From Terriglobia bacterium (GTDB lineage: Bacteria; Acidobacteriota; Terriglobia; JAIQFV01), in assembly GCA_020072965.1 (NCBI GenBank), contig JAIQFY010000003.1, positions 1-64,000 of the forward strand: a stretch of 64,000 bases of DNA, written 5' to 3'. The notes under the pieces are model-generated. The model had not been told where the DNA came from. It worked only from the letters and a program-made list of their open reading frames with translations, and did not search any database. Each line of letters starts with the position of its first letter. Within the stretch, counting starts at the first letter, position 1. This document shows, piece after piece, positions 1 through 64,000 of the stretch. The position numbers were made by a program, and so were the translations under genes.

Positions 1-2
1 GA

Positions 3-35
3 GAGCTGGATGCGGGAAATCCGCACGTCCAGTTC
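3..35 (+). ncRNA. Group II intron domain V (3' end of an intron cut by the window edge)
   Basis: The 33 bases fold as the catalytic domain V hairpin of group II introns: an 8-bp lower stem (3-10 with 28-35) containing the AGC triad at 4-6, a two-base bulge at 26-27, an upper stem (11-15 with 21-25) and a GAAA loop. All diagnostic features of domain V are visible. The rest of the intron, including any reverse transcriptase, would lie left of position 1. Domain VI and the exact 3' splice site (somewhere before about 110) were not resolved. It lies just before an attC-like site, as group IIC-attC introns do. Confidence 0.72.
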
Positions 36-115
36 GATGAGCGGGATGGGGAAACGGAGCATGGCCGAGCTAGTGAGGCACCGCCAGACGAAAGGGCCGG
101 CAACAGATAGGCTCT

Positions 116-205
116 GCCTAAACCACCGCGCCACATCTCAACTCTACCCCGACCGGCGCAAAAAGCAAGAGCGCGCCGGACAGGTGACGCGCTGCTCGTT
201 AGGTG
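116..205 (+). repeat. attC-like recombination site 1
   Basis: Starts with GCCTAAA and ends with GTTAGGT, close to the RYYYAAC and GTTRRRY ends of integron attC sites. The inner part is self-complementary: CCGGCGC near 160 pairs with GCGCCGG near 174. It resembles site 2 in sequence. The imperfect left core (AAA instead of AAC) suggests decay. Confidence 0.55.
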
Positions 206-226
206 TCTCAAGCAAAAGGCAGAATC

Positions 227-640
227 TTACTTTTTTGAGCGTTGCTTGAGAAGAAGAGACCAGTAGCCCCGTGGGTCCACAATGGTCAATGGAGTTTGGG
301 TCGCGACTTCGAGCAAATCCCGGTCCCCAGTGACCAGCACGTCGACCCTTGCCTCGAGAGCGGATGCCAACACCCAGCGGTCGCTTTGATCCCGTCGGGG
401 CAGCTCGGAGGGTTGCCGCGGTTTCGGAACAACCTCCTGCTCGCGCAGGAACTCTTCCACCGCAAGGATGAACTCAGGCGGGAGCTTGATTCGGTCACGG
501 AGGACGCGACGAAGCTCGTCAAGAACGACTTCGCCCACAATTAATTTGTGTTCAGTGAGGACGTGTCTGACAACGTCGGCGCACAACCCACGGGTCGCGA
601 AGGCGCTGACCAGGACATTGGTATCCAGAAATACTCTCAC
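227..640 (-). CDS. PIN-domain toxin (VapC-like ribonuclease, COG1569 type)
   Basis: A 137-residue PIN-domain protein, a predicted Mg-dependent endoribonuclease toxin of a type II toxin-antitoxin pair. The acidic residues expected of the active site are visible: Asp6 in the N-terminal LDTN motif, Glu42 in LDELRR, Asp87 in DRWVLA and Asp106 in TGDRD. Length fits the family. The start overlaps the stop of the upstream antitoxin gene by four bases (ATGA), so the two are translationally coupled. The pair is transcribed against the direction of the cassette array, which is compatible with a self-promoted toxin-antitoxin cassette. RNA target unknown. Confidence 0.85.
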   Translation of the reverse strand: MRVFLDTNVLVSAFATRGLCADVVRHVLTEHKLIVGEVVLDELRRVLRDRIKLPPEFILAVEEFLREQEVVPKPRQPSELPRRDQSDRWVLASALEARVDVLVTGDRDLLEVATQTPLTIVDPRGYWSLLLKQRSKK

Positions 641-855
641 GACACCTTTCGCGCAACGTCCTCGTCCATCAGAAAGCCGCGGGCTTCGGCGAAGGGCAGG
701 ATCTTTCGGCGTAGTTGCTCAAAGCGGAGCAGCGACAGTTGTCGGCGTAACGCCTCGCGAACCACGTCGCTTCGCGTCCTTCCGGTTTCATCGCAGATGC
801 GGTTGAGAAGACGCTCAAGGTCGTTATCGAGACGGATTGTAAGAGCAGGTCTCAT
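637..855 (-). CDS. Ribbon-helix-helix antitoxin partner of the PIN toxin
   Basis: A 72-residue protein with an N-terminal beta strand (ALTIRLD, residues 4-10) followed by two helices containing GRTRSDVVREAL, the pattern of ribbon-helix-helix DNA-binding antitoxins. The C-terminal tail should neutralise the toxin. The ATG at 855 was chosen over an upstream ATG at 891 because the RHH fold begins immediately after it. A 9-bp palindrome lies only four bases upstream of this start, consistent with autorepression. Coupled by ATGA overlap to the toxin gene. Confidence 0.8.
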   Translation of the reverse strand: MRPALTIRLDNDLERLLNRICDETGRTRSDVVREALRRQLSLLRFEQLRRKILPFAEARGFLMDEDVARKVS

Positions 856-859
856 GTCA

Positions 860-868
860 TACAATGTA
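860..868. promoter_or_regulatory. Palindromic operator candidate of the toxin-antitoxin pair
   Basis: TACAATGTA is a perfect odd palindrome just upstream of the antitoxin start. RHH antitoxins usually bind short palindromes over their own promoter. Role inferred from position only. Confidence 0.4.
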
Positions 869-912
869 CTACACGCGGGAAACCAAGGCAAGTCCCGTCG
901 TGGAAAGGCGAC

Positions 913-987
913 ACCTAACCCGCGCGTGCACCCAACCGGCGCCAGGAGCCAAAACGCGCCGGGCGGGTGACGCGCCAGACGTTAGAC
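913..987 (+). repeat. attC-like recombination site 2
   Basis: ACCTAAC at 913-919 and GTTAGAC at 981-987 match the attC end consensus exactly. Inside, GCGCGT pairs with ACGCGC and CCGGCGC pairs with GCGCCGG, giving the imperfect hairpin that integrases recognise on the bottom strand. It sits between the toxin-antitoxin pair and the next cassette. Confidence 0.72.
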
Positions 988-1066
988 GGACCCCACATTC
1001 AAACGACGCCGATGAACGTAACGTCACACCACGAAATCGTTACCCCACCATTGACCCGGGGCGGGC

Positions 1067-1477
1067 ATGAGTTGGCTATGCGGGTGGGGATTTGGACGTC
1101 CGGGATTGTCACGGGGTGCCGGGCTGCTCTACTGTGCAGGACTCGTAGCTCTTCTAGCGGCCAGGGGTGGGCGGCTGCAGAAGCCCCCGCAACACATTCA
1201 GATTTGGACGGGTGTGGCAACGCTGATTCTGGCGCAGTGCGTACTCGCGCTTGTGGTCTGCATTCATCGGTCCGTGCCAGAAGCGCAGAGAGTTCTGACG
1301 CAGTTGGCATCGCTGTTTAGCGTAATGTTCACAGCGATGGTCAGTATGAACCGTTGTGCAGACAGTCGCCACGTTGCGAAGCTTCGAACGCAACCTGACG
1401 GGGGACGTCCGATCTCCAAAATGGCCATACAGAGTCGCAAGAAAACTCCGCTTTCCGATGGTCAACGGTCGGGCTAA
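1067..1477 (+). CDS. Small predicted membrane protein, possibly damaged
   Basis: A 136-residue frame beginning about 80 bases after attC site 2, where a cassette gene is expected. It contains hydrophobic segments (around GLLYCAGLVALLAA, then TLILAQCVLALVVCIH, then a weaker one near LFSVMFTAMVS), with a Ser/Arg/Lys-rich C-terminal tail that looks like run-on after damage. The N-terminal stretch is Gly/Arg-rich and may be out of frame. No family recognised. The antisense frame over the same stretch looks like low-complexity noise. Confidence 0.35.
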   Translation: MSWLCGWGFGRPGLSRGAGLLYCAGLVALLAARGGRLQKPPQHIQIWTGVATLILAQCVLALVVCIHRSVPEAQRVLTQLASLFSVMFTAMVSMNRCADSRHVAKLRTQPDGGRPISKMAIQSRKKTPLSDGQRSG

Positions 1478-1613
1478 ATGCGAAGTGCTTGCCAATTGCT
1501 GACCCGGGTCATTGCGATTTTCTCTGGTCGCACGCGAGGGTAGCAGGTCTTCACTGACGCTGGTTGATCTGGCAGTTCCGCGATCGTACCGTTCAATGGG
1601 AGACACAAAGCTC

Positions 1614-1778
1614 ATGGCCGACTTCCCTGCTTTCATGAAGAATCCCGCGAATCGGATCGCAAGCCAGTCGCAGAGCCTTATCGGTGGTAATGCTGCACAA
1701 CGACGGTTTGACGCTGCCAAGCGCCAGAAATCTCTTGCCTTGACTTCTGACGTTTGGGCTGATGCGTTTGCAGCTTAA
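1614..1778 (+). pseudogene. Possible truncated cupin-like gene (N-terminal stub)
   Basis: From the ATG at 1614 the frame reads MADFPAFMKNPANRIASQSQ, which resembles the N-terminus of small single-domain cupin proteins as I remember them. The following 34 residues do not look like a cupin barrel, so most of the gene would be missing. The frame stops next to a lone GTTAGAC core at 1788. The assignment rests on about 20 residues only; it could instead be an unknown short gene. Confidence 0.3.
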
Positions 1779-1787
1779 ACCTGATAC

Positions 1788-1794
1788 GTTAGAC
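1788..1794 (+). repeat. Lone attC right-end core (GTTAGAC)
   Basis: Identical to the right core of site 2, including the flanking GTTAGACGGA, and placed between two cassette-like genes. No good left core was found, so this is probably a decayed site. Confidence 0.35.
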
Positions 1795-1840
1795 GGACGA
1801 TGAACAATCTTCTACCGCGCGTTGGGACGGGGAGCCAAGA

Positions 1841-2362
1841 GTGTCCTTTGATTATCAACCGGTTCTGAAGGGCGACCTCATTGAACTTAGGCCGCTTCGG
1901 TCTGAAGACTATGATGACCTCTACGCCATCGCTGCCGATCCGCTCATTTGGGAACAACATCCAGTCAAGAATCGCCATGAAGAAGGGATCTTCCGGGTAT
2001 TCTTTCGCGAGGCCTTGGCGTCCGGCAGTGCCTTGATCGCCGTCGATGCCAAGACTCGACGGATGATTGGGTCTTCGCGCTTCCATGGCTACGACAGGGA
2101 AAGGAGCGAGGTCGAGATCGGCTGGACATTCCTGGCCAGATCCCACTGGGGCGGCATCTACAATCGCCAGATGAAGGAGCTTATGTTGCAGCATGCCTTC
2201 CGATTTGTGAACTGTGTCGTCTTTCTGGTTGGCCCACAGAATCTGCGCTCGCAGCGGGCCGTGGAAAAGATCGGCGGCGTTCGCGTGGGTTCGAGGCCTG
2301 ACGCGGAGGGCCGAGACAGTCATGTCTATCAAATCACTGCCTCAACTTTCGTACAACGATGA
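1841..2362 (+). CDS. GNAT family N-acetyltransferase (RimJ/RimL-like)
   Basis: A 173-residue acetyltransferase transferring an acetyl group from acetyl-CoA to an unknown amine. The N-terminus (ELRPLRSEDYDDLYAIAADP) and the middle strand with EVEIGWTFLARSHWGGIYN are typical of the RimJ/RimL subgroup, followed by the NLRSQRAVEKIGG helix that contacts CoA. The GTG at 1841 is preceded by GGGGAG at a suitable distance. It is a stand-alone cassette bounded by attC cores at 1788 and 2476. Confidence 0.85.
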   Translation: MSFDYQPVLKGDLIELRPLRSEDYDDLYAIAADPLIWEQHPVKNRHEEGIFRVFFREALASGSALIAVDAKTRRMIGSSRFHGYDRERSEVEIGWTFLARSHWGGIYNRQMKELMLQHAFRFVNCVVFLVGPQNLRSQRAVEKIGGVRVGSRPDAEGRDSHVYQITASTFVQR

Positions 2363-2475
2363 CGGCCATGCGAGTACCATCAGCCGCAGTGCATCGTCCT
2401 GGAGCCGTCCGGCGCCCTTGACGGTTTCACGATCTCGGGCTAAGGAGCCTATCTTGAACACATGTGTCGAAGGCC

Positions 2476-2540
2476 GGCTAACAAGGGCATGCAGCCGACG
2501 GCGCAAAAAACACGCGCAGCTGATGCCCACATCGTTAGGC
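2476..2540 (+). repeat. attC-like recombination site 3
   Basis: GGCTAAC at 2476-2482 and GTTAGGC at 2534-2540 form the ends. GGGCATGCAGC pairs with GCTGATGCCC, giving a long imperfect stem with unpaired bases as in attC sites. Compact (65 bases). Confidence 0.72.
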
Positions 2541-2571
2541 GCACAAGGGTTGGAAGAATTGGAGTCGCGTT

Positions 2572-2985
2572 ATGCCAATCGAATACCAGATCGATCGTGA
2601 TAGGAAGCTGGTCTTGGCCAAGGCCCGTGGTACCGTCACTGACGAGGATGTCTTCGGGTACCAACGCGAGGTGTGGTCGCGCGACGATGTGGCAGGATAT
2701 GACGAGCTAGTGGATATGAGCGAGGTCGAGCACATCGCCGTGCCGTCAGTTGATCGGGTTCGCCAGTTAGCGTCGCTTTCTGTCAACATGGACGCTCCAT
2801 CACTCGCCTCGAAGTTGGCGATCATTGCCCCACAGGATGTCGCATTCGGGCTGGGGCGTATGTATGCAACTTACCGTGGGATGGATCCGCAAAGTAAAAA
2901 GCAAGTCGAGGTCTTCCGGTCTCTGGGGGAAGCTTTGGCGTTTTTGGGGGTCACAGGATTGGAGCCGTTTCGAGGTGACGCCTAA
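2572..2985 (+). CDS. SpoIIAA/STAS-like small protein
   Basis: A 137-residue soluble protein starting MPIEYQIDRDRKLVLAKARG, the layout of SpoIIAA/STAS-like proteins, with a following YDELVDMSEVEHI strand-turn and an amphipathic C-terminal helix. Function of the family is unsettled (anti-sigma antagonist-like fold or lipid binding); no phosphorylatable serine can be pointed to with confidence. TTGGAG precedes the ATG. The stop codon TAA lies inside the left core of attC site 4, an arrangement common for integron cassettes. Confidence 0.6.
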   Translation: MPIEYQIDRDRKLVLAKARGTVTDEDVFGYQREVWSRDDVAGYDELVDMSEVEHIAVPSVDRVRQLASLSVNMDAPSLASKLAIIAPQDVAFGLGRMYATYRGMDPQSKKQVEVFRSLGEALAFLGVTGLEPFRGDA

Positions 2986-3074
2986 CGACCGCATTAAGCC
3001 GACAGCGCGCAATAGGTTTGCGGTTGGTTCACGCCCCCGCCCGAAACGCCGCAGCTTATGCGGGTCAGTTAGGC
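2980..3074 (+). repeat. attC-like recombination site 4 (best preserved)
   Basis: GCCTAAC at 2980-2986 and GTTAGGC at 3068-3074 are perfect inverted cores. Next to them GACCGCATTAAGC pairs with GCTTATGCGGGTC with one extra base, the hallmark of an attC stem with extrahelical bases. The left core contains the stop codon of the preceding gene. Confidence 0.8.
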
Positions 3075-3120
3075 GCTCGCGGGTCATCACGAATCTGTCG
3101 CAGTTGGGACAAGGAGCGGG

Positions 3121-3852
3121 ATGAGCATTTCACAGACCTGGGCAATAAAGACCGTCCTTACTATTCTTTCGCTTGCAGTCTTGATGTCAGTTTTTGATTC
3201 CGGAAGCGAAGGCGGAAGACCAGTTGCAGTTGAGCCGCCAGAACAGGTTTCCTTTCCGACTCTTGACGGTGGGCTTATCTACGCGAACTTGTACGGAAAG
3301 GGCAACCGGGGAGTCGTGCTGGCTCACGGAGGCCAATTCAACAAGGAGAGCTGGGAGAAGCAGGCGCGGGTGCTGCTCAGGGCAGGGTTCCGCGTTCTGG
3401 CCATTGACTTTCGCGGGTACGGCCAGTCGAAAGGCCCCGGCCAAGCCCGCCCGATCAGCGCTCCACTTCATTTCGACGTGCTGGCTGCTGTCCGTTACTT
3501 GCGAAAGACAGGCGCAAAGACGGTATCAGTGGTTGGTGCAAGTATGGGAGGCGGTGCCGCCGCCGATGCTTCGATTGAAGCGCCAGGAGAGATTGATCGC
3601 ATAGTGTTGCTGGCGGGCTGGGGAGATGGTCCGCCGGAAAAGCTCAAGGGACGCAAGCTCTTCATCGTGGCTCGTGATGACGCTAACAGCGCAGGGCCGC
3701 GTCTCCCTAAGATTCGCGAGCAATATGAGAAGGCCCCTGATCCCAAAGAACTGGTGATCCTCGACGGTTCCGCGCACGCGCAATTCCTCTTCCAGACTGA
3801 CCAGGGAGAGCGACTGATGCGCGAGATTCTGCGGTGCCTTTCTGAACCGTAA
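3121..3852 (+). CDS. Secreted or membrane-anchored alpha/beta hydrolase
   Basis: A 243-residue alpha/beta-fold hydrolase with an N-terminal hydrophobic segment (residues 8-24) acting as signal peptide or anchor. The nucleophile elbow is GASMGG with Ser141; likely acid Asp186 or Asp187 (VARDD) and base His219 (SAHAQ). Closest in style to dienelactone-hydrolase-like esterases; substrate unknown. AAGGAG lies seven bases before the ATG. It begins 47 bases after attC site 4, so it is the first gene of its cassette. Confidence 0.85.
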   Translation: MSISQTWAIKTVLTILSLAVLMSVFDSGSEGGRPVAVEPPEQVSFPTLDGGLIYANLYGKGNRGVVLAHGGQFNKESWEKQARVLLRAGFRVLAIDFRGYGQSKGPGQARPISAPLHFDVLAAVRYLRKTGAKTVSVVGASMGGGAAADASIEAPGEIDRIVLLAGWGDGPPEKLKGRKLFIVARDDANSAGPRLPKIREQYEKAPDPKELVILDGSAHAQFLFQTDQGERLMREILRCLSEP

Positions 3853-4076
3853 GCAGATAAACGACCCCACGCAGCAGCGCGTAAGTGGGCCGGCGAGCCA
3901 GGAAAGAAGAGGGTTTGTTTCTTTTTGAAGCCGCGCCTACGAGATGCATGCAGCGGAGCACGCAAGATAACTTGAACGTTGCGCCTGTGATTCGGTGCGC
4001 CCGCTGATGCGCGGCGGAAGGCGGATATTCCCGGCACGTCGGGACACAGGGCCCCCGTCAAACCAGAAGGAGGGTT

Positions 4077-4802
4077 ATGGCTACATTCGTTCTCGTCCAC
4101 GGTGCATGGCATGGTAGTTGGTGCTGGAAGCGCATTCGGAAGGCGCTCTAGGCGCGGGGGCACGAGGTTTTCACCCCGACCCTGACCGGCATTGGGGAGC
4201 GTTCGCACTTGCTATCTCCGCACGTTAACCTGGATACGCACATCGAGGACGTCGTCAACCTGATTCAGTGGGAGGAACTATCGGATGTGGTGCTGTGCGG
4301 TCACTCGTACGGCGGTTGCGTGATCAGTGGCGTTATGGACCGCGTTCCGGATCATATCGGCGCGCTGGCCTACCTGGACGCGTTCGTTCTGGAGGATGGC
4401 CAGTGCCTGCACGACACCCTGCCACTCTCCCAAAGGAATCTGCAGCTCGAAGCCGCCGTGCGCGACGGGGGAGGATGGAAGGTTCCTCACATTCCCGCCG
4501 AAGTATTCAACGTGAATGCCCGCGATCTGGAATGGATGAATCGGCAGTGTACCATGCAACCGCTAGCAACCTTCCAGCAGGGCATCAAGTTGCGCGGGAG
4601 GGTGGACGCGGCGAAACCGGTGACGTTCATCCTGGCGACCGGGTGGAACGATTCGCCGTTCCCCCAGTTTTACGAGCGGGCTAAAACAAAGGGCTGGAAG
4701 ACGCTTACAATGGCGTGCGGCCACGACCTAATGTTAGACCGACCCGGGGAACTGACGAGAGTCCTTCTTGACATCGTCGAGGCTCGGCCCGCCGCGCTCT
4801 GA
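4077..4802 (+). pseudogene. Alpha/beta hydrolase (EstC/salicylate-esterase-like) with in-frame amber codon
   Basis: From the ATG at 4077 the frame reads MATFVLVHGAWHGSWCWKRI, a classic start of the family, then meets TAG at 4149-4151 (codon 25), after which it continues intact to 4802. The oxyanion motif HGAWHG, the nucleophile elbow GHSYGG and the C-terminal GHD histidine motif are all kept. Only the single amber codon separates this from a normal gene of about 241 residues. AGGAGGG precedes the start. Most likely a recently inactivated gene; suppression or a sequencing error cannot be excluded. Confidence 0.8.
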
Positions 4803-5019
4803 CGCCGTGTGAGCAACCGGGAACAAGGGTAACCACCTAGCAGGCCGATGAGCCAGCCGCCCCTGCGGTCGCTGGCGCGCCCGCAGCGGTTCCCCCGCCG
4901 CGCAAGACACGCGCGGCGCGGATTATCGGCAGCTCGTTCGGTGGACATGTGAGAGGGGAGCGAGCCCGGCATAGCCGTCCCACGAGCCGGGTCGAAGGCC
5001 GTAAGGCCCGAGGTTACGG

Positions 5020-5391
5020 ATGCGACTGGAAGTACTCCGAGGTGAGTTCGGTGTTGCCCGTCTCGACGCCAACGAGGCAACGCCAGCTTGGGCAGCACAG
5101 GGCATCATCTCCTCGGTTACTCGTACGGCCGAAGAGCTATCTGTGGTTTGCACCGCCAGGGTGAGCATCTTCTCCATTTCCACGTACGACACCGACTACG
5201 TCCTCGTCGAAGGCGAGGCCATGGGCAGAGCTATCGAGTGTCTTCACGCAGCGGGTCTGAGGTGTTGGGGGCGTGAACGTCTGCCTCAGCTGCTGGCCCG
5301 CATGGCCAAGCCGGGTATGGTGGAACTCGATGCCACCGAACAAGCGGATGAAGCGGACGAGGCCGTGCGAGAATCTCCAGCGGCGCGGTAG
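5020..5391 (+). pseudogene. ACT-domain protein (COG3603-like) with internal deletion
   Basis: The first about 46 residues (start MRLEVLRGEFGVARLDA, then SVTRTAEELSVVC) and the later segment VSIFSISTYDTDYVLV match the two halves of small ACT-domain proteins of the COG3603 type. The roughly 40-50 residues that normally lie between them are missing, with the frame kept across the join near 5160. The C-terminal 40 residues after AAGLRC are Arg/Glu-rich and run into an attC-like sequence, so they look like run-on. Probably non-functional. Family assignment is from remembered motifs. Confidence 0.5.
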
Positions 5392-5421
5392 CCTCCCAGT
5401 TTATCCGCGCTGTTCATTAGG
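5335..5421 (+). repeat. Degenerate attC-like site 5
   Basis: Left end ACCGAACAAGCGGATGAAGC, right end ATCCGCGCTGTTCATTAGG: AGCGGAT pairs with ATCCGC and the GTTAGG core is split by an inserted CAT. The outline is that of an attC site with a damaged right core. Confidence 0.4.
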
Positions 5422-5467
5422 AACCAGCAGTGTCAGCATCAAGCCAGATTCGGGAAGGAGCCAGCCT

Positions 5468-5974
5468 ATGCCACGCCGAACCGATGGCGTCGATCTCGCC
5501 CAGGCAGCCAAACGCACCCTTGCGACAAACAATCGCGTCGACATCTTCCTCGTCGAGAACCTGAGCGATGAGTTGTGGTCAGCGAAGGTGCCTGGGGCGG
5601 CCAAAACCATCGGCGCGCTCGTCGTCCACGTCCACAATGTTCGGTGTATGTGGGTCAAGATGCTCGGTCGCAAGCTGGGTATTCAGCCGCCTCCAAGGCT
5701 CGATCGGTCGCGAGCGACTCGTCCCGAAGCGATTGCTGCGCTTCGGGAAAGCCATGCCGCGCTTGCCCGCATCCTGGAACTCGGTCTAGCCACTGGCGGT
5801 AAAGTGGCCGGTTTTCCCCCCGACGTCATGCATTTCCTCGGCTACTTCCTCGCGCACGACGCCCACCATCGCGGTCAAATCTGCCTGCTGGCCCGCGAGC
5901 TTGGCCATGCCTTGCCCAAAGAGGTCGTCATTGGCTTGTGGCAATGGTCATCAAGAGCCAAGGAGGCGTCCTAG
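5468..5974 (+). CDS. DinB/YfiT-like four-helix-bundle protein
   Basis: A 168-residue DinB-superfamily protein, a helix bundle that usually binds a metal through three histidines. Candidate ligands are the histidine in HVHNVRCMW (helix 2) and the pair in HDAHHRGQI (helix 4). Members include thiol-dependent transferases, but the substrate here is unknown. The ATG at 5468 follows GGAAGGAG at good spacing; a longer upstream frame runs through attC site 5 and is not plausible. Stand-alone cassette. Confidence 0.8.
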   Translation: MPRRTDGVDLAQAAKRTLATNNRVDIFLVENLSDELWSAKVPGAAKTIGALVVHVHNVRCMWVKMLGRKLGIQPPPRLDRSRATRPEAIAALRESHAALARILELGLATGGKVAGFPPDVMHFLGYFLAHDAHHRGQICLLARELGHALPKEVVIGLWQWSSRAKEAS

Positions 5975-5984
5975 TACCGCTGCT

Positions 5985-6044
5985 GCCTGACACGCGGTTG
6001 GCGCCGACCACGCTTCGCGCCGCGGCTCAATCGCACTGTTAGCC
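5985..6044 (+). repeat. Degenerate attC-like site 6
   Basis: GCCTGAC at 5985-5991 and GTTAGCC at 6038-6044 with a GC-rich, partly self-complementary interior. After it, 6045-6276 holds only a 25-codon frame from ATG 6153 (MKLEFSTVQFDESRGTLVYA...) ending at 6230, perhaps a gene stub. Confidence 0.45.
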
Positions 6045-6276
6045 AGACAACTTGGAAGTCGTCTACCTGCTTGCCTCGACATCGAGTCACGAGAACCCGT
6101 CGAACAGGGTGTGAGGAGCATTTCCAGAGAAGGGTACAATAGGCCTTGTCGGATGAAACTCGAATTCTCTACCGTCCAGTTTGACGAATCGAGAGGCACC
6201 CTTGTTTACGCCGAGCTAGGCGCCTGGTAAACGGCGCACGTCGAGGAAACCGGGCAGCTGAGGAAGGGCTCAACCC

Positions 6277-7200
6277 ATGGACATTCTCCAGGCCATCGGA
6301 AACACATCGATAGTACGACTTCGCAAGGTCGTTCCACCCCATTGTGGGGAGATCTTCGTGAAGCTCGAGTGGGAGAACCCCACCGGCAGCGTCAAGGACC
6401 GGATGGCACAGGCCGTGATTTCGCGGGCGGAGGAGGACGGTCGACTGAAGCCCGGAGACACCGTCGTCGAGTACACGGGTGGCAGCACAGGGACCTCGCT
6501 TGCATTGGTTTGCGCCGCCAAAGGCTACCGTCTCCAGATCGTCAGCTCCGATGCGTTCAGCCAGGAGAAGCTGGATCACATGGCGGCACTGGGTGCTGAG
6601 CTGACGCTCGTCCCGAGCGAAGGAGGTCTCACCACCAAGAAACTGATCCTGGACATGATCGAAGCCGCCCGTGGGTTGAGCCAGGAGCCTCATACCTACT
6701 GGAGCGACCAGCTCAACAACCAGGACAGCATCGCGGGCTACTACTCGCTGGGCGAGGAGATCTGGAGTCAAACGCAGGGGGAGATCGACGCCTTTGTTCA
6801 TTGCGTGGGGACGGCGGCTTCTTCGCGCGGGGTCGCCACGGTGCTGAAGCGATACAAACCGAGTATCAAGATCGTCGCTGTCGAACCCGCAGAATCCTCG
6901 GTGTTGCTGGCAGGGCCGGCCGGCCCGCACAAGATCGAAGGAGTCGGGATTGGCTTCACTCCTCCACTCTGGGAGCCGACTCTCGTGGACGAGATCCTGC
7001 CGGTCAGAACAGACGACGCGAAGGACATGGCGAGGCGCATCGCGCGGGAGGAGGCCCTCTTCGCGGGCACGTCTTCCGGAGCGAACGTCGTCGCCGCGAT
7101 TCGAGTCGGAGAGCGGCTCGGGCCGAATGCCAGGGTGGTCACGCTGATGGCCGACTCTGGCCTTAAGTACTTGAGCACTGATGTGTACCGGAGAAGATGA
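6277..7200 (+). CDS. PLP-dependent cysteine synthase family protein
   Basis: A 307-residue fold-type II PLP enzyme of the cysteine synthase/cystathionine beta-synthase family. The PLP lysine is Lys40 in NPTGSVKDR, the phosphate/substrate loop is TGGSTGTS (68-74), and the C-terminal GTSSGAN loop is present. Sequence fits O-acetylserine sulfhydrylase-like proteins; the actual substrate pair (O-acetylserine plus sulfide or another nucleophile) is not certain because this copy sits in an integron-like array and not beside cysE. AGGAAGGG precedes the ATG. Length is normal. Confidence 0.85.
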   Translation: MDILQAIGNTSIVRLRKVVPPHCGEIFVKLEWENPTGSVKDRMAQAVISRAEEDGRLKPGDTVVEYTGGSTGTSLALVCAAKGYRLQIVSSDAFSQEKLDHMAALGAELTLVPSEGGLTTKKLILDMIEAARGLSQEPHTYWSDQLNNQDSIAGYYSLGEEIWSQTQGEIDAFVHCVGTAASSRGVATVLKRYKPSIKIVAVEPAESSVLLAGPAGPHKIEGVGIGFTPPLWEPTLVDEILPVRTDDAKDMARRIAREEALFAGTSSGANVVAAIRVGERLGPNARVVTLMADSGLKYLSTDVYRRR

Positions 7201-7362
7201 GACACGGTCTCGATCACCACGGGGTGGAACCGATTACACCAGGCTGCCTGCGCCGAAAGATGATGGGAGGAGCTGTTCCTGCTCTGGGTGATGGCGGGTG
7301 CTGTGCAGGGGTACGCTCGTCGAGCTGTTCAATCGCGATGGTTTTAGACAACCGGGCAAGCC

Positions 7363-7436
7363 GCCTAACGCGCGCATGCAGCCGACCGCACTCGGTGCGA
7401 TGGTGGGGCGCCGAAGCTGAGGCAGAGCTGTTTACC
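7363..7436 (+). repeat. Degenerate attC-like site 7
   Basis: GCCTAAC followed by GCGCGCATGCAGCCGAC shares the left half of sites 3 and 9 (GCATGCA-CGAC). The right end is only GTTTACC at 7430-7436, so the site is probably decayed. Confidence 0.45.
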
Positions 7437-7469
7437 CACAAGATAGGGCATCAAGCTTCCTGGTGAGAT

Positions 7470-7967
7470 ATGATGGGGGATTATCGAGAGCACTGGTGGA
7501 GAGGGGCACGCGGCGAATGGCTTGTTGTCGCCCAGGTGGCCCTGATCGGGCTGGTGTTCTTTGGTCCCCGCACGGTGTTTGGCCAACCCGCATGGTCGTT
7601 CCCCTTCGCGGCGGTGTGTCCGATCGCCGGTGGCGCGCTCATGTTCGCGGGGGGTGCCCTGTTGCTGGCAGGGCTCGTCAGGTTGGGTCCCGGCTTGACG
7701 CCGTTGCCGTATCCGAAGGAGGGTGCGCGGCTCGTCGAGACCGGGCCGTTCGCGCTCGTCCGTCATCCCATGTATAGCGGCGGGCTCGTGCTCGCGCTGG
7801 GCTGGGCGGTGTACGTTCGGGGTTGGCTCACCGTGGGGTATGTCGTCGTGCTGTTCCTTTTTCTCGACCGGAAGTCCACGCGCGAAGAGAGGTGGTTGAC
7901 AGACAGGTACCCCACTTACGGCGACTACCAGCGGCGTGTGCGCAAGCTTGTTCCGTTCATCTACTGA
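7470..7967 (+). CDS. ICMT/PEMT-like integral membrane methyltransferase
   Basis: A 165-residue membrane protein with about four hydrophobic helices (near 17-33, 45-70, 103-117 and 120-132). The conserved SAM-binding region GPFALVRHPMYSGG and the C-terminal EERWLTDRYPTYGDYQRRV match the isoprenylcysteine carboxyl methyltransferase/phospholipid methyltransferase superfamily. Methyl acceptor unknown; bacteria lack the eukaryotic prenylated substrates. GGTGAG precedes the start. A second member of the same superfamily lies at 8893. Confidence 0.85.
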   Translation: MMGDYREHWWRGARGEWLVVAQVALIGLVFFGPRTVFGQPAWSFPFAAVCPIAGGALMFAGGALLLAGLVRLGPGLTPLPYPKEGARLVETGPFALVRHPMYSGGLVLALGWAVYVRGWLTVGYVVVLFLFLDRKSTREERWLTDRYPTYGDYQRRVRKLVPFIY

Positions 7968-8050
7968 CCGTGGCGGGAATTCTCGCGCGGGCGCTTGGCC
8001 GGCGCCATGGACAAGAGCGCGCTGGGCGGGTAAGGCGCTGAGCGTTAGGC
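7963..8050 (+). repeat. Degenerate attC-like site 8
   Basis: A clear GTTAGGC right core at 8044-8050 with GCGCTTGGCCGGCGCC and a GCGCGCTGGGCGGG stretch upstream that resembles sites 1 and 2. The left core (around ACTGACC, 7964-7970, overlapping the stop codon) is poor. Confidence 0.45.
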
Positions 8051-8084
8051 CGCAAGTGAATCGTTTATTCAACAGGGAGACTCC

Positions 8085-8858
8085 ATGGAACCCCTCTCGA
8101 CTTCGGGGCGGACTGAATCAATCAACGATATAAAGATGTACTTCGAGATTCGCGGAGAAGGCGAGCCGCTGGTTCTTTTGCATGGCGGGGGTGGAATAGG
8201 CGCTAATTGGGATCTGATCTTCAAAGAGCCCCCGAAGGGCTACCGGCTGGTGATCCCGGACCTGCGAGGTCACGGAAGATCGACCAATCCGTCTCCGGAG
8301 TTTACCTTCCGTCAGGCGGCTAAGGATGTGCTCGGACTGCTGGACCGTCTCGGTATCGAACGATTCAAGGCGATTGGCCTGAGCCTTGGGGCCAAGACAC
8401 TCCTTCACATCGCCACTCAGCAACCGGATCGGGTTGAGGCCATGGTGCTGGTGAGCGCGACCCCCTACTTTCCTGAGCAGGCCCGCTCCATCATGCGCCA
8501 GTTGACGCCTGAAAATCGAAGCGAAGCGGAGTGGCAACAAATGCGGCAATGGCATAAACAGGGCGATGAGCAGATCCGGAAGCTGTGGAACCAGATGAAT
8601 GCGCTCAAGGACAGTTATGATGACATGAATTTCACGCCGCCTTACCTCCAAACGATTACGGCCCGCACCCTGATTGTCCATGGCGACCGGGATCCTTTGT
8701 ATCCCGTCAACCTGGCGATGGAAATGTATGCAGCGATCCCCCGCTCGTATCTATGGATTGTTCCGAACGGCGGGCATGGCCCCATCTTCGGCGAGATGAC
8801 CGGGCGTTTTGTCGAAACGGCGGTGACTTTCTTGCGCGGGGAATGGGCAGGACAGTAA
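8085..8858 (+). CDS. Alpha/beta hydrolase
   Basis: A 257-residue cytoplasmic alpha/beta hydrolase without a signal peptide. HGGGGIGANW forms the oxyanion region, GLSLGA carries nucleophile Ser100, HGDRDPLYP supplies the acid and NGGHGP the histidine. Overall closest to haloperoxidase/3-oxoadipate enol-lactonase-like hydrolases; substrate unknown. GGGAG precedes the ATG. Shares its cassette with the methyltransferase gene that follows 34 bases later. Confidence 0.85.
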   Translation: MEPLSTSGRTESINDIKMYFEIRGEGEPLVLLHGGGGIGANWDLIFKEPPKGYRLVIPDLRGHGRSTNPSPEFTFRQAAKDVLGLLDRLGIERFKAIGLSLGAKTLLHIATQQPDRVEAMVLVSATPYFPEQARSIMRQLTPENRSEAEWQQMRQWHKQGDEQIRKLWNQMNALKDSYDDMNFTPPYLQTITARTLIVHGDRDPLYPVNLAMEMYAAIPRSYLWIVPNGGHGPIFGEMTGRFVETAVTFLRGEWAGQ

Positions 8859-8892
8859 CATGGATGCGCCGCCTTAGGCCGCAAGGACTCAC

Positions 8893-9459
8893 ATGGGCAC
8901 CTTTCTGATTCCGCTGCTCCTCGGATTCACCTTTGACTCCGCCAGCGCCTTCACAGCGGCTTTTTCTCGTCGTTGGGGCGAAGAACGCGGCCAGTGGGCA
9001 ACCTTCGTCTTGCGCAATGTCCTGGGAGTTCCCCTGTGGGTAGTCGGCCTCGGTCTGGCCGTCCGCTCCCCCTCGCCCATGCTCTTCGTGCCCCCCGCGT
9101 TACTGGAGAAGGTTGGCTGGGTGCTTCTCGCCGCCGGGTGTGGCATCCAGTTGCTGGCTCTCACGTCCTTACGTGGGCGAGCCGCCAAACCCTCGATGGC
9201 GGATGTCCTGGTCGAACATGGTGTATACGGTCACATCCGCCATCCGATTTACGCCGCGCTCCTCCTCGAGTTTGTGGCTCTGGTCCTCGTGAAGCCACGC
9301 CGCACGGTGGCCCTGGCCTGCGCCCTCGGTATACTGTGGGCCCTCGTCCAGGCGCGGCTGGAAGAAGTGGACTTGCTTCAGCGAATGCCTGCGTATCGCG
9401 AGTACCTGGCGCGGGTACCCAGGTTCATGCCGCGCTTTCGCACTCAGAGGAGCAAGTGA
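8893..9459 (+). CDS. Second ICMT-like membrane methyltransferase
   Basis: A 188-residue protein with about five hydrophobic segments. HGVYGHIRHPIYAALLLE and the C-terminal EEVDLLQRMPAYREYLARVPRF are the SAM-binding signatures of the ICMT/PEMT superfamily. It is only distantly similar to the copy at 7470, so a recent duplication is unlikely. AAGGA precedes the ATG. Followed by attC-like site 9. Confidence 0.82.
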   Translation: MGTFLIPLLLGFTFDSASAFTAAFSRRWGEERGQWATFVLRNVLGVPLWVVGLGLAVRSPSPMLFVPPALLEKVGWVLLAAGCGIQLLALTSLRGRAAKPSMADVLVEHGVYGHIRHPIYAALLLEFVALVLVKPRRTVALACALGILWALVQARLEEVDLLQRMPAYREYLARVPRFMPRFRTQRSK

Positions 9460-9484
9460 GACCGACCCGACATCCTTTGCAGCT

Positions 9485-9582
9485 GCTTAACAAGGGCATG
9501 CAACTGACATGCTCACCGGGCCCTCCTTGTCGTCCGCTGACACCCAGCCAGCGGCGCGGCCGGCTCGTACGCCGCTTAAGCG
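9485..9582 (+). repeat. Degenerate attC-like site 9
   Basis: GCTTAACAAGGGCATGCAACTGAC shares its first half with site 3 (CTAACAAGGGCATGCA). The right end is CCGCTTAAGC instead of a GTTRRRY core. The self-complementary stem is only partial. Confidence 0.45.
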
Positions 9583-9610
9583 ATGTCCATCATACTGACG
9601 GGCAACTCCA

Positions 9611-10312
9611 TTGACAGATCACAGCACTGTTCAGGACGAAGTTCCCAATCGCCGCCGAGCGGCGATCGATCTCATCGTTGTCATCGCCTTCTTTCTTGTC
9701 TGTTCGGCCGCCCTGCCCGGGTTGGATCCACTGTTGCGGCAGGGCCGGGGTCTCGCCGGGGTCTTTGCCCTCGCGGGATACCAGTTTGTGTGTGAGGGCT
9801 TGGCCCTGCTCTTCATCATGATCGTTCGGCACGAGCGACTTGCTAGGTACGGATTCACCCGGCGCAACGCCGGCAAGTCGGTCGCCCTGGGACTGGCACT
9901 GGCTGCAATCTTGGATCTGGCGATGTCGTGGCAGGCCGGGGCGCTCCTGTGGATTCCCCTGCGCCGGCACTCGGCGACGCGCATGTCCTTGTCCGCCGGC
10001 CTGCCAGCGAGTGTCGTGGGACTTGCCATCACGGTGGCCGTGTGGGGCTTCGTGGAGAGTTTCTTCGGAGTCTTCTTTTCCAGGAAGCTCAATGAAGCCC
10101 TTGGCCGCAGCGGCCGCGGGTGGCTTTCCGCAGGAGCTCTCGGGTTCGCATTCTTCAACGGCTTGATTCACTTCGCGATTGGCCAGGGATTTCGGGGCTT
10201 CATCACGAGTTTTGCATCCGGATATGCCATTGCGGTGATCCCCGCAGTAACGGAGAATGCCTGGGGGAGCGCAGTTGTTCAGATCCTGACGAACGCTGTG
10301 GGGAGGCTGTGA
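9611..10312 (+). CDS. CPBP-like integral membrane protein, probably without protease activity
   Basis: A 233-residue protein with about six hydrophobic helices. The segment AVWGFVESFFGVFFSRKLNE and the later FFNGLIHFAIG resemble the two core motifs of CPBP/Abi intramembrane proteases, but the EExxxR motif is changed (VE, and no arginine at the expected place), so catalysis is doubtful. Start is a TTG at 9611 with only a weak ribosome-binding site; the true start is uncertain. Last membrane-protein cassette before a gap in recognisable attC sites. Confidence 0.5.
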   Translation: MTDHSTVQDEVPNRRRAAIDLIVVIAFFLVCSAALPGLDPLLRQGRGLAGVFALAGYQFVCEGLALLFIMIVRHERLARYGFTRRNAGKSVALGLALAAILDLAMSWQAGALLWIPLRRHSATRMSLSAGLPASVVGLAITVAVWGFVESFFGVFFSRKLNEALGRSGRGWLSAGALGFAFFNGLIHFAIGQGFRGFITSFASGYAIAVIPAVTENAWGSAVVQILTNAVGRL

Positions 10313-10356
10313 ATGCGCAGGCTGGTGGGCACTCCGGTTTTTAGGAAGGGAATCAT

Positions 10357-11472
10357 ATGAGGACGAGCTTGGAGATTGTGGCATCAGCATTGCTTCTCTT
10401 TGGTTCGATGATTGAAGGAGCTGGCGCGCAAGTGCCTTCGCCCGAGAAATCCTTGCAACCGCTTTGGGAACTGAACCTGGGGAAGCCAATTTATGGAATT
10501 GCGTTGTCCTCACGAGGATCGTGCATCGCCATGGCGACTGACGATGAGGTTGATGTCCGGGACCGGACGGGTCACCCAGTTTGGGAATGGAATTTCAGAA
10601 GTATGAATCGTTACATTGTCGCCGGCAGGATGGCCGTTTCGCCGTCTTGCGATATGGTTGCTCTGAATGGAGACCCGGGGTACCGGTATACCTGGATTGC
10701 TCACCGTGATGGACGCAGGATGTCCATCCGAAGCAAGTCAACCCCACTGGGACTCGCGATCAGCCACCACGACAACCTGGTTGCCATCGGGACAGGCGGA
10801 GGGAGCCTCTCGCTTTATGCCGCGGATGGCAAGTTGCGTTGGAGGCGAGTACTCATGGATGGGGCCCCTATCGGTGCAGACCTTTCATTCTCTGAGGACG
10901 ATAAAGCCATCCTGGTACATAGCATAAGTGCTCTTCTGTCGATCAATGGGGATATCAAATGGGTTAATTGGTCAAGCAATATGCGCGCTGCCAGGGATCT
11001 CAAGACATTTATCGCCTCCAGGGAGCCACCGCATGGCCCCGGTCTCGGCCTCATCATAGCTCTCGATCAGAATGGAAAGGAACTCTGGATGAAGGTTTCG
11101 TCTTTACCGGAGGCTGCGATCTCCCTCTCCGGCGATAAAATTGCTTCCTGGGTCAATGACAATCAAGATCCCACTGAGGAAGATGGCTATCACCCCGATG
11201 ATCAGGAGGGAGAGTTTCAGATCCTCTCACGGCGGGGTGACGTCCTCAAGACCTTGCCAATTGAAGGACGACCGATCGCTTTCTCCTCCGATGGACACCA
11301 TCTGCTGATCATGAAACCCCCTGACCTGAGCCTCTTCGATCTTGAAGGGAACCCGCTCTGGCGCATCCCCGTGTCAGACCGGTCAGGGGTGATTACGACT
11401 GGGAATTTGAAGGTTATCCTCGTGTATGACAGGGGCGGACAAGGGCTTTCCTGGTTCGAACCGAATAATTAG
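10357..11472 (+). CDS. Secreted beta-propeller (PQQ/WD-like) protein
   Basis: A 371-residue exported protein with a signal peptide (residues 1-24, cleavage near AGAQ). The rest consists of repeating four-strand blades with motifs such as LYAADGKLRWRRV, ALDQNGKELWMKV and LFDLEGNPLWRI, each with the G-x-x-x-W pattern of PQQ-like or WD propellers; about seven blades fit the length. No catalytic motif is visible. AGGAAGGG precedes the ATG. Function unknown. Confidence 0.7.
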   Translation: MRTSLEIVASALLLFGSMIEGAGAQVPSPEKSLQPLWELNLGKPIYGIALSSRGSCIAMATDDEVDVRDRTGHPVWEWNFRSMNRYIVAGRMAVSPSCDMVALNGDPGYRYTWIAHRDGRRMSIRSKSTPLGLAISHHDNLVAIGTGGGSLSLYAADGKLRWRRVLMDGAPIGADLSFSEDDKAILVHSISALLSINGDIKWVNWSSNMRAARDLKTFIASREPPHGPGLGLIIALDQNGKELWMKVSSLPEAAISLSGDKIASWVNDNQDPTEEDGYHPDDQEGEFQILSRRGDVLKTLPIEGRPIAFSSDGHHLLIMKPPDLSLFDLEGNPLWRIPVSDRSGVITTGNLKVILVYDRGGQGLSWFEPNN

Positions 11473-11578
11473 GTCGCATTCGGAGGTCATGCATTGAGCA
11501 CTTGTAAGAGGCAGATATCATTACAGAAGATTTTACAATAGAGTGACAACTGTTGCTGGATGAAAATTGACCCGTTCA

Positions 11579-11681
11579 AGCTTTGGTAGCCGCCCCGATC
11601 CATCGGGGCGGGCTTTTCCCTGCCGGTCGCAAGAGCCCGTGATCTCCGCCACGGCGGAAGCGGATCACGGCTACCAAAGCT
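11579..11681. repeat. Palindromic element with TGGTAGCCG ends, copy 1
   Basis: Fourteen-base inverted ends (AGCTTTGGTAGCCG at 11579-11592 and its complement at 11668-11681) enclose two further hairpins: CCCCGAT/ATCGGGG at 11593-11608 and CCGTGATC/GATCACGG at 11637-11670, the latter with a nested TCCGCC/GGCGGA. It shares the core TGGTAGCCG...CGGCTACCA with the element at 27143-27252. Confidence 0.7.
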
Positions 11682-11691
11682 AGAGACATCC

Positions 11692-12219
11692 ATGAATCTT
11701 TTATTCGCATTAGTTATTGCGCTTGTGATCCAGGCCCCCAACAGCGGCCAAAACTCCGCCTCCCCCATAAAGAATAATCCCACTCCGAATCCTGTCATCC
11801 TTAGCATTGGAGCGGCCGAGGGAGATGTTCCCCCACTGAGTGGCGGCATAGTTGGCCAGCGGACGGTTCGCTTTACAGTTACATTTGAAAACACAAGCAA
11901 GAAATCGATCTGGATCGATGCCTACACTCCTGACAAGCCCACTTATCATATTGAAACTCGCGGTAACGCCGCCGAAGAATGGAAACCCTATTTTCTGGGC
12001 TGGTGTGGAGTCGGGCTCAAGAAGTTTGAGATCCACCCTAAAACATCTCATCATTTCACAGTCCTGATTGATGAGAAGTACCTGCGCAACGAACTTCGCG
12101 TCCATGTGTACTACTACGCCAATCTCGCAGGCGCGATTGTCAAGCGGGCCGTCTCTCGCCCCTGGGTGATACCGGATCTCAAAACGCAGTCCAGCTTGCG
12201 GGTCAATTCGCCCGCCTGA
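11692..12219 (+). CDS. Secreted protein of unknown function
   Basis: A 175-residue protein with a short hydrophobic N-terminus (residues 2-15) that looks like a signal peptide. The body is beta-rich (TVRFTVTFENTSKKSIWIDAY, HHFTVLIDEKYLRNELRVHVYYYA), suggesting an immunoglobulin-like sandwich. No family recognised. No clear ribosome-binding site; the repeat just upstream ends 11 bases before the ATG. Confidence 0.6.
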   Translation: MNLLFALVIALVIQAPNSGQNSASPIKNNPTPNPVILSIGAAEGDVPPLSGGIVGQRTVRFTVTFENTSKKSIWIDAYTPDKPTYHIETRGNAAEEWKPYFLGWCGVGLKKFEIHPKTSHHFTVLIDEKYLRNELRVHVYYYANLAGAIVKRAVSRPWVIPDLKTQSSLRVNSPA

Positions 12220-12273
12220 AGGGATGGCGAGGAGGGTGCCCATGGCTAGGCGGACTTTGGGTAAGGAGAGCTT

Positions 12274-12591
12274 ATGGGAAACAGGTTCGGTTCAGATATA
12301 CTGATTCAAGCAGAGGATCCGAGGAAAGCGGCTGCATTTTACGTTGAGGAGCTCGGGTTCGAGATCACTGACGAGACTCCCAACATGATCAGCTTGCATG
12401 GCCGGGATATTAATTTATTCATCGAGCGCGGCCCGGCGCTTGGCCCGGTGCTGGAAGTGACGGTGGAAAATGTCGAAGAGGCCAAAGCCCGGCTGCTGAT
12501 GAAAGGCTGCAAGATAATCAAGGACGAGCCGGATTTTCCTAGATGCTATGTCAAAGATCCGTTCGGCCTGGTTTATAATCTGACCAGTTAA
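12274..12591 (+). CDS. VOC-superfamily (glyoxalase/bleomycin-resistance-like) protein
   Basis: A 105-residue single VOC domain: first beta-alpha-beta-beta-beta unit through FYVEELGFEIT, second ending in RCYVKDPFGLVYNLTS. Such proteins are lyases, dioxygenases or drug-binding proteins; the substrate cannot be read from sequence. The expected C-terminal metal glutamate is replaced (VYNLT), which may mean binding without metal. AAGGAGA precedes the ATG. Confidence 0.8.
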   Translation: MGNRFGSDILIQAEDPRKAAAFYVEELGFEITDETPNMISLHGRDINLFIERGPALGPVLEVTVENVEEAKARLLMKGCKIIKDEPDFPRCYVKDPFGLVYNLTS

Positions 12592-12653
12592 ATCAAGACG
12601 CGCCTGATAGACTCCTGTCGGTATTCCAACATCATTCGCACTGGTCCAAGGCC

Positions 12654-12720
12654 GGCTAACCACCGCCTGCACCTGGCTGATGCGGGAAGCAAGAGCGCGC
12701 CAAGAGGGTGCCGCACCAGA
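12654..12720 (+). repeat. Degenerate attC-like site 10
   Basis: GGCTAAC at 12654-12660 preceded by GGCC as in site 3, followed by AAGCAAGAGCGCGCC as in site 1. The right core is not recognisable. Confidence 0.4.
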
Positions 12721-12734
12721 CACGGGAGGAGGAA

Positions 12735-13226
12735 ATGCCAGAGGATCAATATATCTCCGGTATCGGAGGCTGGCTTTTGTTCTTAATCATCATTCTTATG
12801 CTTCTCGCTCCCGCTACGGGGTTGGGGAAACTAACGAATGAATTTCAAGATGCTGAAAAGAAGTTTCCTCTTTTGGCTGTCAATAGCCAATGGATACATT
12901 ACAAGCAGGTTTCCTGGTTGATCTTTGCTGTTACGGCGGCCGTTGGTTTTTCGGCGGGATATCGGCTATGGAAAATCCATGCCGCCGAATCCGTACGTTT
13001 CGCTATTTTGGCTCTTTGGATTTCTGGGCCTCTTGGAAACTTTCTTTACCTGGTGGCGACCCTGGTGATCTTTGGCCCGCGAGCGAGTGCGAGCGCCGTA
13101 CCCAAGATGCTCGGCGCAACTATGACGTCGTGTATTGCCGCGGGCTTATGGACGGCATATTTAACGAGGTCTTTTCGAGTGAGAAACACTTACAAAACGA
13201 GTTTCAGCACTGGTGTAATCAAATAG
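12735..13226 (+). CDS. DUF2569-like membrane protein
   Basis: A 163-residue membrane protein with four predicted helices (near 12-27, 54-71, 82-107, 120-136). The opening ISGIGGWLLFLIIILMLLAP is the signature of the DUF2569 family. ATG 12735 follows a strong GGAGGA; the ATG at 12708 lacks one. No biochemical function is known for the family. Confidence 0.7.
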   Translation: MPEDQYISGIGGWLLFLIIILMLLAPATGLGKLTNEFQDAEKKFPLLAVNSQWIHYKQVSWLIFAVTAAVGFSAGYRLWKIHAAESVRFAILALWISGPLGNFLYLVATLVIFGPRASASAVPKMLGATMTSCIAAGLWTAYLTRSFRVRNTYKTSFSTGVIK

Positions 13227-13534
13227 CATCTGAGGAATGGGTGGGGCGGAGCTGGTGTGATGAATGAGTGTTTCCTGTTCTTTCAGCGGATACGCCACAC
13301 ACGGGCGGATAAGGCCGGTCGCTTATGGCCTTGCTTCCTCATATGTAATCGCTGACTATTAAGTGGGTGCAGGTCAATTCCCTATTCTCAGAGCCTGGGG
13401 CTCGGGGGCAAAATAGTGCCGGTTCGTCCAAGGAACGGCTCTAGCGCGTCCGTCCTGCCGGTTCATATGGCTAAGGTGTATCGCACGTTAGGCACTCCTA
13501 CTCTGTTCTAAGATTCTCGCACAAGGAGAATTCC
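13227..13534. other. Intergenic stretch with one attC-like right core
   Basis: No gene is visible. CGTTAGGCAC at 13486-13495 is the last attC-like right core in the window; no left core or hairpin partner was found. It marks the probable end of the cassette region. Confidence 0.35.
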
Positions 13535-14947
13535 ATGCACCGATCAACTCTGTTGCTGCGTCTTCTTGCACTCGTCGCTCTACTCGGTTTCGCTGCCTTT
13601 TCCTCCACCGCACAACCTCAGATTTCAACTGATCTGCGGGAAAAGATAGATAAGCTTGCTGCAGAGACTCTGGCCAAGACCGGCGTCCCGAGCGCCTCGG
13701 TGGCGGTGGTGAAAAATGGCCAGATGATCTACGTCAATGCATACGGTGACGCGCGGATCGAGCCCCGAACTGCAGCCACGCCGGAGATGCGGTACAGCAT
13801 CGGGTCCATCAGCAAGCAGTTCACGGCCACCGCAATCCTCCTGCTGCAGGAACAAGGCAAGCTCTCGCTCGACGACCCTGTGGCCAGATTTGTCCCCGAT
13901 CTCACTCGGGCTGACGAAGTCACGATTCGCGAACTGCTTTCTCACACTTCGGGATATCAGGACTATTGGCCTCAGGACTATGTGATGCCCATGATGCTGC
14001 AGCCTGTCACACCGCAGAAAATCCTGAATGGGTGGGCGCGTAAGGCGCTGGATTTCGATCCCGGGACAAAATGGGAATACAGCAATACCAATTACGTGAT
14101 CGCGGGGCTGATCGTGGAGAAGGTGAGTGGAATGCCATTGCTGCAGTTTCTTCGCGAGAAGGTTTTCACGCCCCTTGGAATGAAAAGCGTCGCCACCATT
14201 GATGGGGAAAAGCTCGGGGAGACCGACCCGGTTGGCTACTTGCGATATGCCCTGGGCCCACCCCATCCTGCACCGAAGGAGGGCAAAGGGTGGCTTTTTG
14301 CCGCGGGAGAACTCGCCATGACGGCGCAGGACCTCGCCCAATGGGACATATCCCTTATCGATCAGAAGCTGATGAAGCCGTCTTCTTACCATGAGTTGGA
14401 GACTGAAGTTCTGCTTAGAAACGGATTGGGCACACAATACGGTCTTGGCGTCTCTGTCAACCTCCAGGCGGGACATCGTGCTTTGTCTCATGGAGGTGGT
14501 GTGTCCGGCTTTAACGCCGAGAATATCGTCTTCCCCGATGAACACGCGGCCGTTGCCGTCCTCACCAACCAGGACGCCGCCCGGGCCGCCAGCCAAATTG
14601 CACGGGGCATCGCTCCTCTCTTGCTCGCGACCGAAGATCCTGCTGCAGCACAGAAGCTCGGGCAAGTCCGTAAGATCTTCGAGGGACTTCAAAATGGAAA
14701 GATTGATCGCTCGCTCTTCACGGATAATGCAAACAGCTACTTCAGCGAACAGGCGCTGAAAGACTTTGCCGGCAGCCTGGCTCCTTTGGGAAAGCCGCAG
14801 GAATTCAACCAGGTTAATAAGACCCTCCGCGGAGGCATGACACTTCGCGTGTATCGGGCAAAATTCGCTCAAAAGAACCTGCTTGTTTGGACCTTCGAAA
14901 TGCCCAACGGCAAGCTGGAGCAGTTTCAGGTGGCGGCACAAGAGTGA
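13535..14947 (+). CDS. Secreted serine hydrolase of the beta-lactamase class C/esterase type
   Basis: A 470-residue exported hydrolase with signal peptide (residues 1-27, ending STAQ). Active-site motifs of the class C beta-lactamase/DD-peptidase fold are present: SISK (Ser91, Lys94), YSN (182-184) and HGG in LSHGGGVSGF. A C-terminal domain of about 110 residues (after LLATEDP) is common in acidobacterial members. These are usually esterases or peptidases, not antibiotic-inactivating enzymes. GGAG precedes the ATG. Confidence 0.88.
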   Translation: MHRSTLLLRLLALVALLGFAAFSSTAQPQISTDLREKIDKLAAETLAKTGVPSASVAVVKNGQMIYVNAYGDARIEPRTAATPEMRYSIGSISKQFTATAILLLQEQGKLSLDDPVARFVPDLTRADEVTIRELLSHTSGYQDYWPQDYVMPMMLQPVTPQKILNGWARKALDFDPGTKWEYSNTNYVIAGLIVEKVSGMPLLQFLREKVFTPLGMKSVATIDGEKLGETDPVGYLRYALGPPHPAPKEGKGWLFAAGELAMTAQDLAQWDISLIDQKLMKPSSYHELETEVLLRNGLGTQYGLGVSVNLQAGHRALSHGGGVSGFNAENIVFPDEHAAVAVLTNQDAARAASQIARGIAPLLLATEDPAAAQKLGQVRKIFEGLQNGKIDRSLFTDNANSYFSEQALKDFAGSLAPLGKPQEFNQVNKTLRGGMTLRVYRAKFAQKNLLVWTFEMPNGKLEQFQVAAQE

Positions 14948-15352
14948 GGTACCTTGTCGACGACTGCGGCCCCTCCTCGATCCGTCAAGGCTTGCGATTG
15001 ATACTTTGGGCCAAGGATGAGCACCTCGTGAGACAATACCGATCAGGATCTAACAATCAGGGGTATCGAATTCGGGGGGTGGGAGGCTTACCGGCAGGCG
15101 CAATAAAAAGAAACGTCCCGAGCAGGGTACTCACCGGGCGCTAAGTCGCACTCGGGGCACTCAAACTTGCTTATCGCTCGCAACTCCACAATGAGCCTTT
15201 CATGATGAACCGGGCAAGTGGCCCATTTGAAAAAAAATTAGTCCCTCAGGCACAAGACGACGCAGCCGGTGGACCGCTCGAGGAAGACGCGTGCAATGTG
15301 AATGAGTTTCAACGACCCCCAATCAACAAGTTTCCAGCGAGGGAGCCCCTTT
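14948..15352. other. Intergenic stretch without recognisable content
   Basis: About 400 bases with only short, unconvincing frames and no attC site, strong hairpin or RNA gene that I can see. Confidence 0.5.
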
Positions 15353-15544
15353 ATGCCTGAAACAAGTGACAAAGCAAAAGCAATTGGAGGAATAGCCGTC
15401 ATTTTGGGGATGGTTACTGGGATTGCCAGCTTGATCTCCGCATACCTTGCGTTTTTCAGCGGTAACTGGGTGGGTACAGGGGCCTGTCTTGGCGCAGCGG
15501 GGCTGGCGTTTGGACTGATCGCCAATGCATTGTGGCGAGATTAG
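15353..15544 (+). CDS. Small two-helix membrane protein
   Basis: A 63-residue protein with two hydrophobic segments (IGGIAVILGMVTGIASLISAY and TGACLGAAGLAFGLIANAL) separated by a Gly/Asn turn. Start chosen at ATG 15353 behind GCGAGGGAG; the frame extends upstream without a better start. No family recognised. Confidence 0.55.
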   Translation: MPETSDKAKAIGGIAVILGMVTGIASLISAYLAFFSGNWVGTGACLGAAGLAFGLIANALWRD

Positions 15545-15591
15545 CATTGACTGACAAATCGTGAACCGGGCTGCTCAAGGAGGAAGTTAAA

Positions 15592-16302
15592 ATGAAAACT
15601 AAACCTTGGATGAGGATAGGCTCAATCGCGATATTGTTGTTTTCCAGCTTTGCTGCCCAGGCGCAATCTTCCAAACGCCCGGAGATTCTGAAACAGATCG
15701 AAACTCTTCGCAGTCAATTGAAGGTGCTTGAGGATTCTTACCTTTCTCCCTCTGAACAAGAGCTTGCTGCCTATGCGAGCCTTCTGCGTCAGCCGGACAC
15801 AGGTTTGATCCGTTTACTGCCTCGAGAGAAGTATGACAATCCGGACAAATTAACCATCCGCGGCGGAGGGGCCTATTATTCCTTCAGTCATCTCACTCAC
15901 GAATACGGGTATGGAAGTGACATTGAATTGCAAGGAAACCAATTATCGGTCGGATTCGCCGGGGCCGATTTTGGAATGATCGCCAGAATCGAATCGACAT
16001 CGCTAGAGAAGTTAACTCTTGGGAGCTCCGGGGTTGCGTTCCTCTCCGGATATGTACCGCCCAATGAGATCCAAAAAGCCCGGTCTGAATTCAGGCGATT
16101 TAGTGAAGGCGTGAGAGATGCAGGTACGGTATACAGAAGTCGTGTCCCTCTGGCTGTCGGTGCAACCTATGTTCTTCGGTCGATCAACTACCACAGTTCG
16201 GACGTCCTTGTAGGGCTCCATGTGGTGAGCACGGATGACGACGGGAGCGCAGTCATTGCCTGGAAAATGTTGAAGAAATATCCGGTGCCCAGCTTAGATT
16301 GA
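15592..16302 (+). CDS. Secreted protein of unknown function
   Basis: A 236-residue exported protein with signal peptide (residues 1-25, ending AAQAQ), then a short coiled-coil-prone helix ([19 protein letters not shown]) and a mixed alpha/beta body with [16 protein letters not shown] and [14 protein letters not shown]. No enzyme motif visible. AAGGAGG lies at ideal spacing before the ATG. Confidence 0.7.
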
Positions 16303-16429
16303 ACGAGGTGAGGATCGTGGTAAAGCGAGGCGGCAAGGTACTGCATTGCACCCGTGGGGGGAGAGGGTTTGTGCGACTGTCCCCATGGGGTCTGTGGTCG
16401 CGTTTGATGTTGAATCCAAGGAGGAATTC

Positions 16430-16990
16430 ATGGTCGAACTGATCTCACTCTGGATGCCGATTGTCCTGTCCGCGGTGATTGTGTTTGTGGCGAGTTCCAT
16501 CATCCATATGGTGCTGCCTTTTCACCGCGGCGATCTTCGCAGTGTTCCCAAGGAAGACGAAGTCATGGAGGCGCTTCGCCGGTTCAATATCCAGCCGGGT
16601 GACTACGCCGTTCCGTGCGCCGGGTCGATGGAAGGCATGAAGAAGCCGGAGTTCATCGAGAAAATGAAGGCGGGCCCGGTACTCTTCATGACCGTCGTGC
16701 CGAGCGGTCCACCCTCGATAGGCGCAAGTCTTGTCCTGTGGTTTCTATATTCGATTGTCGTCAGTGTGTTTGCCGGATACATCTCAGGCCGCGCGCTGCC
16801 CGTTGGAGCAAATTACCTGGCGGTCTTCCGGTTTGCAGGGTGCACGGCATTCATCGGCTATTCGCTCGCCCTGCTTCAAAATCCCATCTGGTACAAGCGC
16901 AACTGGGGGACCACGGCGAAGTCGATGATTGATGGTCTCGTGTACGGTCTCCTGACGGCCGGGACGTTTGGTTGGTTGTGGCCGCGGTAA
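16430..16990 (+). CDS. Conserved integral membrane protein
   Basis: A 186-residue protein with an N-terminal helix ([21 protein letters not shown]), a soluble segment of about 75 residues ([20 protein letters not shown]) and three C-terminal helices. The same layout occurs in conserved bacterial membrane proteins of unknown function. ATG 16430 follows AAGGAGG; the longer frame from 16346 has no ribosome-binding site. Confidence 0.7.
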
Positions 16991-17177
16991 TGATACCTGA
17001 TTGACCGAATCAGAGGCAGGAAAAAATTTCCAATGCTGAACGGGTTTGAGCGCAATTGGCGAAGCCCGAACGGGATGTGCACCCGATAACCCGGTGTTGC
17101 CACTGGGGATGACTTCGTTTATTGAGGGGCCCCACTACTTGATGCCACGACCGCAAGCCGACTGCGGTGGAGGACTG

Positions 17178-17636
17178 ATGGAGGATTGGAGCAAGGTCCG
17201 GGTCTTCGGCACACGTCCCGAAGGCGGGACCTGTGTGATACGGCCCAGCGCCTACGGAGTCGTCGAGGACACAGAAGGGCGGCTCGCGGTCGTCTGCACT
17301 CCTCACGGGAACTTCCTTCCGGGAGGGGGCATCGAGGACGGAGAGACCCCGGAAGAGACGATCAAACGGGAGGTGCTTGAGGAGTGCGGCCTGCGCGTCG
17401 TCCTCGGGGCGTGGACAATCCGCGCGGTTCAGTTCGTTTACTCGGAGTCGGAGAACACTCACTTCGAAAAGCGGAGCATCTTCATCGAAGGCGCGCTTGA
17501 GTACTCTTTCAGGACCAAATCTGAGGCGGACCACGAACTTGTCTGGGTCAACTCCGATATGGCGGTTCAGTTTTTTTCGCGCCAGAGCCACTGCTGGGCA
17601 GTCGAGCAGTGGAGGGTCTACAATCCCCGCCGATAA
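17178..17636 (+). CDS. NUDIX hydrolase
   Basis: A 152-residue NUDIX pyrophosphatase. The NUDIX box runs from residue 50 to 72 (GG-GIEDGETPEETIKREVLEECGL) with the full G-x5-E-x7-R-E-x2-E-E-x-G pattern, so metal binding and catalysis should be intact. Substrate class not determinable. ATG 17178 follows GGTGGAGG; the longer frame from 17046 has no good start. Lies 88 bases upstream of the MerB-like gene, same strand. Confidence 0.85.
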   Translation: MEDWSKVRVFGTRPEGGTCVIRPSAYGVVEDTEGRLAVVCTPHGNFLPGGGIEDGETPEETIKREVLEECGLRVVLGAWTIRAVQFVYSESENTHFEKRSIFIEGALEYSFRTKSEADHELVWVNSDMAVQFFSRQSHCWAVEQWRVYNPRR

Positions 17637-17724
17637 AGGGGCTGGATGTCCGCGCGGGTTGTCAGGCTGACTACATTCAGGAAGATCGGGATTTGATCGG
17701 GCGTCGATATGAAAGGGGCCAATT

Positions 17725-18471
17725 ATGAGGGATGGGATTCTATTGGGCCGCGGTCGGCAACTGAGCGAGCTCTCGCGGCAAACATGGGAACAAGATCTGG
17801 CGAAAGTACCTGAACATATGGCAGCACGGTTGGCCTTCATGTCGGAGGCACATCATCGCGTCCGCTCCTGGGTCGTCCAGCAACTGCCGTACCAGAACGC
17901 CCCCATTCCAGTGGAGCTCATTGCGCGGGCCCTGAGCCTATCCGAGGCAGAAGTAATGACTCTCCTGGACGATTTGGAGCGGCACCTGTTTTTCCTGGTA
18001 CGCGACGCCCAGGGTTCGGTGAGCTGGGCCTTTCCCGTGACGTTAACTGCAACCCCGCACGCGCTGAGATTCAGTACAGGTGAACAGTGCTTTGCCGCTT
18101 GAGCGGAGGACGCGATAGCGGCGTCCTTCGTCGAGGGACGATTACGAAACGAGCCGGTGACGGTTTCCATTCAAACTGCTTGTGGGCACTGCGGCCAACC
18201 CCTGTGCATGACCGTGAATAGCGAGATGCAGTCAACGGTCGATGACCCGAGCGCAAGGCCGATGGTCTTTGAGCCGCAGGTGGATTGGGCGACCTTCCGG
18301 GAGCCGAACATCGTTCACGCGTATTGAAGGCGCTCGATCTTCTTCTGGTCAGAAGAACACGCGCGGGTCTATCGGGAGCAAATGCAGCAGGTGGATGGAG
18401 TTTACCTGACATTGGAGCAGAGTGCCTATTCAACTCCTATCGTTCAGGGAGCATTGTTTGGGTTCCGGTGA
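17725..18471 (+). CDS. MerB-like organomercurial lyase homologue with two in-frame UGA codons (candidate double selenoprotein)
   Basis: One uninterrupted 248-codon frame if UGA at 18100-18102 (residue 126) and 18325-18327 (residue 201) are read through. Residues 1-100 form a winged-helix-like N-terminus (LIARALSLSEAEVMTLLDDL). The first UGA lies in CFAA-U-AED, matching YAWC-ALD of MerB (Cys96 and Asp99); the second lies in NIVHAY-U-RRSIFFWS, matching the SFC-NQVHFF region of Cys159. The third MerB cysteine (Cys117) is matched by Cys153 in IQTACGHC. Thus the codons replace just the two catalytic cysteines, while frame and conservation hold on both sides. Each UGA is followed at once by a hairpin. 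Read as stops, it would be a pseudogene broken exactly at both active-site codons. MerB cleaves carbon-mercury bonds; this homologue's substrate is unknown. No sel genes are in the window. Confidence 0.78.
18103..18131 (+). promoter_or_regulatory. Hairpin directly after first UGA (SECIS-like)
   Basis: Starting at the base after UGA, 18103-18113 pairs with 18121-18131 over 11 positions (including GGACGC with GCGTCC and three G-U pairs) with the 7-base loop GATAGCG. The first loop base is G as in bacterial SECIS elements, but the loop is closer to UGA (11 bases) than in the usual bacterial model. Confidence 0.5.
18328..18366 (+). promoter_or_regulatory. SECIS-like hairpin after second UGA
   Basis: TTCTTCT (18340-18346) pairs perfectly with AGAAGAA (18351-18357) around a GGTC loop; a lower stem GCGC pairs with GCGC (18330-18333 with 18362-18365). 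The loop begins with GGU about 20 bases after UGA, as in the Escherichia coli fdhF SECIS loop and within the usual spacing of bacterial SECIS elements. Confidence 0.65.
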
Positions 18472-18519
18472 ATCAGGCTGGTCGCACTCCGATCCGATCA
18501 AGGAGTCCTACCTATCCAT

Positions 18520-18801
18520 ATGGCGAAGAACCTTTACATGGTGGTTGAGAATTTTCGAGGCGGCGATCCGGTCCCGGTGTACCGCCGGTTCCGCGAGCGA
18601 GGCCGCCTCGCGCCAGTTGGTCTGCGATACATCGATAGCTGGGTTGCGGCGGACTTCAGCCGATGTTACCAGCTGATGGAGTGTGAGGATCGGCGGCTGT
18701 TTGAGCACTGGATCTCCCACTGGGAGGACATCGTTCAGTTCGAGATTGTACCCGTTGTAACATCTCCTGAAGCAGTCGAAGTCATTACTGCGAAGTTGTG
18801 A
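18520..18801 (+). CDS. DUF3303-like small protein
   Basis: A 93-residue protein reading MAKNLYMVVENFRGGDPVPVY followed by RFRERGRLAPVGLRYIDSWV, the pattern of the DUF3303 family (ferredoxin-like alpha/beta fold, function unknown). Only 48 bases separate it from the end of the MerB-like frame, so co-transcription is possible. No strong ribosome-binding site. Confidence 0.7.
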   Translation: MAKNLYMVVENFRGGDPVPVYRRFRERGRLAPVGLRYIDSWVAADFSRCYQLMECEDRRLFEHWISHWEDIVQFEIVPVVTSPEAVEVITAKL

Positions 18802-18909
18802 CGGGCCATTTCGGATTGATCCAGAGATACACGGCTCGATGCGGCGAATTGAAGATTCTGCGCCACGGGATGGGTTGGTAGATGGCGGCCAAGCGAATAG
18901 GAGGGTGAT

Positions 18910-19284
18910 ATGCCTGTAGAGTTTGAACCGGTCTTTAAGAGATTGCGGGCGATCCTGCAAAAGCATTCAACGGTTCTTTCAGTGACGGATGACAGCCCGC
19001 GTCGCTATTGTCTCGGAGCCCCGGCTAGCCCTAAAATGAAAAGGCCGATTCCGGTCGCGTGGACTGAAATTGGGAAGAATTATGTGAGTTATCACCTCAT
19101 GCCGGTCTACGCCTGTCCCCAGTTACGCGACGGCATGTCGGAAAAGTTGAGAGCACGGATGCAAGGCAAGTCGTGCTTCAACTTTAAGGTCGCTGATGAA
19201 ATGCTCTTTAAGGAACTGGAAGAACTCACCGTACGAGGATTTGCAATGTTCAGAAAGGCAGGATACATACCTGAGAAGAAATAG
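18910..19284 (+). CDS. Conserved hypothetical protein, DUF1801-like in outline
   Basis: A 124-residue protein with the conserved stretch WTEIGKNYVSYHLMPVYA, then RMQGKSCFNFKVADEMLFKELEEL. The layout (beta sheet then helices with QGKSCFNF) recalls the iron-chaperone-like YdhG/DUF1801 fold, but I cannot confirm the family. AGGAGG lies eight bases before the ATG. Confidence 0.65.
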   Translation: MPVEFEPVFKRLRAILQKHSTVLSVTDDSPRRYCLGAPASPKMKRPIPVAWTEIGKNYVSYHLMPVYACPQLRDGMSEKLRARMQGKSCFNFKVADEMLFKELEELTVRGFAMFRKAGYIPEKK

Positions 19285-19332
19285 TCCGACGTTTTGTGAC
19301 GATGTGGCTGAGGCCATCCACCGCGACAGAGG

Positions 19333-19468
19333 AAGTCAGAAGTCGGAGGTCAGAAGTCAGAAGGAAGGCACACCCTCTGTCGTGGAATCTTCGAGGCTAG
19401 GGGTTAAAAACTTAGATTCTTACATTCGACTTCCGACCTCAGACTTCTGACTTCCGACTTCTGACTTC
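19333..19468. repeat. Inverted repeat built of GAAGTC/AGAAGTC units
   Basis: The left arm (19333-19368) consists of near-tandem GAAGTCAGAAGTCGGAGGTC-type units; the right arm (19428-19468) is the complementary series CTTCCGACCTCAGACTTCTG and so on. About 60 bases lie between. The transcript would fold into a long hairpin. No transposase nearby. Confidence 0.75.
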
Positions 19469-19563
19469 AGTATCCAGAACACGAATTCTTCGATGTAGCC
19501 ACGAATCACAAGCTATCGACTTATTTGAACTCATGAATCCCTGCGATGCCGAGGGAGATTTAC

Positions 19564-19806
19564 ATGACAATTAATGGCGCGCTATCCATCCTGGAGAATC
19601 TGGAAAAAGACATGAAGGGGTACCAGTTCGAAGCCGAGAGCTGTGAAAGAAAAATCAATCCCTCTTTTGCCCTGCTGGCGATGAACGCCTTGCAGACTTA
19701 TTTGGGAGGGGATGTGCTCGCCGCGCAAGCTGGGTTCCAAACCCTCGCGGAAGAGCTGGCAGCACGCCAACGCTCGGCCAGCGCGGCAGCCCCATCGTCC
19801 CATTGA
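19564..19806 (+). CDS. Small hypothetical protein
   Basis: An 80-residue, mostly helical protein (ALSILENLEKDMKGYQFEAE, ALQTYLGGDVLAAQAGFQTLAEEL) ending in a low-complexity Ala/Ser tail. GAGGGAG stands before ATG 19564, which was preferred over 19546. No family recognised. Confidence 0.5.
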   Translation: MTINGALSILENLEKDMKGYQFEAESCERKINPSFALLAMNALQTYLGGDVLAAQAGFQTLAEELAARQRSASAAAPSSH

Positions 19807-19952
19807 TGAAAAAAGAAGAGGGCCGGCGACGGCAAGCCGAAGGCCTGCCGTCCGGCAACGCGAGATCAGTGACCAAGCCGCTTAGTCTCTCCGGACCCCT
19901 GGAGAACGTCACTATTTTTAATCGTTATCGATAATTCGCTCCGAGGCAATCA

Positions 19953-20801
19953 TTGAGGATAAGGTTGAGTTGGAAGTTCTTTGCCACCTCGATTCTGATT
20001 CAGACATTGTCCCTGCTGGTGCCGACCTTCCCGGCCGCACAGCAGAGCGGGATCAAACCGTCCACCCCCGACCAGATCGAAGCTGAATTCCTCTCCGTTC
20101 CGTGTAAGAACGAGGAACGATTGGGCGCCGCGAAGTCTCTTTTCGCGAAGATGGGAGTGCCTCTCTCAGAGATATCTCCCGAGGAATTTAACCATGTCGA
20201 AAATCTGGTTATTCGCAAGGAGGGAACTTCGAAAGAGGTCATTGTGATTGGGGCCCATTATGACAAAACGCCGGCAGGTTGCGGGGCACTGGATAATTGG
20301 ACAGGGATTGTCACTCTGGCGCATGTGTATAAGAGTCTGAAAAACGTCCCACTCAAGAAGACGGTCTTGTTTGTGGCCTTCGGCAAGGAGGAAAAGGGTC
20401 TGCTCGGATCACGGGCCATGGCCGCGTCGATCCCTCCTGATCAGGTTGGCCATTACTGTGCGATGATTAATGTCGATAGCCTGGGTATAGTGGCTCCGCA
20501 GGTGGACGATAGCGTGTCAAGTAAGAGCCTGGAGGGGTTAGCTGCTGATTTGGCCAGGGAGATGAAGATCCCATTCGGGCACGCCCCTATCGAAAACGCC
20601 GAGGCCGACTCCAGTCCTTTTCTTCGGAAAACAATTCCTTCGGTCACCATTCACGGAATGCCAAATGAGTGGGCGACCATACTTCATAGTCAAAAGGACC
20701 AGCCCGCGAAGGTCAACCCGATGAACGTCTATCTGGGATACCGGCTCGCCTTGGCCATGGTGATCCGGGTGGATCAGTCCTCGTGCAGCGCATTCAGGTA
20801 A
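19953..20801 (+). CDS. Secreted M28 family metallopeptidase
   Basis: A 282-residue exported zinc aminopeptidase-like enzyme. Signal peptide residues 5-29. Zinc and catalytic residues of M28 are visible in order: His in GAHYD, Asp in ALDNW, Glu-Glu in GKEEKG, Asp in NVDSLG and His in TILHSQKD. Start is a TTG at 19953 with CCGAGG upstream. Cleaves N-terminal residues from peptides in the periplasm or outside; specificity unknown. Confidence 0.87.
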   Translation: MRIRLSWKFFATSILIQTLSLLVPTFPAAQQSGIKPSTPDQIEAEFLSVPCKNEERLGAAKSLFAKMGVPLSEISPEEFNHVENLVIRKEGTSKEVIVIGAHYDKTPAGCGALDNWTGIVTLAHVYKSLKNVPLKKTVLFVAFGKEEKGLLGSRAMAASIPPDQVGHYCAMINVDSLGIVAPQVDDSVSSKSLEGLAADLAREMKIPFGHAPIENAEADSSPFLRKTIPSVTIHGMPNEWATILHSQKDQPAKVNPMNVYLGYRLALAMVIRVDQSSCSAFR

Positions 20802-21213
20802 AAGTGAGTGGCTAATATACACGCCTCCCTCAATCGACTTACAGCATCCGAAATTTCAAATTTGAGATCTGGAGCCGACTTGCGGAGGATTTGAAGAACA
20901 CCACCAACGATGGAACCTGCTAGAGCCCCGAGGCATTGAACGCCGGCGGGGGATCGCACGGGGGCGGAGAAAGGGGTCAAGAAGAGGCGAAACGAAGGCT
21001 TACTGTGATTTATCCACCCGCTACTTCTCGCTCCCATCGCCGGGGCAATCCGCTTTACAATCCCCGGAGAAAGGGATAATTTTCACTTCGCACATCACAG
21101 TTCAGCTCGACAGGGTTTTATCCACCATGCCTCCCGAACCCTTTTCTCGTCTTTATTCTCCTCTCGGGGATTGTGGATAAGACACTATTCCCAATGTGAA
21201 AAATGGAGGAACC
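20802..21213. other. Intergenic region with three DnaA-box-like sites
   Basis: No gene is visible. TTATCCACC occurs at 21010-21018 and 21118-21126, and TGTGGATAA (the perfect box TTATCCACA on the minus strand) at 21172-21180. No dnaA, dnaN or obvious AT-rich unwinding stretch is near, so origin function is not claimed. Confidence 0.4.
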
Positions 21214-21642
21214 ATGAAGCCCTCACTCAAGCCAGGAATTGAACATACCTTTACCTTCCGCGTTTCCAAGTTGAAAACAGTGCCTGCGCTTTATCCTGAA
21301 GCGCCAGAGTTCCAGGAAATGCCCGAGGTCTTTGGAACGGGATTTATGGTCGGGTTCCTGGAGTGGGCATGTATCAGAGCAGTTAATCCTCACCTCGACT
21401 GGCCTGAAGAGCAAACGGTGGGAACTCACATCAATGTGAGCCATGTGGCGGCGACACCTCCCGATTTTGATGTGACGGCCCGCGTCAAGCTGACGGGGGT
21501 TGACGGGCGTCGCCTGACGTTTGAGGTGGAGGCGAGTGACGGGATCGATCTAATCAGCAAAGGCACACTCGAACGTTTCATCATTAATAGGACGAAGTTT
21601 GTTGAAAAGGTCAATCAAAAGGCCCAGAAAAGAAAGATGTAA
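21214..21642 (+). CDS. Hotdog-fold thioesterase (fluoroacetyl-CoA thioesterase-like)
   Basis: A 142-residue hotdog protein. MVGFLEWACIRAVNPHL followed by TVGTHINVSHVAATP matches the FlK-like thioesterase family, which hydrolyses short acyl-CoAs; the Thr/Glu/His residues of the FlK active site have plausible counterparts (Glu in FLEWA, His in VSHVAATP). ATG 21214 follows GGAGGA; ATG 21196 lacks one. Precedes an enoyl-CoA hydratase-like gene on the same strand. Confidence 0.75.
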   Translation: MKPSLKPGIEHTFTFRVSKLKTVPALYPEAPEFQEMPEVFGTGFMVGFLEWACIRAVNPHLDWPEEQTVGTHINVSHVAATPPDFDVTARVKLTGVDGRRLTFEVEASDGIDLISKGTLERFIINRTKFVEKVNQKAQKRKM

Positions 21643-21803
21643 CAACCGTGCATGTTACACCCGCGAAAAGGATGGTGTTGTCCGTCTCTCTGGCATGATC
21701 GCCTGGCGGCCATTCCCTAACCGGCAGGGAGTATTTGAGGGAGTATAATGGACGACTAGACTCCAGAGGAGTGACAATCATCAGGTAGAAGGAGGAGAAG
21801 GCA

Positions 21804-22610
21804 ATGAGTTTGAGAGTGACGATTACCCCCGAACAACCCTTCGTACTCAGCACGCGGGAGGAGGGGATCTTAACCCTTGTGCTCAATCGTGGCGACCGTT
21901 TCAACCCGCTCTCCTCCGCGATGATCGCTGCGATACAGGCGGAGCTCGATGTGATCTCGGGCGATCCCGAAGTTCGAGTGGTGATTTTGGCGGGCGAGGG
22001 CAAAGGCTTTTGCGCAGGACACGACCTCAAGGAGATGCGCGCCCATGTAGGGGACAAGACCTGGCAGCGGAAGCTATTCGACGATTGTAGCCGGATGATG
22101 CTGACGCTAACCGAATTGCCACAACCCGTGATTGCGCGGGTACACGGCATCGCGACGGCGGCCGGCTGCCAGTTGGTGTCGATGTGCGACCTCGCGGTGG
22201 CCGCGGATACCGCGACATTTGCCCTGCCCGGGGTTAACGTCGGGGTCTTCTGCTCGACACCTGCCGTCGGCGTGGCAAGAAACGTAAGCCGGAAACACGC
22301 CATGGAAATGTTGTTGACCGGCAAGATGATCGATGCCCAGACGGCCCATGCGTGGGGGCTGGTCAACAGTGTTGTCCCCCCGGACGCGCTCGACGCGGAG
22401 ATCCATCGGTTTGCCGATCTCATCATTGCCCGAAGTCCGGCGGTGATCCGCCTCGGAAAGCAAACGTTTTACCGGCAGGTCGACCAACCGCTCGAGGCCG
22501 CGTACAACGTTGCTGGCGAAAGCATGGCATGTGGCCTGCTCCTGGAAGACGCTGCCGAGGGCCTGGATGCGTTCCTTGGCAAGAGGCCGGCCGTCTGGCG
22601 CGGAAAATAG
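21804..22610 (+). CDS. Enoyl-CoA hydratase/isomerase family protein (ECHDC3-like)
   Basis: A 268-residue crotonase-fold protein. The oxyanion-hole segments are GEGKGFCAGHDLKEM and HGIATAAGCQLVSMCDLAVAA; the second hydratase glutamate is not at its usual place, so isomerase or other acyl-CoA chemistry is possible. AAGGAGGAG precedes the ATG. Ends 51 bases before a strong terminator shared with the convergent gene cluster. Confidence 0.83.
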   Translation: MSLRVTITPEQPFVLSTREEGILTLVLNRGDRFNPLSSAMIAAIQAELDVISGDPEVRVVILAGEGKGFCAGHDLKEMRAHVGDKTWQRKLFDDCSRMMLTLTELPQPVIARVHGIATAAGCQLVSMCDLAVAADTATFALPGVNVGVFCSTPAVGVARNVSRKHAMEMLLTGKMIDAQTAHAWGLVNSVVPPDALDAEIHRFADLIIARSPAVIRLGKQTFYRQVDQPLEAAYNVAGESMACGLLLEDAAEGLDAFLGKRPAVWRGK

Positions 22611-22661
22611 AGCGAATTTCGGAAATAAAGTTACAAGGAGAGATCCTGAAACTCCGCAGTA

Positions 22662-22687
22662 GGGGCGCCCGCCTCGGCGGGCGCCCC
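22662..22687. terminator. Bidirectional terminator hairpin
   Basis: GGGGCGCCCGCC pairs with GGCGGGCGCCCC almost without loop and is followed by TTTC. It lies between convergent genes (ending 22610 on plus and 22732 on minus). Confidence 0.7.
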
Positions 22688-22731
22688 TTTCGGGATGTGC
22701 AAATCTGTCCGGAGTGGTCGAGTCTAAGGCT

Positions 22732-25410
22732 TTACAAATCTTTCGTTACATAGACCATCGTATTTTCGATCTTCATTTCAAAATCACGTTTCTTGAACAG
22801 GGCGACCATCCGGCGGTTATCGGTGGTGGTTTGGGCCACGACCCGCTTCAGGTTCCATTTCCTGGCAATTTCCAGGCAAAAATCAGTGAGGGCCGTACCG
22901 AGCTCCTTGTTCTGCCAGGCATCGGCAATGAGGATGGCGTACTCCACGCTCTCATGGTCGGGATCGGCGATGAGTCGACCGACGCCTATAATTTTCCTCT
23001 TCCCCTCCTCCATGACCTCCGCCACAATGGCCACTTCCCGGTCGTAGTCGATATAACAGTAGCGGCTTGCAACCTCGTGGGTCTCCCAGTGGAAAAAATA
23101 ACGGAACCGGTGAAAGAGGGATTCCTGCGAACAGCTGCGCAACAGATCGAACCAGAGGGGTTCGTCCTCGGGTTTGATAGGACGAAAGGTGACAGCGGCG
23201 CCATCGGGCAATCGTGCGACCTTTACATACTCCTCGGGATAGGGGTGAAGCGCCAGATGTGCGTAGCGGGTTTCAGAATGAAAGGTAATCTCCTTGTCGA
23301 TGACTGCCCGGGCATCCAGCGCCAGGACATCTTCCGGTGAGACGACCAGCGGATTAATGTCCAACTCCTTGATCTCCGGATAATCGGCCGCGAGGTACGA
23401 CAGGCGGATCAGTACGGCAATAAGCTTTTCAATGTTTTTGGGCCGGCTTCCGCGGTAACCGGTCAACAAAGGATAGATCTTCAGGGATTCGAGCATGAGC
23501 CTGGCCAGGCGTTCATTGAGGGGCGGGAATCCCAGGGCCCTGTCGGCAAAGAGTTCAGCGCCTGTCCCGCCCATTCCGGCCAGGATGACAGTGCCGAAGA
23601 TCGGATCTCTCTTTATTCCCAGGATCATCTCGAGCGCATCCTTGGTCCGGGCCATTCGCTGGACGGTAACGCCCTCGATGCCCGCATGCGGCGCCTTCTC
23701 CTTCGCGTTGCGGATGATGCGATCGAAGGCTGCCCTGACCATTTCTTCATCATCCAGATCAAGCACCACGCCGCCCACATCGGTCTTATGGGTTATGTCG
23801 GGAGACAATATCTTCAGGACAACGGGAAATCCGATCTTCCGCCCAATCTCCACGGCCTTTTCGGCATTTCCGGCGGGATAAGGTGTAGTGGAAGGGATCC
23901 CGTAGGATTCCAGCAGGGATTTTGATGCTTCTTCAGAAAACACCGTTCCGACGGCTGGCAACTTTGCGGCAAATTCTTCCCGCAGCTTCTCACGATCCAC
24001 TGAAAACTCGACCGGGATATCCTTGGGGGTCTCGTACAATATTTCCAGGTTGCGGGAATAATGAACCAGGGTCATAAAGGCCCGAATGGCCTGCTCGGGG
24101 GTCTGGTACGCCGCCACGCCGGCATCGTTGAGCATCTTGATGCCCTCACGCATGCTGGCTCCGCCGAGCCACGCGGCCAGAATGGGCTTCGTGGTTTCAG
24201 GCACCAGCAGGCTGATCTCTTTGGCCGTGGCGATCGTATTGGTCATGGCCTGCGGGGTGATGATCACCAGCACGGCATCCACACCGGGATCCTCGATCAC
24301 GATCTGGGTGGCCCTGGCGATACGTTTGGAACGTGCGTCTCCCAGCACGTCCACGGGGTTGCCGTGTGACCAGAAGGGCGGAAGATTCTCATTGAGCGCG
24401 GCCATGGTTTTTTCCGTCAATTGCGCCAGAACGCCTCTGAGGGAGATGAGCGTGTCGGTCGCCATGACGCCCGGTCCGCCGGCGTTGGTGATGATCCCGA
24501 GGCGGGGGCCCCGGGGGAAACGGTTCCGCCCGATGAGTTCAGCCACGTCGAAGATGTCGCCGATGTCGTACACTCGGGCCAGGCCGACCCGCTGGAATGC
24601 GGCGTCATAGATGGCATCCTCTGAGGCCATGGCGCCCGTATGTGATGCCGCAGCCTCCGCCGACTCAGGAAAGCGTCCGGATTTGTAAACGACAATGGGC
24701 TTCGTTCGCGCAAAGGCGCGGGCCGCGGCCATGAATTTTCTGGCCTGCTGGATGGATTCAACGTACAGCAAGATGGACTGAGTGTTCTCGTCCTCCCCAA
24801 GAAAATCGATCAGGTCCCCGAACTCCACGTCGAGACCATTGCCCATGGAAACGAAATAAGAGAAGCCAATGTTGATTTCCATGGCCCAATCGAGCACGGA
24901 AGTGCAGAGCGCTCCCGACTGGGAAATGAAGGCCACGCTCCCAACCTTGGGCATGCCGGTGGCAAAACTGGCGTTGAGTTTGCGGGCGGGAACAATGACG
25001 CCGAGACAGTTGGGCCCGATGATCCTCATGTCTTCAAACTTTCGCTTCTCGACGAGAATCTGTTGTTCGAGTTTCTTGCCTTCTTCTCCAATTTCCCGGA
25101 ATCCGGCGGACTGGATGATGATGCCCATGATGCCTGCTTCCCCGCACTCCCTGATCACTTGGGGCACTTGGTCCGCCGGGGTGCAGATGATGCCCAGTTC
25201 GGGGACGCGCGGAAGGCTCTTAAGGTCCGGAAAACAGGGAATTCCGAGGACCGCCTCCTGGGTCGGGTTGACAGGGTAAACAACTCCCTTGAATCCTCCC
25301 CCAATGAGGTTGTTGAGCGTCTTGCCGCTGACGCTGTTGGGATTGGTCGTGACGCCGATCAGGGCGATACGCTGCGGGTTGAAGATCTTGTCAAGGTTAC
25401 GAATGGACAT
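22732..25410 (-). CDS. ADP-forming acyl-CoA synthetase fused to a GNAT acetyltransferase (Pat/acetate-CoA-ligase-like)
   Basis: An 892-residue protein: CoA-binding domain (residues 1-130, IALIGVTTNPNSVSGKTL), succinyl-CoA-ligase-like domains (about 150-450, including ISQSGALCTSVLDWA), an ATP-grasp domain (about 490-700, GFPVVLKILSPDITHKTDVGGV) and a C-terminal GNAT domain (about 730-892). This is the architecture of bacterial protein lysine acetyltransferases of the Pat type, where the synthetase half is often inactive; the phosphohistidine of active ligases was not located with certainty, so either role is possible. A terminator-like hairpin separates it from the upstream kbl-like gene. Confidence 0.85.
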   Translation of the reverse strand: MSIRNLDKIFNPQRIALIGVTTNPNSVSGKTLNNLIGGGFKGVVYPVNPTQEAVLGIPCFPDLKSLPRVPELGIICTPADQVPQVIRECGEAGIMGIIIQSAGFREIGEEGKKLEQQILVEKRKFEDMRIIGPNCLGVIVPARKLNASFATGMPKVGSVAFISQSGALCTSVLDWAMEINIGFSYFVSMGNGLDVEFGDLIDFLGEDENTQSILLYVESIQQARKFMAAARAFARTKPIVVYKSGRFPESAEAAASHTGAMASEDAIYDAAFQRVGLARVYDIGDIFDVAELIGRNRFPRGPRLGIITNAGGPGVMATDTLISLRGVLAQLTEKTMAALNENLPPFWSHGNPVDVLGDARSKRIARATQIVIEDPGVDAVLVIITPQAMTNTIATAKEISLLVPETTKPILAAWLGGASMREGIKMLNDAGVAAYQTPEQAIRAFMTLVHYSRNLEILYETPKDIPVEFSVDREKLREEFAAKLPAVGTVFSEEASKSLLESYGIPSTTPYPAGNAEKAVEIGRKIGFPVVLKILSPDITHKTDVGGVVLDLDDEEMVRAAFDRIIRNAKEKAPHAGIEGVTVQRMARTKDALEMILGIKRDPIFGTVILAGMGGTGAELFADRALGFPPLNERLARLMLESLKIYPLLTGYRGSRPKNIEKLIAVLIRLSYLAADYPEIKELDINPLVVSPEDVLALDARAVIDKEITFHSETRYAHLALHPYPEEYVKVARLPDGAAVTFRPIKPEDEPLWFDLLRSCSQESLFHRFRYFFHWETHEVASRYCYIDYDREVAIVAEVMEEGKRKIIGVGRLIADPDHESVEYAILIADAWQNKELGTALTDFCLEIARKWNLKRVVAQTTTDNRRMVALFKKRDFEMKIENTMVYVTKDL

Positions 25411-25428
25411 CGGTAGTCAAAACAAGAA

Positions 25429-25477
25429 AACACCACCAAGGCGCAGCGGCACCAGGCGTTTGCGTCTCGGTGGTGTT
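25429..25477 (-). terminator. Terminator-like hairpin downstream of the kbl-like gene
   Basis: On the minus strand AACACCACC pairs with GGTGGTGTT and is followed by TTCTTGTTTT. It lies between the end of the kbl-like gene and the start of the synthetase/GNAT gene and would separate their transcripts. Confidence 0.5.
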
Positions 25478-25509
25478 GATTGAAGTTCCTCCCCAGTCGA
25501 GGCGGTTTA

Positions 25510-26757
25510 CTACAAACCGTACATCTCCACGATTTCCTGTTTGGTCTTGCCCAGGATATTGAATTTCTTGCCGACCTTGATGAAAGCGCTCAAGGCTTTG
25601 TCGAGGTGATGGATTTCATGTCCGGCCGAAATTTGAGTCCGAATGCGGGCCTGCCCTTGTGGGACGACCGGGAAGAAGAAGCCGATGGCGTATATCCCTT
25701 CGTCATAGAGTGCCTTCGAAAGGTCCTGCGCGAGTTTGGCATTAAACAGCATCACGGGGACAATTGGCGTGTCGCCTTCCTTCAAGACAAAGCCGGCTTC
25801 CGTGAGACCCTTTCTCCAATAAGCGGCATTTTTTTCCAGCTTGTCCCGCCGCTCCGTGCTGGCGGCAAGAATCTCAAGAACCTTGAGAACTCCAGCAACA
25901 ACCACCGGAGCGATGGTGTTCGAGAAGAGATAGGGGCGAGCTTTCTGCCGGCACATTTCCACCAACTCCTTTCGCCCGGAGACGCAGCCGCCGGAGGCTC
26001 CTCCGAGGGCCTTCCCGAAGGTGGTGGTAATGATGTCGATCTTGCCAACCACGCCGCATCTCTCGTGCGTTCCGCGGCCGGTCTTTCCAATAAACCCTGA
26101 AGCATGCGATTCATCCACCAGGAGCATAGCATCGTACTTTTCGCAAAGAGACACCATGAGATCCAGCTTGGCTGTATCCCCGTCCATCGAGAAGACGCCG
26201 TCTGTAATGACAATCTTCAAGCGTTTGTCGGAGTGGAGTTGGAGCTTTTCTTCGAGGTGACCCATGTCAGAATGCTTGTAGGTGTCATGGATGGCGCTAC
26301 AAAGGCGAATGCCGTCAATAAGCGAAGCGTGCACCAACCGGTCGGAGATCATGACATCCTCTTTGGTGAGGATGGCCTCAAAGACCCCGGCATTGGCGTC
26401 CATGCAAGAGGGAAAGAGGAGGGTATCCTCCGTGCCCAGGAACGCCGTGACGTTTCTTTCAAGTTCGCGGTGAATATCCTGGGTTCCGCAAATGAAGCGG
26501 ACGGATGACATGCCATAGCCGCGGGCGTCAAGTCCCTCGTGGGCGGCCTTCAACACGTCGGGGTGGCTGGACAGCCCCAGGTAATTATTGGAGCACATAT
26601 TGATGACCTTCTTCAGAGAGGCCCCCGCCGGGTACTCCACTTCAATATCGGCCGCCTGGGGAGAATGGATGAACCGTTCCTGCTTGAAGATCCCTGCCTC
26701 CTGAATGCCTTTGAGCTGTTCCTTATAAAGATTGCTGACTCTCTCGCTATAAGCCAT
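25510..26757 (-). CDS. kbl: Alpha-oxoamine synthase, 2-amino-3-ketobutyrate CoA ligase (glycine C-acetyltransferase)-like
   Basis: A 415-residue PLP enzyme of the alpha-oxoamine synthase family, closest in character to glycine C-acetyltransferase. PLP lysine is Lys249 in TTTFGKALGG; DESHASG supplies the PLP-ring aspartate. AGGAGG precedes the ATG. Kbl cleaves 2-amino-3-ketobutyrate (from threonine via Tdh, encoded at 32024-33082) to glycine and acetyl-CoA. Here the gene follows acpS, an acyl-CoA synthetase and an acyl carrier protein on the same strand, which is unusual for threonine catabolism and resembles serine-palmitoyltransferase clusters. A longer acyl-ACP donor is therefore possible. 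Confidence 0.82.
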   Translation of the reverse strand: MAYSERVSNLYKEQLKGIQEAGIFKQERFIHSPQAADIEVEYPAGASLKKVINMCSNNYLGLSSHPDVLKAAHEGLDARGYGMSSVRFICGTQDIHRELERNVTAFLGTEDTLLFPSCMDANAGVFEAILTKEDVMISDRLVHASLIDGIRLCSAIHDTYKHSDMGHLEEKLQLHSDKRLKIVITDGVFSMDGDTAKLDLMVSLCEKYDAMLLVDESHASGFIGKTGRGTHERCGVVGKIDIITTTFGKALGGASGGCVSGRKELVEMCRQKARPYLFSNTIAPVVVAGVLKVLEILAASTERRDKLEKNAAYWRKGLTEAGFVLKEGDTPIVPVMLFNAKLAQDLSKALYDEGIYAIGFFFPVVPQGQARIRTQISAGHEIHHLDKALSAFIKVGKKFNILGKTKQEIVEMYGL

Positions 26758-26852
26758 CGTTGATCCTCCTCAATATGAAACAGGTTCCCCGGCCCGGATG
26801 CCGGCCGGAGAGGAATCAGATCTGCGCCCCATCGGGGGGCGCGATGCCGCAT

Positions 26853-27107
26853 TTATCCCTTCTTCTGAATGAATGCCTCCACGAGCGAGGTGATTTTGTT
26901 CACAGAATCGAACGCCTCCGGGGTCGCCTGGTCATCGGGGATCTGGATGCTATACTTGTTTTCCAGAAAGCGCTTCAAAGAAACCATGGAAAAAGAATCC
27001 ACAATGCCGCCCGAGATGAGAGGGGTGTCGAAGTTGATGGGCTCGCTGTCATCTTCCAGGTATTCCTTCTTCACATAATTAAGAATGACGCCTTTCATAT
27101 CGTCCAT
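26853..27107 (-). CDS. Acyl carrier protein
   Basis: An 84-residue carrier protein with the phosphopantetheine serine at Ser38 in GGIVDSFSMVSL; the region after it is the recognition helix. It differs from housekeeping AcpP (DSL motif replaced by DSF), pointing to a dedicated carrier. ATG 27107 follows GAGGAG; the longer frame to 27230 runs through a palindromic repeat. Encoded between the acyl-CoA synthetase and the kbl-like gene, with acpS at the head of the group. Confidence 0.88.
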   Translation of the reverse strand: MDDMKGVILNYVKKEYLEDDSEPINFDTPLISGGIVDSFSMVSLKRFLENKYSIQIPDDQATPEAFDSVNKITSLVEAFIQKKG

Positions 27108-27142
27108 TTGAATTGCTCCTCGTGTGTGCTTCGTAAAGTTCT

Positions 27143-27252
27143 TGGTAGCCGGGATGCCATGATTTTTATGGCATCCCGGACATTTCCAAACTGCCACTCT
27201 TCTCGATTCCAATATCTCCGGGATGGACAAAAAACGTCCATCCCGGCTACCA
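27143..27252. repeat. Palindromic element with TGGTAGCCG ends, copy 2
   Basis: Fourteen-base inverted ends (TGGTAGCCGGGATG at 27143-27156, complement at 27239-27252) enclose two perfect hairpins at 27150-27179 and 27218-27246, both starting CCGGGATG. Same plan as the element at 11579-11681, with different inner sequence. It lies inside the acpS-ACP gene group, where it could form mRNA structure. Confidence 0.72.
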
Positions 27253-27278
27253 GGACAATCCTGTCGGCGATAAGATGT

Positions 27279-28982
27279 TCAATCGTCTTCCAGGGTCGAC
27301 GTATCGCCGATCTCCTCGCCCCATTCTTTAGCATGGAGGATGCGGCGCACCAGCTTTCCGCTGCGCGTCTTGGGTAATGACTTAAAAAACGCCATTTCCT
27401 GGGGCATGGCGAGCGGGGAGAGTTTTTTGCGGATGAAATTCATGATCTCCAGTTCCAGATCCTTGCTCGGCTCAAATCCCGGCTTCAGCGATACAAAGGC
27501 TTTGACCACTTCCAGGTTAATAGGATCGGGCTTGCTGACGACTGCTGATTCAGCCACGGCGGGATGACTCAGGAGCGCCGATTCCACTTCAAACGGGCTG
27601 ACCAGATGGCCGCCGGTATTGATGACATCATCATCGCGGCCCACAAACCAGAAATAGCCGTCCTTATCCATCCGGGCCCGATCGCCCGTCAAGTACCATC
27701 CGTTCCGATGTTTTCCCTGAAACGCCGCCTCGTTGTTCCAATAGGATCTCATCATCGAAGGCCAGCCGGGGCGGAGGCCGATGAGCCCGATTTTCCCATA
27801 CGAGGAGTGGGGCTCATAGGTCGAGGGGTTCAGAATCGCGGCTGTGATGCCGGGGAAGGGTTTGCCCATCGAACCAGGCCTGACCTCCATGCCGGGGTAG
27901 TTGCTGATCACAATGCAGCCCGTCTCGGTCTGCCAGTAGGTATCCAAAAAAGGTCTGCCGAAAACCCGCTGGGACCAGACTACGGCCTCCGAGTTGAGCG
28001 GCTCGCCGACGCTGGCCAGATGCCGCAACGAGGAGAGGTCGAATCGCTTGACAATCTCGTCGCCTGCTTTCATCAGGGAGCGGATTGCCGTGGGGGCCGA
28101 GTACCACATCGTGATTTTGTACTTTTCAATGAAGCGATACCAGGCTTCCGCCGAGAATCCGGCGTCCAGAACGCATTGAGTGATGCCGAGGCAGAAGGGA
28201 GCGATGATTCCATACGAGGTCCCGGTCACCCAACCCGGGTCGGCGGTGCACCAGTAGATATCGTCCTCCCGGAGATCGAGCACCCACTTGGCCGTGAGAT
28301 ATTGGGAAATCAATGAATAGTGAACGTGCCTGACCCCTTTAGGCTGTCCGGTTGTCCCGGAGGTGTAATGGAATACGGAAGGGGATTCAGCCTTTGTCTC
28401 AAAAATTTCGAGCGTCTCGACCGGCTTTGCCTCCGTGAGGGAAAAGGCCACCTCGCGTTCCCGGAGGGGTGTCTTCCCATCATGGTCGACGATGATGATG
28501 TGTTTGAGGTGGGGCAATCGCTCCAGGATTTTTTTGATCTTGGGCGCATGCTTTTTTTGCGTGATGACGGCCGTCGTCCCGGCGTCACTCAGGCGCACAT
28601 AGAGCGATTCATCGCCAAAGGCGGAAAACAGCGGCTGAGCGATGGCCCCGATTTTCAGGATGGCCAGAAAGCCGATATACAGCTCCGGAATCTTGTCCAT
28701 GAACAGGCAGACCCTGTCCTCGTTCCGGATGCCCAGTCCTCGGAGAAAAGCGCCGATGGTGTTTGAGGCCAGGCGAATGTCATTGTAAGTGTACCGCCTC
28801 TCCACTCCGCTGAACCCTTCATGAATGAGGGCGAGTTTTGACGCCTTGCCCATCTGGCAGACTCTGTCCGAGCAATACCACCCGATGTTGATCACATCGC
28901 CGGGCTTGTAGCCAAGCTCTTTTTCGGAAATCGACCAGGAAAAATTTCCGAGTCGTTCGTCGTATGAACCTATATTGGACAT
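27279..28982 (-). CDS. AMP-forming acyl-CoA synthetase (acetyl-CoA synthetase-like)
   Basis: A 567-residue adenylate-forming enzyme. Motifs: P-loop YTSGTTGQPKGV, WVTGTSYGIIAP, YWQTETG, YLTGDRA with the hinge near GRDDDVINTGGH, and the C-terminal lysine motif RSGKLVRR. Overall nearer to acetyl/medium-chain acyl-CoA synthetases than to long-chain ones. ATG 28982 follows TAGGAGG immediately after acpS; upstream starts overlap acpS. It may load a fatty acid for the neighbouring ACP or for the kbl-like enzyme. Confidence 0.85.
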   Translation of the reverse strand: MSNIGSYDERLGNFSWSISEKELGYKPGDVINIGWYCSDRVCQMGKASKLALIHEGFSGVERRYTYNDIRLASNTIGAFLRGLGIRNEDRVCLFMDKIPELYIGFLAILKIGAIAQPLFSAFGDESLYVRLSDAGTTAVITQKKHAPKIKKILERLPHLKHIIIVDHDGKTPLREREVAFSLTEAKPVETLEIFETKAESPSVFHYTSGTTGQPKGVRHVHYSLISQYLTAKWVLDLREDDIYWCTADPGWVTGTSYGIIAPFCLGITQCVLDAGFSAEAWYRFIEKYKITMWYSAPTAIRSLMKAGDEIVKRFDLSSLRHLASVGEPLNSEAVVWSQRVFGRPFLDTYWQTETGCIVISNYPGMEVRPGSMGKPFPGITAAILNPSTYEPHSSYGKIGLIGLRPGWPSMMRSYWNNEAAFQGKHRNGWYLTGDRARMDKDGYFWFVGRDDDVINTGGHLVSPFEVESALLSHPAVAESAVVSKPDPINLEVVKAFVSLKPGFEPSKDLELEIMNFIRKKLSPLAMPQEMAFFKSLPKTRSGKLVRRILHAKEWGEEIGDTSTLEDD

Positions 28983-28989
28983 AGCCCTC

Positions 28990-29376
28990 CTAGGCAGGCT
29001 TAGGTCTTTCGAGGAGGACAACGGCTTTGGCTAAACCTTGAGTAAGGGAAAGCGAAACATGAATGCGGGTAATACGATGCTTACGACAGAAAATTTTTAC
29101 TTTCCCATGGACCACGGCTCGGGGTTTTCCAAGCTTGTCGTTGATGATTTCGATCTCGTCAAAGCGATAGCCTCCGCGATAGCCCGTCCCCATGGCTTTG
29201 AAGAAGGCTTCTTTCGCGGCAAACCTTGCGGCTAAGTGATGTGAACTGCGTCCTCTCGATCGACAGTATGCAATCTCCCGGGTTGTAAAGAGCTCTTCCT
29301 TCAAGCCTCCGATGCGCACGAGGTTTTGTGCGATGCGGCGAGTTCGGATTATATCCATGCCGATGCCGAAAAGCAA
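28990..29376 (-). CDS. acpS: Holo-ACP synthase (4'-phosphopantetheinyl transferase)
   Basis: A 128-residue AcpS: N-terminal GIGMDIIRTRRI (magnesium aspartate), then RFAAKEAFFKAMGTG with the catalytic Glu/Lys and a C-terminal HVSLSLTQGLAKAVVLL. It transfers phosphopantetheine from CoA to the ACP serine. A TTG start at 29376 was chosen because GGAGG lies eight bases upstream and gives the usual family length; the longer frame enters a repeat. First gene of the group that contains its likely substrate ACP. Confidence 0.85.
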   Translation of the reverse strand: MLFGIGMDIIRTRRIAQNLVRIGGLKEELFTTREIAYCRSRGRSSHHLAARFAAKEAFFKAMGTGYRGGYRFDEIEIINDKLGKPRAVVHGKVKIFCRKHRITRIHVSLSLTQGLAKAVVLLERPKPA

Positions 29377-29398
29377 TGCACCAACCTCCGGGGGAGGC

Positions 29399-29560
29399 AA
29401 ATTCCAAATTCCAATCCGCCTGCGGCGGACAAAGTCCAAATAAAACCCAAATTCCAAACACGAGCGACCTGCGAAAGAACCACCCCGTTTGGAATTTGGG
29501 AATTGGCTGTTGGTTATTATTTGGAATTTGCCCGCCGCAGGCGGATTGGAATTTGGATTT
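29399..29560. repeat. Large nested inverted repeat of TTTGGAATTTGG type
   Basis: Outer arms 29399-29428 and 29532-29560 (containing CCAATCCGCCTGCGGCGG and its complement) are nearly perfect; inner arms CCCAAATTCCAAAC (29446-29459) and its exact complement (29487-29500) are perfect. It fills the space between acpS and the metX fusion gene. Confidence 0.8.
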
Positions 29561-29603
29561 TCACTCCCCGCGTGTTCGTATCAACAAGTCTCACTAACAG
29601 ATC

Positions 29604-31877
29604 CTACTTCCCGTGCTGCCAGATCAGCGAATCGAGCAGGGGGATAGACCCTTCTCGCGGCGTATCGGTCAGCACGGTGGCCCGATCGTCCCGCGCGAGG
29701 AAGGTGGCGAAGCGTGGCGCGTGGAGTTCGAAGGCGGCGCGCGGGAACCGGCCCGTCCAGCTATGGCGCGAGTGGTACAGCCCGATCACGTCGTTGAGCA
29801 GTGCGGCGGCGACCGGCAGGCGGCCGCTCCCCTTGCCGAGATAAACCATTTCTCCGGTCTCCTCGCCGGCGAGCACAACAACATTGTTGTCGGTTCGAAC
29901 GCTGCCCAGGTGGCCTTCGGCGGGGACGGCGAGCGGCAGCACACCGGCAGTGGGGGATTCCGGACTGGTCATAAACAGACCCACCAGCTTAATCCGCAAT
30001 CCGAGGGGAGGGGCGTCGCGCACCAGCACAGGGTCGAGATCATAGATCCCCCGGATGTTGAGTTCCTCCACCCCGAAACGAAGCCCCTGCGCCCGCGAAC
30101 AAAGGATTAACAGCTTCTGGGCCGTGTCCCAGCCTGACAGGTCAAGCTCCGGATCCGGTTCGCTGATCCCGAGGGAGCGCGCGTGGTTCAGCGCGGACGC
30201 AAACGAATGCCCCTGCTCCATCTGCTCAAGGATCACGTTACAGGTTGATGAGAGCACCGCTTGGATGGTCTGGATTTGAAGGTGCGCCAATGGCCGTTCG
30301 ACCGCGTACAACAGGGGCCATCCCGCGGCGATGGCATTGTGGTAGGCAAGGCGAACCCCGTGCGCCAGCGCGAACTGCTCGAGATGCGGCCCGTGCTGTT
30401 TTATCAGGAATTTGTTGGTCGTTGCCACGGAGCGCTTTCGCTGGAGGGCGATCTCCAGAAGTCCGTGTGTGTCGCTGCCCCGCGTGGCTTCAATGACGAC
30501 GTCGATGTCGTCCCGCCGCACCAGCTTCTCCGGATCGAAGCCCAGCTCGATCGACCCCAGGTCTGGATCGAGGGTCCGTGAAGGATCGATATCGGCCACG
30601 GCGGCCACCTCCAGGCGGAGGTTGTAATCTTCAATAAGCTGGGCATGCCGCTCGGCGAGGAGTCGCAGGAACATCCCCGTCACGCGGCCCGCCCCCAGGA
30701 TGCCGAGACGGACGGTCCGAACCTCCCGTTGTGCGACCGAAGGGACCTCGCGCATCAGGTGGAGCGGCTTGCGCGCGTGCACATCGCGCAGGATCGCCGA
30801 GATCTGTTCGGTCTCCAGCAAAAACGCATCGTGGCCGTGAGGGGAGCGAAGTTCCGCGTACTCCACCGGCTTGCCGAGATGGTTGAGAATGTCGGCGCCC
30901 AGGTGGACGTCTGCGGCCGGGTAAAGTTGGTCAGAACTGATGCCGACCACGAGAGTGCGGCAACGGACCTGCTCGAGGGCATTCACAACACTCCCGCGGT
31001 TTACGCTCACGTCAAACAGATCCATGGCCCGCGTGAAGAGAATGTACGTGTAAGGGTCAAAGCGCTTAATACTCTTCAGGCCCTGGTACCGCAGCCACGA
31101 TTCCACGTTGAACATCCCACGCTCTCCGAGCGTTGAGCCCGGTGGCTTGAACCAATCGCGGCCGAACTTCTCTTCAAGGCTGGTCGGTGAGCGGTAACTC
31201 AGCATCCCGACCCCCCGGGCGACCATCTGGCCCCATGCGGAGCTGGCTTCGTTCCCGTTGATGTCCAGTTCGACACCCCGGCGCTGGAGCCAGTTCCATC
31301 CGATTTGGAGGGGCGTGGTGCGGAGCGGTGCCGCTACCACCACCACAAGGTCCACTTCCTCGCCCGCCTCAATGGCCCACTCCCAGGCAAGCATGCCCCC
31401 CATGCTGGCGCCGATCACCATCCGGAGTCGCTCGATCCCCAGTTGGCGAAGAAACAAACGCTGGACCCGCATCATGTCCAGCGGTGTGAGGAGCGGGAAC
31501 CGTGTGAGGTATGGCTCTCCGTCCGGCGCCGGAAACCGCGGCCCGGTCGTGCCGTAGCAGCCGCCGAGGAGATTGGGGCAGACCACAAAGTACCGTCGGG
31601 TATCAATGGCGCGGCCCGGTCCGACCAGTTGCTCCCACCAGCCATGAGGTTGGCCGGCGAAATCGCCGCTGACATGACAGTCGAAGGCGAGCGGGTGGAT
31701 GACGAGGACCGCGTTGTCGCGAGATTCGTTGAGTGCACCCCACGATTCGTAACTGACCTGGATCCCCGTCAGGCGCCCACCCTGCACGCAGGTCAAACCG
31801 TCCGGCAGATCCAAGTGGACGGCATTTCCCAGCTCGACCGTCGGCGAGTCCCACCAGAGATCGCGATGCTCGTCCAT
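29604..31877 (-). CDS. Homoserine O-acetyltransferase - homoserine dehydrogenase fusion
   Basis: A 757-residue two-domain protein. Residues 1-375 are a MetX-type alpha/beta hydrolase: VIHPLAFDCHVSGD oxyanion region, GASMGGM with nucleophile Ser158, the aspartate near VGISSDQLYP and His in SPHGHDAF. Residues about 390-757 are homoserine dehydrogenase: NAD-binding LGILGAGRVTGMF, ATTNKFLIKQHG and the SSTCNVILEQM catalytic region. The fusion would make homoserine and acylate it on one chain, channelling aspartate semialdehyde to methionine. No ACT domain is present. Acetyl versus succinyl specificity cannot be fixed by eye. Confidence 0.88.
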   Translation of the reverse strand: MDEHRDLWWDSPTVELGNAVHLDLPDGLTCVQGGRLTGIQVSYESWGALNESRDNAVLVIHPLAFDCHVSGDFAGQPHGWWEQLVGPGRAIDTRRYFVVCPNLLGGCYGTTGPRFPAPDGEPYLTRFPLLTPLDMMRVQRLFLRQLGIERLRMVIGASMGGMLAWEWAIEAGEEVDLVVVVAAPLRTTPLQIGWNWLQRRGVELDINGNEASSAWGQMVARGVGMLSYRSPTSLEEKFGRDWFKPPGSTLGERGMFNVESWLRYQGLKSIKRFDPYTYILFTRAMDLFDVSVNRGSVVNALEQVRCRTLVVGISSDQLYPAADVHLGADILNHLGKPVEYAELRSPHGHDAFLLETEQISAILRDVHARKPLHLMREVPSVAQREVRTVRLGILGAGRVTGMFLRLLAERHAQLIEDYNLRLEVAAVADIDPSRTLDPDLGSIELGFDPEKLVRRDDIDVVIEATRGSDTHGLLEIALQRKRSVATTNKFLIKQHGPHLEQFALAHGVRLAYHNAIAAGWPLLYAVERPLAHLQIQTIQAVLSSTCNVILEQMEQGHSFASALNHARSLGISEPDPELDLSGWDTAQKLLILCSRAQGLRFGVEELNIRGIYDLDPVLVRDAPPLGLRIKLVGLFMTSPESPTAGVLPLAVPAEGHLGSVRTDNNVVVLAGEETGEMVYLGKGSGRLPVAAALLNDVIGLYHSRHSWTGRFPRAAFELHAPRFATFLARDDRATVLTDTPREGSIPLLDSLIWQHGK

Positions 31878-32023
31878 AACCGAGACTCTCCGTCTTCAGA
31901 AATTCATTCGCATTTAGTTACGAAAAACAGGGATAGTCCCAGGTTGCAGGACTGGTCCTGTCTTTGCTCTGGATTCGAAACCAAGCGTTTCTCAGCGATC
32001 TTTGCATCTCTGCGGTGCATCAC

Positions 32024-33082
32024 TCACTTTGCTCCATCCGGAACTAGAATCACCTTGCCGCTGTTTCCGGAAATCATCAAATCCATTGCGCGGACGTAAT
32101 CCTTGAGCGGGAATTTATGGGTGATGATGGGAGTGGGGTCGATCTTCCCGGACTCCAGGAAACGCGCGGCCTTGTACCAGGTGCCGAACATCGTTCTTCC
32201 GGTGATCCCTAAGACACGAATCCCGCGCATGATGACCTCGTTGTTGAGGTCCAGTGTCTGCGGTTCGCTGTACAGTCCCAGCAAAGAGGCACGTCCACCG
32301 GGTGTCACCATGGCGAATCCCTGATGCAGGGCCTTGGTACTTCCACTCATTTCGCACATGACATCAACGCCATCCCCGTGAGTCAGTTCCAGGACCTCTT
32401 TGACCACGTCAGTATTCTTCGGATTAAACGCGTGCGTGGCGCCCATTTGTTTTGCCAGGCCCAGGCGGTACTCGTTGACGTCGGTGGCGATTAGGGTGGT
32501 GGCCCCGCACGCATTGGCGACCGCCACCGCCAGGAGCCCGACGGGGCCACAACCGATCACGGCGCAGGTTTTCCCGGCAATATCTTCCGAGAGAACGGTG
32601 TCGATGGCGTTGCCCAAGGGTTCCTGGATGGTGGCCACTTCGGGCGGAATGGAGCGAGAGTTTTTCCACGCATCGACTTCGGGAAGGCGCATGTAGTCGG
32701 CAAACGATCCGTTCGTATCGACTCCGAGAATTTTCAGGTTTCGACAGATCTCGGGCTTGCCGGTCTTACACTGAAAACACCGGCCGCAGGGGATGTGCGT
32801 TTCCGCTGAAACATAATCGCCGACTTTGATAGAGGTCACTTCTTTCCCCACTTCGACCACCTCGCCCGCCAATTCGTGGCCCATGATTTGAGGCGGCTTG
32901 ATCCGGTTTGCGGCCCAGTCATTCCATTCGTAGATGTGCACATCGGTTCCACAAATGGAGCAGGCAATGATCTTGACCAGGATATCGTGGGGACCAATGG
33001 CAGGGATGGGTGCCTCACCCCACTCCGCGCCATATTGCGGTTTGGTTTTAATGACAGCTTGCATCGTGCCGGCAGAACTCAT
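32024..33082 (-). CDS. tdh: L-threonine 3-dehydrogenase
   Basis: A 352-residue zinc medium-chain dehydrogenase. Catalytic zinc site Cys44 and HE in MGHELAG; structural zinc cysteines in CGRCFQCKTGKPEIC; Rossmann motif GCGPVGLLAV. The motifs SICGTDVHIYEW and EPLGNAIDTVL are typical of Tdh. It oxidises threonine to 2-amino-3-ketobutyrate, the substrate of Kbl (25510-26757). AAAGGAG precedes the ATG. The adjacent gene makes homoserine, the threonine precursor. Confidence 0.9.
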   Translation of the reverse strand: MSSAGTMQAVIKTKPQYGAEWGEAPIPAIGPHDILVKIIACSICGTDVHIYEWNDWAANRIKPPQIMGHELAGEVVEVGKEVTSIKVGDYVSAETHIPCGRCFQCKTGKPEICRNLKILGVDTNGSFADYMRLPEVDAWKNSRSIPPEVATIQEPLGNAIDTVLSEDIAGKTCAVIGCGPVGLLAVAVANACGATTLIATDVNEYRLGLAKQMGATHAFNPKNTDVVKEVLELTHGDGVDVMCEMSGSTKALHQGFAMVTPGGRASLLGLYSEPQTLDLNNEVIMRGIRVLGITGRTMFGTWYKAARFLESGKIDPTPIITHKFPLKDYVRAMDLMISGNSGKVILVPDGAK

Positions 33083-33914
33083 TGGAACTCCTTTAACAAC
33101 GAGGGGTAATTACCTTTCAAGTTCATCGGAGGTTTAATGAATGCGCTTGGGACCTCTTTGGAGCCTTACGTCTGCTTGCCTATCTTAACACACCTTCGAT
33201 TGGGTTGGTGTTGAGAGGCGGACCTCAGGTTGCCCGGTGTGATTTAACCTCGAATCCGTTTAGGCCCGAGGGCTCAAACCGTGTGGCCCCACGTGGCGAA
33301 CCTCCCCTGTGGCGGGGTCCCTCTCAGGCCCGGAGGGCTCAAAGAGTGTAGCCCCACCTGAAGCTCCGCGTTCTGTGCGGAGCGAGGGTGGGGTGTGCAG
33401 GTCCGCCAACAATCATCGGACAGGCCCGGAGGGCCGTGAGGAAAATGGAGTGGCGTCTTTCCATTTTTCAGTTGTTGAAGAAATCCGGATGAGTCCTTAC
33501 CTCTTTTTCAGATCTGCGCTGATTCCGACTCTTCTCAATCTCCTGATGCTGCCACCCTTCGCTCGCAAGGCGATTCTTTCGCCCCGCAAGCGGGGCTCTT
33601 ACATTTTCTCTCTTCGCTACCCCACCCTCGCTCCGTCCCACAAAGAGCGCGGGACGGAGCTTCCCGCCACGGCGGATCTTCGACAGGTGGGGCTACATTC
33701 TGGTGGCCCTTCGGGCCTGGGCGGTATGGGCTTAACTCGACCCGACCGCCCGCGTTGACTTGACTGCGGATACCCCCTAGAATGCCCGAAGCGCTGAAGA
33801 TTTCTCCATCATGATGGGTAGGGCTTCCGGCCACTGGCGAGCCGTCGCAGAAGTTGGTGCACGCGGGATCGCAGGTTGCCGGGGCTGCGTCGGAATGAGA
33901 GTCAGGAGAAAGCA
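33083..33914. other. Gene-free region with inverted repeats
   Basis: Besides the inverted repeat described separately, GGCCCGGAGGGC-type units recur near 33265, 33328 and 33425, with the related complement near 33705. Frames in this stretch are Arg/Pro-rich and not credible as genes. Confidence 0.55.
33348..33695. repeat. Widely spaced inverted repeat around GTAGCCCCACCTG
   Basis: Left arm: GTAGCCCCACCTG (33348-33360), AAGCTCCG, GCGGAGCGAGGGTGGGGT (ending 33394). Right arm: ACCCCACCCTCGCTCCG (33619-33635), CGGAGCTT (33655-33662), CAGGTGGGGCTAC (33683-33695). The arms match in order and orientation, with an extra GC-rich piece in the right copy. Intervening DNA (about 220 bases) holds no recognisable gene. 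Confidence 0.65.
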
Positions 33915-35315
33915 TTGTCCGTAAACGAGGAATCCATTTCCGCGAGGGCACCCGCCATCGAAAAGGAGTCCTATCCGGCGCGGGGCTACGCCTGGTACGT
34001 CGTCGGCGTGCTGACGATCGCTTACATCCTGGCCTTTATCGACCGCCAGATTCTGAACCTGCTGGTCGGGCCGATCCGGCGCGATCTCCATATCAGTGAC
34101 ACCCAGATGAGCCTGCTGATGGGTTTCAGTTTTGCTGTCTTTTATACCTTCTTTGGTATTCCTCTTGGTCGCCTGGCGGATTCAAAAAGCCGCCGTTCGA
34201 TAATCGCGGCCGGCATGGTCCTTTGGAGCCTGTTGACGGCGGGTTGCGGACTGGCGAGGACCTTCTGGCATTTCCTGTTGATGCGCATGGGCGTGGGCGT
34301 CGGCGAGGCGGCCCTCTCACCGGCCGCCTATTCCCTCATCTCCGATTATTTTCCCAAGGAGAAGCGAGCCACGGCGATCAGCGTTTACTCCATGGCTTAT
34401 TACATCGGCTCCGGTCTGGCCTTTCTTCTGGGCGGGCTGGTCGTCGGTTTCGCTTCCGCCAAAGGAAGCTGGAGCCTGCCGATCGTCGGCGCTGTTCGTC
34501 AATGGCAATTGATTTTTTTTGTGGTGGGCATTCCCGGGGTTGTGCTGGCTCTTCTCATGTATACGGTGAAGGAACCTCTCCGGAAGGGCGCCCGGATGAC
34601 GAAAGCTGCGGACGGGAGGACGAAGGTAGCTAAAGTGTCCATGCGCGAGGTCATTGGCTACATCAAAGAGAATCGTGCTGCGGTCCTCTGCCACAATTTG
34701 GGCTTCGGGCTGCTTGCTTTTTCGGGTTATGGAACGTCCGCATGGATTCCGACCTTTCTCATCCGCAGGTATGGGTGGACGGGCGCACAGGCAGGCATCA
34801 GGTACGGCGCCATTGTCTGCATCCTGGGGACCATCGGAATCGTGACTGGCGGCAAACTGGCGGATTGGCTGGCTCAACGGGGTTTTCGCGACGCCAATAT
34901 GCGAGTGGGGGTGATCGGCGCCCTGATCTGGATCCCCGCGGGGATTCTCTATCCCCTGATGCCCAGTGGAAACCTGGCGACGGCCATGCTGGTCCCCACG
35001 ATTTTCCTGACGAGCCTGCCGGTGGGCTTGGCCGCCGCAGCCATTCAGGAGATGATGCCCAACGCCATGCGCGGTCAGGCCTCGGCGCTTTACCTGTTCG
35101 TGATCAACCTGATTGGCCTTGGCCTCGGACCCACGGCGGTGGCCATTATGACTGACTACGTCTTCCATAACGACAACGCGGTTCACTATTCATTGCTTGC
35201 AGTGGGGACGCTGGCGCATCTCGGAGCGGCTGCCCTGCTGTGGGCTGGTTTGAATCCTTACCGTCGCAGCCTTGACCGGCTAAAAGAGTGGACGCGCATC
35301 AATGCCTCGAATTAA
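33915..35315 (+). CDS. MFS transporter (spinster-like family)
   Basis: A 466-residue 12-helix major facilitator. First loops show ILAFIDRQILNLLVGPIRRDL and GRLADSKSRRSIIAAG (motif A), helix 4-5 region RMGVGVGEAALSPAAYSLISDYFPKEKRATA, all characteristic of the spinster-like subgroup. Transported substrate unknown. Start TTG 33915 follows AGGAGA; the TTG at 33876 extends it without a better signal. Stands alone between repeat-rich spacers. Confidence 0.85.
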   Translation: MSVNEESISARAPAIEKESYPARGYAWYVVGVLTIAYILAFIDRQILNLLVGPIRRDLHISDTQMSLLMGFSFAVFYTFFGIPLGRLADSKSRRSIIAAGMVLWSLLTAGCGLARTFWHFLLMRMGVGVGEAALSPAAYSLISDYFPKEKRATAISVYSMAYYIGSGLAFLLGGLVVGFASAKGSWSLPIVGAVRQWQLIFFVVGIPGVVLALLMYTVKEPLRKGARMTKAADGRTKVAKVSMREVIGYIKENRAAVLCHNLGFGLLAFSGYGTSAWIPTFLIRRYGWTGAQAGIRYGAIVCILGTIGIVTGGKLADWLAQRGFRDANMRVGVIGALIWIPAGILYPLMPSGNLATAMLVPTIFLTSLPVGLAAAAIQEMMPNAMRGQASALYLFVINLIGLGLGPTAVAIMTDYVFHNDNAVHYSLLAVGTLAHLGAAALLWAGLNPYRRSLDRLKEWTRINASN

Positions 35316-35432
35316 CCAAATGGGCATTAAGTTTCTTTGAAGACCGCCTCGGAGGTTCGTGGTGCTCAGCGTTCGCTGGAAGACCGTCTCAGCAGCCTTG
35401 GGTCGCAGACCGCTTCAGCAATCTCGAGTTAC

Positions 35433-35687
35433 AGACCGCTTCAGCGGTCTTGGTTCCGTACAGCCCGCCGCTTTAGCGGCGGGAACGCTCCCTTATAATA
35501 TGCCCTACCCCGATTCTCCGGGGTTGTTTGCGTACTGGTGGCTTGTTTACAGGCCACCGCTCAGATCGAGCCAGAATGCTCTCTGATGACATCGCACGCA
35601 GGCTTTGTCGGTAGGGGCGCATAGCCATGCGCCCCCGTGAAGACATGCAGACTTTCGCGGTGGGGGGGGCGCATGGCTATGCGCCCC
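35433..35687. repeat. Hairpin series in the MFS-MBL spacer
   Basis: Five perfect hairpins: AGACCGCT/AGCGGTCT (35433-35450), CCCGCCGC/GCGGCGGG (35464-35483), CCCCG/CGGGG (35508-35523), and two copies of GGGGCGCAT/ATGCGCCCC in opposite loop orientation (35614-35635 and 35666-35687). The second and third, with the flanking TACAGCCC and GGTGGC, recur at 46752-46820. No T-run follows, so simple termination is unlikely. Confidence 0.7.
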
Positions 35688-35759
35688 TACGAAGAAGGGT
35701 TAACGCCACCGTCGCAATATAAATGTCGATTCCACCAACACAATCTCACGGGCTAATTC

Positions 35760-36680
35760 ATGGAAAACATCGCTCCCCAAACTACTCTCATTGACCTCGA
35801 GTACCTTGGCTACCCCAAGGTCATCGCATCGTGCCTTCTTGAGGGCGAGGGAAGGTTTGCGCTGGTTGATCCCGGCCCGGCCTCGGCGGTCGTCACCCTG
35901 CGGAGGAAGCTCGATCAAATCGGCCTCGGGGTCAAGGGCCTCGACACGATTTTCCTGACGCATATTCACCTCGATCATGCCGGTGTCACCGGCACGCTGG
36001 TCAAGGAGAACCCCCGGATCCGCGTCTACGTGCATGAACGAGGCGCCCCGCACTTGATTGATCCAACCAAACTGCTGGGTAGCGCCCAGCGCCTTTACGG
36101 GGACAAGATGGAACGGCTGTGGGGCGAGTTTCTCGCTGTCCCCGCGGAGAATGTTTCTGCGTTGGTGGGAGGCGAGCGCCTGAGCCTGGGCGGCCGCCAG
36201 ATCGACGTGGTCTATACGCCCGGCCACGCGTCACACCACGTGAGCTACATCGACCAGGCGACCGGCATGGCCTTCACGGGGGACACGGCCGGCATCCGGA
36301 TTGCCAATGGAAAGACCATCTTGCCCCTCACCCCGCCGCCCGACATCGACTTGGAGATTTTGGAGAAGAGCTGGGAGTTGATTCAGGAGCGGCAGCCGGA
36401 ACGGCTTTTCCTAACGCATTTCGGGCCTGCCGATGGCGTCAAGCAACATTTTGCTGAGCTGCGGGATCGCATGGAGGAGTGGAGCATCACCGTTGAAGAT
36501 TCACTCAAGAATGGTCAGGGTGATGACGTCCAGCGTGCCGCCCGGTTCGAGGAGCAGGTCACCACAAGTCTAAAGCGCTCCCTCCCAGATCGCGAGATCA
36601 AATGCTATGTCAAAGGCGGGGCGGTGGAGTTGTCCTGGTACGGACTGGCCCGCTACTGGCGCAAGCGCCATCGGAGCTAA
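35760..36680 (+). CDS. MBL-fold metallo-hydrolase
   Basis: A 306-residue metallo-beta-lactamase-fold hydrolase. Metal motif THIHLDHAG (HxHxDH), later His in TPGHASHH, bridging Asp in FTGDTAG and His in LTHFGP are all present, so a binuclear centre should form. The C-terminal about 90 residues are helical. Family members hydrolyse thioesters, lactones or phosphodiesters; substrate unknown. Ribosome-binding site is weak. Confidence 0.85.
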   Translation: MENIAPQTTLIDLEYLGYPKVIASCLLEGEGRFALVDPGPASAVVTLRRKLDQIGLGVKGLDTIFLTHIHLDHAGVTGTLVKENPRIRVYVHERGAPHLIDPTKLLGSAQRLYGDKMERLWGEFLAVPAENVSALVGGERLSLGGRQIDVVYTPGHASHHVSYIDQATGMAFTGDTAGIRIANGKTILPLTPPPDIDLEILEKSWELIQERQPERLFLTHFGPADGVKQHFAELRDRMEEWSITVEDSLKNGQGDDVQRAARFEEQVTTSLKRSLPDREIKCYVKGGAVELSWYGLARYWRKRHRS

Positions 36681-36720
36681 TCTCCGTGTCCTTTCATCTC
36701 CCCATTGGGGTTTGCCTTTT

Positions 36721-36775
36721 GTTTGGAATTTGGATTTTGGGTTTTATTTGGACTTTGGATTTTGGAATTTGGGCT
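36721..36775. repeat. TTTGGAATTTGG-type repeat, single arm
   Basis: A run of TTTGGAATTTGGATTTTGGG-like units related to the arms of the inverted repeat at 29399-29560, here without an opposing arm. The surrounding spacer 36681-36997 holds no gene. Confidence 0.55.
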
Positions 36776-36997
36776 TTTGAGGCGGCCTCGACAAACCTAC
36801 CGTCTGCGATATATCCCTCCCCGCCGCCGATTATTTCTCCTTGTATTCACCCTCTGCGCGTTCTACACTTCCTGTAGGCCAGGCGACCCCCTGTCGGGCC
36901 CCTCTTCTCAATGCGGTGATTGGCTGGCCGTTGTTGCTCACCTGTTTTTCTTTGTTGCCACTCCAGGACGGAATGGCACTTACCCTAGGGAGGCTTC

Positions 36998-37411
36998 ATG
37001 ACTATTTCCAGGGTCCTTCTGTCTCTCCTTTTCATTAGTAGTTTCTGTTTAGCCGCAGACAAACCTCGCGTTTTTGCGACTGACAGCAAATCGTGGGAAA
37101 TTGCTGGCGGATTTGGCGGGACAAACAATGGATTTGGTGGTGCGGTCAAGGGCGGGGCTCGTCCCCAAACAGCTGAGATTATCAAGACGTTCGGCGAGCG
37201 CTGTCTGGGCGTTACCGTAAACATGAAGCAGGAAAAGGCGGACTATGTAGTGCTGCTCGATCACGAAGGGGGCAAGGGCTACGCCCTGAAAGACAATAAA
37301 TTCGCCGTCTTCAACAAGGACGGCGACTCCATCGCCAGCGGGTCCACGAGAAGCCTCGGAAATGCCGTTAAGGATGCTTGCGCGGCCATCATGAAGGATG
37401 TCGCAAAGTAG
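36998..37411 (+). CDS. Secreted small protein of unknown function
   Basis: A 137-residue exported protein with signal peptide (residues 1-19, ending CLAAD). Conserved-looking segments: FATDSKSWE, ARPQTAEIIKTFGERC, DYVVLLDHEGGKG, KFAVFNKDGD and STRSLGNAVKDAC. The two cysteines in the mature part may pair. I recall similar proteins in Acidobacteriota but no function. AGGGAGG lies before the ATG. Confidence 0.75.
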   Translation: MTISRVLLSLLFISSFCLAADKPRVFATDSKSWEIAGGFGGTNNGFGGAVKGGARPQTAEIIKTFGERCLGVTVNMKQEKADYVVLLDHEGGKGYALKDNKFAVFNKDGDSIASGSTRSLGNAVKDACAAIMKDVAK

Positions 37412-37519
37412 ACAAAGAAAGAGGAATGAGGATAAGCGATAGGGCCCGGGCCGACAATTCTGCGAGTTGATTCGTTAATTCTTGAGCCTAGGCACAACAA
37501 TCTCGAGTTGGAGACAATC

Positions 37520-38080
37520 ATGAGAAACATTGCTCTTGGTTTATTCGTTTGGATGGGCATGATTATTGCCATGCCGGTTTATGGAGAAAAGGACACAGTG
37601 AATTTGGAGACGGTCGCCCTCACATTGGGAATGGCCGGAGGGACGGCTGTGGAAAGACTCAGCTCCTCCTATGATGTCAGGAAGATTTTCAAGAAAGAGG
37701 GAGACCTTGATAACTTCGATGCTCTCATTTTTCGACGGGGCGGCAAACCTTGGGAGACAGCGGGGTCGATCGAGGTCAGGAATGGGAAACTGGCTTATGT
37801 TGAAGCTGCTAGGGGTACATTCTTTGAACCTGACACAGTTTTGTTTTGTAAGAAACTCTTCTCGTTGCTCTCTTCAGTTAATGAAGGTGGAAAGATGATA
37901 GGCTTCGTGTCCACGTCGACGCATAGTGCTGTAGATCTTGGTTTGGTGGGTTCACGAAACATTAACATCCAAATTGGCAATAAGTCCCTCTTCCTCCAAA
38001 TTATGGAGTTTGAAAAAGGAACTAGCATTTATGTTAGAGAGTTCTTGGGGGAATCTACCCCTCCGAAGCCAGAAAAATGA
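37520..38080 (+). CDS. Secreted protein of unknown function
   Basis: A 186-residue exported protein (signal peptide residues 1-22, ending MPVYGEK). Body of mixed alpha/beta type with FDALIFRRGGKPWETAGSIEV and VDLGLVGSRNINIQI. The base composition is more AT-rich than in the flanking housekeeping genes, as for all genes up to about 46 kb. ATG 37520 follows TTGGAG. No family recognised. Confidence 0.65.
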   Translation: MRNIALGLFVWMGMIIAMPVYGEKDTVNLETVALTLGMAGGTAVERLSSSYDVRKIFKKEGDLDNFDALIFRRGGKPWETAGSIEVRNGKLAYVEAARGTFFEPDTVLFCKKLFSLLSSVNEGGKMIGFVSTSTHSAVDLGLVGSRNINIQIGNKSLFLQIMEFEKGTSIYVREFLGESTPPKPEK

Positions 38081-38227
38081 CCATACGCACAACTCCCGAA
38101 TTTGCTTAGAGATATCCGTACACAGCGCCAAAAGATTATGCAACCGGATGCAGAGGACAAAGCCCTACTGAAGCTATCTGCACTCGTGTAATGTGACACC
38201 GAAGTGCTGACTTAAGGAGGTTTTAGC

Positions 38228-38503
38228 ATGGCTTACAGGTTTAGCATGGATGGGGAAACATGGGAGGCTAAGATTGTGGGCTCATTTGGCCCGTACACGG
38301 GCACCTCATGGCCAAAGGGGCTCTACATGTATAACGTGGAGCTTCGATGCATCAGTAATCCGGAATGGCAAGAGATTCCAACGGTTATTGGTTCGGTATC
38401 AAACTGCCAGTCTGAAGCGGAAAAACATCTGGAAAAAAGCCAAGACTTATTCAAATCCGAAGTTCAGTGCAATAGAAAGACTCGACGGGTTGTGGGAGCC
38501 TGA
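38228..38503 (+). CDS. Small hypothetical protein
   Basis: A 91-residue protein behind a near-perfect TAAGGAGG. Sequence (FSMDGETWEAKIVGSFG, LYMYNVELRCISNPEWQEIPT) suggests a small beta domain; no family recognised. The strong start signal supports expression. Confidence 0.6.
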   Translation: MAYRFSMDGETWEAKIVGSFGPYTGTSWPKGLYMYNVELRCISNPEWQEIPTVIGSVSNCQSEAEKHLEKSQDLFKSEVQCNRKTRRVVGA

Positions 38504-38548
38504 TCGGAGAAAGTGATGTGACCAGTTCGGAGAATTGGAAAAGAAATA

Positions 38549-38668
38549 GGGGTCAGAGCGGAACAGGGGGTCAGGTACCGACGTTCGACAATTGCGATAA
38601 AAAAAGAACTGAATATGACCATGCTTCTTGGACAACCAACTGACGAATTGTGGAAAGTTGGTGCCTGA
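38549..38668. repeat. GTCAG-headed repeats, first cluster
   Basis: GGGGTCAG at 38549-38556 and 38567-38574, the latter continuing GTACCGACGTTCGACAATTG, then an opposed TGCCTGAC near 38662. The same head plus CAATT pattern recurs to 47.7 kb. Such sequences are frequently seen near REP-associated tyrosine transposases; none is present here. Confidence 0.5.
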
Positions 38669-38686
38669 CGCGAATAGGACGCGGCT

Positions 38687-38923
38687 TTGCTCATGGAGAA
38701 TAATAGGATGAAAATGCAATTCGACATGAGAATTGAATTCAATCTTGATTCCACTTTTAACGGGAATGCGCTCCCACTCACATTGTCGGCTGTTCATAAA
38801 GTCTCTGAAGATGTAGTCTTTTTTGATTGGTTGGGTCTTTCACCGAAGCATGTAAGGAGTCCTGTGGACGCCGCAGTATACCTAACCTCATACCATTTTT
38901 TTGGAAGGGCGTGGATTGCATGA
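38687..38923 (+). CDS. Hypothetical protein (weak)
   Basis: A frame of up to 78 residues (probably shorter, from ATG 38708) reading MRIEFNLDSTFNGNALPLTL and onward. No family recognised. Its stop overlaps the next start as ATGA at 38920, which hints at a coupled pair or one gene split by a frameshift. Confidence 0.35.
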   Translation: MLMENNRMKMQFDMRIEFNLDSTFNGNALPLTLSAVHKVSEDVVFFDWLGLSPKHVRSPVDAAVYLTSYHFFGRAWIA

Positions 38924-39102
38924 TACAAAGGGCAATATTATGTTGGTATCTGGGCGACTCCAATCTGCTTTTGGCCGACGTCCTGTCTAAGGAAGACCTG
39001 ACATCATTCGATGAGAAGCTGTCTAATTTCCCCCTCAGGAAGGAGTCGTTACCGGAAATTCAGCAATACACCTCCATGGAATTTACTCGACAAGAGAAAT
39101 AG
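38920..39102 (+). CDS. Hypothetical protein (weak)
   Basis: A 60-residue frame (MIQRAILCWYLGDSNLLLAD...) starting in the ATGA overlap with the preceding frame. No family recognised; may be the downstream part of a single disrupted gene. Confidence 0.35.
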   Translation: MIQRAILCWYLGDSNLLLADVLSKEDLTSFDEKLSNFPLRKESLPEIQQYTSMEFTRQEK

Positions 39103-39548
39103 AACAACTCCGAGTTGATGGTTAAGACCAGGCACCAACAATTGATCGTCCGTTGGGCAGGTCAGAATCGATTGTAAGGCTGATTTCAAGGCTCATTCAG
39201 AGATTGTAGTTGTGATGTAACAGGGTTAATCGTATAATTTTGACCAGTATTGCCGGGATGGATGAGCTGGCAGACAGAGACGCCTGCTCCCGATGGTGAT
39301 TCAAAGTGTTTGTTGGTTTTGTTGGAGGCTTAAGCTCACCTTCTGATTCGTGATCGTTCCTTTACTCATGAGTCTCACTAAATGAATAAAGAAGTTCAAC
39401 CTGAACTTCTGATCACATAAATTTATTTTCTTTGCATTCTCGCTAAAGTTCCACTGATGAGGGGAGGCTCGTGTCCCTTGAACCAGTTGGTCCGCTCCCC
39501 CCGCAATTCTCAGTGATGCATTGAAGATGTTCTTTGGAGAAGGCAAAA
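39103..39548. other. Intergenic region upstream of the large subtilisin
   Basis: Contains one GTCAG-type fragment in reverse (CCAGGCACCAACAATTG near 39128) and otherwise no gene or strong hairpin that I can see. Likely holds the promoter of the subtilisin gene, but no confident promoter was identified. Confidence 0.4.
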
Positions 39549-42500
39549 ATGCAGAAACCTATTGTTCTCTTATTCACCGGCCTTTTAGTAAGCAGTTTTC
39601 TCTTCGGTCAGGCGACGCTAACTGGTGTCGTTCGACCGCCCGGTTTTGAAGAATCCAGTGGTATTCAAATAAATCAGGATACTGTATTGAGTCTACTTCC
39701 AAAGAAATTGATTAGAGAGGCAGAGACCGGACAACCGGTGCATATCATCGTTGGCCTTCGGGCCCCTTTCGAGCCCGAGGGGAATCTTGGAGTCGAGAAG
39801 AGAATTCAAGACCAACGCCAAGCCATTGCTGACGCACAGGAGAAGCTACTCAACGAGCTGGCTGGATACAACATCGACTCTATCAAAAGGTTCAAATATA
39901 TCCCCTACATGGCCTTTGTCGCAGATGCTGCCGCTTTGAGGAATTTGCTGACATCGGGGGAGGTGATGAGCATTGAAGAAGATATTGCTGTTCCCGCCGC
40001 TCTCATGGAGAGTGTTCCTTTGATCGGCGCTCCCACGGCTTGGTCAAAAGGATTCAGTGGATCGGGGCAAACCGTCGCAATTCTCGATACCGGAGTCGAC
40101 AAATTCCATCCATTCCTAGCAGGCAAAGTCGTGTCCGAAGCATGCTATTCAACTAATGATTCGGTACATCTGGGATCGTCGCTCTGCCCTGGAGGCATCA
40201 CTGCTAGCACGGCAATTGGTTCGGGCATTTACTGTTCCCTTCAAATCGAAGGATGCGACCACGGAACGCATGTGGCTGGCATTGCTGCCGGGAAGGGAGA
40301 GTTGTTTTCGGGGGTCGCGAAGGATGCAACAATCATTGCGATTCAGGTGTTCTCGCGTTTTGATGACGCTACTGTTTGTGGAGGTTCAAGGTCCACGCCG
40401 TGCTCGCGTTCCTATACAAGTGATCAGATTCTTGGGCTTCAGCGTGTTTATGAACTGGCAAGCACTTATCACATTGCAGCAGTAAATATGAGCATTGGCA
40501 GTGGAAAATATACGACCAATTGCGATGTTCAAGAACTTTCCAGAAAGCTGGCCATCGATAATTTGAGAGCTCGAGGGATAGCTACCATAATTGCCTCCGG
40601 TAATGACAGTTACATTGACGGCATAAGCGCGCCAGCATGCATTTCATCTGCGATTAGTGTTGGTTCAACCGAAGATGGCGGTCCCGGTGCTGGTCAATCT
40701 GACACAGTCTCTTATTTCTCAAATAGTGGCCGAATTCTGAGTCTCTTGGCCCCAGGAAATTCTATCTATTCCTCGTTTCCGGGTGCACGTTTTGGCAACG
40801 ATGCTGGAACCTCGATGGCTACTCCCCACGTTGCAGGTGCATGGGCCGTACTGAAATCAAAATCGCCGACTGCATCCGTCGACCAAATTCTTTCGGCGCT
40901 TATTTCCACCGGCAAGGCAATTAGCGACTCACGCAATGGCATCATAAAGTCGAGGATCCAAGTAGATGCGGCCATCAATGCCCTCAGCGGCCCCGACACA
41001 ACACCCCCTTCCATTGCCATTACTTCACCGACTACGGGGTCCACTTATTTGACCAGTTCCACGCCCATCACCCTGAGCGGCACAGCCACCGATAATGTCG
41101 GAGTTACTCAGGTCACCTGGTCAAACAGCCGCGGCGGTAGCGGCGTCGCTTTTGGAACAACAGGTTGGACGGCGAGTGGAATTACGCTCCAAAGTGGAAC
41201 AAACGTTCTGATTGTTACAGCACGTGATGCGGCAGGAAATTCGCAGAATGACTCGCTAACCATAACTTACACTCCTCCCGGATGCACTTACGCTATCTCT
41301 CCAACGAGCAGAACCCACAGCGCGAACAGTGAATCGGCAAGCGTCAATCTTTCTGCCGGCACCGGTTGTTCCTGGTCCGCGTTCACCACCGCAACTTGGA
41401 TCACAATTACTTCTGGAGCCAGCGGCTCGGGCAATGGGACAGTGTTTTATTCTGTGCCAGCAAACAATAACACCTCTTCCCGCACTGGAAGTTTAATCAT
41501 TGGGGGACAAACCTACGCAGTCTCGCAACAGGGAGTTATTTCTTCTCCCCCTGTTCTAATTTCAGATGTCCCTATGTCCGGATCTCTTGCTGCAAACTCA
41601 TCAACCACGATTTGCACGCTTTCTCCAACGCAGTACAGCATCTTGGTCCCGTCCAATGCAGTCCAGCTTATCGTTTCCCTAACCGGTAGCGCTGACGCGG
41701 ACCTGTTTGTTCGCTACGGCTCTCCGGTGGCACAATCCTCAAGTACAACAACTTCAGACTTTCGATCCGAATCAAGTCTTCCGAACGAGATGATTTATGT
41801 AAGCCCACAGAGCACCCCGTCACTTCTTAGCGGAACATATTACATTGGCATCGCCAATTGTCCTAACACCCTGACCAGTTTTTCTGTCAAAGCCACAGTA
41901 GTCACTTCGTCAAGCCCCACAAAGACAGAAGAATTGGGCATTGATGACGGGACCTTTGAAGGGGGAGTGAACGGTGACGGACTGATTCTGGTAAATCGCC
42001 TGACGCCCACTCGATATCCATCCAAGCTTAAATCGATTAGGGTTTTCATATGGAACTTTCAGAACCAACCCGATCCGGTCAACAAGCAGGTACGACTGAT
42101 CGGATTTACCGATCCAATTGGAACAGGCCGTCCTCCTAATTCGCCTTTACTACTGGTTGACCAACGGGCCACGATCCCCGGGGAGTTTGGATATATAACT
42201 TTCGACGTGCCCAATGCGCCCACTATTAATTCCGGCGACTGGTACATCGGTCTTCAACATCCAACTCCCCAGAACGGAGTCGTTGCTGCCACCGACTCCA
42301 CCGGAAATCAAAGGCAACGGGGCTTCTATTCGCAAGACAACGGCGTTACGTTTCTGGGCCCTCTGACCCTTCAGCCAAGCACCCCGGTAAACTTGATGAT
42401 CCGTGCCGTTGTCGAGAACGGCATATCAGCGTCGCAGGACACACCCGTGATCGACTCCGGCTCGGCCAGCTTCCTTCTTGACGGAACAATCGCAATCTCA

Positions 42501-44255
42501 ATCGCAGGCCGCGACGCCGGGGCAAACGCCACAACGGTAGTAGAGACTCGCTATGACAGCAATGGACAGATTCTGGGAACAGGAACATTCGATTTCTCAA
42601 CACAACTGAGTGGACAGACTTCGCTGAACTTCGGGTTTAATCTCATCGGTGGAAACAGGTTAACTGATACGCGACAAATTCGGCTCCAGCTCAAAGATGC
42701 TAACAATTATGTCAGCAATTTGGTCACGGCTACTCTGGCAGGTGGAGGGCGGACTCTGAGCATCCCGAATCGCGGAGTCAATGCGATTTCTACAAGTGGA
42801 AGTGGCAGCGCTCAGCGGGCAGGTTATGCCGTGGCAGAAGTAACTTCAGGAAGCGCTCCTTACGGGACTGCCGTTTTCAGCCTCACTCAAGGAGGGGTCA
42901 TTGTCAGCGAAGCCGGCGTACCTTCCTCCCCACCGACCACCCGTGGGCGAATATTTATCGATTTCCGGACGAACGTGCCGGCCAAGGACGCTCAAAACAG
43001 TCTGGGAAACATCACCGTCAACACCGGTTTTGCGGTTGTTAACCGAGGAACCGGCACAGCCGGCGTGACGTACACTTTGCGGGATTACACAGGAACCACG
43101 ATTACAAGTGGATCCGGGAGTCTTCCTGCAAACGCGCATCGGGCGCTCTTCATCGATCAACTGAGTCAAATCGCTCCTGGTTTCAATCTTCCTGGGAATT
43201 TTTCGACGGCCATCCAATTCGGCACGCTCGAAATCTCCAGTAACCAACCTCTTTCCTTGTTGGGCCTTCGCCTGACCAGCAACCAGCGCGGAGACACCTT
43301 GATTACTTCGACACCGGTCGCCGATCTTGCACGGCAGCCTTCGGGCAAGCTGTATTTTCCACAGCTTGCTGATGGGGGAGGCTTCAAGTCCACGGTTATT
43401 CTCGTTAATACCTCGTCGCAAAGCGAAACAGGAACTATTCGCATCTTTGCCAATAACGGATCCCCACTGCCGATTCGGCAGATTGGCGATTCGTCGGGAG
43501 CATACAGTGGTTTCATCTACCAAATCGCCGCCGGCGGTTTTACGGCCCTGTTTACGGACGGTTCTCCAAGCCAAGTCAGTGCCGGTTCGGTCCAGATCAC
43601 CCCGGACGCGGGGACTTCCACTCCCGTAGGGGCGGCCATTCTGAGCTTCGCGCCAGGAGGTATATTAGTCACCGAGACGGGGGTTCCTTCGGCCTCACCG
43701 ACCAATCATGCCCGGATTTATGTCGATACTTCCAATGGACACAACACCGGTCTCGCCATTGCGGCACCGGACAACACGCCGGTGAGTCTGACCATGTCCG
43801 CTTATCAAAACGATGGGACGACCTTTGTGGGAAGCGGGAGCTTCAGCCTTGTAGGTAATGGTCACGAGGCAAAGTTTGCGAACGAATTCATTTCTGGATT
43901 GCCCCCTAATTTTGCCGGAGTTCTCGATATTTCGGGTTCCGCTCCCTTCGTGGCTTTGACCTTGCGTTCCCTTTCAAATTCGCGTGGAGATTTTCTGATT
44001 ACGACTTTCCCAATCGCCGATGTGAATCAGAGCGCAATCGCACCCCTTGTTTTCCCGCAAATCGCCGATGGAGGCGGATACCAGACACAGTCTATTTTTG
44101 TGAACGCCAGCGCGACCGGGACCTCATCAAATATATCAATCAATTACTATGGAGACGATGGTTCGACCATGGCGTTGAAATCAGCGCACAGAGAATCAGA
44201 CAACAACAGTGCCACAATCGTGAAGGTGAGTGAGAACGATAAGGGAGGCACATAG
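39549..44255 (+). CDS. Large secreted subtilisin-like serine protease with BACON, PPC and repeated C-terminal modules
   Basis: A 1,568-residue S8 peptidase. Signal peptide residues 1-20; inhibitor-like propeptide to about 150; catalytic triad Asp180 (VAILDTGVD), His238 (DHGTHVAGIAAG) and Ser422 (GTSMATPHVAGA). After the protease come an Ig-like Big domain (about 485-575), a BACON domain (about 580-665, CTYAISPTSRTHSA), a PPC domain (about 675-780) and a long beta-rich tail. In the tail a unit of about 250-300 residues occurs twice, each with a GGxxVxExGVPSxxPT segment and each ending in FPQxADGGG. It should be exported and act outside the cell. GGAGAAGG precedes ATG 39549. Confidence 0.9.
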   Translation: MQKPIVLLFTGLLVSSFLFGQATLTGVVRPPGFEESSGIQINQDTVLSLLPKKLIREAETGQPVHIIVGLRAPFEPEGNLGVEKRIQDQRQAIADAQEKLLNELAGYNIDSIKRFKYIPYMAFVADAAALRNLLTSGEVMSIEEDIAVPAALMESVPLIGAPTAWSKGFSGSGQTVAILDTGVDKFHPFLAGKVVSEACYSTNDSVHLGSSLCPGGITASTAIGSGIYCSLQIEGCDHGTHVAGIAAGKGELFSGVAKDATIIAIQVFSRFDDATVCGGSRSTPCSRSYTSDQILGLQRVYELASTYHIAAVNMSIGSGKYTTNCDVQELSRKLAIDNLRARGIATIIASGNDSYIDGISAPACISSAISVGSTEDGGPGAGQSDTVSYFSNSGRILSLLAPGNSIYSSFPGARFGNDAGTSMATPHVAGAWAVLKSKSPTASVDQILSALISTGKAISDSRNGIIKSRIQVDAAINALSGPDTTPPSIAITSPTTGSTYLTSSTPITLSGTATDNVGVTQVTWSNSRGGSGVAFGTTGWTASGITLQSGTNVLIVTARDAAGNSQNDSLTITYTPPGCTYAISPTSRTHSANSESASVNLSAGTGCSWSAFTTATWITITSGASGSGNGTVFYSVPANNNTSSRTGSLIIGGQTYAVSQQGVISSPPVLISDVPMSGSLAANSSTTICTLSPTQYSILVPSNAVQLIVSLTGSADADLFVRYGSPVAQSSSTTTSDFRSESSLPNEMIYVSPQSTPSLLSGTYYIGIANCPNTLTSFSVKATVVTSSSPTKTEELGIDDGTFEGGVNGDGLILVNRLTPTRYPSKLKSIRVFIWNFQNQPDPVNKQVRLIGFTDPIGTGRPPNSPLLLVDQRATIPGEFGYITFDVPNAPTINSGDWYIGLQHPTPQNGVVAATDSTGNQRQRGFYSQDNGVTFLGPLTLQPSTPVNLMIRAVVENGISASQDTPVIDSGSASFLLDGTIAISIAGRDAGANATTVVETRYDSNGQILGTGTFDFSTQLSGQTSLNFGFNLIGGNRLTDTRQIRLQLKDANNYVSNLVTATLAGGGRTLSIPNRGVNAISTSGSGSAQRAGYAVAEVTSGSAPYGTAVFSLTQGGVIVSEAGVPSSPPTTRGRIFIDFRTNVPAKDAQNSLGNITVNTGFAVVNRGTGTAGVTYTLRDYTGTTITSGSGSLPANAHRALFIDQLSQIAPGFNLPGNFSTAIQFGTLEISSNQPLSLLGLRLTSNQRGDTLITSTPVADLARQPSGKLYFPQLADGGGFKSTVILVNTSSQSETGTIRIFANNGSPLPIRQIGDSSGAYSGFIYQIAAGGFTALFTDGSPSQVSAGSVQITPDAGTSTPVGAAILSFAPGGILVTETGVPSASPTNHARIYVDTSNGHNTGLAIAAPDNTPVSLTMSAYQNDGTTFVGSGSFSLVGNGHEAKFANEFISGLPPNFAGVLDISGSAPFVALTLRSLSNSRGDFLITTFPIADVNQSAIAPLVFPQIADGGGYQTQSIFVNASATGTSSNISINYYGDDGSTMALKSAHRESDNNSATIVKVSENDKGGT

Positions 44256-44358
44256 CTTCATTCGCCCTGATGGATCGAGTTTCGGGGCAGTTCCCAATTC
44301 CTAGAAAGTTGAGAGAGAAGTGTGAACCAGTGATCGAATCCAAGCCGGGGAATTTCGT

Positions 44359-44748
44359 ATGAAGATTATATCTGACGTAAAGGAAATCGCTAACCTTGTT
44401 CAGAAGATGGGCAATATCGATCTTTATCGGAAAATTGTTGATCTCGAAAGCGATATAGTCGACCTCACTTCGCAGAAGAACGATTTGGAACGGCGAGTGG
44501 AAGGGCTTACAAGTGCCCTGAACCAATCCCGGGCAATGACATATAGGAAACCATTCTATTATACGGATCCGGACGAGACGGCATACTGCCCAAAATGCTG
44601 GGAGTCAGACAACAAGGCAATACATCTCCTTGGTCCGGAGCAGTGGGCAGGGGGACCAAAATACGATTGTCCACAATGTCATTCAGTTTTTCATCATCCA
44701 GCTGAGCCCATTAAGCCTGTGCACCTACCTCGGCGATTCAGACATTGA
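44359..44748 (+). CDS. Coiled-coil protein with zinc ribbon
   Basis: A 129-residue protein: N-terminal heptad-like helix (about 5-60, IVDLESDIVDLTSQKNDLERRVEGL) followed by a zinc-ribbon module with CPKCWE and, 26 residues later, CPQCHSVFHH. The two CxxC pairs would bind one zinc. Similar small proteins are frequent in accessory regions; function unknown. Confidence 0.65.
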   Translation: MKIISDVKEIANLVQKMGNIDLYRKIVDLESDIVDLTSQKNDLERRVEGLTSALNQSRAMTYRKPFYYTDPDETAYCPKCWESDNKAIHLLGPEQWAGGPKYDCPQCHSVFHHPAEPIKPVHLPRRFRH

Positions 44749-44754
44749 AGAATA

Positions 44755-45098
44755 AAAGGGTGTCAGATCGAGACACTATACAAACGGAGACTCCCGAAAG
44801 AAAAGGAGTGTCAGGTCTCTGCAAATGGCAATTGATAGAAAGAGCAACGATCTTTTCAAAATGGCAGGAGAGGAATTTACAATAGTGAAACGGTGAGTGT
44901 CAGGTCTCTACAAATGGCTATTGAGTAGTAAGAGAAACGATCACTTCACAATCGCAAAGGACCAAATTGCGATTGCAGAGACCTGACACCCCCATCGGAG
45001 ATCAAGGAAATCAATTCGAGCGCTTCAGGGGTTCGGGCAAACAAAACGGAGTCAGGCACCGCCATTTTAAGTATGTTCAATAGTCTTTGAGGTGACGC
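44755..45098. repeat. GTCAG-headed repeats, second cluster
   Basis: GAGTGTCAGGTCTCT occurs at 44806-44820 and 44895-44909, each followed by CAAATGGC and ATTGA. The complement AGAGACCTGACACCC lies at 44977-44991, so the last two copies can fold on each other. A further GGAGTCAGGCACC lies at 45048. No gene in this stretch. Confidence 0.6.
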
Positions 45099-46232
45099 AT
45101 GCGTCAAGAGGAAATCAATATTCTTAGTGTACCGTATTCAGCCAAGAAAGGAGCAGACGGAAGGTTTTATTCTTCCATTGGTGCAGATGTTCCGAGCGCG
45201 GCAAAGCTCGCGAGCGAGATACTTGGCGACCTTGATAGCACCTCTTTCGGAATCTCATGGTGGAGGTCTTTGCGAACCCATGAAAGGATACTGATCAGCG
45301 ACTATTCATATCAATGTGCGACTGGCATTGAAACGAATTTGGCGGAGGCCAAACTTCATTACTTTGAATGGCTAGACGCCAGAGATAAGGACAATAGGAG
45401 AATTGCGGACGTGATTTCGAGGGATGCGACAGGTCAATTACACCGCAAAATGCCTCGGTCTCAATCCGCGCTGGATGATCTACCGGCCCGATTGGAGGAT
45501 GTGCACATTTGTGGCTTCTTCCGAGCCATCGGTTCATCATTAGATTGTCTCGGAGCAATGATGATTAGTGTGCTGGGTTTGCCGGCAGCACTTCGCCGTG
45601 CTGACATTGGGAAGGCCGAAAAGGCTCTGTCAAGTATCAGGAATTTAGATACGGCGAACTCCCGGCTGCAGGCCGACTTTCGGACCTTTTATGAAGAGGT
45701 AAGAAGCGCGAGTGGCGTTGAAGACTGGCTAGAGTGGGCCAATCAGTATCGCAATATGTTCGTCCATCGCGGACGACGAATTAAACATGGCGAGATAATT
45801 CCTCAAGATGTTCTTTTGTTGGATGCGAAGGGGCAGGTCATTCCAAGGGCAACATCGGCATCGTATCTTGCAAAATTTCCAGACAGGTCGGAAATTGAAG
45901 CATTGATCAAAAGCAAGGATATCGTTCTGAGGGAAGACGCTGATGTAACGCTAAAAGGTATCTTCAAGAGTTGTAGAGAACTTGAAGAAAATGTTTGCGA
46001 ACGGCTACTTGTTATTTGGGAGGAGCGACGAAATAATCCTACATTGATTGAACAACCGGCTGCTCAATGGGATGCCAACATTAGGGTATGCAATTTCAAT
46101 GGTTATGCTCCGGATTCCCCGCCCTTGAATGCTGATCTAGCGATAATCAACCCAGTTCTGGGTCGCCGCATGCTATCGGCATCTGTCGATGATGCTCATC
46201 GTAATTTGTGGGACAATTCGCAATGGATTTGA
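45099..46232 (+). CDS. Hypothetical protein with HEPN-like R-x4-H motif
   Basis: A 377-residue, mostly helical protein. RNMFVHRG contains the R-x4-H pattern of HEPN ribonuclease domains, set in a helical context (DWLEWANQYRNMFVHRG) as in ApeA/abortive-infection-type HEPN proteins. This is motif-level evidence only. GAGGTGA precedes the ATG. AT-rich composition and flanking GTCAG repeats suggest an accessory, possibly defensive, gene without visible partner. Confidence 0.6.
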   Translation: MRQEEINILSVPYSAKKGADGRFYSSIGADVPSAAKLASEILGDLDSTSFGISWWRSLRTHERILISDYSYQCATGIETNLAEAKLHYFEWLDARDKDNRRIADVISRDATGQLHRKMPRSQSALDDLPARLEDVHICGFFRAIGSSLDCLGAMMISVLGLPAALRRADIGKAEKALSSIRNLDTANSRLQADFRTFYEEVRSASGVEDWLEWANQYRNMFVHRGRRIKHGEIIPQDVLLLDAKGQVIPRATSASYLAKFPDRSEIEALIKSKDIVLREDADVTLKGIFKSCRELEENVCERLLVIWEERRNNPTLIEQPAAQWDANIRVCNFNGYAPDSPPLNADLAIINPVLGRRMLSASVDDAHRNLWDNSQWI

Positions 46233-46317
46233 TCGAAGAACGAGTCTGGCACAGACATTCTAACAAAAACGCTCACATATAAGTCCCCAAAGAGGTCACC
46301 CATTGCCATCGAACCAA

Positions 46318-46470
46318 GTGCAAGTACAAAAGGGGTCAGGCTCCGACATTCGACAGTTGAAAGACCCGAGACACAGAAAGCAATCCCACCGTTCATACTT
46401 GTGCGGTTTTTGCGGAAATAAAAAGGGTCAGACCGGGACTTTGGACAATTTGAGCATCGCTCCGATTTTT
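46318..46470. repeat. GTCAG-headed repeats, third cluster
   Basis: GGGGTCAGGCTCCGACATTCGACAGTTG at about 46330 is split here only by description: head GGGGTCAGGCTCC, then CATTCGACA. A second copy AGGGTCAGACC...GGACAATTT lies near 46427-46452. The 46233-47091 spacer contains no gene; it holds this cluster, the inverted repeat at 46633 and the hairpin cluster at 46724. Confidence 0.5.
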
Positions 46471-46632
46471 GACATTGTCACAATCTCCAAATCTGATACG
46501 CACTGTTCCCGGAATCTCCGTTTATCCAAAGTCCTGATCTGATCCCAGCGTTTTGTAGGACAAGATACATGACCGTCGGAAGGAGGTTAGGAATCTTTTG
46601 CGTACCAGGATCTTATTGGGAATTGGATTTTA

Positions 46633-46699
46633 GGGTCAAGTCTAAATTTTCAATTCGTCTCATCCGTAATAACCACAATTGAGAATTTAGACTTGACCC
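46633..46699. repeat. Inverted repeat GGGTCAAGTCTAAATT
   Basis: GGGTCAAGTCTAAATT (46633-46648) has its exact complement at 46684-46699, and CAATT/AATTG extends the arms inward with one mismatch. Loop about 20 bases. Confidence 0.8.
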
Positions 46700-46723
46700 C
46701 ACATTCATCGCTGGGACGCGAGA

Positions 46724-46956
46724 GTCCCCTTCGAGGGGACTTGTCCTAATACAGCCCGCCGGTTTATCGGCGGGAGCGGGCGAGCTGAGAGTCGTACCCC
46801 GATTCATCGGGGTTGGTGGCGAATGGGTCGGTCGTTAACGGCCGACCCGGGTAGGAGGTCAACCCCGATGAATCGGGGTGAAAAGCTTATTGGGGGGTGG
46901 GCTTTCCCGCCGGTAAACCAGCGGGCTGTACGCAATCAAGCCCCCCGAGGGGGGCT
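46724..46956. repeat. Mirrored cluster of seven hairpins
   Basis: Hairpins at 46724-46740, 46755-46774, 46797-46812, 46825-46848, 46863-46878, 46906-46925 and 46939-46956. The second/third and the sixth/fifth are inverted copies of each other (CCCGCCGG...CGGG and CCCCGAT...ATCGGGG) around the central GGGTCGGTCGTTAACGGCCGACCC-type palindrome. The second and third also recur at 35464-35523. Confidence 0.8.
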
Positions 46957-47130
46957 GGGATCCTTCGCAGGGGTTTCGCTGTGGCCCAGAAGCCCTGCTG
47001 ACCGAGTCAGCAAGCGAAAGTACCAGGTCTCAAAATTCAACAAGGTGATCGGTCGATTGTTGAGATCAGGCGCCAACACCTGCCAACCACGATGGAAGTC
47101 AAAGGTAAGAAAACAAAAAGGCTCATCATC

Positions 47131-47598
47131 ATGCGTGTCGCTTCAGCGCTTCTGTTTCTGTTGATCTCGTCTCCGGTTTTCCCTCAAACCCAATTCACGC
47201 CAGCGCACTCGGAAGTAAAAGACGCCCTCGCAAATTTCGTTCAGGCGTTCGACAATCTCGATTGGGAAAAGTTTCGCTTGGCGTTTTCTGACGACGCTAC
47301 TGTCTTCTATCCTCGCGGGATTCCCGAGCGCGCCAACGGACGTGCGGAGTTCGAGAAAAGATTCAAAGTCGTTTTCGATCAGATTCGTGGCGGGGAAACT
47401 GTGGCGCCCTATATGGACATTCAGCCAAAGGACATGAATGTTCAGCTATTTGGGAATATCGCCATCGCGACATTCCATCTGGATGACAGGGCTGGATTTG
47501 TCAATCGACGAACGATCGTGCTCAATAAGACTAAAGCAGGCTGGAAGATCGTGCACCTACACGCTTCCGAGGCGCCCATAACACGTGGAAACCCCTGA
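47131..47598 (+). CDS. Secreted SnoaL/DUF4440-like protein
   Basis: A 155-residue exported protein (signal peptide about residues 1-18, ending SSPVFPQ) with an NTF2-like fold: ALANFVQAFDNLDWEKFRLAFSDDATVFYP then the strand pair ending TIVLNKTKAGWKIVHLHAS. Members are often of unknown function. An alternative start at 47092 adds a basic N-region; neither has a strong ribosome-binding site. Confidence 0.75.
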   Translation: MRVASALLFLLISSPVFPQTQFTPAHSEVKDALANFVQAFDNLDWEKFRLAFSDDATVFYPRGIPERANGRAEFEKRFKVVFDQIRGGETVAPYMDIQPKDMNVQLFGNIAIATFHLDDRAGFVNRRTIVLNKTKAGWKIVHLHASEAPITRGNP

Positions 47599-47749
47599 TC
47601 GCACGGCTTGCTGGTGCAGGCACGGTCCCGCCCTGAAAAAATGGAGTCAGCCCTGAACATTGGACAATCCGGAGATTGATGCTTGAACATAGCGTGGGGC
47701 CGCCGGGCAGAGCTCTTTTTTTGATGCTGGTCGGGTTGCCCAATGAATT

Positions 47750-48532
47750 TCAGATGTACTTGAGTGCTTCTTCGGCTTCTTTGCGGACAATATAAGCACG
47801 ATCCCAGTCAAAATTTCCGTCGATGCCCAAAAGGAGATGACACAACGTCTTGAGTTTCTCCCGTTCCAAAGCCATCAGATGACCGTATCTTGCCAGTTTG
47901 CCTAAACTGCGGACTGCCTTGGCACGGATGCCCGGACTTGGATCAGCTAAATTGGTTTGTAGTTTTGCAACAAATTCCTGGCGCAGATCTTCTGACAAAT
48001 GAGATGGGGGAATAGATTCAGCAAACTTCCCGATCACGCGTGTTGCTGTGTCACGGAGTTCGCGGTCCGGCGATTGGGCCGCTTCGAGAGCCAGGCGGGA
48101 GGCCTGCACAATCTCCGGTGATTTGATCTTTCCCAATGCATAGAGGACAAACGTGCGACGAGCGGGATCATCCGAAGTCTGGTAGACGGTCATGAGCGGC
48201 ATGATGGCATTCACCCCTATCCGGCCCAGGGCATGAGCAATTGCCACTTGCACTTTCAGGTCCCCAGCATCCAGATTCCCTACCAAAACCGGAATGACCC
48301 ACTTTCCAAAACCCGCAACGAGAGTCGCAGCTTCATCGAGTATGGGTACGAGCTCAGGATGATCCAGCGGATCAATGTAAAAGATCGCCGAAACCATTTC
48401 AAAAAGTGGTTTGGCCTCATCAGGACTTATCTGAGCAATCTGACTCTTTACAAGCTCCAGCCCTTGTCTTAACTCGCCCGGCTTCGTGCTCATCAAGAGT
48501 GCCTTGATGGTGCGATAAAAATCCTCCGTCAT
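47750..48532 (-). CDS. HEAT-repeat protein
   Basis: A 260-residue helical repeat protein. Successive units such as VQVAIAHALGRIGVNAIMPL, RRTFVLYALGKIKSPEIV, LRDTATRVIGKFAESI and IRAKAVRSLGKLARYG follow the HEAT/PBS-lyase-repeat pattern. Probably a protein-binding scaffold; partner unknown. AGGAGGAACGACA precedes the ATG. Confidence 0.8.
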   Translation of the reverse strand: MTEDFYRTIKALLMSTKPGELRQGLELVKSQIAQISPDEAKPLFEMVSAIFYIDPLDHPELVPILDEAATLVAGFGKWVIPVLVGNLDAGDLKVQVAIAHALGRIGVNAIMPLMTVYQTSDDPARRTFVLYALGKIKSPEIVQASRLALEAAQSPDRELRDTATRVIGKFAESIPPSHLSEDLRQEFVAKLQTNLADPSPGIRAKAVRSLGKLARYGHLMALEREKLKTLCHLLLGIDGNFDWDRAYIVRKEAEEALKYI

Positions 48533-48998
48533 TGTCGTTCCTCCTGACTTGACACGAGATGGGGCCAGGCCTGAATAGCGCTCAGATAAGAAGATTGATA
48601 TGCTGATCCAACCCGGTCCTGGAAAAAATATCTATGACAACCCACGTCGAGCTGTCGAGTTGCTGCAGGCTGGGTCCCACTGACCCTGCCGTCACGAGAT
48701 CAAATAAACCCCCTCATTGATGGAACCCTTTCAGTGTAATCCATGAATCAAATGAAGATCCTAAACCCAGGGTTGCCCAAGGGGCAACCCTGGGCTATTG
48801 AAGGCTTCCCCTTCGGGGAAGAGGATTATCAACAGCTCAATCTCTTAAGTAAGCGCCATTCGGGCGTGACCCAGTGGTCTGCCCCAGATCTTCATCGCGC
48901 TCCAATTCATCAGAGTGCGCCAACTGACAACGGTAGCGAGCAGACGAGGACGTCTGCTCCACAATAACTCTCAAGGCGGCTTCCGCTGCGGACTGCTC
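48533..48998. other. Intergenic region with strong hairpins
   Basis: Three perfect hairpins: CCCAGGGTTGCCC with its complement (48766-48794, 13-bp stem), CTTCCCC/GGGGAAG (48805-48821) and GAGCAGACG/CGTCTGCTC (48938-48959). No gene is visible. Confidence 0.6.
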
Positions 48999-49886
48999 TC
49001 ATTTCGGGAACAGCCGTGCGGCATTGTCGTAGAGAATCTTGCGTTGGGCTTTTTCCGAGAGCGGCAGTGCCTTGAACTGTGCAATGTTTTCCGCCACGTC
49101 CCGCACTCCGAATCCCGGCCAGTCGGTGCCGAACAGCACCTTGTCCGCGATCTCCTCGAGTCTTGGGAAATACTCCGACAGCAGCTTCTGGGGCGGGATA
49201 CTGGAGATATCCATGTACATATTCGGGTGCCGGCGAACGAGAAAGAAGGCCTCGTTCATCCACAGCGGTCGGCCCCCGTGTGCCAGGATCACGACCAGAT
49301 CTGGATAGTCCACACCGATGTCATCCGCCAGCAGGGGCTGGGCGTAAATGTTGCGTGCCCCGGGAAAAATTGAAGTCCCGGTGTGGATCATCACCGGAAG
49401 TCCGATGGTCTGGGCGCGCTCGTAGACGGCTGCCAGAGGCTTCAGGCCATCGCGGTAGGCGTTGGGCGCAAAGAGTTGATGTGGTGGATGAACCTTCAAC
49501 GCCCGAATTCCGATCTTCGCCAGGCGATCGACCTCGGCCCCGGCATTGTCGACGTATTGCGGGTGCACAGAGCCAAAGGCAATGAGCCGTTCGGGGCAGG
49601 CAGCACAGTAGCGCGCCGTCCAGTCACTCACTTCGGAAGTATAGCCGATAACGTCGGGGCTCACAGAGCTGATCAGTCCGGCGCGCTCGACTCCTGCTTT
49701 GTCCAGATAATTCAGAAAAACAACAGGGTCGGAAGAGAACTTCTCGATCTGAGCGAAGTCAAGCCGGTGACGATGGGTGAACTCAAGCACTGCGGGCTTG
49801 AGCATGCTGTGGGGCTGGATGTGAATATGAATATCGATGACGGGGGTCACGTTGGTCGAAGTCCCATCTTGCGGGAGAGCGCACAT
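48999..49886 (-). CDS. Amidohydrolase family protein (COG2159-like)
   Basis: A 295-residue TIM-barrel metal-dependent hydrolase. Metal ligands: DIHIHI near residue 18, His in VMIHTGTS, His in VILAHGG and Asp in FGTDWPG. This subgroup includes decarboxylases and hydrolases of aromatic or heterocyclic acids; the substrate is not evident. GAGAGGAAAGG precedes the ATG. Confidence 0.85.
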   Translation of the reverse strand: MCALPQDGTSTNVTPVIDIHIHIQPHSMLKPAVLEFTHRHRLDFAQIEKFSSDPVVFLNYLDKAGVERAGLISSVSPDVIGYTSEVSDWTARYCAACPERLIAFGSVHPQYVDNAGAEVDRLAKIGIRALKVHPPHQLFAPNAYRDGLKPLAAVYERAQTIGLPVMIHTGTSIFPGARNIYAQPLLADDIGVDYPDLVVILAHGGRPLWMNEAFFLVRRHPNMYMDISSIPPQKLLSEYFPRLEEIADKVLFGTDWPGFGVRDVAENIAQFKALPLSEKAQRKILYDNAARLFPK

Positions 49887-49916
49887 GCCTTTCCTCTCAC
49901 CCTTCGCAGGAGGGTC

Positions 49917-50240
49917 TCAATGGCCGCTGAACAGGGAAAAGTATGCGTCCTCATCAAGCCATTCGGCACTATGTGCCCGCGTCTCGTGAAGCGGGTGGAA
50001 ATTGGCATCGAATTCCTGGGCTACGACGCGCTGGTCTTGCGCGTCGAAGTAGCGGATGACGTAGTGCCCCTCCGCCAGGATGAGCACATCGATAGGTCGG
50101 CTGTCATCGAAGTTGACCCCGATCTGCGACATCAGCTCCACGAGCGCGTATCGCACACCGCCGAGGGTCAAACTTTGAGAGCCGCATCCCAAAGGTCCAA
50201 AACGGCTCTCGATCAACTCCCGCCCTTTTGGCATGGTCAT
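49917..50240 (-). CDS. Small hypothetical protein, paralogue of 51129-51476
   Basis: A 107-residue protein of beta/alpha character with GRELIESRFGPLGCG, IGVNFDDSRPIDVL, YFDAQDQRVVAQEFD and AEWLDEDAYF. The protein at 51129-51476 shares these segments one by one, so the two are paralogues that now flank the MOSC gene. No known family recognised. Confidence 0.65.
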   Translation of the reverse strand: MTMPKGRELIESRFGPLGCGSQSLTLGGVRYALVELMSQIGVNFDDSRPIDVLILAEGHYVIRYFDAQDQRVVAQEFDANFHPLHETRAHSAEWLDEDAYFSLFSGH

Positions 50241-50328
50241 GGATGCTGGAAGCCTCCGATGTCTTGCTGCACGGCGGAAAAGTTACCTGCGTACGCCTGA
50301 TCTGAATCACTTGACGCCGGGGAGTCGG

Positions 50329-50976
50329 TCACGCATCCGCTTTCCAGAGGCGCTTGCGAAAGTAATCTCGCCAAGCTGCGGGAAGCGCTGGCAACTCACT
50401 CACCCGGTGCAACAAGTCCTGATTCGTTGCATCTGCCGTGTACAGATTGACGACATCGGCGACCGTAACGCCGTGCTCATCCTGGGCAAGCCACTCTATC
50501 GGGTCGCCCTCAGTGACCTCTCCTTCTCTGAGGACGGCAAGGTAGAAGCCAGTCCGTCCGCTGCGCAGGAATCGCTTCACCATGTCCGGGCGGCCGAATC
50601 GAATGCCGAGCTTGTAGCAAGGCATTCGTGGTTGTGTGACGACAAACTCTGCAGAGCCGATGTGAAGGCGATCGCCGATGTGGAGGGCTTCCTCCAGCAG
50701 GCCCTCGGTGGTGAAGTTCTCGCCGAACACCCCCCAGGGCAGGTCTGTGCCCGGAGCCTCCTGGCGCCAGAATGAATAATGCTCCGAGGGGTAGGCATAA
50801 ACGGCCTTATCGACTCCGCCGTGTACAGAGAGATCTGACTGCTCATCGCCCTCCAGGTTGAGCTTTGCAACTCGAACGCGACCCGGCACGGCTGCCTTGA
50901 AGATGGACGTCCGGACGCGCTTCCCCTCCCATTCGATTTCGCGCGGAAGTCCCACGTTGATGGATACGAGCTTCAT
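50329..50976 (-). CDS. MOSC-domain protein (YiiM-like)
   Basis: A 215-residue MOSC protein. Features: LEGDEQSDLSVHGGVDKAVYAYPSEHY, then WGVFGENFTTEGLLE and the MOSC cysteine in RMPCYKLGIRFG. YiiM-type proteins reduce N-hydroxylated compounds with a molybdenum cofactor. Start ATG 50976 gives the usual family N-terminus (MKLVSINVG); longer starts at 51003 or 51048 exist, and no ribosome-binding site decides. Confidence 0.85.
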   Translation of the reverse strand: MKLVSINVGLPREIEWEGKRVRTSIFKAAVPGRVRVAKLNLEGDEQSDLSVHGGVDKAVYAYPSEHYSFWRQEAPGTDLPWGVFGENFTTEGLLEEALHIGDRLHIGSAEFVVTQPRMPCYKLGIRFGRPDMVKRFLRSGRTGFYLAVLREGEVTEGDPIEWLAQDEHGVTVADVVNLYTADATNQDLLHRVSELPALPAAWRDYFRKRLWKADA

Positions 50977-51128
50977 CGGCGTCAAATCAGGATCCTTGCT
51001 CATTGAGCTCTGAGACGATGTGCAATGAACGGCGCTGCTCGTCCGCACGCGCCGGATGCATTGAATAGCCGTTTCGGAGCGGACCGCCTTGAGCTAGCCG
51101 AAGTTCAAAGGGGTAACTTTATGCCCAT

Positions 51129-51476
51129 CTACAAATCAGCCGGGCACTTCACCCGGACGTTGCGGAACCACTCAAAATACGCTTCATCCCCAATCCACTC
51201 CGCGATGTGGGCGCGGATCTCATTGAGAAAGCGGAAACTGGAGTCAAACTCATGAGCCACAACGCGCTGGTCATCCCCGTCGTAATAGCGAACGACATAA
51301 CGCCCGGCGGACACTTCCGCCACGTCAATGGCCCGGCTATCTTCGAAGTTGAGTCCCATATGGTACATCAGGGCATCGAGGTCGTACTCCGTGCCGTCCA
51401 CGGTTACAACCTGCCCTCCGCTCCACAACGGTCCATAGCGGCTCTCCATCAAAGCTCGGCCTTTCATCTCACTCAT
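51129..51476 (-). CDS. Small hypothetical protein, paralogue of 49917-50240
   Basis: A 115-residue protein with GRALMESRYGPLWSG, MGLNFEDSRAIDV, YVVRYYDGDDQRVVAHEFD and AEWIGDEAYFEWF, matching its paralogue across its length. AGGTGA precedes the ATG. Family and function unknown. Confidence 0.65.
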   Translation of the reverse strand: MSEMKGRALMESRYGPLWSGGQVVTVDGTEYDLDALMYHMGLNFEDSRAIDVAEVSAGRYVVRYYDGDDQRVVAHEFDSSFRFLNEIRAHIAEWIGDEAYFEWFRNVRVKCPADL

Positions 51477-51483
51477 GGGTCAC

Positions 51484-51702
51484 CTACGCTTCCGCCGTTG
51501 CGAGGTGCGGACGCTTAAAGATCAAGTGCACGCCCACCGTCCCATACGCCACACCATCCTTATTCGGAGCGATCAGAGGAGTCGAACTCACCAATTCCCA
51601 GCCGTCGCCGCCCACTCCGTTTATCCACTCCTCCAACCCGCTCGCCAAACCTTCTTGAGTTTCATTGAAAAGGACCATCCGATCATAGTATTCCCACTGC
51701 AT
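51484..51702 (-). CDS. DUF4177-like small protein
   Basis: A 72-residue protein (MQWEYYDRMVLFNETQEG..., LEEWINGVGGDGWELVSSTPL) with the WEY...GWELV pattern of DUF4177. ATG 51702 follows GAGAGGAG. Function unknown. Ends seven bases before the next gene downstream. Confidence 0.7.
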   Translation of the reverse strand: MQWEYYDRMVLFNETQEGLASGLEEWINGVGGDGWELVSSTPLIAPNKDGVAYGTVGVHLIFKRPHLATAEA

Positions 51703-51765
51703 CGTTACGCTCCTCTCGGTTATTTGGAAGGTGCTGAACAAGACCTGGCGCCCTTATTCCCGCCG

Positions 51766-52497
51766 TCATCGAAGATGGTCGGCCAGCCAATCGGAGACGG
51801 TCTTCAGCGCCCCGGCGTTGTACTTGATTTCCATGTGATTGAACCAGCGTGGCAAATAGCGAATCAAGCCGTTCTCGTGATTGACATCCGGGCGCAAATC
51901 GGCGGTCACATAGCTCAACTCGGCACCCGCCAGTCCTGCCTTTAGCCCAGCCGCGCCTTCCAGCAGCGAGGGCAGGTCGCGTTCGGCGTAAAGCAGGAGG
52001 CAGGGTCGATCATGTTCCGGGACAGGGCCCAACAAACCGAGTAACTCGATGACGTAGCCGGAGTATGGCTCGCGCATTGCCGGGCTGGGAAAGTTCTCAA
52101 ACATCCACTTGCCCTGCGGGGAGATCTGACTCACCACCGCAGGCGAAATGGCCACCATGCAATCCGCGGAAGACATGAGGGCCAGCCGCCCCCCCAGGCT
52201 AATGCCCGTGGCGCCGGCGCGTCCAAAGCGGCGAACGTAGCGCACCGACGCCTCCACCTCATCCCGTATCTGTGGGCCGATGACGGCCCTGTTTTCACCG
52301 TGGCCGCATGGGTCAATGGCAAGCGCGGCCGGTCCCTTTTCCGCGATGGCTGCCGCCAGGCCCAAGACGCTCTCCTTTGTAGAACCATAGCCGGGGCACA
52401 CGACCACGCCACCGCGCGGTGCGTCGGGCGAGAAAAGAAAGGCGGGAATGACGTGCCCATCATGACCAAACAGGTCGGTGACGCGTTCAAAGTGCAT
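51766..52497 (-). CDS. Cytoplasmic alpha/beta hydrolase (dienelactone-hydrolase-like)
   Basis: A 243-residue hydrolase with CPGYGSTKES, DPCGHGENRA and nucleophile elbow GISLGGR; acid near YAERDLPS and His in VNHENG. No signal peptide. ATG 52497 follows GAGAGGG; the longer frame overlaps the upstream gene. Substrate unknown. Confidence 0.82.
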   Translation of the reverse strand: MHFERVTDLFGHDGHVIPAFLFSPDAPRGGVVVCPGYGSTKESVLGLAAAIAEKGPAALAIDPCGHGENRAVIGPQIRDEVEASVRYVRRFGRAGATGISLGGRLALMSSADCMVAISPAVVSQISPQGKWMFENFPSPAMREPYSGYVIELLGLLGPVPEHDRPCLLLYAERDLPSLLEGAAGLKAGLAGAELSYVTADLRPDVNHENGLIRYLPRWFNHMEIKYNAGALKTVSDWLADHLR

Positions 52498-52538
52498 AAA
52501 CCCTCTCAATTGCGGAATGCGGATTTCGGATTGCGAAA

Positions 52539-53468
52539 TTAGGGCACAACCTCTTTCAGCCACGACAAAATGCGTAGTGTCAAAACCCCTTCTTGTTTCT
52601 TGAACCCATGATCAGCGCCATCGACCTCAATCAGATCCACCCGCGAGCTGTGCTCAGCTGCACGCCGAAGCCGTTCGGCGGTGCCTGGCTCGACCAGTTT
52701 GTCCGCCGTACCCCGGACAATCAAAATCGGATCGGTCACTTTCTGAATGTTTCGGTAAGGATCGGATTGGGCGTTCGGCCCGCGCAGACTGAGCAAATAA
52801 CGAGGACTGTACAAGGCTTTGCCGAGTGGGCCCAGATCCACCACCATCAACTGCTTCTCCTGGCCGGCGGCTTCCATCGCCAGGGCCTCGTCCACAGTGG
52901 TTTGAGCCTTCTTTCGACCGAACTGCCACGCATTCCAATCGAAAAGATTCCCAGGTCCCGCGACGAGAACCGTTGCCACAATGCTCGGATCGGAAGTTGA
53001 CGCCTGATAGTATAGCACGCGGTTGGTGCCCATGCTTTGCCCCAGGAGCACTAGCCGGGAATGGCCCAACTGGTGCAAATAGGTCGCACCCGCGGCGATA
53101 TCGGACTCGTTATCGGTGAAGGCGGACACCTTCGGCCCCGTGTCGTGGTCGCGCATATTCAAGGCGAGACTGGCATAGCCCTGTTCGGCGGCCGCTTGAG
53201 CCAATTGCGGAAAGTACCCGCTGTAAAAGCTGCTGCCGTATCCGTGCACAAGCAGGAGTGCCGCGGGGCGGTGCTTGGCGGTTGGCCGGTAGAGAACACC
53301 GTCGAGGGCGATCCCGTCGCGCGCTGTGACCTCCACTTGCCGGACGGAATAAGCGGCCTTTGGAGTTCGCGCCGCACGCAAAGTGGGAGGGGCAGCGCCG
53401 GTGGAAACGCTGGCAAGCATCATACCGGCGGAGAAAACAGACAGGCATTTGCAGAGCCATCGCATCAA
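52539..53468 (-). CDS. Secreted alpha/beta hydrolase
   Basis: A 309-residue exported hydrolase with signal peptide (residues 1-25, ending STGAA). LLLVHGYGSSFYSGYF forms the oxyanion region, LLGQSMGTNR contains the nucleophile serine, RGTADKLVEP the acid and GADHGF the histidine. Only distantly similar to the hydrolase encoded just downstream. Substrate unknown. Confidence 0.85.
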   Translation of the reverse strand: MMRWLCKCLSVFSAGMMLASVSTGAAPPTLRAARTPKAAYSVRQVEVTARDGIALDGVLYRPTAKHRPAALLLVHGYGSSFYSGYFPQLAQAAAEQGYASLALNMRDHDTGPKVSAFTDNESDIAAGATYLHQLGHSRLVLLGQSMGTNRVLYYQASTSDPSIVATVLVAGPGNLFDWNAWQFGRKKAQTTVDEALAMEAAGQEKQLMVVDLGPLGKALYSPRYLLSLRGPNAQSDPYRNIQKVTDPILIVRGTADKLVEPGTAERLRRAAEHSSRVDLIEVDGADHGFKKQEGVLTLRILSWLKEVVP

Positions 53469-53492
53469 TCGTGTCCTCCCCCGCCTCTCGTG

Positions 53493-53951
53493 CTAGGCGG
53501 GCTTGCCTGCCTGTTCCAACTTGGCCTCCAGGGCTACCATGCGCTCCTTCATTTCCTTCTGTTTCTGCCAGCGCGCCGTCACGTCGAGCATGATGGCCGC
53601 GGCTCCCAGCATCTCGCCCGTCGGGGCGCGCAGGAGGATAATAGTGAATTCCACGGAAATACGCGTTCCGTCCTTCCGCATGGCCGGCACCGCCAGCATT
53701 TGCCGGCCGTATTTCGTTATGCCCGTCGCCATCACACGATGATATCCATCCCAGTGCAGGGCACGCTGGCGCTCGGGGACAATAAGGTCCATACTCTTTC
53801 CCAAAGCCTCATCAGCCCGGTAACCGAACATCGCTTCAGCCCCGGAATTCCAGAAACGAATGATGCCCTCGTGATCCCCAAAAATGACGGCAAACTGGGT
53901 CTGCTCCACGATGCTTTGGCACAACCACTCTAGCGTATATGTCGGCGCCAT
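53493..53951 (-). CDS. Stand-alone PAS-domain protein
   Basis: A 152-residue single PAS domain (about 15-130: FAVIFGDHEGIIRFWNSGAEAMFGYRADEALG, then RKDGTRISVEFTIILL) followed by a short coiled-coil tail (KQKEMKERMVALEAKLEQ) that may dimerise. No output domain is attached, so it would act as a sensor or adaptor. CAGGAGTG precedes the ATG. Confidence 0.8.
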   Translation of the reverse strand: MAPTYTLEWLCQSIVEQTQFAVIFGDHEGIIRFWNSGAEAMFGYRADEALGKSMDLIVPERQRALHWDGYHRVMATGITKYGRQMLAVPAMRKDGTRISVEFTIILLRAPTGEMLGAAAIMLDVTARWQKQKEMKERMVALEAKLEQAGKPA

Positions 53952-54006
53952 GTAACACTCCTGTCTAGACCAATTCTGGTCATTTCCACGGTTCGTAATT
54001 GCAGCC

Positions 54007-55272
54007 TCACGCGGCCTCAGAGGTCTCCAAGCTCAGAAGCTTCGGCCCTTGCTTGATTTGGAATCGTCCCTCAGACGTTTCCCAGATCCAGCCCGAGTAA
54101 CCGTATCCTCCCACGGCCTTCACAATGAAAGCGCCTTTCCAGGAGGCGCTTCGGGGCTCGTTGCAGGAGACGGTGCCGAATTTGCCGAAGGTATAATCCG
54201 GCACGGGATGGCAGTATGGCTCGCCCCGCAATGCGGCGGCCGCTTTTTGCGCCTGTTCTCCGCCATGGACCGCAGCACGCAGGCCGTACTTATGGTTTCG
54301 AGCGCGGCCGATAACCTCCTCACCGGTGAGAAAGGTGGTGGTAAAGGCGACCGGCCCGAAAACTTCCTCCTTCATCCCCAGCATCTCATCCGTGCAATTC
54401 TTGACCACGGTCGGCCAGACGAGGTTCCCTTCGATGCGCCCGCCTGTCAGGATTTCCCCGCCCTCTTGCGTGGCCTCCTTCAATTGGGTTCTCAGCCGTC
54501 GCACCGCCAGATCGCTGGCCACGGCAGACACGTCAGTTTTTGTATCAGCCGGATCTCCCACCACCAGACGCTTCACCCGCTCGACAAACCGTGCGAGAAA
54601 TTCCTCGTAGATCGATTGGTGGATGAAAATTCTTTTGGGGGCTGTGCAGGTTTGCCCTGCGTAGGCAAACTTGGAAGCCATCAGGTCATCCAGGGCAAGT
54701 CCCAGGTCGGCATCAGGAAATACAATGAAAGGGTCTTGTCCCGGCCCCTCGAAGACGAGCTTCTTGCCGGTTTTCTCAAAGGCCGCCTGGTACGGCTTGA
54801 CGTTGGCATCAAAACCGAAGACCACTACGGTAGAGACCTCAGGACTCCGTAAAGACTCCTCGAGAAACGTCTTTCCACTGCCCTTATAAAAAACAACGTC
54901 TCTGCCGAAGATCGGCTGGTACATACTTTCGGTTAACGCCATCACATGGGGGGCTTTGGAGGAGAACTTCACAGTGACTTTGTTGCCCACGACAAAGATT
55001 GAAGTGATCGCCGTGTTCACCCAAGCGCTCCCGTTATAAGAGAGAACTAGAGAGACACGTGAGCCCGTCCCTCCCAAGGGCAGCCGCTCTTTGAGAGAAT
55101 CCGTTACCTCGTCAAACATCAGGAGCCTGTCCGCCGCCAAATCGACTTCTTTCGCATTGTCTTTCACTGTGAAGCAAAGGTCTCTTACGGCCAGGTCAAC
55201 GATCTTGCCCTTGTTCTTTCTGAGCGCCTGAGACAGTTCGTGGATTTTCTGTATTCTCTTGTCGAACGACAT
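54007..55272 (-). CDS. Aldehyde dehydrogenase family protein
   Basis: A 421-residue NAD(P)-dependent ALDH-fold enzyme. Catalytic cysteine lies in YAGQTCTAPKRI; the general-base Glu is in VFEGPGQDPFI; the late motif KEEVFGPVAF is present. It is shorter than typical ALDHs (about 480-500 residues), lacking part of the N-terminus. Last gene of the acid-activation operon; it may oxidise an aldehyde to the acid, or an acyl-CoA to or from aldehyde. Confidence 0.83.
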   Translation of the reverse strand: MSFDKRIQKIHELSQALRKNKGKIVDLAVRDLCFTVKDNAKEVDLAADRLLMFDEVTDSLKERLPLGGTGSRVSLVLSYNGSAWVNTAITSIFVVGNKVTVKFSSKAPHVMALTESMYQPIFGRDVVFYKGSGKTFLEESLRSPEVSTVVVFGFDANVKPYQAAFEKTGKKLVFEGPGQDPFIVFPDADLGLALDDLMASKFAYAGQTCTAPKRIFIHQSIYEEFLARFVERVKRLVVGDPADTKTDVSAVASDLAVRRLRTQLKEATQEGGEILTGGRIEGNLVWPTVVKNCTDEMLGMKEEVFGPVAFTTTFLTGEEVIGRARNHKYGLRAAVHGGEQAQKAAAALRGEPYCHPVPDYTFGKFGTVSCNEPRSASWKGAFIVKAVGGYGYSGWIWETSEGRFQIKQGPKLLSLETSEAA

Positions 55273-55431
55273 ATTACCGGCCTAAAGATGAATTGACTGT
55301 GAAAGGGCAGCGCAGGTGGGCGGGTTGGACCGGGCACACAGGTGAGGCAGTACACAATCTCCGAGCTTCAGGACCCTGGGAACAGCGAATGGGACCGGCG
55401 AAGATGGTTCTCTCGTAAACCAACCCAACCC

Positions 55432-57084
55432 TTACGCAGAGGTGGCCGGGCTGGTCGACTTCGCGCCTTCAATTTCCTTATCTCTTAACACCCGCCGCAG
55501 GAGTTTGCCTGTAGCCGTGCGCGGCAACTGATTCACCAGGACCACCTCGCGGGGCATCTTGTATGTAGCGATCTTGTTCCGACAGAATTCGATCAACTGA
55601 TCGGGAGTGGTGCTCGTGCCGGGTTTGAGCACGACGAAGGCCTTGGCGATTTGACCGCGTACAGGGTCGGGAACGCCGATCACGCCCACTTCGACCACGT
55701 CCGGGTGGGTCGCCATAACCGATTCGATTTCCTCCGGCCCGATGCGGTAGGCCGAACTCTTAATGATATCATCCTCGCGGGACACGAAAAAGAAGTAGCC
55801 CTCTTCGTCAGAGTGGACAAAATCACCGGCTCGGTTCCAGCCGTCCGGGGTGACGGTCTGTTGCTGCTTGTTATTCTCGCGCCAGTAGAGTGTGCCCGTG
55901 GGCCCTCGAACCAGGAACCGTCCGATTTCGCCGGGGGCGGCGTCGCGGCCGTCCTCAGTGGCTGCCTTGATTTCATAGCCTGGCACCGCTTGGCCGAACG
56001 AGCCCGGCTTGGCGCGCTCACTGACCACATTGGAGACAAAAACGTACATCATCTCGGTGGTGCCGAGGCCTTCAAAGATCTCCTGGCCGAACTTTTCCTT
56101 CCAGGCATAATACGTCGCCGCGGTCAAGCTCTCGCCCCCGCCGGTACAGATCCGCAGGCTACTCAAGTCGTATTTCTTTTCCGCGTCAGGGACCTGCAGC
56201 ATCTTCCGGTAAGCCGTGGGCGCAAGCGAGAGCACGGTGATGCGGTGCTTCTGGATGGTGTCGAACATCTTTTCAGGTTCGAACTTCGGAATGAGCGAAG
56301 CCGTGGCGCCAAAGCGGAAGGGGATGGTGGTAAAAGTCGAGTATCCGGCGCCGAACGCCAGGGGCGCCGAGCCGCCGATGACGTCATTCTCCTTGACCTT
56401 CCAACCGTAGGTGCCGAAAGCATCGGGCACGATGAGAGTTTCCTCAACGAGGTGAGCCGTGCCTTTGGGGCGGCCCGTGGTCCCCGAGGTGTACAGCAAA
56501 ACGGCCACATCCTCGCGCGCCCGGCGCACCGGGGCGAGTGTTGACCCGCCCGACTGAAGCAGTTCGCCGTAGAGTTGATAGCCCTTGGCCTTGAGGTCAG
56601 CGGGTTCGCCGCCGATGACGATGATGTGTTTGATGGTTTTCAGATCCGGACGCGCCGCTTCGAGTTCGCCCAAAAGTGCGGCGTGGACCACGATGGCCAC
56701 GGCCTCGGCGTCGTTGGCCACGTGAGCAATCTCGGCGCGCGAAAACAGAGGCGAGATGGGCGTGAACACGCCACCCAGCTTGAGCACGGCAAAATTGGCG
56801 ACCAGCGCGGGCGGGATGCTGGGGGCACGCAAAAGGACCCGGTCGCCTTCGCCGACGCCCAACTGGCGCAAGGCGTTGCCGAATTTGTTGGCTTGGCCGA
56901 GGAGTTGTGCGTAAGTGATGCGTTGGTCTTCAAAAAGTACGGCCGCGCGTTCACCCCGACCGGCAGCGACGTGTTTTTCGAGCAGCTCCTCGGTGGGGTT
57001 GAACCGCGGCGCGTAAGACGCGAATTCCGGAAGCGTGTAGATGCGTTTGGGCCACAGCTCACGCGGCGGTAAGTAATCTGCCAT
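55432..57084 (-). CDS. Benzoate-CoA-ligase-like acyl-CoA synthetase
   Basis: A 550-residue adenylate-forming ligase. Motifs LLYTSGTTGRPKGTAHL, GLGTTEMMYVF, WNRAGDFV with SREDDIIKSSAYRIGPEEIE, and the catalytic lysine in RTATGKLLRR. The N-terminus (MADYLPPRELWPKRIYTLPEF) and TEM motif are typical of the benzoate/aminobenzoate-CoA ligase branch. Predicted to activate an aromatic or related acid with ATP. AAGGAG precedes the ATG. Confidence 0.85.
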   Translation of the reverse strand: MADYLPPRELWPKRIYTLPEFASYAPRFNPTEELLEKHVAAGRGERAAVLFEDQRITYAQLLGQANKFGNALRQLGVGEGDRVLLRAPSIPPALVANFAVLKLGGVFTPISPLFSRAEIAHVANDAEAVAIVVHAALLGELEAARPDLKTIKHIIVIGGEPADLKAKGYQLYGELLQSGGSTLAPVRRAREDVAVLLYTSGTTGRPKGTAHLVEETLIVPDAFGTYGWKVKENDVIGGSAPLAFGAGYSTFTTIPFRFGATASLIPKFEPEKMFDTIQKHRITVLSLAPTAYRKMLQVPDAEKKYDLSSLRICTGGGESLTAATYYAWKEKFGQEIFEGLGTTEMMYVFVSNVVSERAKPGSFGQAVPGYEIKAATEDGRDAAPGEIGRFLVRGPTGTLYWRENNKQQQTVTPDGWNRAGDFVHSDEEGYFFFVSREDDIIKSSAYRIGPEEIESVMATHPDVVEVGVIGVPDPVRGQIAKAFVVLKPGTSTTPDQLIEFCRNKIATYKMPREVVLVNQLPRTATGKLLRRVLRDKEIEGAKSTSPATSA

Positions 57085-57094
57085 TGCGGTCTCC

Positions 57095-57724
57095 TTAGCG
57101 GCCGGCCAGTTGAGGCTGCTTGGCCTCAGCCAACAGTTCCTCCAAGGCCTGCTCGACCCGAATCAGGCCCCGCGCGGCGTCGGTGCGGGGAAATGCCACG
57201 GTGGGGTACCGATCGCCCTCGAAGATGAGGAGGGCGGGGACGTTGGTTCCGAAGTCCTCGACGAGCGCGCCCTTGGCGCCGAATACTGGTCGCACGCTCG
57301 CGTCCGGACCGCTGACCGTTTTGTGGTACGTGGGGAAACGGTCTTTGATCGGGGCCACGTCGATGGCCTTGGCATCGACCCCCTTGGCCTGGAGATCCTT
57401 GACGAGTTGGAGCGCCCTCGCGATGTCGCAGGGAAAGGCCTCGCCGGGCTTTTGCGCGGTGCTGTAATAGAACTCCACCCGCTTTGGACCCTTCGCAGCG
57501 GCGGCAACCGCTGCTTTGGCAACAGTCGGATCGGGCGGAACATAGGCCTTCCCGCCGTCCTCGAAGACCTCACACTCGGTCCACCCCTGTAACGTGATCG
57601 ACAGTGTGAACGGCCACTCGCGCTTCAGGCATTGTCCGAGATAGGCCTTCTGGAGGTTGGGATCCAGCGCCGGACGCAGATGTTTACAACGGACACACAG
57701 AGATTGGGTGTTATAGTGAGCCAT
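57095..57724 (-). CDS. Cys-rich N-terminal protein of unknown function
   Basis: A 209-residue protein. The N-terminus has CVRCKHLRP, then CLKREW and CEVFED, four cysteines that could bind zinc or a cluster. Residues 85-205 look alpha/beta (RVEFYYSTAQKPGEAFPCDIARALQLVKDLQ, VPALLIFEGDRYPTVAFP). No named family recognised. AGGAG precedes the ATG; the ligase gene starts ten bases after its stop. Confidence 0.65.
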   Translation of the reverse strand: MAHYNTQSLCVRCKHLRPALDPNLQKAYLGQCLKREWPFTLSITLQGWTECEVFEDGGKAYVPPDPTVAKAAVAAAAKGPKRVEFYYSTAQKPGEAFPCDIARALQLVKDLQAKGVDAKAIDVAPIKDRFPTYHKTVSGPDASVRPVFGAKGALVEDFGTNVPALLIFEGDRYPTVAFPRTDAARGLIRVEQALEELLAEAKQPQLAGR

Positions 57725-57739
57725 AGATTCTCCTGTCCC

Positions 57740-58114
57740 TCATTTTCTTCCGGCGATGAACTTGGGCCGGCTGCCGATGAGATCTTCTTTCTTAAGCGGC
57801 CGTCCGCTGACGGCATTGCCGCGGATATTCCGCTGGATGGGAATGGGTTTGCATACCGCGTCTTTTCGGGCACGCGGTGCCGGGCGTGTTAACCCGGGGC
57901 CGGAAATCGGGCTGTAATCCTGCTTCTCAGCGAAGCCGGGCAAAAGGTCGGGTTGCCCATCGGCCGCATCCGGTCCCTTGACGCAAGCTCCGGAGGAGGT
58001 TTCGATTCGCCAGATTTTAGCGCAGCCGGCGCACTTGGTTGTGCCCTTGAAGTTCCAAAACGGGTATGGATCGAGAAAATTCTTGGTCTTACAATTGGGG
58101 CATGTGAGCAGCAT
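57740..58114 (-). CDS. Zinc-ribbon protein of unknown function
   Basis: A 124-residue protein with an N-terminal zinc ribbon (LTCPNCKTKNF, then KCAGCAKIWRI) and a Pro/Arg-rich, probably disordered C-terminal half. GGAG precedes ATG 58114. Sits between the CoA-transferase genes and a second Cys-rich protein, suggesting an accessory subunit or regulator of the operon enzymes. Confidence 0.65.
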   Translation of the reverse strand: MLLTCPNCKTKNFLDPYPFWNFKGTTKCAGCAKIWRIETSSGACVKGPDAADGQPDLLPGFAEKQDYSPISGPGLTRPAPRARKDAVCKPIPIQRNIRGNAVSGRPLKKEDLIGSRPKFIAGRK

Positions 58115-58127
58115 AGGTTTTCTCCGG

Positions 58128-59495
58128 TTAAATGCATTCCTGTTCTTCAAGCCGCCGCAACTCTTCCGTGCTGAGGCCGGCCAGTTTGCCCAGAATTAAC
58201 TCATTGTCCGCGCCCACCGGCTTCAACGCCCACTTCAAGCGCGGTGGAGTGGCGGACATCTTGTAAGCCGGACCTTGATGCAGCAGCTCGCCGAAGGTGG
58301 GGTCGTCCAGCCATCGGACCGCTCCGCGCTGCACCCAATGAGGATGGTTGGCGACCTCTTTGGCGTTCCAGACCGGCTGGTTATTGATGTTGGCTTTGTC
58401 CATGATCTCGGCCACCTGCTCCTTGGTCTTATCCGCGGCCCACTTCTCCAGCCAGGGATAGATCTCCATCTGGCTCTGGGCCTTCACCCGGTTTTCGGTC
58501 TTGGCATACTTCTCCGCCATCTTAACGTCACCGACAACCTTGCAAAGCCGGGCAAAGTCTTCGTCCGTGTACGCGCTAATGAGGATGTAACCTTCCTCCG
58601 ACTCCTGGGGGTTCTCGGAACCCGGATAAGAAGATTTGCCGCACTTGATTATCCCGTGCACGCACAACTGTGTGTCCCAATTACCCCAGCGCTGACGGGT
58701 AATTCCGTGCCGGCCGTAAAGGGGCAGCGCGTATTCGAGCTGGCGGGTGACTCCGTGCACCTGCGAGTATTCAGTGAAGGTTCCCTCGCCGGAAACCTTG
58801 TCACGCCAGTAGAGTGCCGCAAGGATTTGCACCGCACCCATCATTCCACCCCAGTAATCCGCCAGCCAGATGGTGTGCTTGGACGGGGCGCCTCCCAGGA
58901 ATTCCTGCTTCCCGGTCATGCCAAAGTTGCCGCCCTGCGACTGGCCGAGAATGTCGTAAGAAGCGCGCACCCGCCCCGGTCCCCAGCCGCCGAAGCCGCC
59001 CAGCCAGCAATAAACCAGCCGAGGGTTGATCTCCTTCATCTGCCGGTAGCCGATGCCCCAACGGTCGAACGTGCCGGGGCGATAGTTCTCCACCATGACA
59101 TCAGACTTGGCGGCCAGCTTTTTGACGATGGCCTGGCCCTCCGGCCGGTGGAAATCAACCGAGATAAAATATTCGTTCGGATTAGCGCCGAGAAACCCCA
59201 GGCCAGTGCCTCTCTCGGGGACCCACCGCGAGAGCGGGTACAAGAAGGGCTCGTTGAAGGGCGTGGTATGGCGCATGGCTTCGCCCCGCCGGGGTGCTTC
59301 GATCTTGATGACTTCGGCGCCAAGCTCAGCCAGGTAGGAGGCGCAGGACGGGCCGAGGATATATTGGGTGCAGGAGAGCACGCGGACTCCCTTTAGCGCC
59401 TCAGGTTTGCTGAACTCCTTCGTGGGGTCGAAGGCTTGATGACAGAACTCTTCAAAAGACTGTTTCTGTGTTGCGGAAGCGGTATCCTTAGCCAT
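58128..59495 (-). CDS. Class III CoA-transferase (CaiB/BaiF family), second subunit
   Basis: A 455-residue family III CoA-transferase. VLSCTQYILGPSCASYLAELGAEVIKIE is the CoA-binding entry; the catalytic aspartate is probably in the ASYDILGQSQGG region (usual D in this place). It starts at ATG 59495 within TGATG overlapping the stop of the paralogous upstream gene, with GAGGAATT as ribosome-binding site; this coupling supports a heteromeric enzyme as in BbsEF-type transferases. Confidence 0.85.
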   Translation of the reverse strand: MAKDTASATQKQSFEEFCHQAFDPTKEFSKPEALKGVRVLSCTQYILGPSCASYLAELGAEVIKIEAPRRGEAMRHTTPFNEPFLYPLSRWVPERGTGLGFLGANPNEYFISVDFHRPEGQAIVKKLAAKSDVMVENYRPGTFDRWGIGYRQMKEINPRLVYCWLGGFGGWGPGRVRASYDILGQSQGGNFGMTGKQEFLGGAPSKHTIWLADYWGGMMGAVQILAALYWRDKVSGEGTFTEYSQVHGVTRQLEYALPLYGRHGITRQRWGNWDTQLCVHGIIKCGKSSYPGSENPQESEEGYILISAYTDEDFARLCKVVGDVKMAEKYAKTENRVKAQSQMEIYPWLEKWAADKTKEQVAEIMDKANINNQPVWNAKEVANHPHWVQRGAVRWLDDPTFGELLHQGPAYKMSATPPRLKWALKPVGADNELILGKLAGLSTEELRRLEEQECI

Positions 59496-60922
59496 CACAA
59501 TTCCTCCTCTTCTTCTTCCTCATGTGTGACGCCCGTCTGGCTCAACCGCGCAAAGTCATCGCGGTTGAAGCCGAGCAGCCGGCGATAGACATCCTCATTG
59601 TCGTAGCCGACGGGGCGGCCCAGCCACTTCAGCCGGCCAGGAGTCTTATGCTGCAGGAAAGGCGTGGTTCCGTAAAGGATCTTGCCGTAATGGGGAGAAT
59701 CGCACTCGGCAACGTGACCGCGATACTTGAAGTGCGGGTACTCGGCCACCTCGTTCACATACAGCACGCCGCCGGAGGCCACCTGCTGCTTGGAAAGTTT
59801 CCGCTCGGCCTCGCTGCGCGGATTGTCCTTCAGCCACTCACCCAGCATAGTGTAGGTCTTCACCTGCATGTCATGCGCCAGCCGTTCCGTGACGTCACGG
59901 AGGTGCAGGTCGCCAAGGATGTCCTCCTCCACCGCGGGCTGCTCATCCCCGACCGTGCGCCAGATGCGGTACCACAACCGGTCGTGGCCGCCCCCCACCA
60001 TCATGTAACCATCCTTACAGGGATTGACGGCGTAGATGTTGATGGCCAGGTCCCAGTTCCCGTAACGCGGACGAATGCTGCCATCCATCGAGTACCACGC
60101 CCAACTGTAATCAAGGATGCGGATGATGGCCTCGGCAGATGTCGCCTCGATGAACTGGCCCTCACCAGAAACGTTGTTGCGGTACAACACGGCAGCAAGG
60201 ATTCCCATGGCTGCAGAAGTCCCCCCCACATGGTCGGCCATCCACAGGGCTGAACGGGTGGGCTGTCCACCAAACTCCTTCGGGTCGCCGGTACCGTGCA
60301 CGAAACCGCAAGCAGCCTGGGCCGTTGGTTCGAGCATCCCGGGCTTGTCTTTCAACGGGCCCCACTGGCCGCGTTGGCCGACCCAGCAATAGATGAGCCG
60401 CGGATTGATCTCGCGCAACTGGCGATACCCAATTCCCCAGGCGTCCCACTGCCCGGGCGTACCATTCTCAATAACCACATCAGAATGAACGACCAATTTC
60501 TTCAGGATTTCGCGTCCCTCCTCGGTCTCCAGGTTGAGGGTGACCGAGAGTTTGTTGCGCATCTCGTGCAGGAACTGCCCGCCGACTTCCTCGCCGCTTT
60601 CCTTGTCCTTGAACATGTACTCCTTCCGGCCGAAAGGAGTGAGCTTCCGGAGAGGATCTCCCCCCGGGGGTTCCACCTGGATGACCTCAGCACCCAATTC
60701 AGACAACTGGGAGGAGCACCAGTGTCCGATCATCATGCTCGTCGTGCAATCGAGCACACGCAGAAGAGCGAGTGCTTCCGGCTTTTCAAAATTCTTTTCT
60801 TGTCGTGTGATGGATTCAAGATAAAGCGGGTAGTCTTTGGCTTGATCGCTGAGGCCGGCGTAGACTTCCTCGGGCTTTGCGATGGGAATCGCCGGCCAGG
60901 ATGGAACCTTGGGCGTGTCCAT
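59495..60922 (-). CDS. Class III CoA-transferase (CaiB/BaiF family), first subunit
   Basis: A 475-residue family III CoA-transferase, first gene of the operon. VLDCTTSMMIGHWCSSQLSELGAEVIQVEPP matches the CoA-binding entry of its neighbour. The position of the usual catalytic aspartate (residues LEPTAQAACG) seems to lack it, whereas the downstream paralogue keeps one (SYDILGQSQGG), so this may be the non-catalytic partner. A Glu-rich C-terminus (EEEEEEL) ends the protein. AGGAGG precedes the ATG. Confidence 0.83.
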   Translation of the reverse strand: MDTPKVPSWPAIPIAKPEEVYAGLSDQAKDYPLYLESITRQEKNFEKPEALALLRVLDCTTSMMIGHWCSSQLSELGAEVIQVEPPGGDPLRKLTPFGRKEYMFKDKESGEEVGGQFLHEMRNKLSVTLNLETEEGREILKKLVVHSDVVIENGTPGQWDAWGIGYRQLREINPRLIYCWVGQRGQWGPLKDKPGMLEPTAQAACGFVHGTGDPKEFGGQPTRSALWMADHVGGTSAAMGILAAVLYRNNVSGEGQFIEATSAEAIIRILDYSWAWYSMDGSIRPRYGNWDLAINIYAVNPCKDGYMMVGGGHDRLWYRIWRTVGDEQPAVEEDILGDLHLRDVTERLAHDMQVKTYTMLGEWLKDNPRSEAERKLSKQQVASGGVLYVNEVAEYPHFKYRGHVAECDSPHYGKILYGTTPFLQHKTPGRLKWLGRPVGYDNEDVYRRLLGFNRDDFARLSQTGVTHEEEEEEEL

Positions 60923-61046
60923 TTCACCACCTCCTATGGACTTCAGTAAATTTTCATTTGCGTGCCTTGTGGGTAGGTGCGACCTGCGGGAAAACTAGCA
61001 AGAGCTGGCGTGCTCGAACACCTGCATTTTTACTAATGGCTTTGTG

Positions 61047-61075
61047 AAATTAAATGGGAATCAGAGAGATGTCAA
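61047..61075 (-). promoter_or_regulatory. Sigma70-type promoter of the CoA-transferase operon
   Basis: On the minus strand TTGACA (61075-61070) and TAATTT (61052-61047) are separated by 17 bases. Transcription would start near 61040, giving a leader of about 120 bases before the first CoA-transferase. The rest of the 60923-61459 spacer holds no gene that I can support. Confidence 0.55.
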
Positions 61076-61459
61076 GAAGAAATCTGAAAAAAAGTACATT
61101 GTGAAGGATGTTTCAATCACGTGACATGCGTTTGAGATCTGCGTAATCTTCCGTTCTTGAATTTCTTCCTCTGGCCTGCTTCTTTAAAGTGGTCCGGCCC
61201 TCCCGGCGGGGTCCATGGCCCCCGCGCTGTTCCCAAAAAAGGAGCAAGCCAGCTCTTCCTGGTTGCTGATTCGGTCGAAAGACAGAATGCGATTGCGGTC
61301 ATCCATGAAAAATCTGGGAACCAGGAAAAGGGCACCGGAGATCAGCGGTGAAGGCGTCCAGGAGACTGATGGAGGTCCGCCCCAATGCGCATTGCATCAC
61401 CGGTGGAAGGAAAGTCTGAGCTGGAAATAACTACGACGTGCTCACTTGCGATCGACAGT

Positions 61460-64000
61460 TTACCAACTGAGTTTTAAAGCGAATTGCACCCTGCGGGTAA
61501 TCCCGGCTGCATTTGCAGATCCAAAACTAGGACTGGAGATTGTGCGCCAATTGTTGCCTTGTGCCGTCAGAAACGGAATGTTGAAGATGTTGTAAAACTC
61601 AGCGCGGAACTGAAGATTCCATGGCCCTGACCCCAGGGGCCCCAGCTCTTTCAGTTCAATGTCTTTGAAGAAGGACCAATCGAAGTTCACTAATCTCCGC
61701 ATCCGGACGACGTCGCGGCTGCAGGTGCCATTGGTTCCAAGCAGAGGCTGACTGAAACCGAAGTTGACGGAGGGGTCCCCCAATTCAAATCGAACACCCG
61801 TGGGGCTGCAGTTCGCGCGCGTATTATCGAGGGCAGTTCCCACATCAATGAGGTTTCCATCCTGGTTGACATCCACAATACCCGCCCGTGGTCCGGACAG
61901 CACCGTGGCCGCTAGGCCGGACTGCCACATGTTTACAGACTGGAAGCTCCACCCCCGCAAAACCTTTCCGACAAAGCCCCGCGAGTTGTTGAAAAAAGGT
62001 GTTCGCCAGATTCCTGTTACCACGAGGCGATGAGGTATGTCGAAATTCGAAACCGCCCTTTCTCCGCGAAGGTTAAACGGATCTTGCGCGAAGCTGTTGT
62101 CGTTGGCCTGGATCGTCGGCCTGAAGTCGGAGCCGTCATCAATTGATTTCGACCAGGAGTAGGAGGCCTGGAACTGCAAACCGTGGGAAAAGGCCTTTCT
62201 CACTTCGGCTTGGAGGGAATGAAAGATTGAGCTGCCGCCATCATCGTGAAAGTTCACCTGGTTAAACCGGGGGTCAAGCCTCTTCCCGGTTCCGGGCACT
62301 ATCGGATTGATGGGAATCAGGCGGGTCAGGTGGGTGCCTTTGGTCCCCACATATCCCAGACTGAATACATAACTCTTCGGAAATCGATATTCGATTCCCA
62401 AGCTGAAGTCCTGAACATAGGGATTGTTCAGCCGAGGGTCCACGCTCGTGATGCTGCCGAAGTTCGTTAAGTTACCAAAACTGCCCACCTGGTTATTTCC
62501 TTGGGCCAAAATGGGCGCCGAGCCGTTCAAGAGGTTGGCGAAGCTGTTGGCGCCGGAGATCTGGCAGGGGAGACCGGGCACACAAGCCAGGCTGAAGTTG
62601 TAGTTCAAGGGAGGCACCGACCGCGATGCGGTCAGAGACTCAAAGGTGAAGGAGTCCCAGTAAACGCCATAGCCGCCCCGCAGGACGAAGTTGCCGTTTC
62701 TAGGATTCCAGGCAAATCCGAGTCGCGGGGCCAGATTGAAGGGATTGCTTTCAACGGCGGAGTTTCCGACGCGGAAACTCCCCAGGGGGCCGGAACCTGC
62801 TGCCCCGATGGGCCCCGGGGTTTGCGGATCAAGGACGGAACTGAGGCCTTGGGACTCGCCCAGAGCGCCTTGAATCTCCCACCGAAAACCGAGATTGAAA
62901 GTGAGGGTCGGGGTCGCCTTCCAGTCGTCCTGGAAGAAGAACCCGTAGAGCCCGGTGCGGAAGCCTCGCTGCGTATTCCCAAACAGCTGTGTCCAGCTAC
63001 TCGGTTGGCCCGCCAGGAAACCATTCAACGTTGCAAAGGTAAAAACACCCTGGGCATTTTGGGCAAAGAGTGAATTATCCTGTATTTTGCGAATGTCCAC
63101 TCCCGTTTTCAACACGTGAGAGCCCCGGATATGGCTCAGGATGTCGCTCACCTGATACACGTTGTAAGTGCGGCCGGCAGGATTGCTGGGCAGGGCGCCA
63201 AAATTAACCAAGCCCAGTATCTGGAATCTCGGTGAGGTCAGGTTTTGTTGGGGTAGGCTCAAAGCGCTGGCATAACCATACGCCAGGTGAAGTTCATTCA
63301 CCGTCCGGGAACTCAGAACATAGCTGTCGGTGATGTTCATGTTGCGGAGCGCCGAGTGGATGTCCGTATCAAAACCCGGTAACGAGTTTTGCCCGGGGGC
63401 TCTTGCCACAAAGGTGCCTGTGCTGTGAAAGTATCGGAGCGAGAGGGCATGGTGCGCACTGAAATGATGGTCTCCCTTCAACACGAACTGGAAGGCGTCG
63501 ACCGGGGAAGGGATCTGGGTCGTCAGAGTCCCGACGTCAGGATCGCTCGTCGGCCCCGTGGGCAAAGGAAGAAAGCGATTCATCAGGTCGACGACGACCG
63601 GGTCAGTTGCCCGGGATCGGGCGCTTTGCGTGGGCAGAGTGGCTATGCTCGTAAAGGCGCCGCCGCGCACAACTCGTCCCTCATAGGCGCCGAAGAGAAA
63701 GCTCCGGTCCCTGACCACCGGACCGCCCATGGTGAACCCGTACACATTGGATTTGATCGGGGACGGCTTCCCCGTCTGGTCGAAATAGTCTCTTGCATTA
63801 AAGAGATCATTCTGGATGAAATCGTAGGCCGATCCGTGCCAGTTGTTCGTGCCGCTCTTGGTGACCATCATGACTTGCGCATTCGACTTCACCCCGTATT
63901 CCGCCGAAAAGTTACTGGTCAGGAGTTTGAATTCCTGCAACATGTCCGGTGTGATCGACTGCATTCCCAGGGCAAAGCCGCCGAACTCCCAGTCGTTGGC
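61460..64000 (-). CDS. TonB-dependent receptor, Oar-like (N-terminus beyond the window)
   Basis: At least 846 residues of an acidobacterial-type TonB-dependent outer-membrane receptor; the frame is open to the right edge and the internal ATG at 63964 is not the true start. Visible: end of the plug domain (ITPDMLQEFKLLTSNFSAEYG, then VTKSGTNNWHGSAYDF) and a beta barrel with GYFFQDDWK-like and FNLGFRWE segments, closing with VQFALKLSW whose last aromatic fits outer-membrane sorting. Such receptors usually carry an N-terminal carboxypeptidase-regulatory-like domain. Ligand unknown. Confidence 0.88.
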   Translation of the reverse strand, partial: ANDWEFGGFALGMQSITPDMLQEFKLLTSNFSAEYGVKSNAQVMMVTKSGTNNWHGSAYDFIQNDLFNARDYFDQTGKPSPIKSNVYGFTMGGPVVRDRSFLFGAYEGRVVRGGAFTSIATLPTQSARSRATDPVVVDLMNRFLPLPTGPTSDPDVGTLTTQIPSPVDAFQFVLKGDHHFSAHHALSLRYFHSTGTFVARAPGQNSLPGFDTDIHSALRNMNITDSYVLSSRTVNELHLAYGYASALSLPQQNLTSPRFQILGLVNFGALPSNPAGRTYNVYQVSDILSHIRGSHVLKTGVDIRKIQDNSLFAQNAQGVFTFATLNGFLAGQPSSWTQLFGNTQRGFRTGLYGFFFQDDWKATPTLTFNLGFRWEIQGALGESQGLSSVLDPQTPGPIGAAGSGPLGSFRVGNSAVESNPFNLAPRLGFAWNPRNGNFVLRGGYGVYWDSFTFESLTASRSVPPLNYNFSLACVPGLPCQISGANSFANLLNGSAPILAQGNNQVGSFGNLTNFGSITSVDPRLNNPYVQDFSLGIEYRFPKSYVFSLGYVGTKGTHLTRLIPINPIVPGTGKRLDPRFNQVNFHDDGGSSIFHSLQAEVRKAFSHGLQFQASYSWSKSIDDGSDFRPTIQANDNSFAQDPFNLRGERAVSNFDIPHRLVVTGIWRTPFFNNSRGFVGKVLRGWSFQSVNMWQSGLAATVLSGPRAGIVDVNQDGNLIDVGTALDNTRANCSPTGVRFELGDPSVNFGFSQPLLGTNGTCSRDVVRMRRLVNFDWSFFKDIELKELGPLGSGPWNLQFRAEFYNIFNIPFLTAQGNNWRTISSPSFGSANAAGITRRVQFALKLSW

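Follow-up and report, generated by a model that had tools for sequence, protein, structure and literature searches.

A MerB-like gene with in-frame UGA codons at both metal-binding cysteine positions is predicted to encode a protein with two selenocysteines

The organomercurial lyase MerB binds mercury with two cysteines, Cys96 and Cys159, and uses Asp99 as catalytic residue. In bacteria, SECIS elements of the E. coli fdhF type have a GGUC apical loop. According to the published rules for bacterial elements (bSECIS), the stem comprises 4-16 bp and the loop 3-9 nt, with a G in the first two loop positions and a distance of 16-37 nt from the UGA. A selenium-containing relative of MerB has been described: SaoL (NF040728), the MerB-like organometallic lyase of the SAO system, has one selenocysteine (Sec) in a C-U motif (2026 review). 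Surveys which screen for Cys96 and Cys159 (e.g. PMC8261052) would not count a form with Sec in both places.

The window analyzed here is a stretch of 64,000 nt from a Terriglobia bacterium (contig JAIQFY010000003.1). A sequence-only reading had proposed a MerB homologue with two Sec in it, and the features of this gene are listed in Table 1. The frame had been described as open over 248 codons save for TGA at codons 126 and 201, which was confirmed by translation; no further internal TGA and no other frame defect were found. The terminal TGA is an ordinary stop, because relatives finish there with TGA, TAA or TAG. Pfam MerB (PF03243) matched residues 106-232 with E = 7.3e-13 and 49 bits (cut-off 27). 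The two UGAs had been placed on the catalytic cysteines, and both alignments used agree: in a phmmer comparison with the MerB2 structure 5c17, U126 aligns with the Cys in FAWCA and U201 with that in TCKQIHYF, and the family alignment shows Cys in both columns for Cys-type MerBs. The proposed C-x-x-D spacing and the third MerB cysteine also held, since Asp129 keeps the spacing of Asp99 and Cys153 occupies the Cys117 column. Among 52 aligned relatives, the U126 column, the U201 column and Asp129 were all invariant.

Table 1. Coordinates of the predicted gene and its features in the window.
Feature	Position	Strand	Remark
MerB-like selenoprotein gene (predicted)	17725..18471	+	248 residues if Sec is inserted at both internal UGAs; stop at the terminal TGA
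UGA1, codon 126	18100..18102	+	MerB Cys96 column
Asp129 codon	18109..18111	+	MerB Asp99 spacing; invariant (n=52 relatives)
Candidate SECIS1	18122..18140	+	stem CGUCCUU/AGGGACG, loop CGUCG, 26 nt after UGA1
C-x-H-C motif (Cys153, Cys156)	18181..18192	+	Cys153 on MerB Cys117 column; Cys156 extra
UGA2, codon 201	18325..18327	+	MerB Cys159 column
Candidate SECIS2	18340..18357	+	stem UUCUUCU/AGAAGAA, loop GGUC, 19 nt after UGA2

The fold was predicted with AlphaFold2 from the alignment of the 52 relatives with Sec entered as Cys (pLDDT 93.9, pTM 0.91). In a structure search with this model, all 11 PDB matches at E ≤ 0.001 were MerB, and the crystal structures of MerB matched with a TM score of 0.62-0.70 by query. 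The protein thus shares with MerB (PF03243; 3f0o, 3fn8, 5c17) the fold, the two metal-binding columns, the Asp spacing and the Cys117 column. It differs from MerB by predicted Sec in place of both catalytic cysteines, an extra cysteine in the C-x-H-C motif, about 11 residues inserted between the two sites, only 15-18% identity in structural alignment and the absence of MerA or a mer operon. The canonical MerB equivalogs of NCBIfam scored 38.2 (cut-off 193) and 32.6 bits (cut-off 200), below their cut-offs. SaoL belongs to the same superfamily and is a selenoprotein as well, but it has one Sec instead of two, and the window protein lacks the C-U motif and scores 38.7 bits against the SaoL model (cut-off 140). 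Single-Sec MerBs of Acidobacteriota and Chloroflexota (e.g. L029, L021) share the superfamily and a second-column Sec with a GGUC hairpin; unlike the window protein, they have Cys in the first column and form a separate clade in the tree. We therefore class the window protein as a double-Sec branch of the MerB superfamily, of which a single-Sec relative, SaoL, was already described.

The genome containing the window (G000, 100% complete) was searched for Sec machinery, for which the sequence-only reading had suggested looking. SelB (E = 6.6e-114), SelA (E = 5.9e-167) and a tRNA-Sec with anticodon tca (69.8 bits) are all encoded. In the 20 other genomes with a UGA-containing MerB from the first searches, SelA and SelB were both present, except for the fragmentary assembly G393 with SelB only. 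The sole tested genome without both SelA and SelB (G186) has a Cys/Cys MerB. Across the phylum, SelA was detected in 252 of the 396 genomes sampled and in 18 of the 19 among them with a UGA-containing MerB (Fisher p = 0.0018); because SelA is common, this co-occurrence is supportive but modest. Of 40 named genomes carrying the double-Sec gene, 37 had SelA. A Sec gene island was observed in G480 (L058:3743-10245, -), where the double-Sec merB is followed on the same strand by genes for an RHH-like protein, SelA, a fusion of SelD with a carboxymuconolactone-decarboxylase domain (CMD), and SelB. It is the second set of Sec genes in that genome.

Taken with the columns, the hairpins and the selection described below, the machinery strongly supports the double-Sec MerB homologue predicted from the sequence. 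The best explanation, which we hold with good confidence, is a MerB-superfamily selenoprotein with both UGAs read as Sec and acting on an organometal. For its parts, selenium at both positions, 126 and 201, appears nearly certain, cleavage of a carbon-metal bond by the double-Sec protein is somewhat favored, and mercury as the substrate is possible though rather doubtful. SelB and tRNA-Sec would read both internal UGAs as Sec, each directed by the hairpin located just 3’ of it. In the folded protein, the selenolates of Sec126 and Sec201 together with Asp129 would replace Cys96, Cys159 and Asp99 of MerB. The selenolates would hold the metal atom of an organometallic substrate, in the simplest case an alkyl- or aryl-mercury compound, while Asp129 would move a proton to the carbon and the carbon-metal bond would be broken. 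Release of the metal may be aided by the C-x-H-C pair or a cellular thiol.

The gene surroundings were also inspected. In the window, the neighbors encode a NUDIX protein and a DUF3303 protein, and similar genes are located near the relative with 85% identity. A consistent gene neighborhood across the loci was not found. The best shared close neighbors were a MerR-family regulator (7 loci) and an RHH-like protein (6 loci). The regulator, which could be a sensor for the substrate, is encoded on the same strand and no more than 500 bp upstream in the mainly deltaproteobacterial loci L092, L097, L109, L110, L113, L118 and L124. The RHH-like protein is small (about 99 aa), and its gene is near the double-Sec gene in most of L054, L058, L060, L066, L067 and L114. 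At the beginning of the window (1-74, +), Rfam gave a match to a group II catalytic intron (44.7 bits). No mer operon was found around the double-Sec gene, and only one of the 43 carrier genomes had a true MerA above the cut-off. This near-complete lack of true MerA makes mercury less certain as the substrate. A double-Sec protein which is not an organomercury lyase is thus a serious competitor: it may bind or cleave another organometal or organometalloid, or be a metal scavenger, a sensor or a redox site. Besides the near-absence of MerA and the lack of adjoining mer genes, this is favored by the assignment of the described SAO selenoproteins to organometal chemistry in general and, from general chemistry, by the consideration that two selenolates might bind Hg(II) too tightly for turnover. 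Against it speaks that the protein retains the MerB fold as well as the catalytic Asp and both columns that bind the metal. Judged by sequence and predicted structure, the protein probably works like MerB, yet outside any classical mer system.

Evidence beyond that of the sequence-only reading came from two conserved SECIS-like hairpins. After UGA1, a 5-bp stem at +22 to +36 with the loop CGUGC or CGUCG was paired in 82/82 double-UGA sequences, and after UGA2 the same number had a paired 7-bp stem at +13 to +30 with the loop GGUC. As a control, the geometry of each hairpin was slid elsewhere, and pairing reached at most 0.63 for hairpin 1 and 0.71 for hairpin 2. At +22/+36 of hairpin 1, five sequences have exchanged C-G for U-A. 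Synonymous codon choice hardly varies within either hairpin (normalized entropy 0 to 0.41) but is free at the remaining positions (0.49 to 1.0); among the first seven sequences, codon-identical columns numbered 5/5 in hairpin 2 versus 4/48 among the others. Candidate SECIS2 is the only such site in the window and resembles the fdhF type of E. coli in that its apical loop is GGUC and lies about 20 nt 3’ of the UGA. Hairpin 1 is unlike this type, as its CGUGC/CGUCG loop starts 27 nt after the UGA, and so is the presence of two elements per mRNA. Both candidates agree with the published bSECIS rules (CGUCG at a spacing of 26 and GGUC at a spacing of 19). Folded alone, the window RNA favors an overlapping 11-bp hairpin after UGA1 (-19.4 kcal/mol), whereas the comparative data favor the element at +22 to +36. 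The case for the hairpins is settled by codon freezing and pair conservation; the folding energy of the 42 nt downstream of each UGA compared to synonymous shuffles is not decisive alone.

These hairpins bear on a second, very improbable alternative, in which only UGA2 is recoded efficiently and UGA1 mostly terminates translation, giving a product of 125 residues with the full-length protein as a selenium-dependent minor product. It would fit the observation that four relatives of the clade have reverted to Cys at UGA1 and none at UGA2, and also the loop CGUCG of hairpin 1, which is not E. coli-like GGUC. However, UGA1 is always substituted by Cys, the residues downstream are conserved, and hairpin 1 not only conforms to the bSECIS rules but disappears when UGA1 is lost: in three of the four relatives with Cys for UGA1, it is reduced to 2-3 of 5 pairs, and hairpin 2 is complete there. 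In one relative with a decayed hairpin 1 and a Cys codon for UGA1 (L128), hairpin 2 shows a compensatory change from U-A to C-G. The GGUC hairpin was absent in all six forms checked with Cys or Trp in the second column.

Relatives were collected to read the residues in the two columns, as the sequence-only reading had proposed. Within the class, relatives with 85% and 49% identity each have the same two TGAs. A PF03243 search of the phylum yielded further double-TGA forms, many single-TGA forms and Cys forms; in the alignment, the double forms are U/U, the single forms Cys then U and the classical forms C/C. A scan of named genomes with the alignment A1 gave 80 loci, of which 79 were scorable after omission of the frameshifted L078. 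U/U was found in 75/79 and C/U in 4/79, so that these clade relatives have only Cys or UGA in both columns and any other residue in 0/79. As patterns, the scan used FFWSEEH and a peptide of the ACAEDA type; as the latter requires a Cys codon, the scan is not biased towards UGA. It successfully replaced an earlier scan of genome contigs with a single protein, which returned 0 loci because its peptide patterns were too specific. Weak matches with internal TAG stops in G104 and G608 were discarded as apparent chance. Viral contigs were searched as well, and no relative of the double-Sec gene was found in them. According to their titles, the records of the scanned loci belong to Chloroflexota, Acidobacteriota, deltaproteobacterial groups, Nitrospirota, Rokuibacteriota, Binatota, KSB1, Bacteroidota and others. 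The predicted double Sec exchange is kept across dozens of bacteria from about ten phyla, although individual taxon assignments may be wrong since the carriers are mostly MAGs. By this comparison, UGA in both columns of the window gene is evidently not a chance event, because double UGA recurs in the same columns in 75 of the scorable loci.

For the window gene and its closest relative, dN/dS was 0.157 in the segment preceding UGA1, 0.153 in the middle segment and 0.057 in that following UGA2. Thus, selection stays purifying after each UGA, and the argument of the sequence-only reading against random decay is borne out. A decaying pseudogene or TGAs from assembly errors, suggested by two internal stops under the standard code, can be set aside as extremely improbable, given TGAs shared by independent genomes at 39-86% identity, dN/dS < 0.16 and an otherwise intact frame. 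Equally improbable is a reading of UGA as another amino acid by a variant code or a suppressor tRNA, for which one relative (L041) with Trp (TGG) in the second column would speak; it was rejected, since the columns and hairpins are conserved, the Sec machinery is present, relatives otherwise have Cys, TGA is still used as stop in neighboring genes and in the window gene itself, and L041 also lacks the first Cys and the hairpin.

Besides the double-Sec clade of the window gene, the superfamily contains single-Sec forms, Cys/Cys forms and a second double-Sec clade in Chloroflexota. A single-Sec paralogue exists in the genome of the window itself (L029, G000:C104:13413-13778), with Cys in the first column and UGA in the Cys159 column. 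The above-mentioned L041 (G449) is of the single-Sec type with Ser in the first Cys column and no GGUC hairpin; both catalytic residues have apparently been lost. L148 is more MerB-like, with Cys in the first column and UGA in the second (GCTUPLINFFCS), lacks the GGUC hairpin of the other clades and is possibly a further Sec gain. In a quickly computed, rootless tree of 85 rows with weak support for deep branches, in which gain and loss of Sec are indistinguishable, the clade of the window gene is a single, fully supported group on a long branch. The fewest changes on this tree are 7 in column 1 and 5 in column 2, and within the clade reversion to Cys was seen in column 1 only. The other double-Sec group, which came from the search of the Dehalococcoidia class (L156, L158, L160-L162, L164), clusters with single-Sec forms. 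Its motifs are YGQUGFES and UxxMNLFRSEEH, with Glu at the Asp129 (Asp99) position. The candidate SECIS1 of this group sits elsewhere and has another loop, which contains GGUC and lies at about +18; this suggests that the first-column Sec was gained separately. More broadly, we tentatively propose a widespread family of diselenolate organometal (probably organomercury) lyases in Acidobacteriota, Chloroflexota and deltaproteobacterial lineages, independent of MerA and overlooked in merB surveys since its UGA codons are taken as stops in gene calling, in which the double Sec of the active site may have had two or more origins, in clades that are separate and differ in SECIS1.

A described MerB with two Sec, of which the sequence-only reading knew none, was not found in the sources compared. 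NCBIfam 20.0 contains no specific model for the window protein or the single-Sec group. The double selenoprotein MbdU (NF045648) was not among the NCBIfam matches at E ≤ 1, and the window protein is without C-U. True SaoL gave no match above its cut-off in 245 genomes of the Dehalococcoidia class. A two-Sec MerB is absent from the 119 families or subfamilies listed in the 2026 selenoproteome review, through which the SAO and selenoprotein-neighborhood families of Haft were compared, and a two-Sec organomercurial lyase was not found in the open-access full-text literature. Within these databases and this literature, the window protein is the first MerB relative with predicted selenium at both metal-binding positions. 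With standard gene calling, its catalytic half is concealed by the UGA codons, and programs which treat UGA as a stop would shorten the protein. If methylmercury is cleaved, the family would add a route of demethylation in lineages from which true MerA is nearly absent. Since U/U, C/U and C/C forms coexist in it, the superfamily offers a natural test of the contribution of Sec relative to Cys, and the double-Sec gene one of how a single mRNA carries two working SECIS elements.
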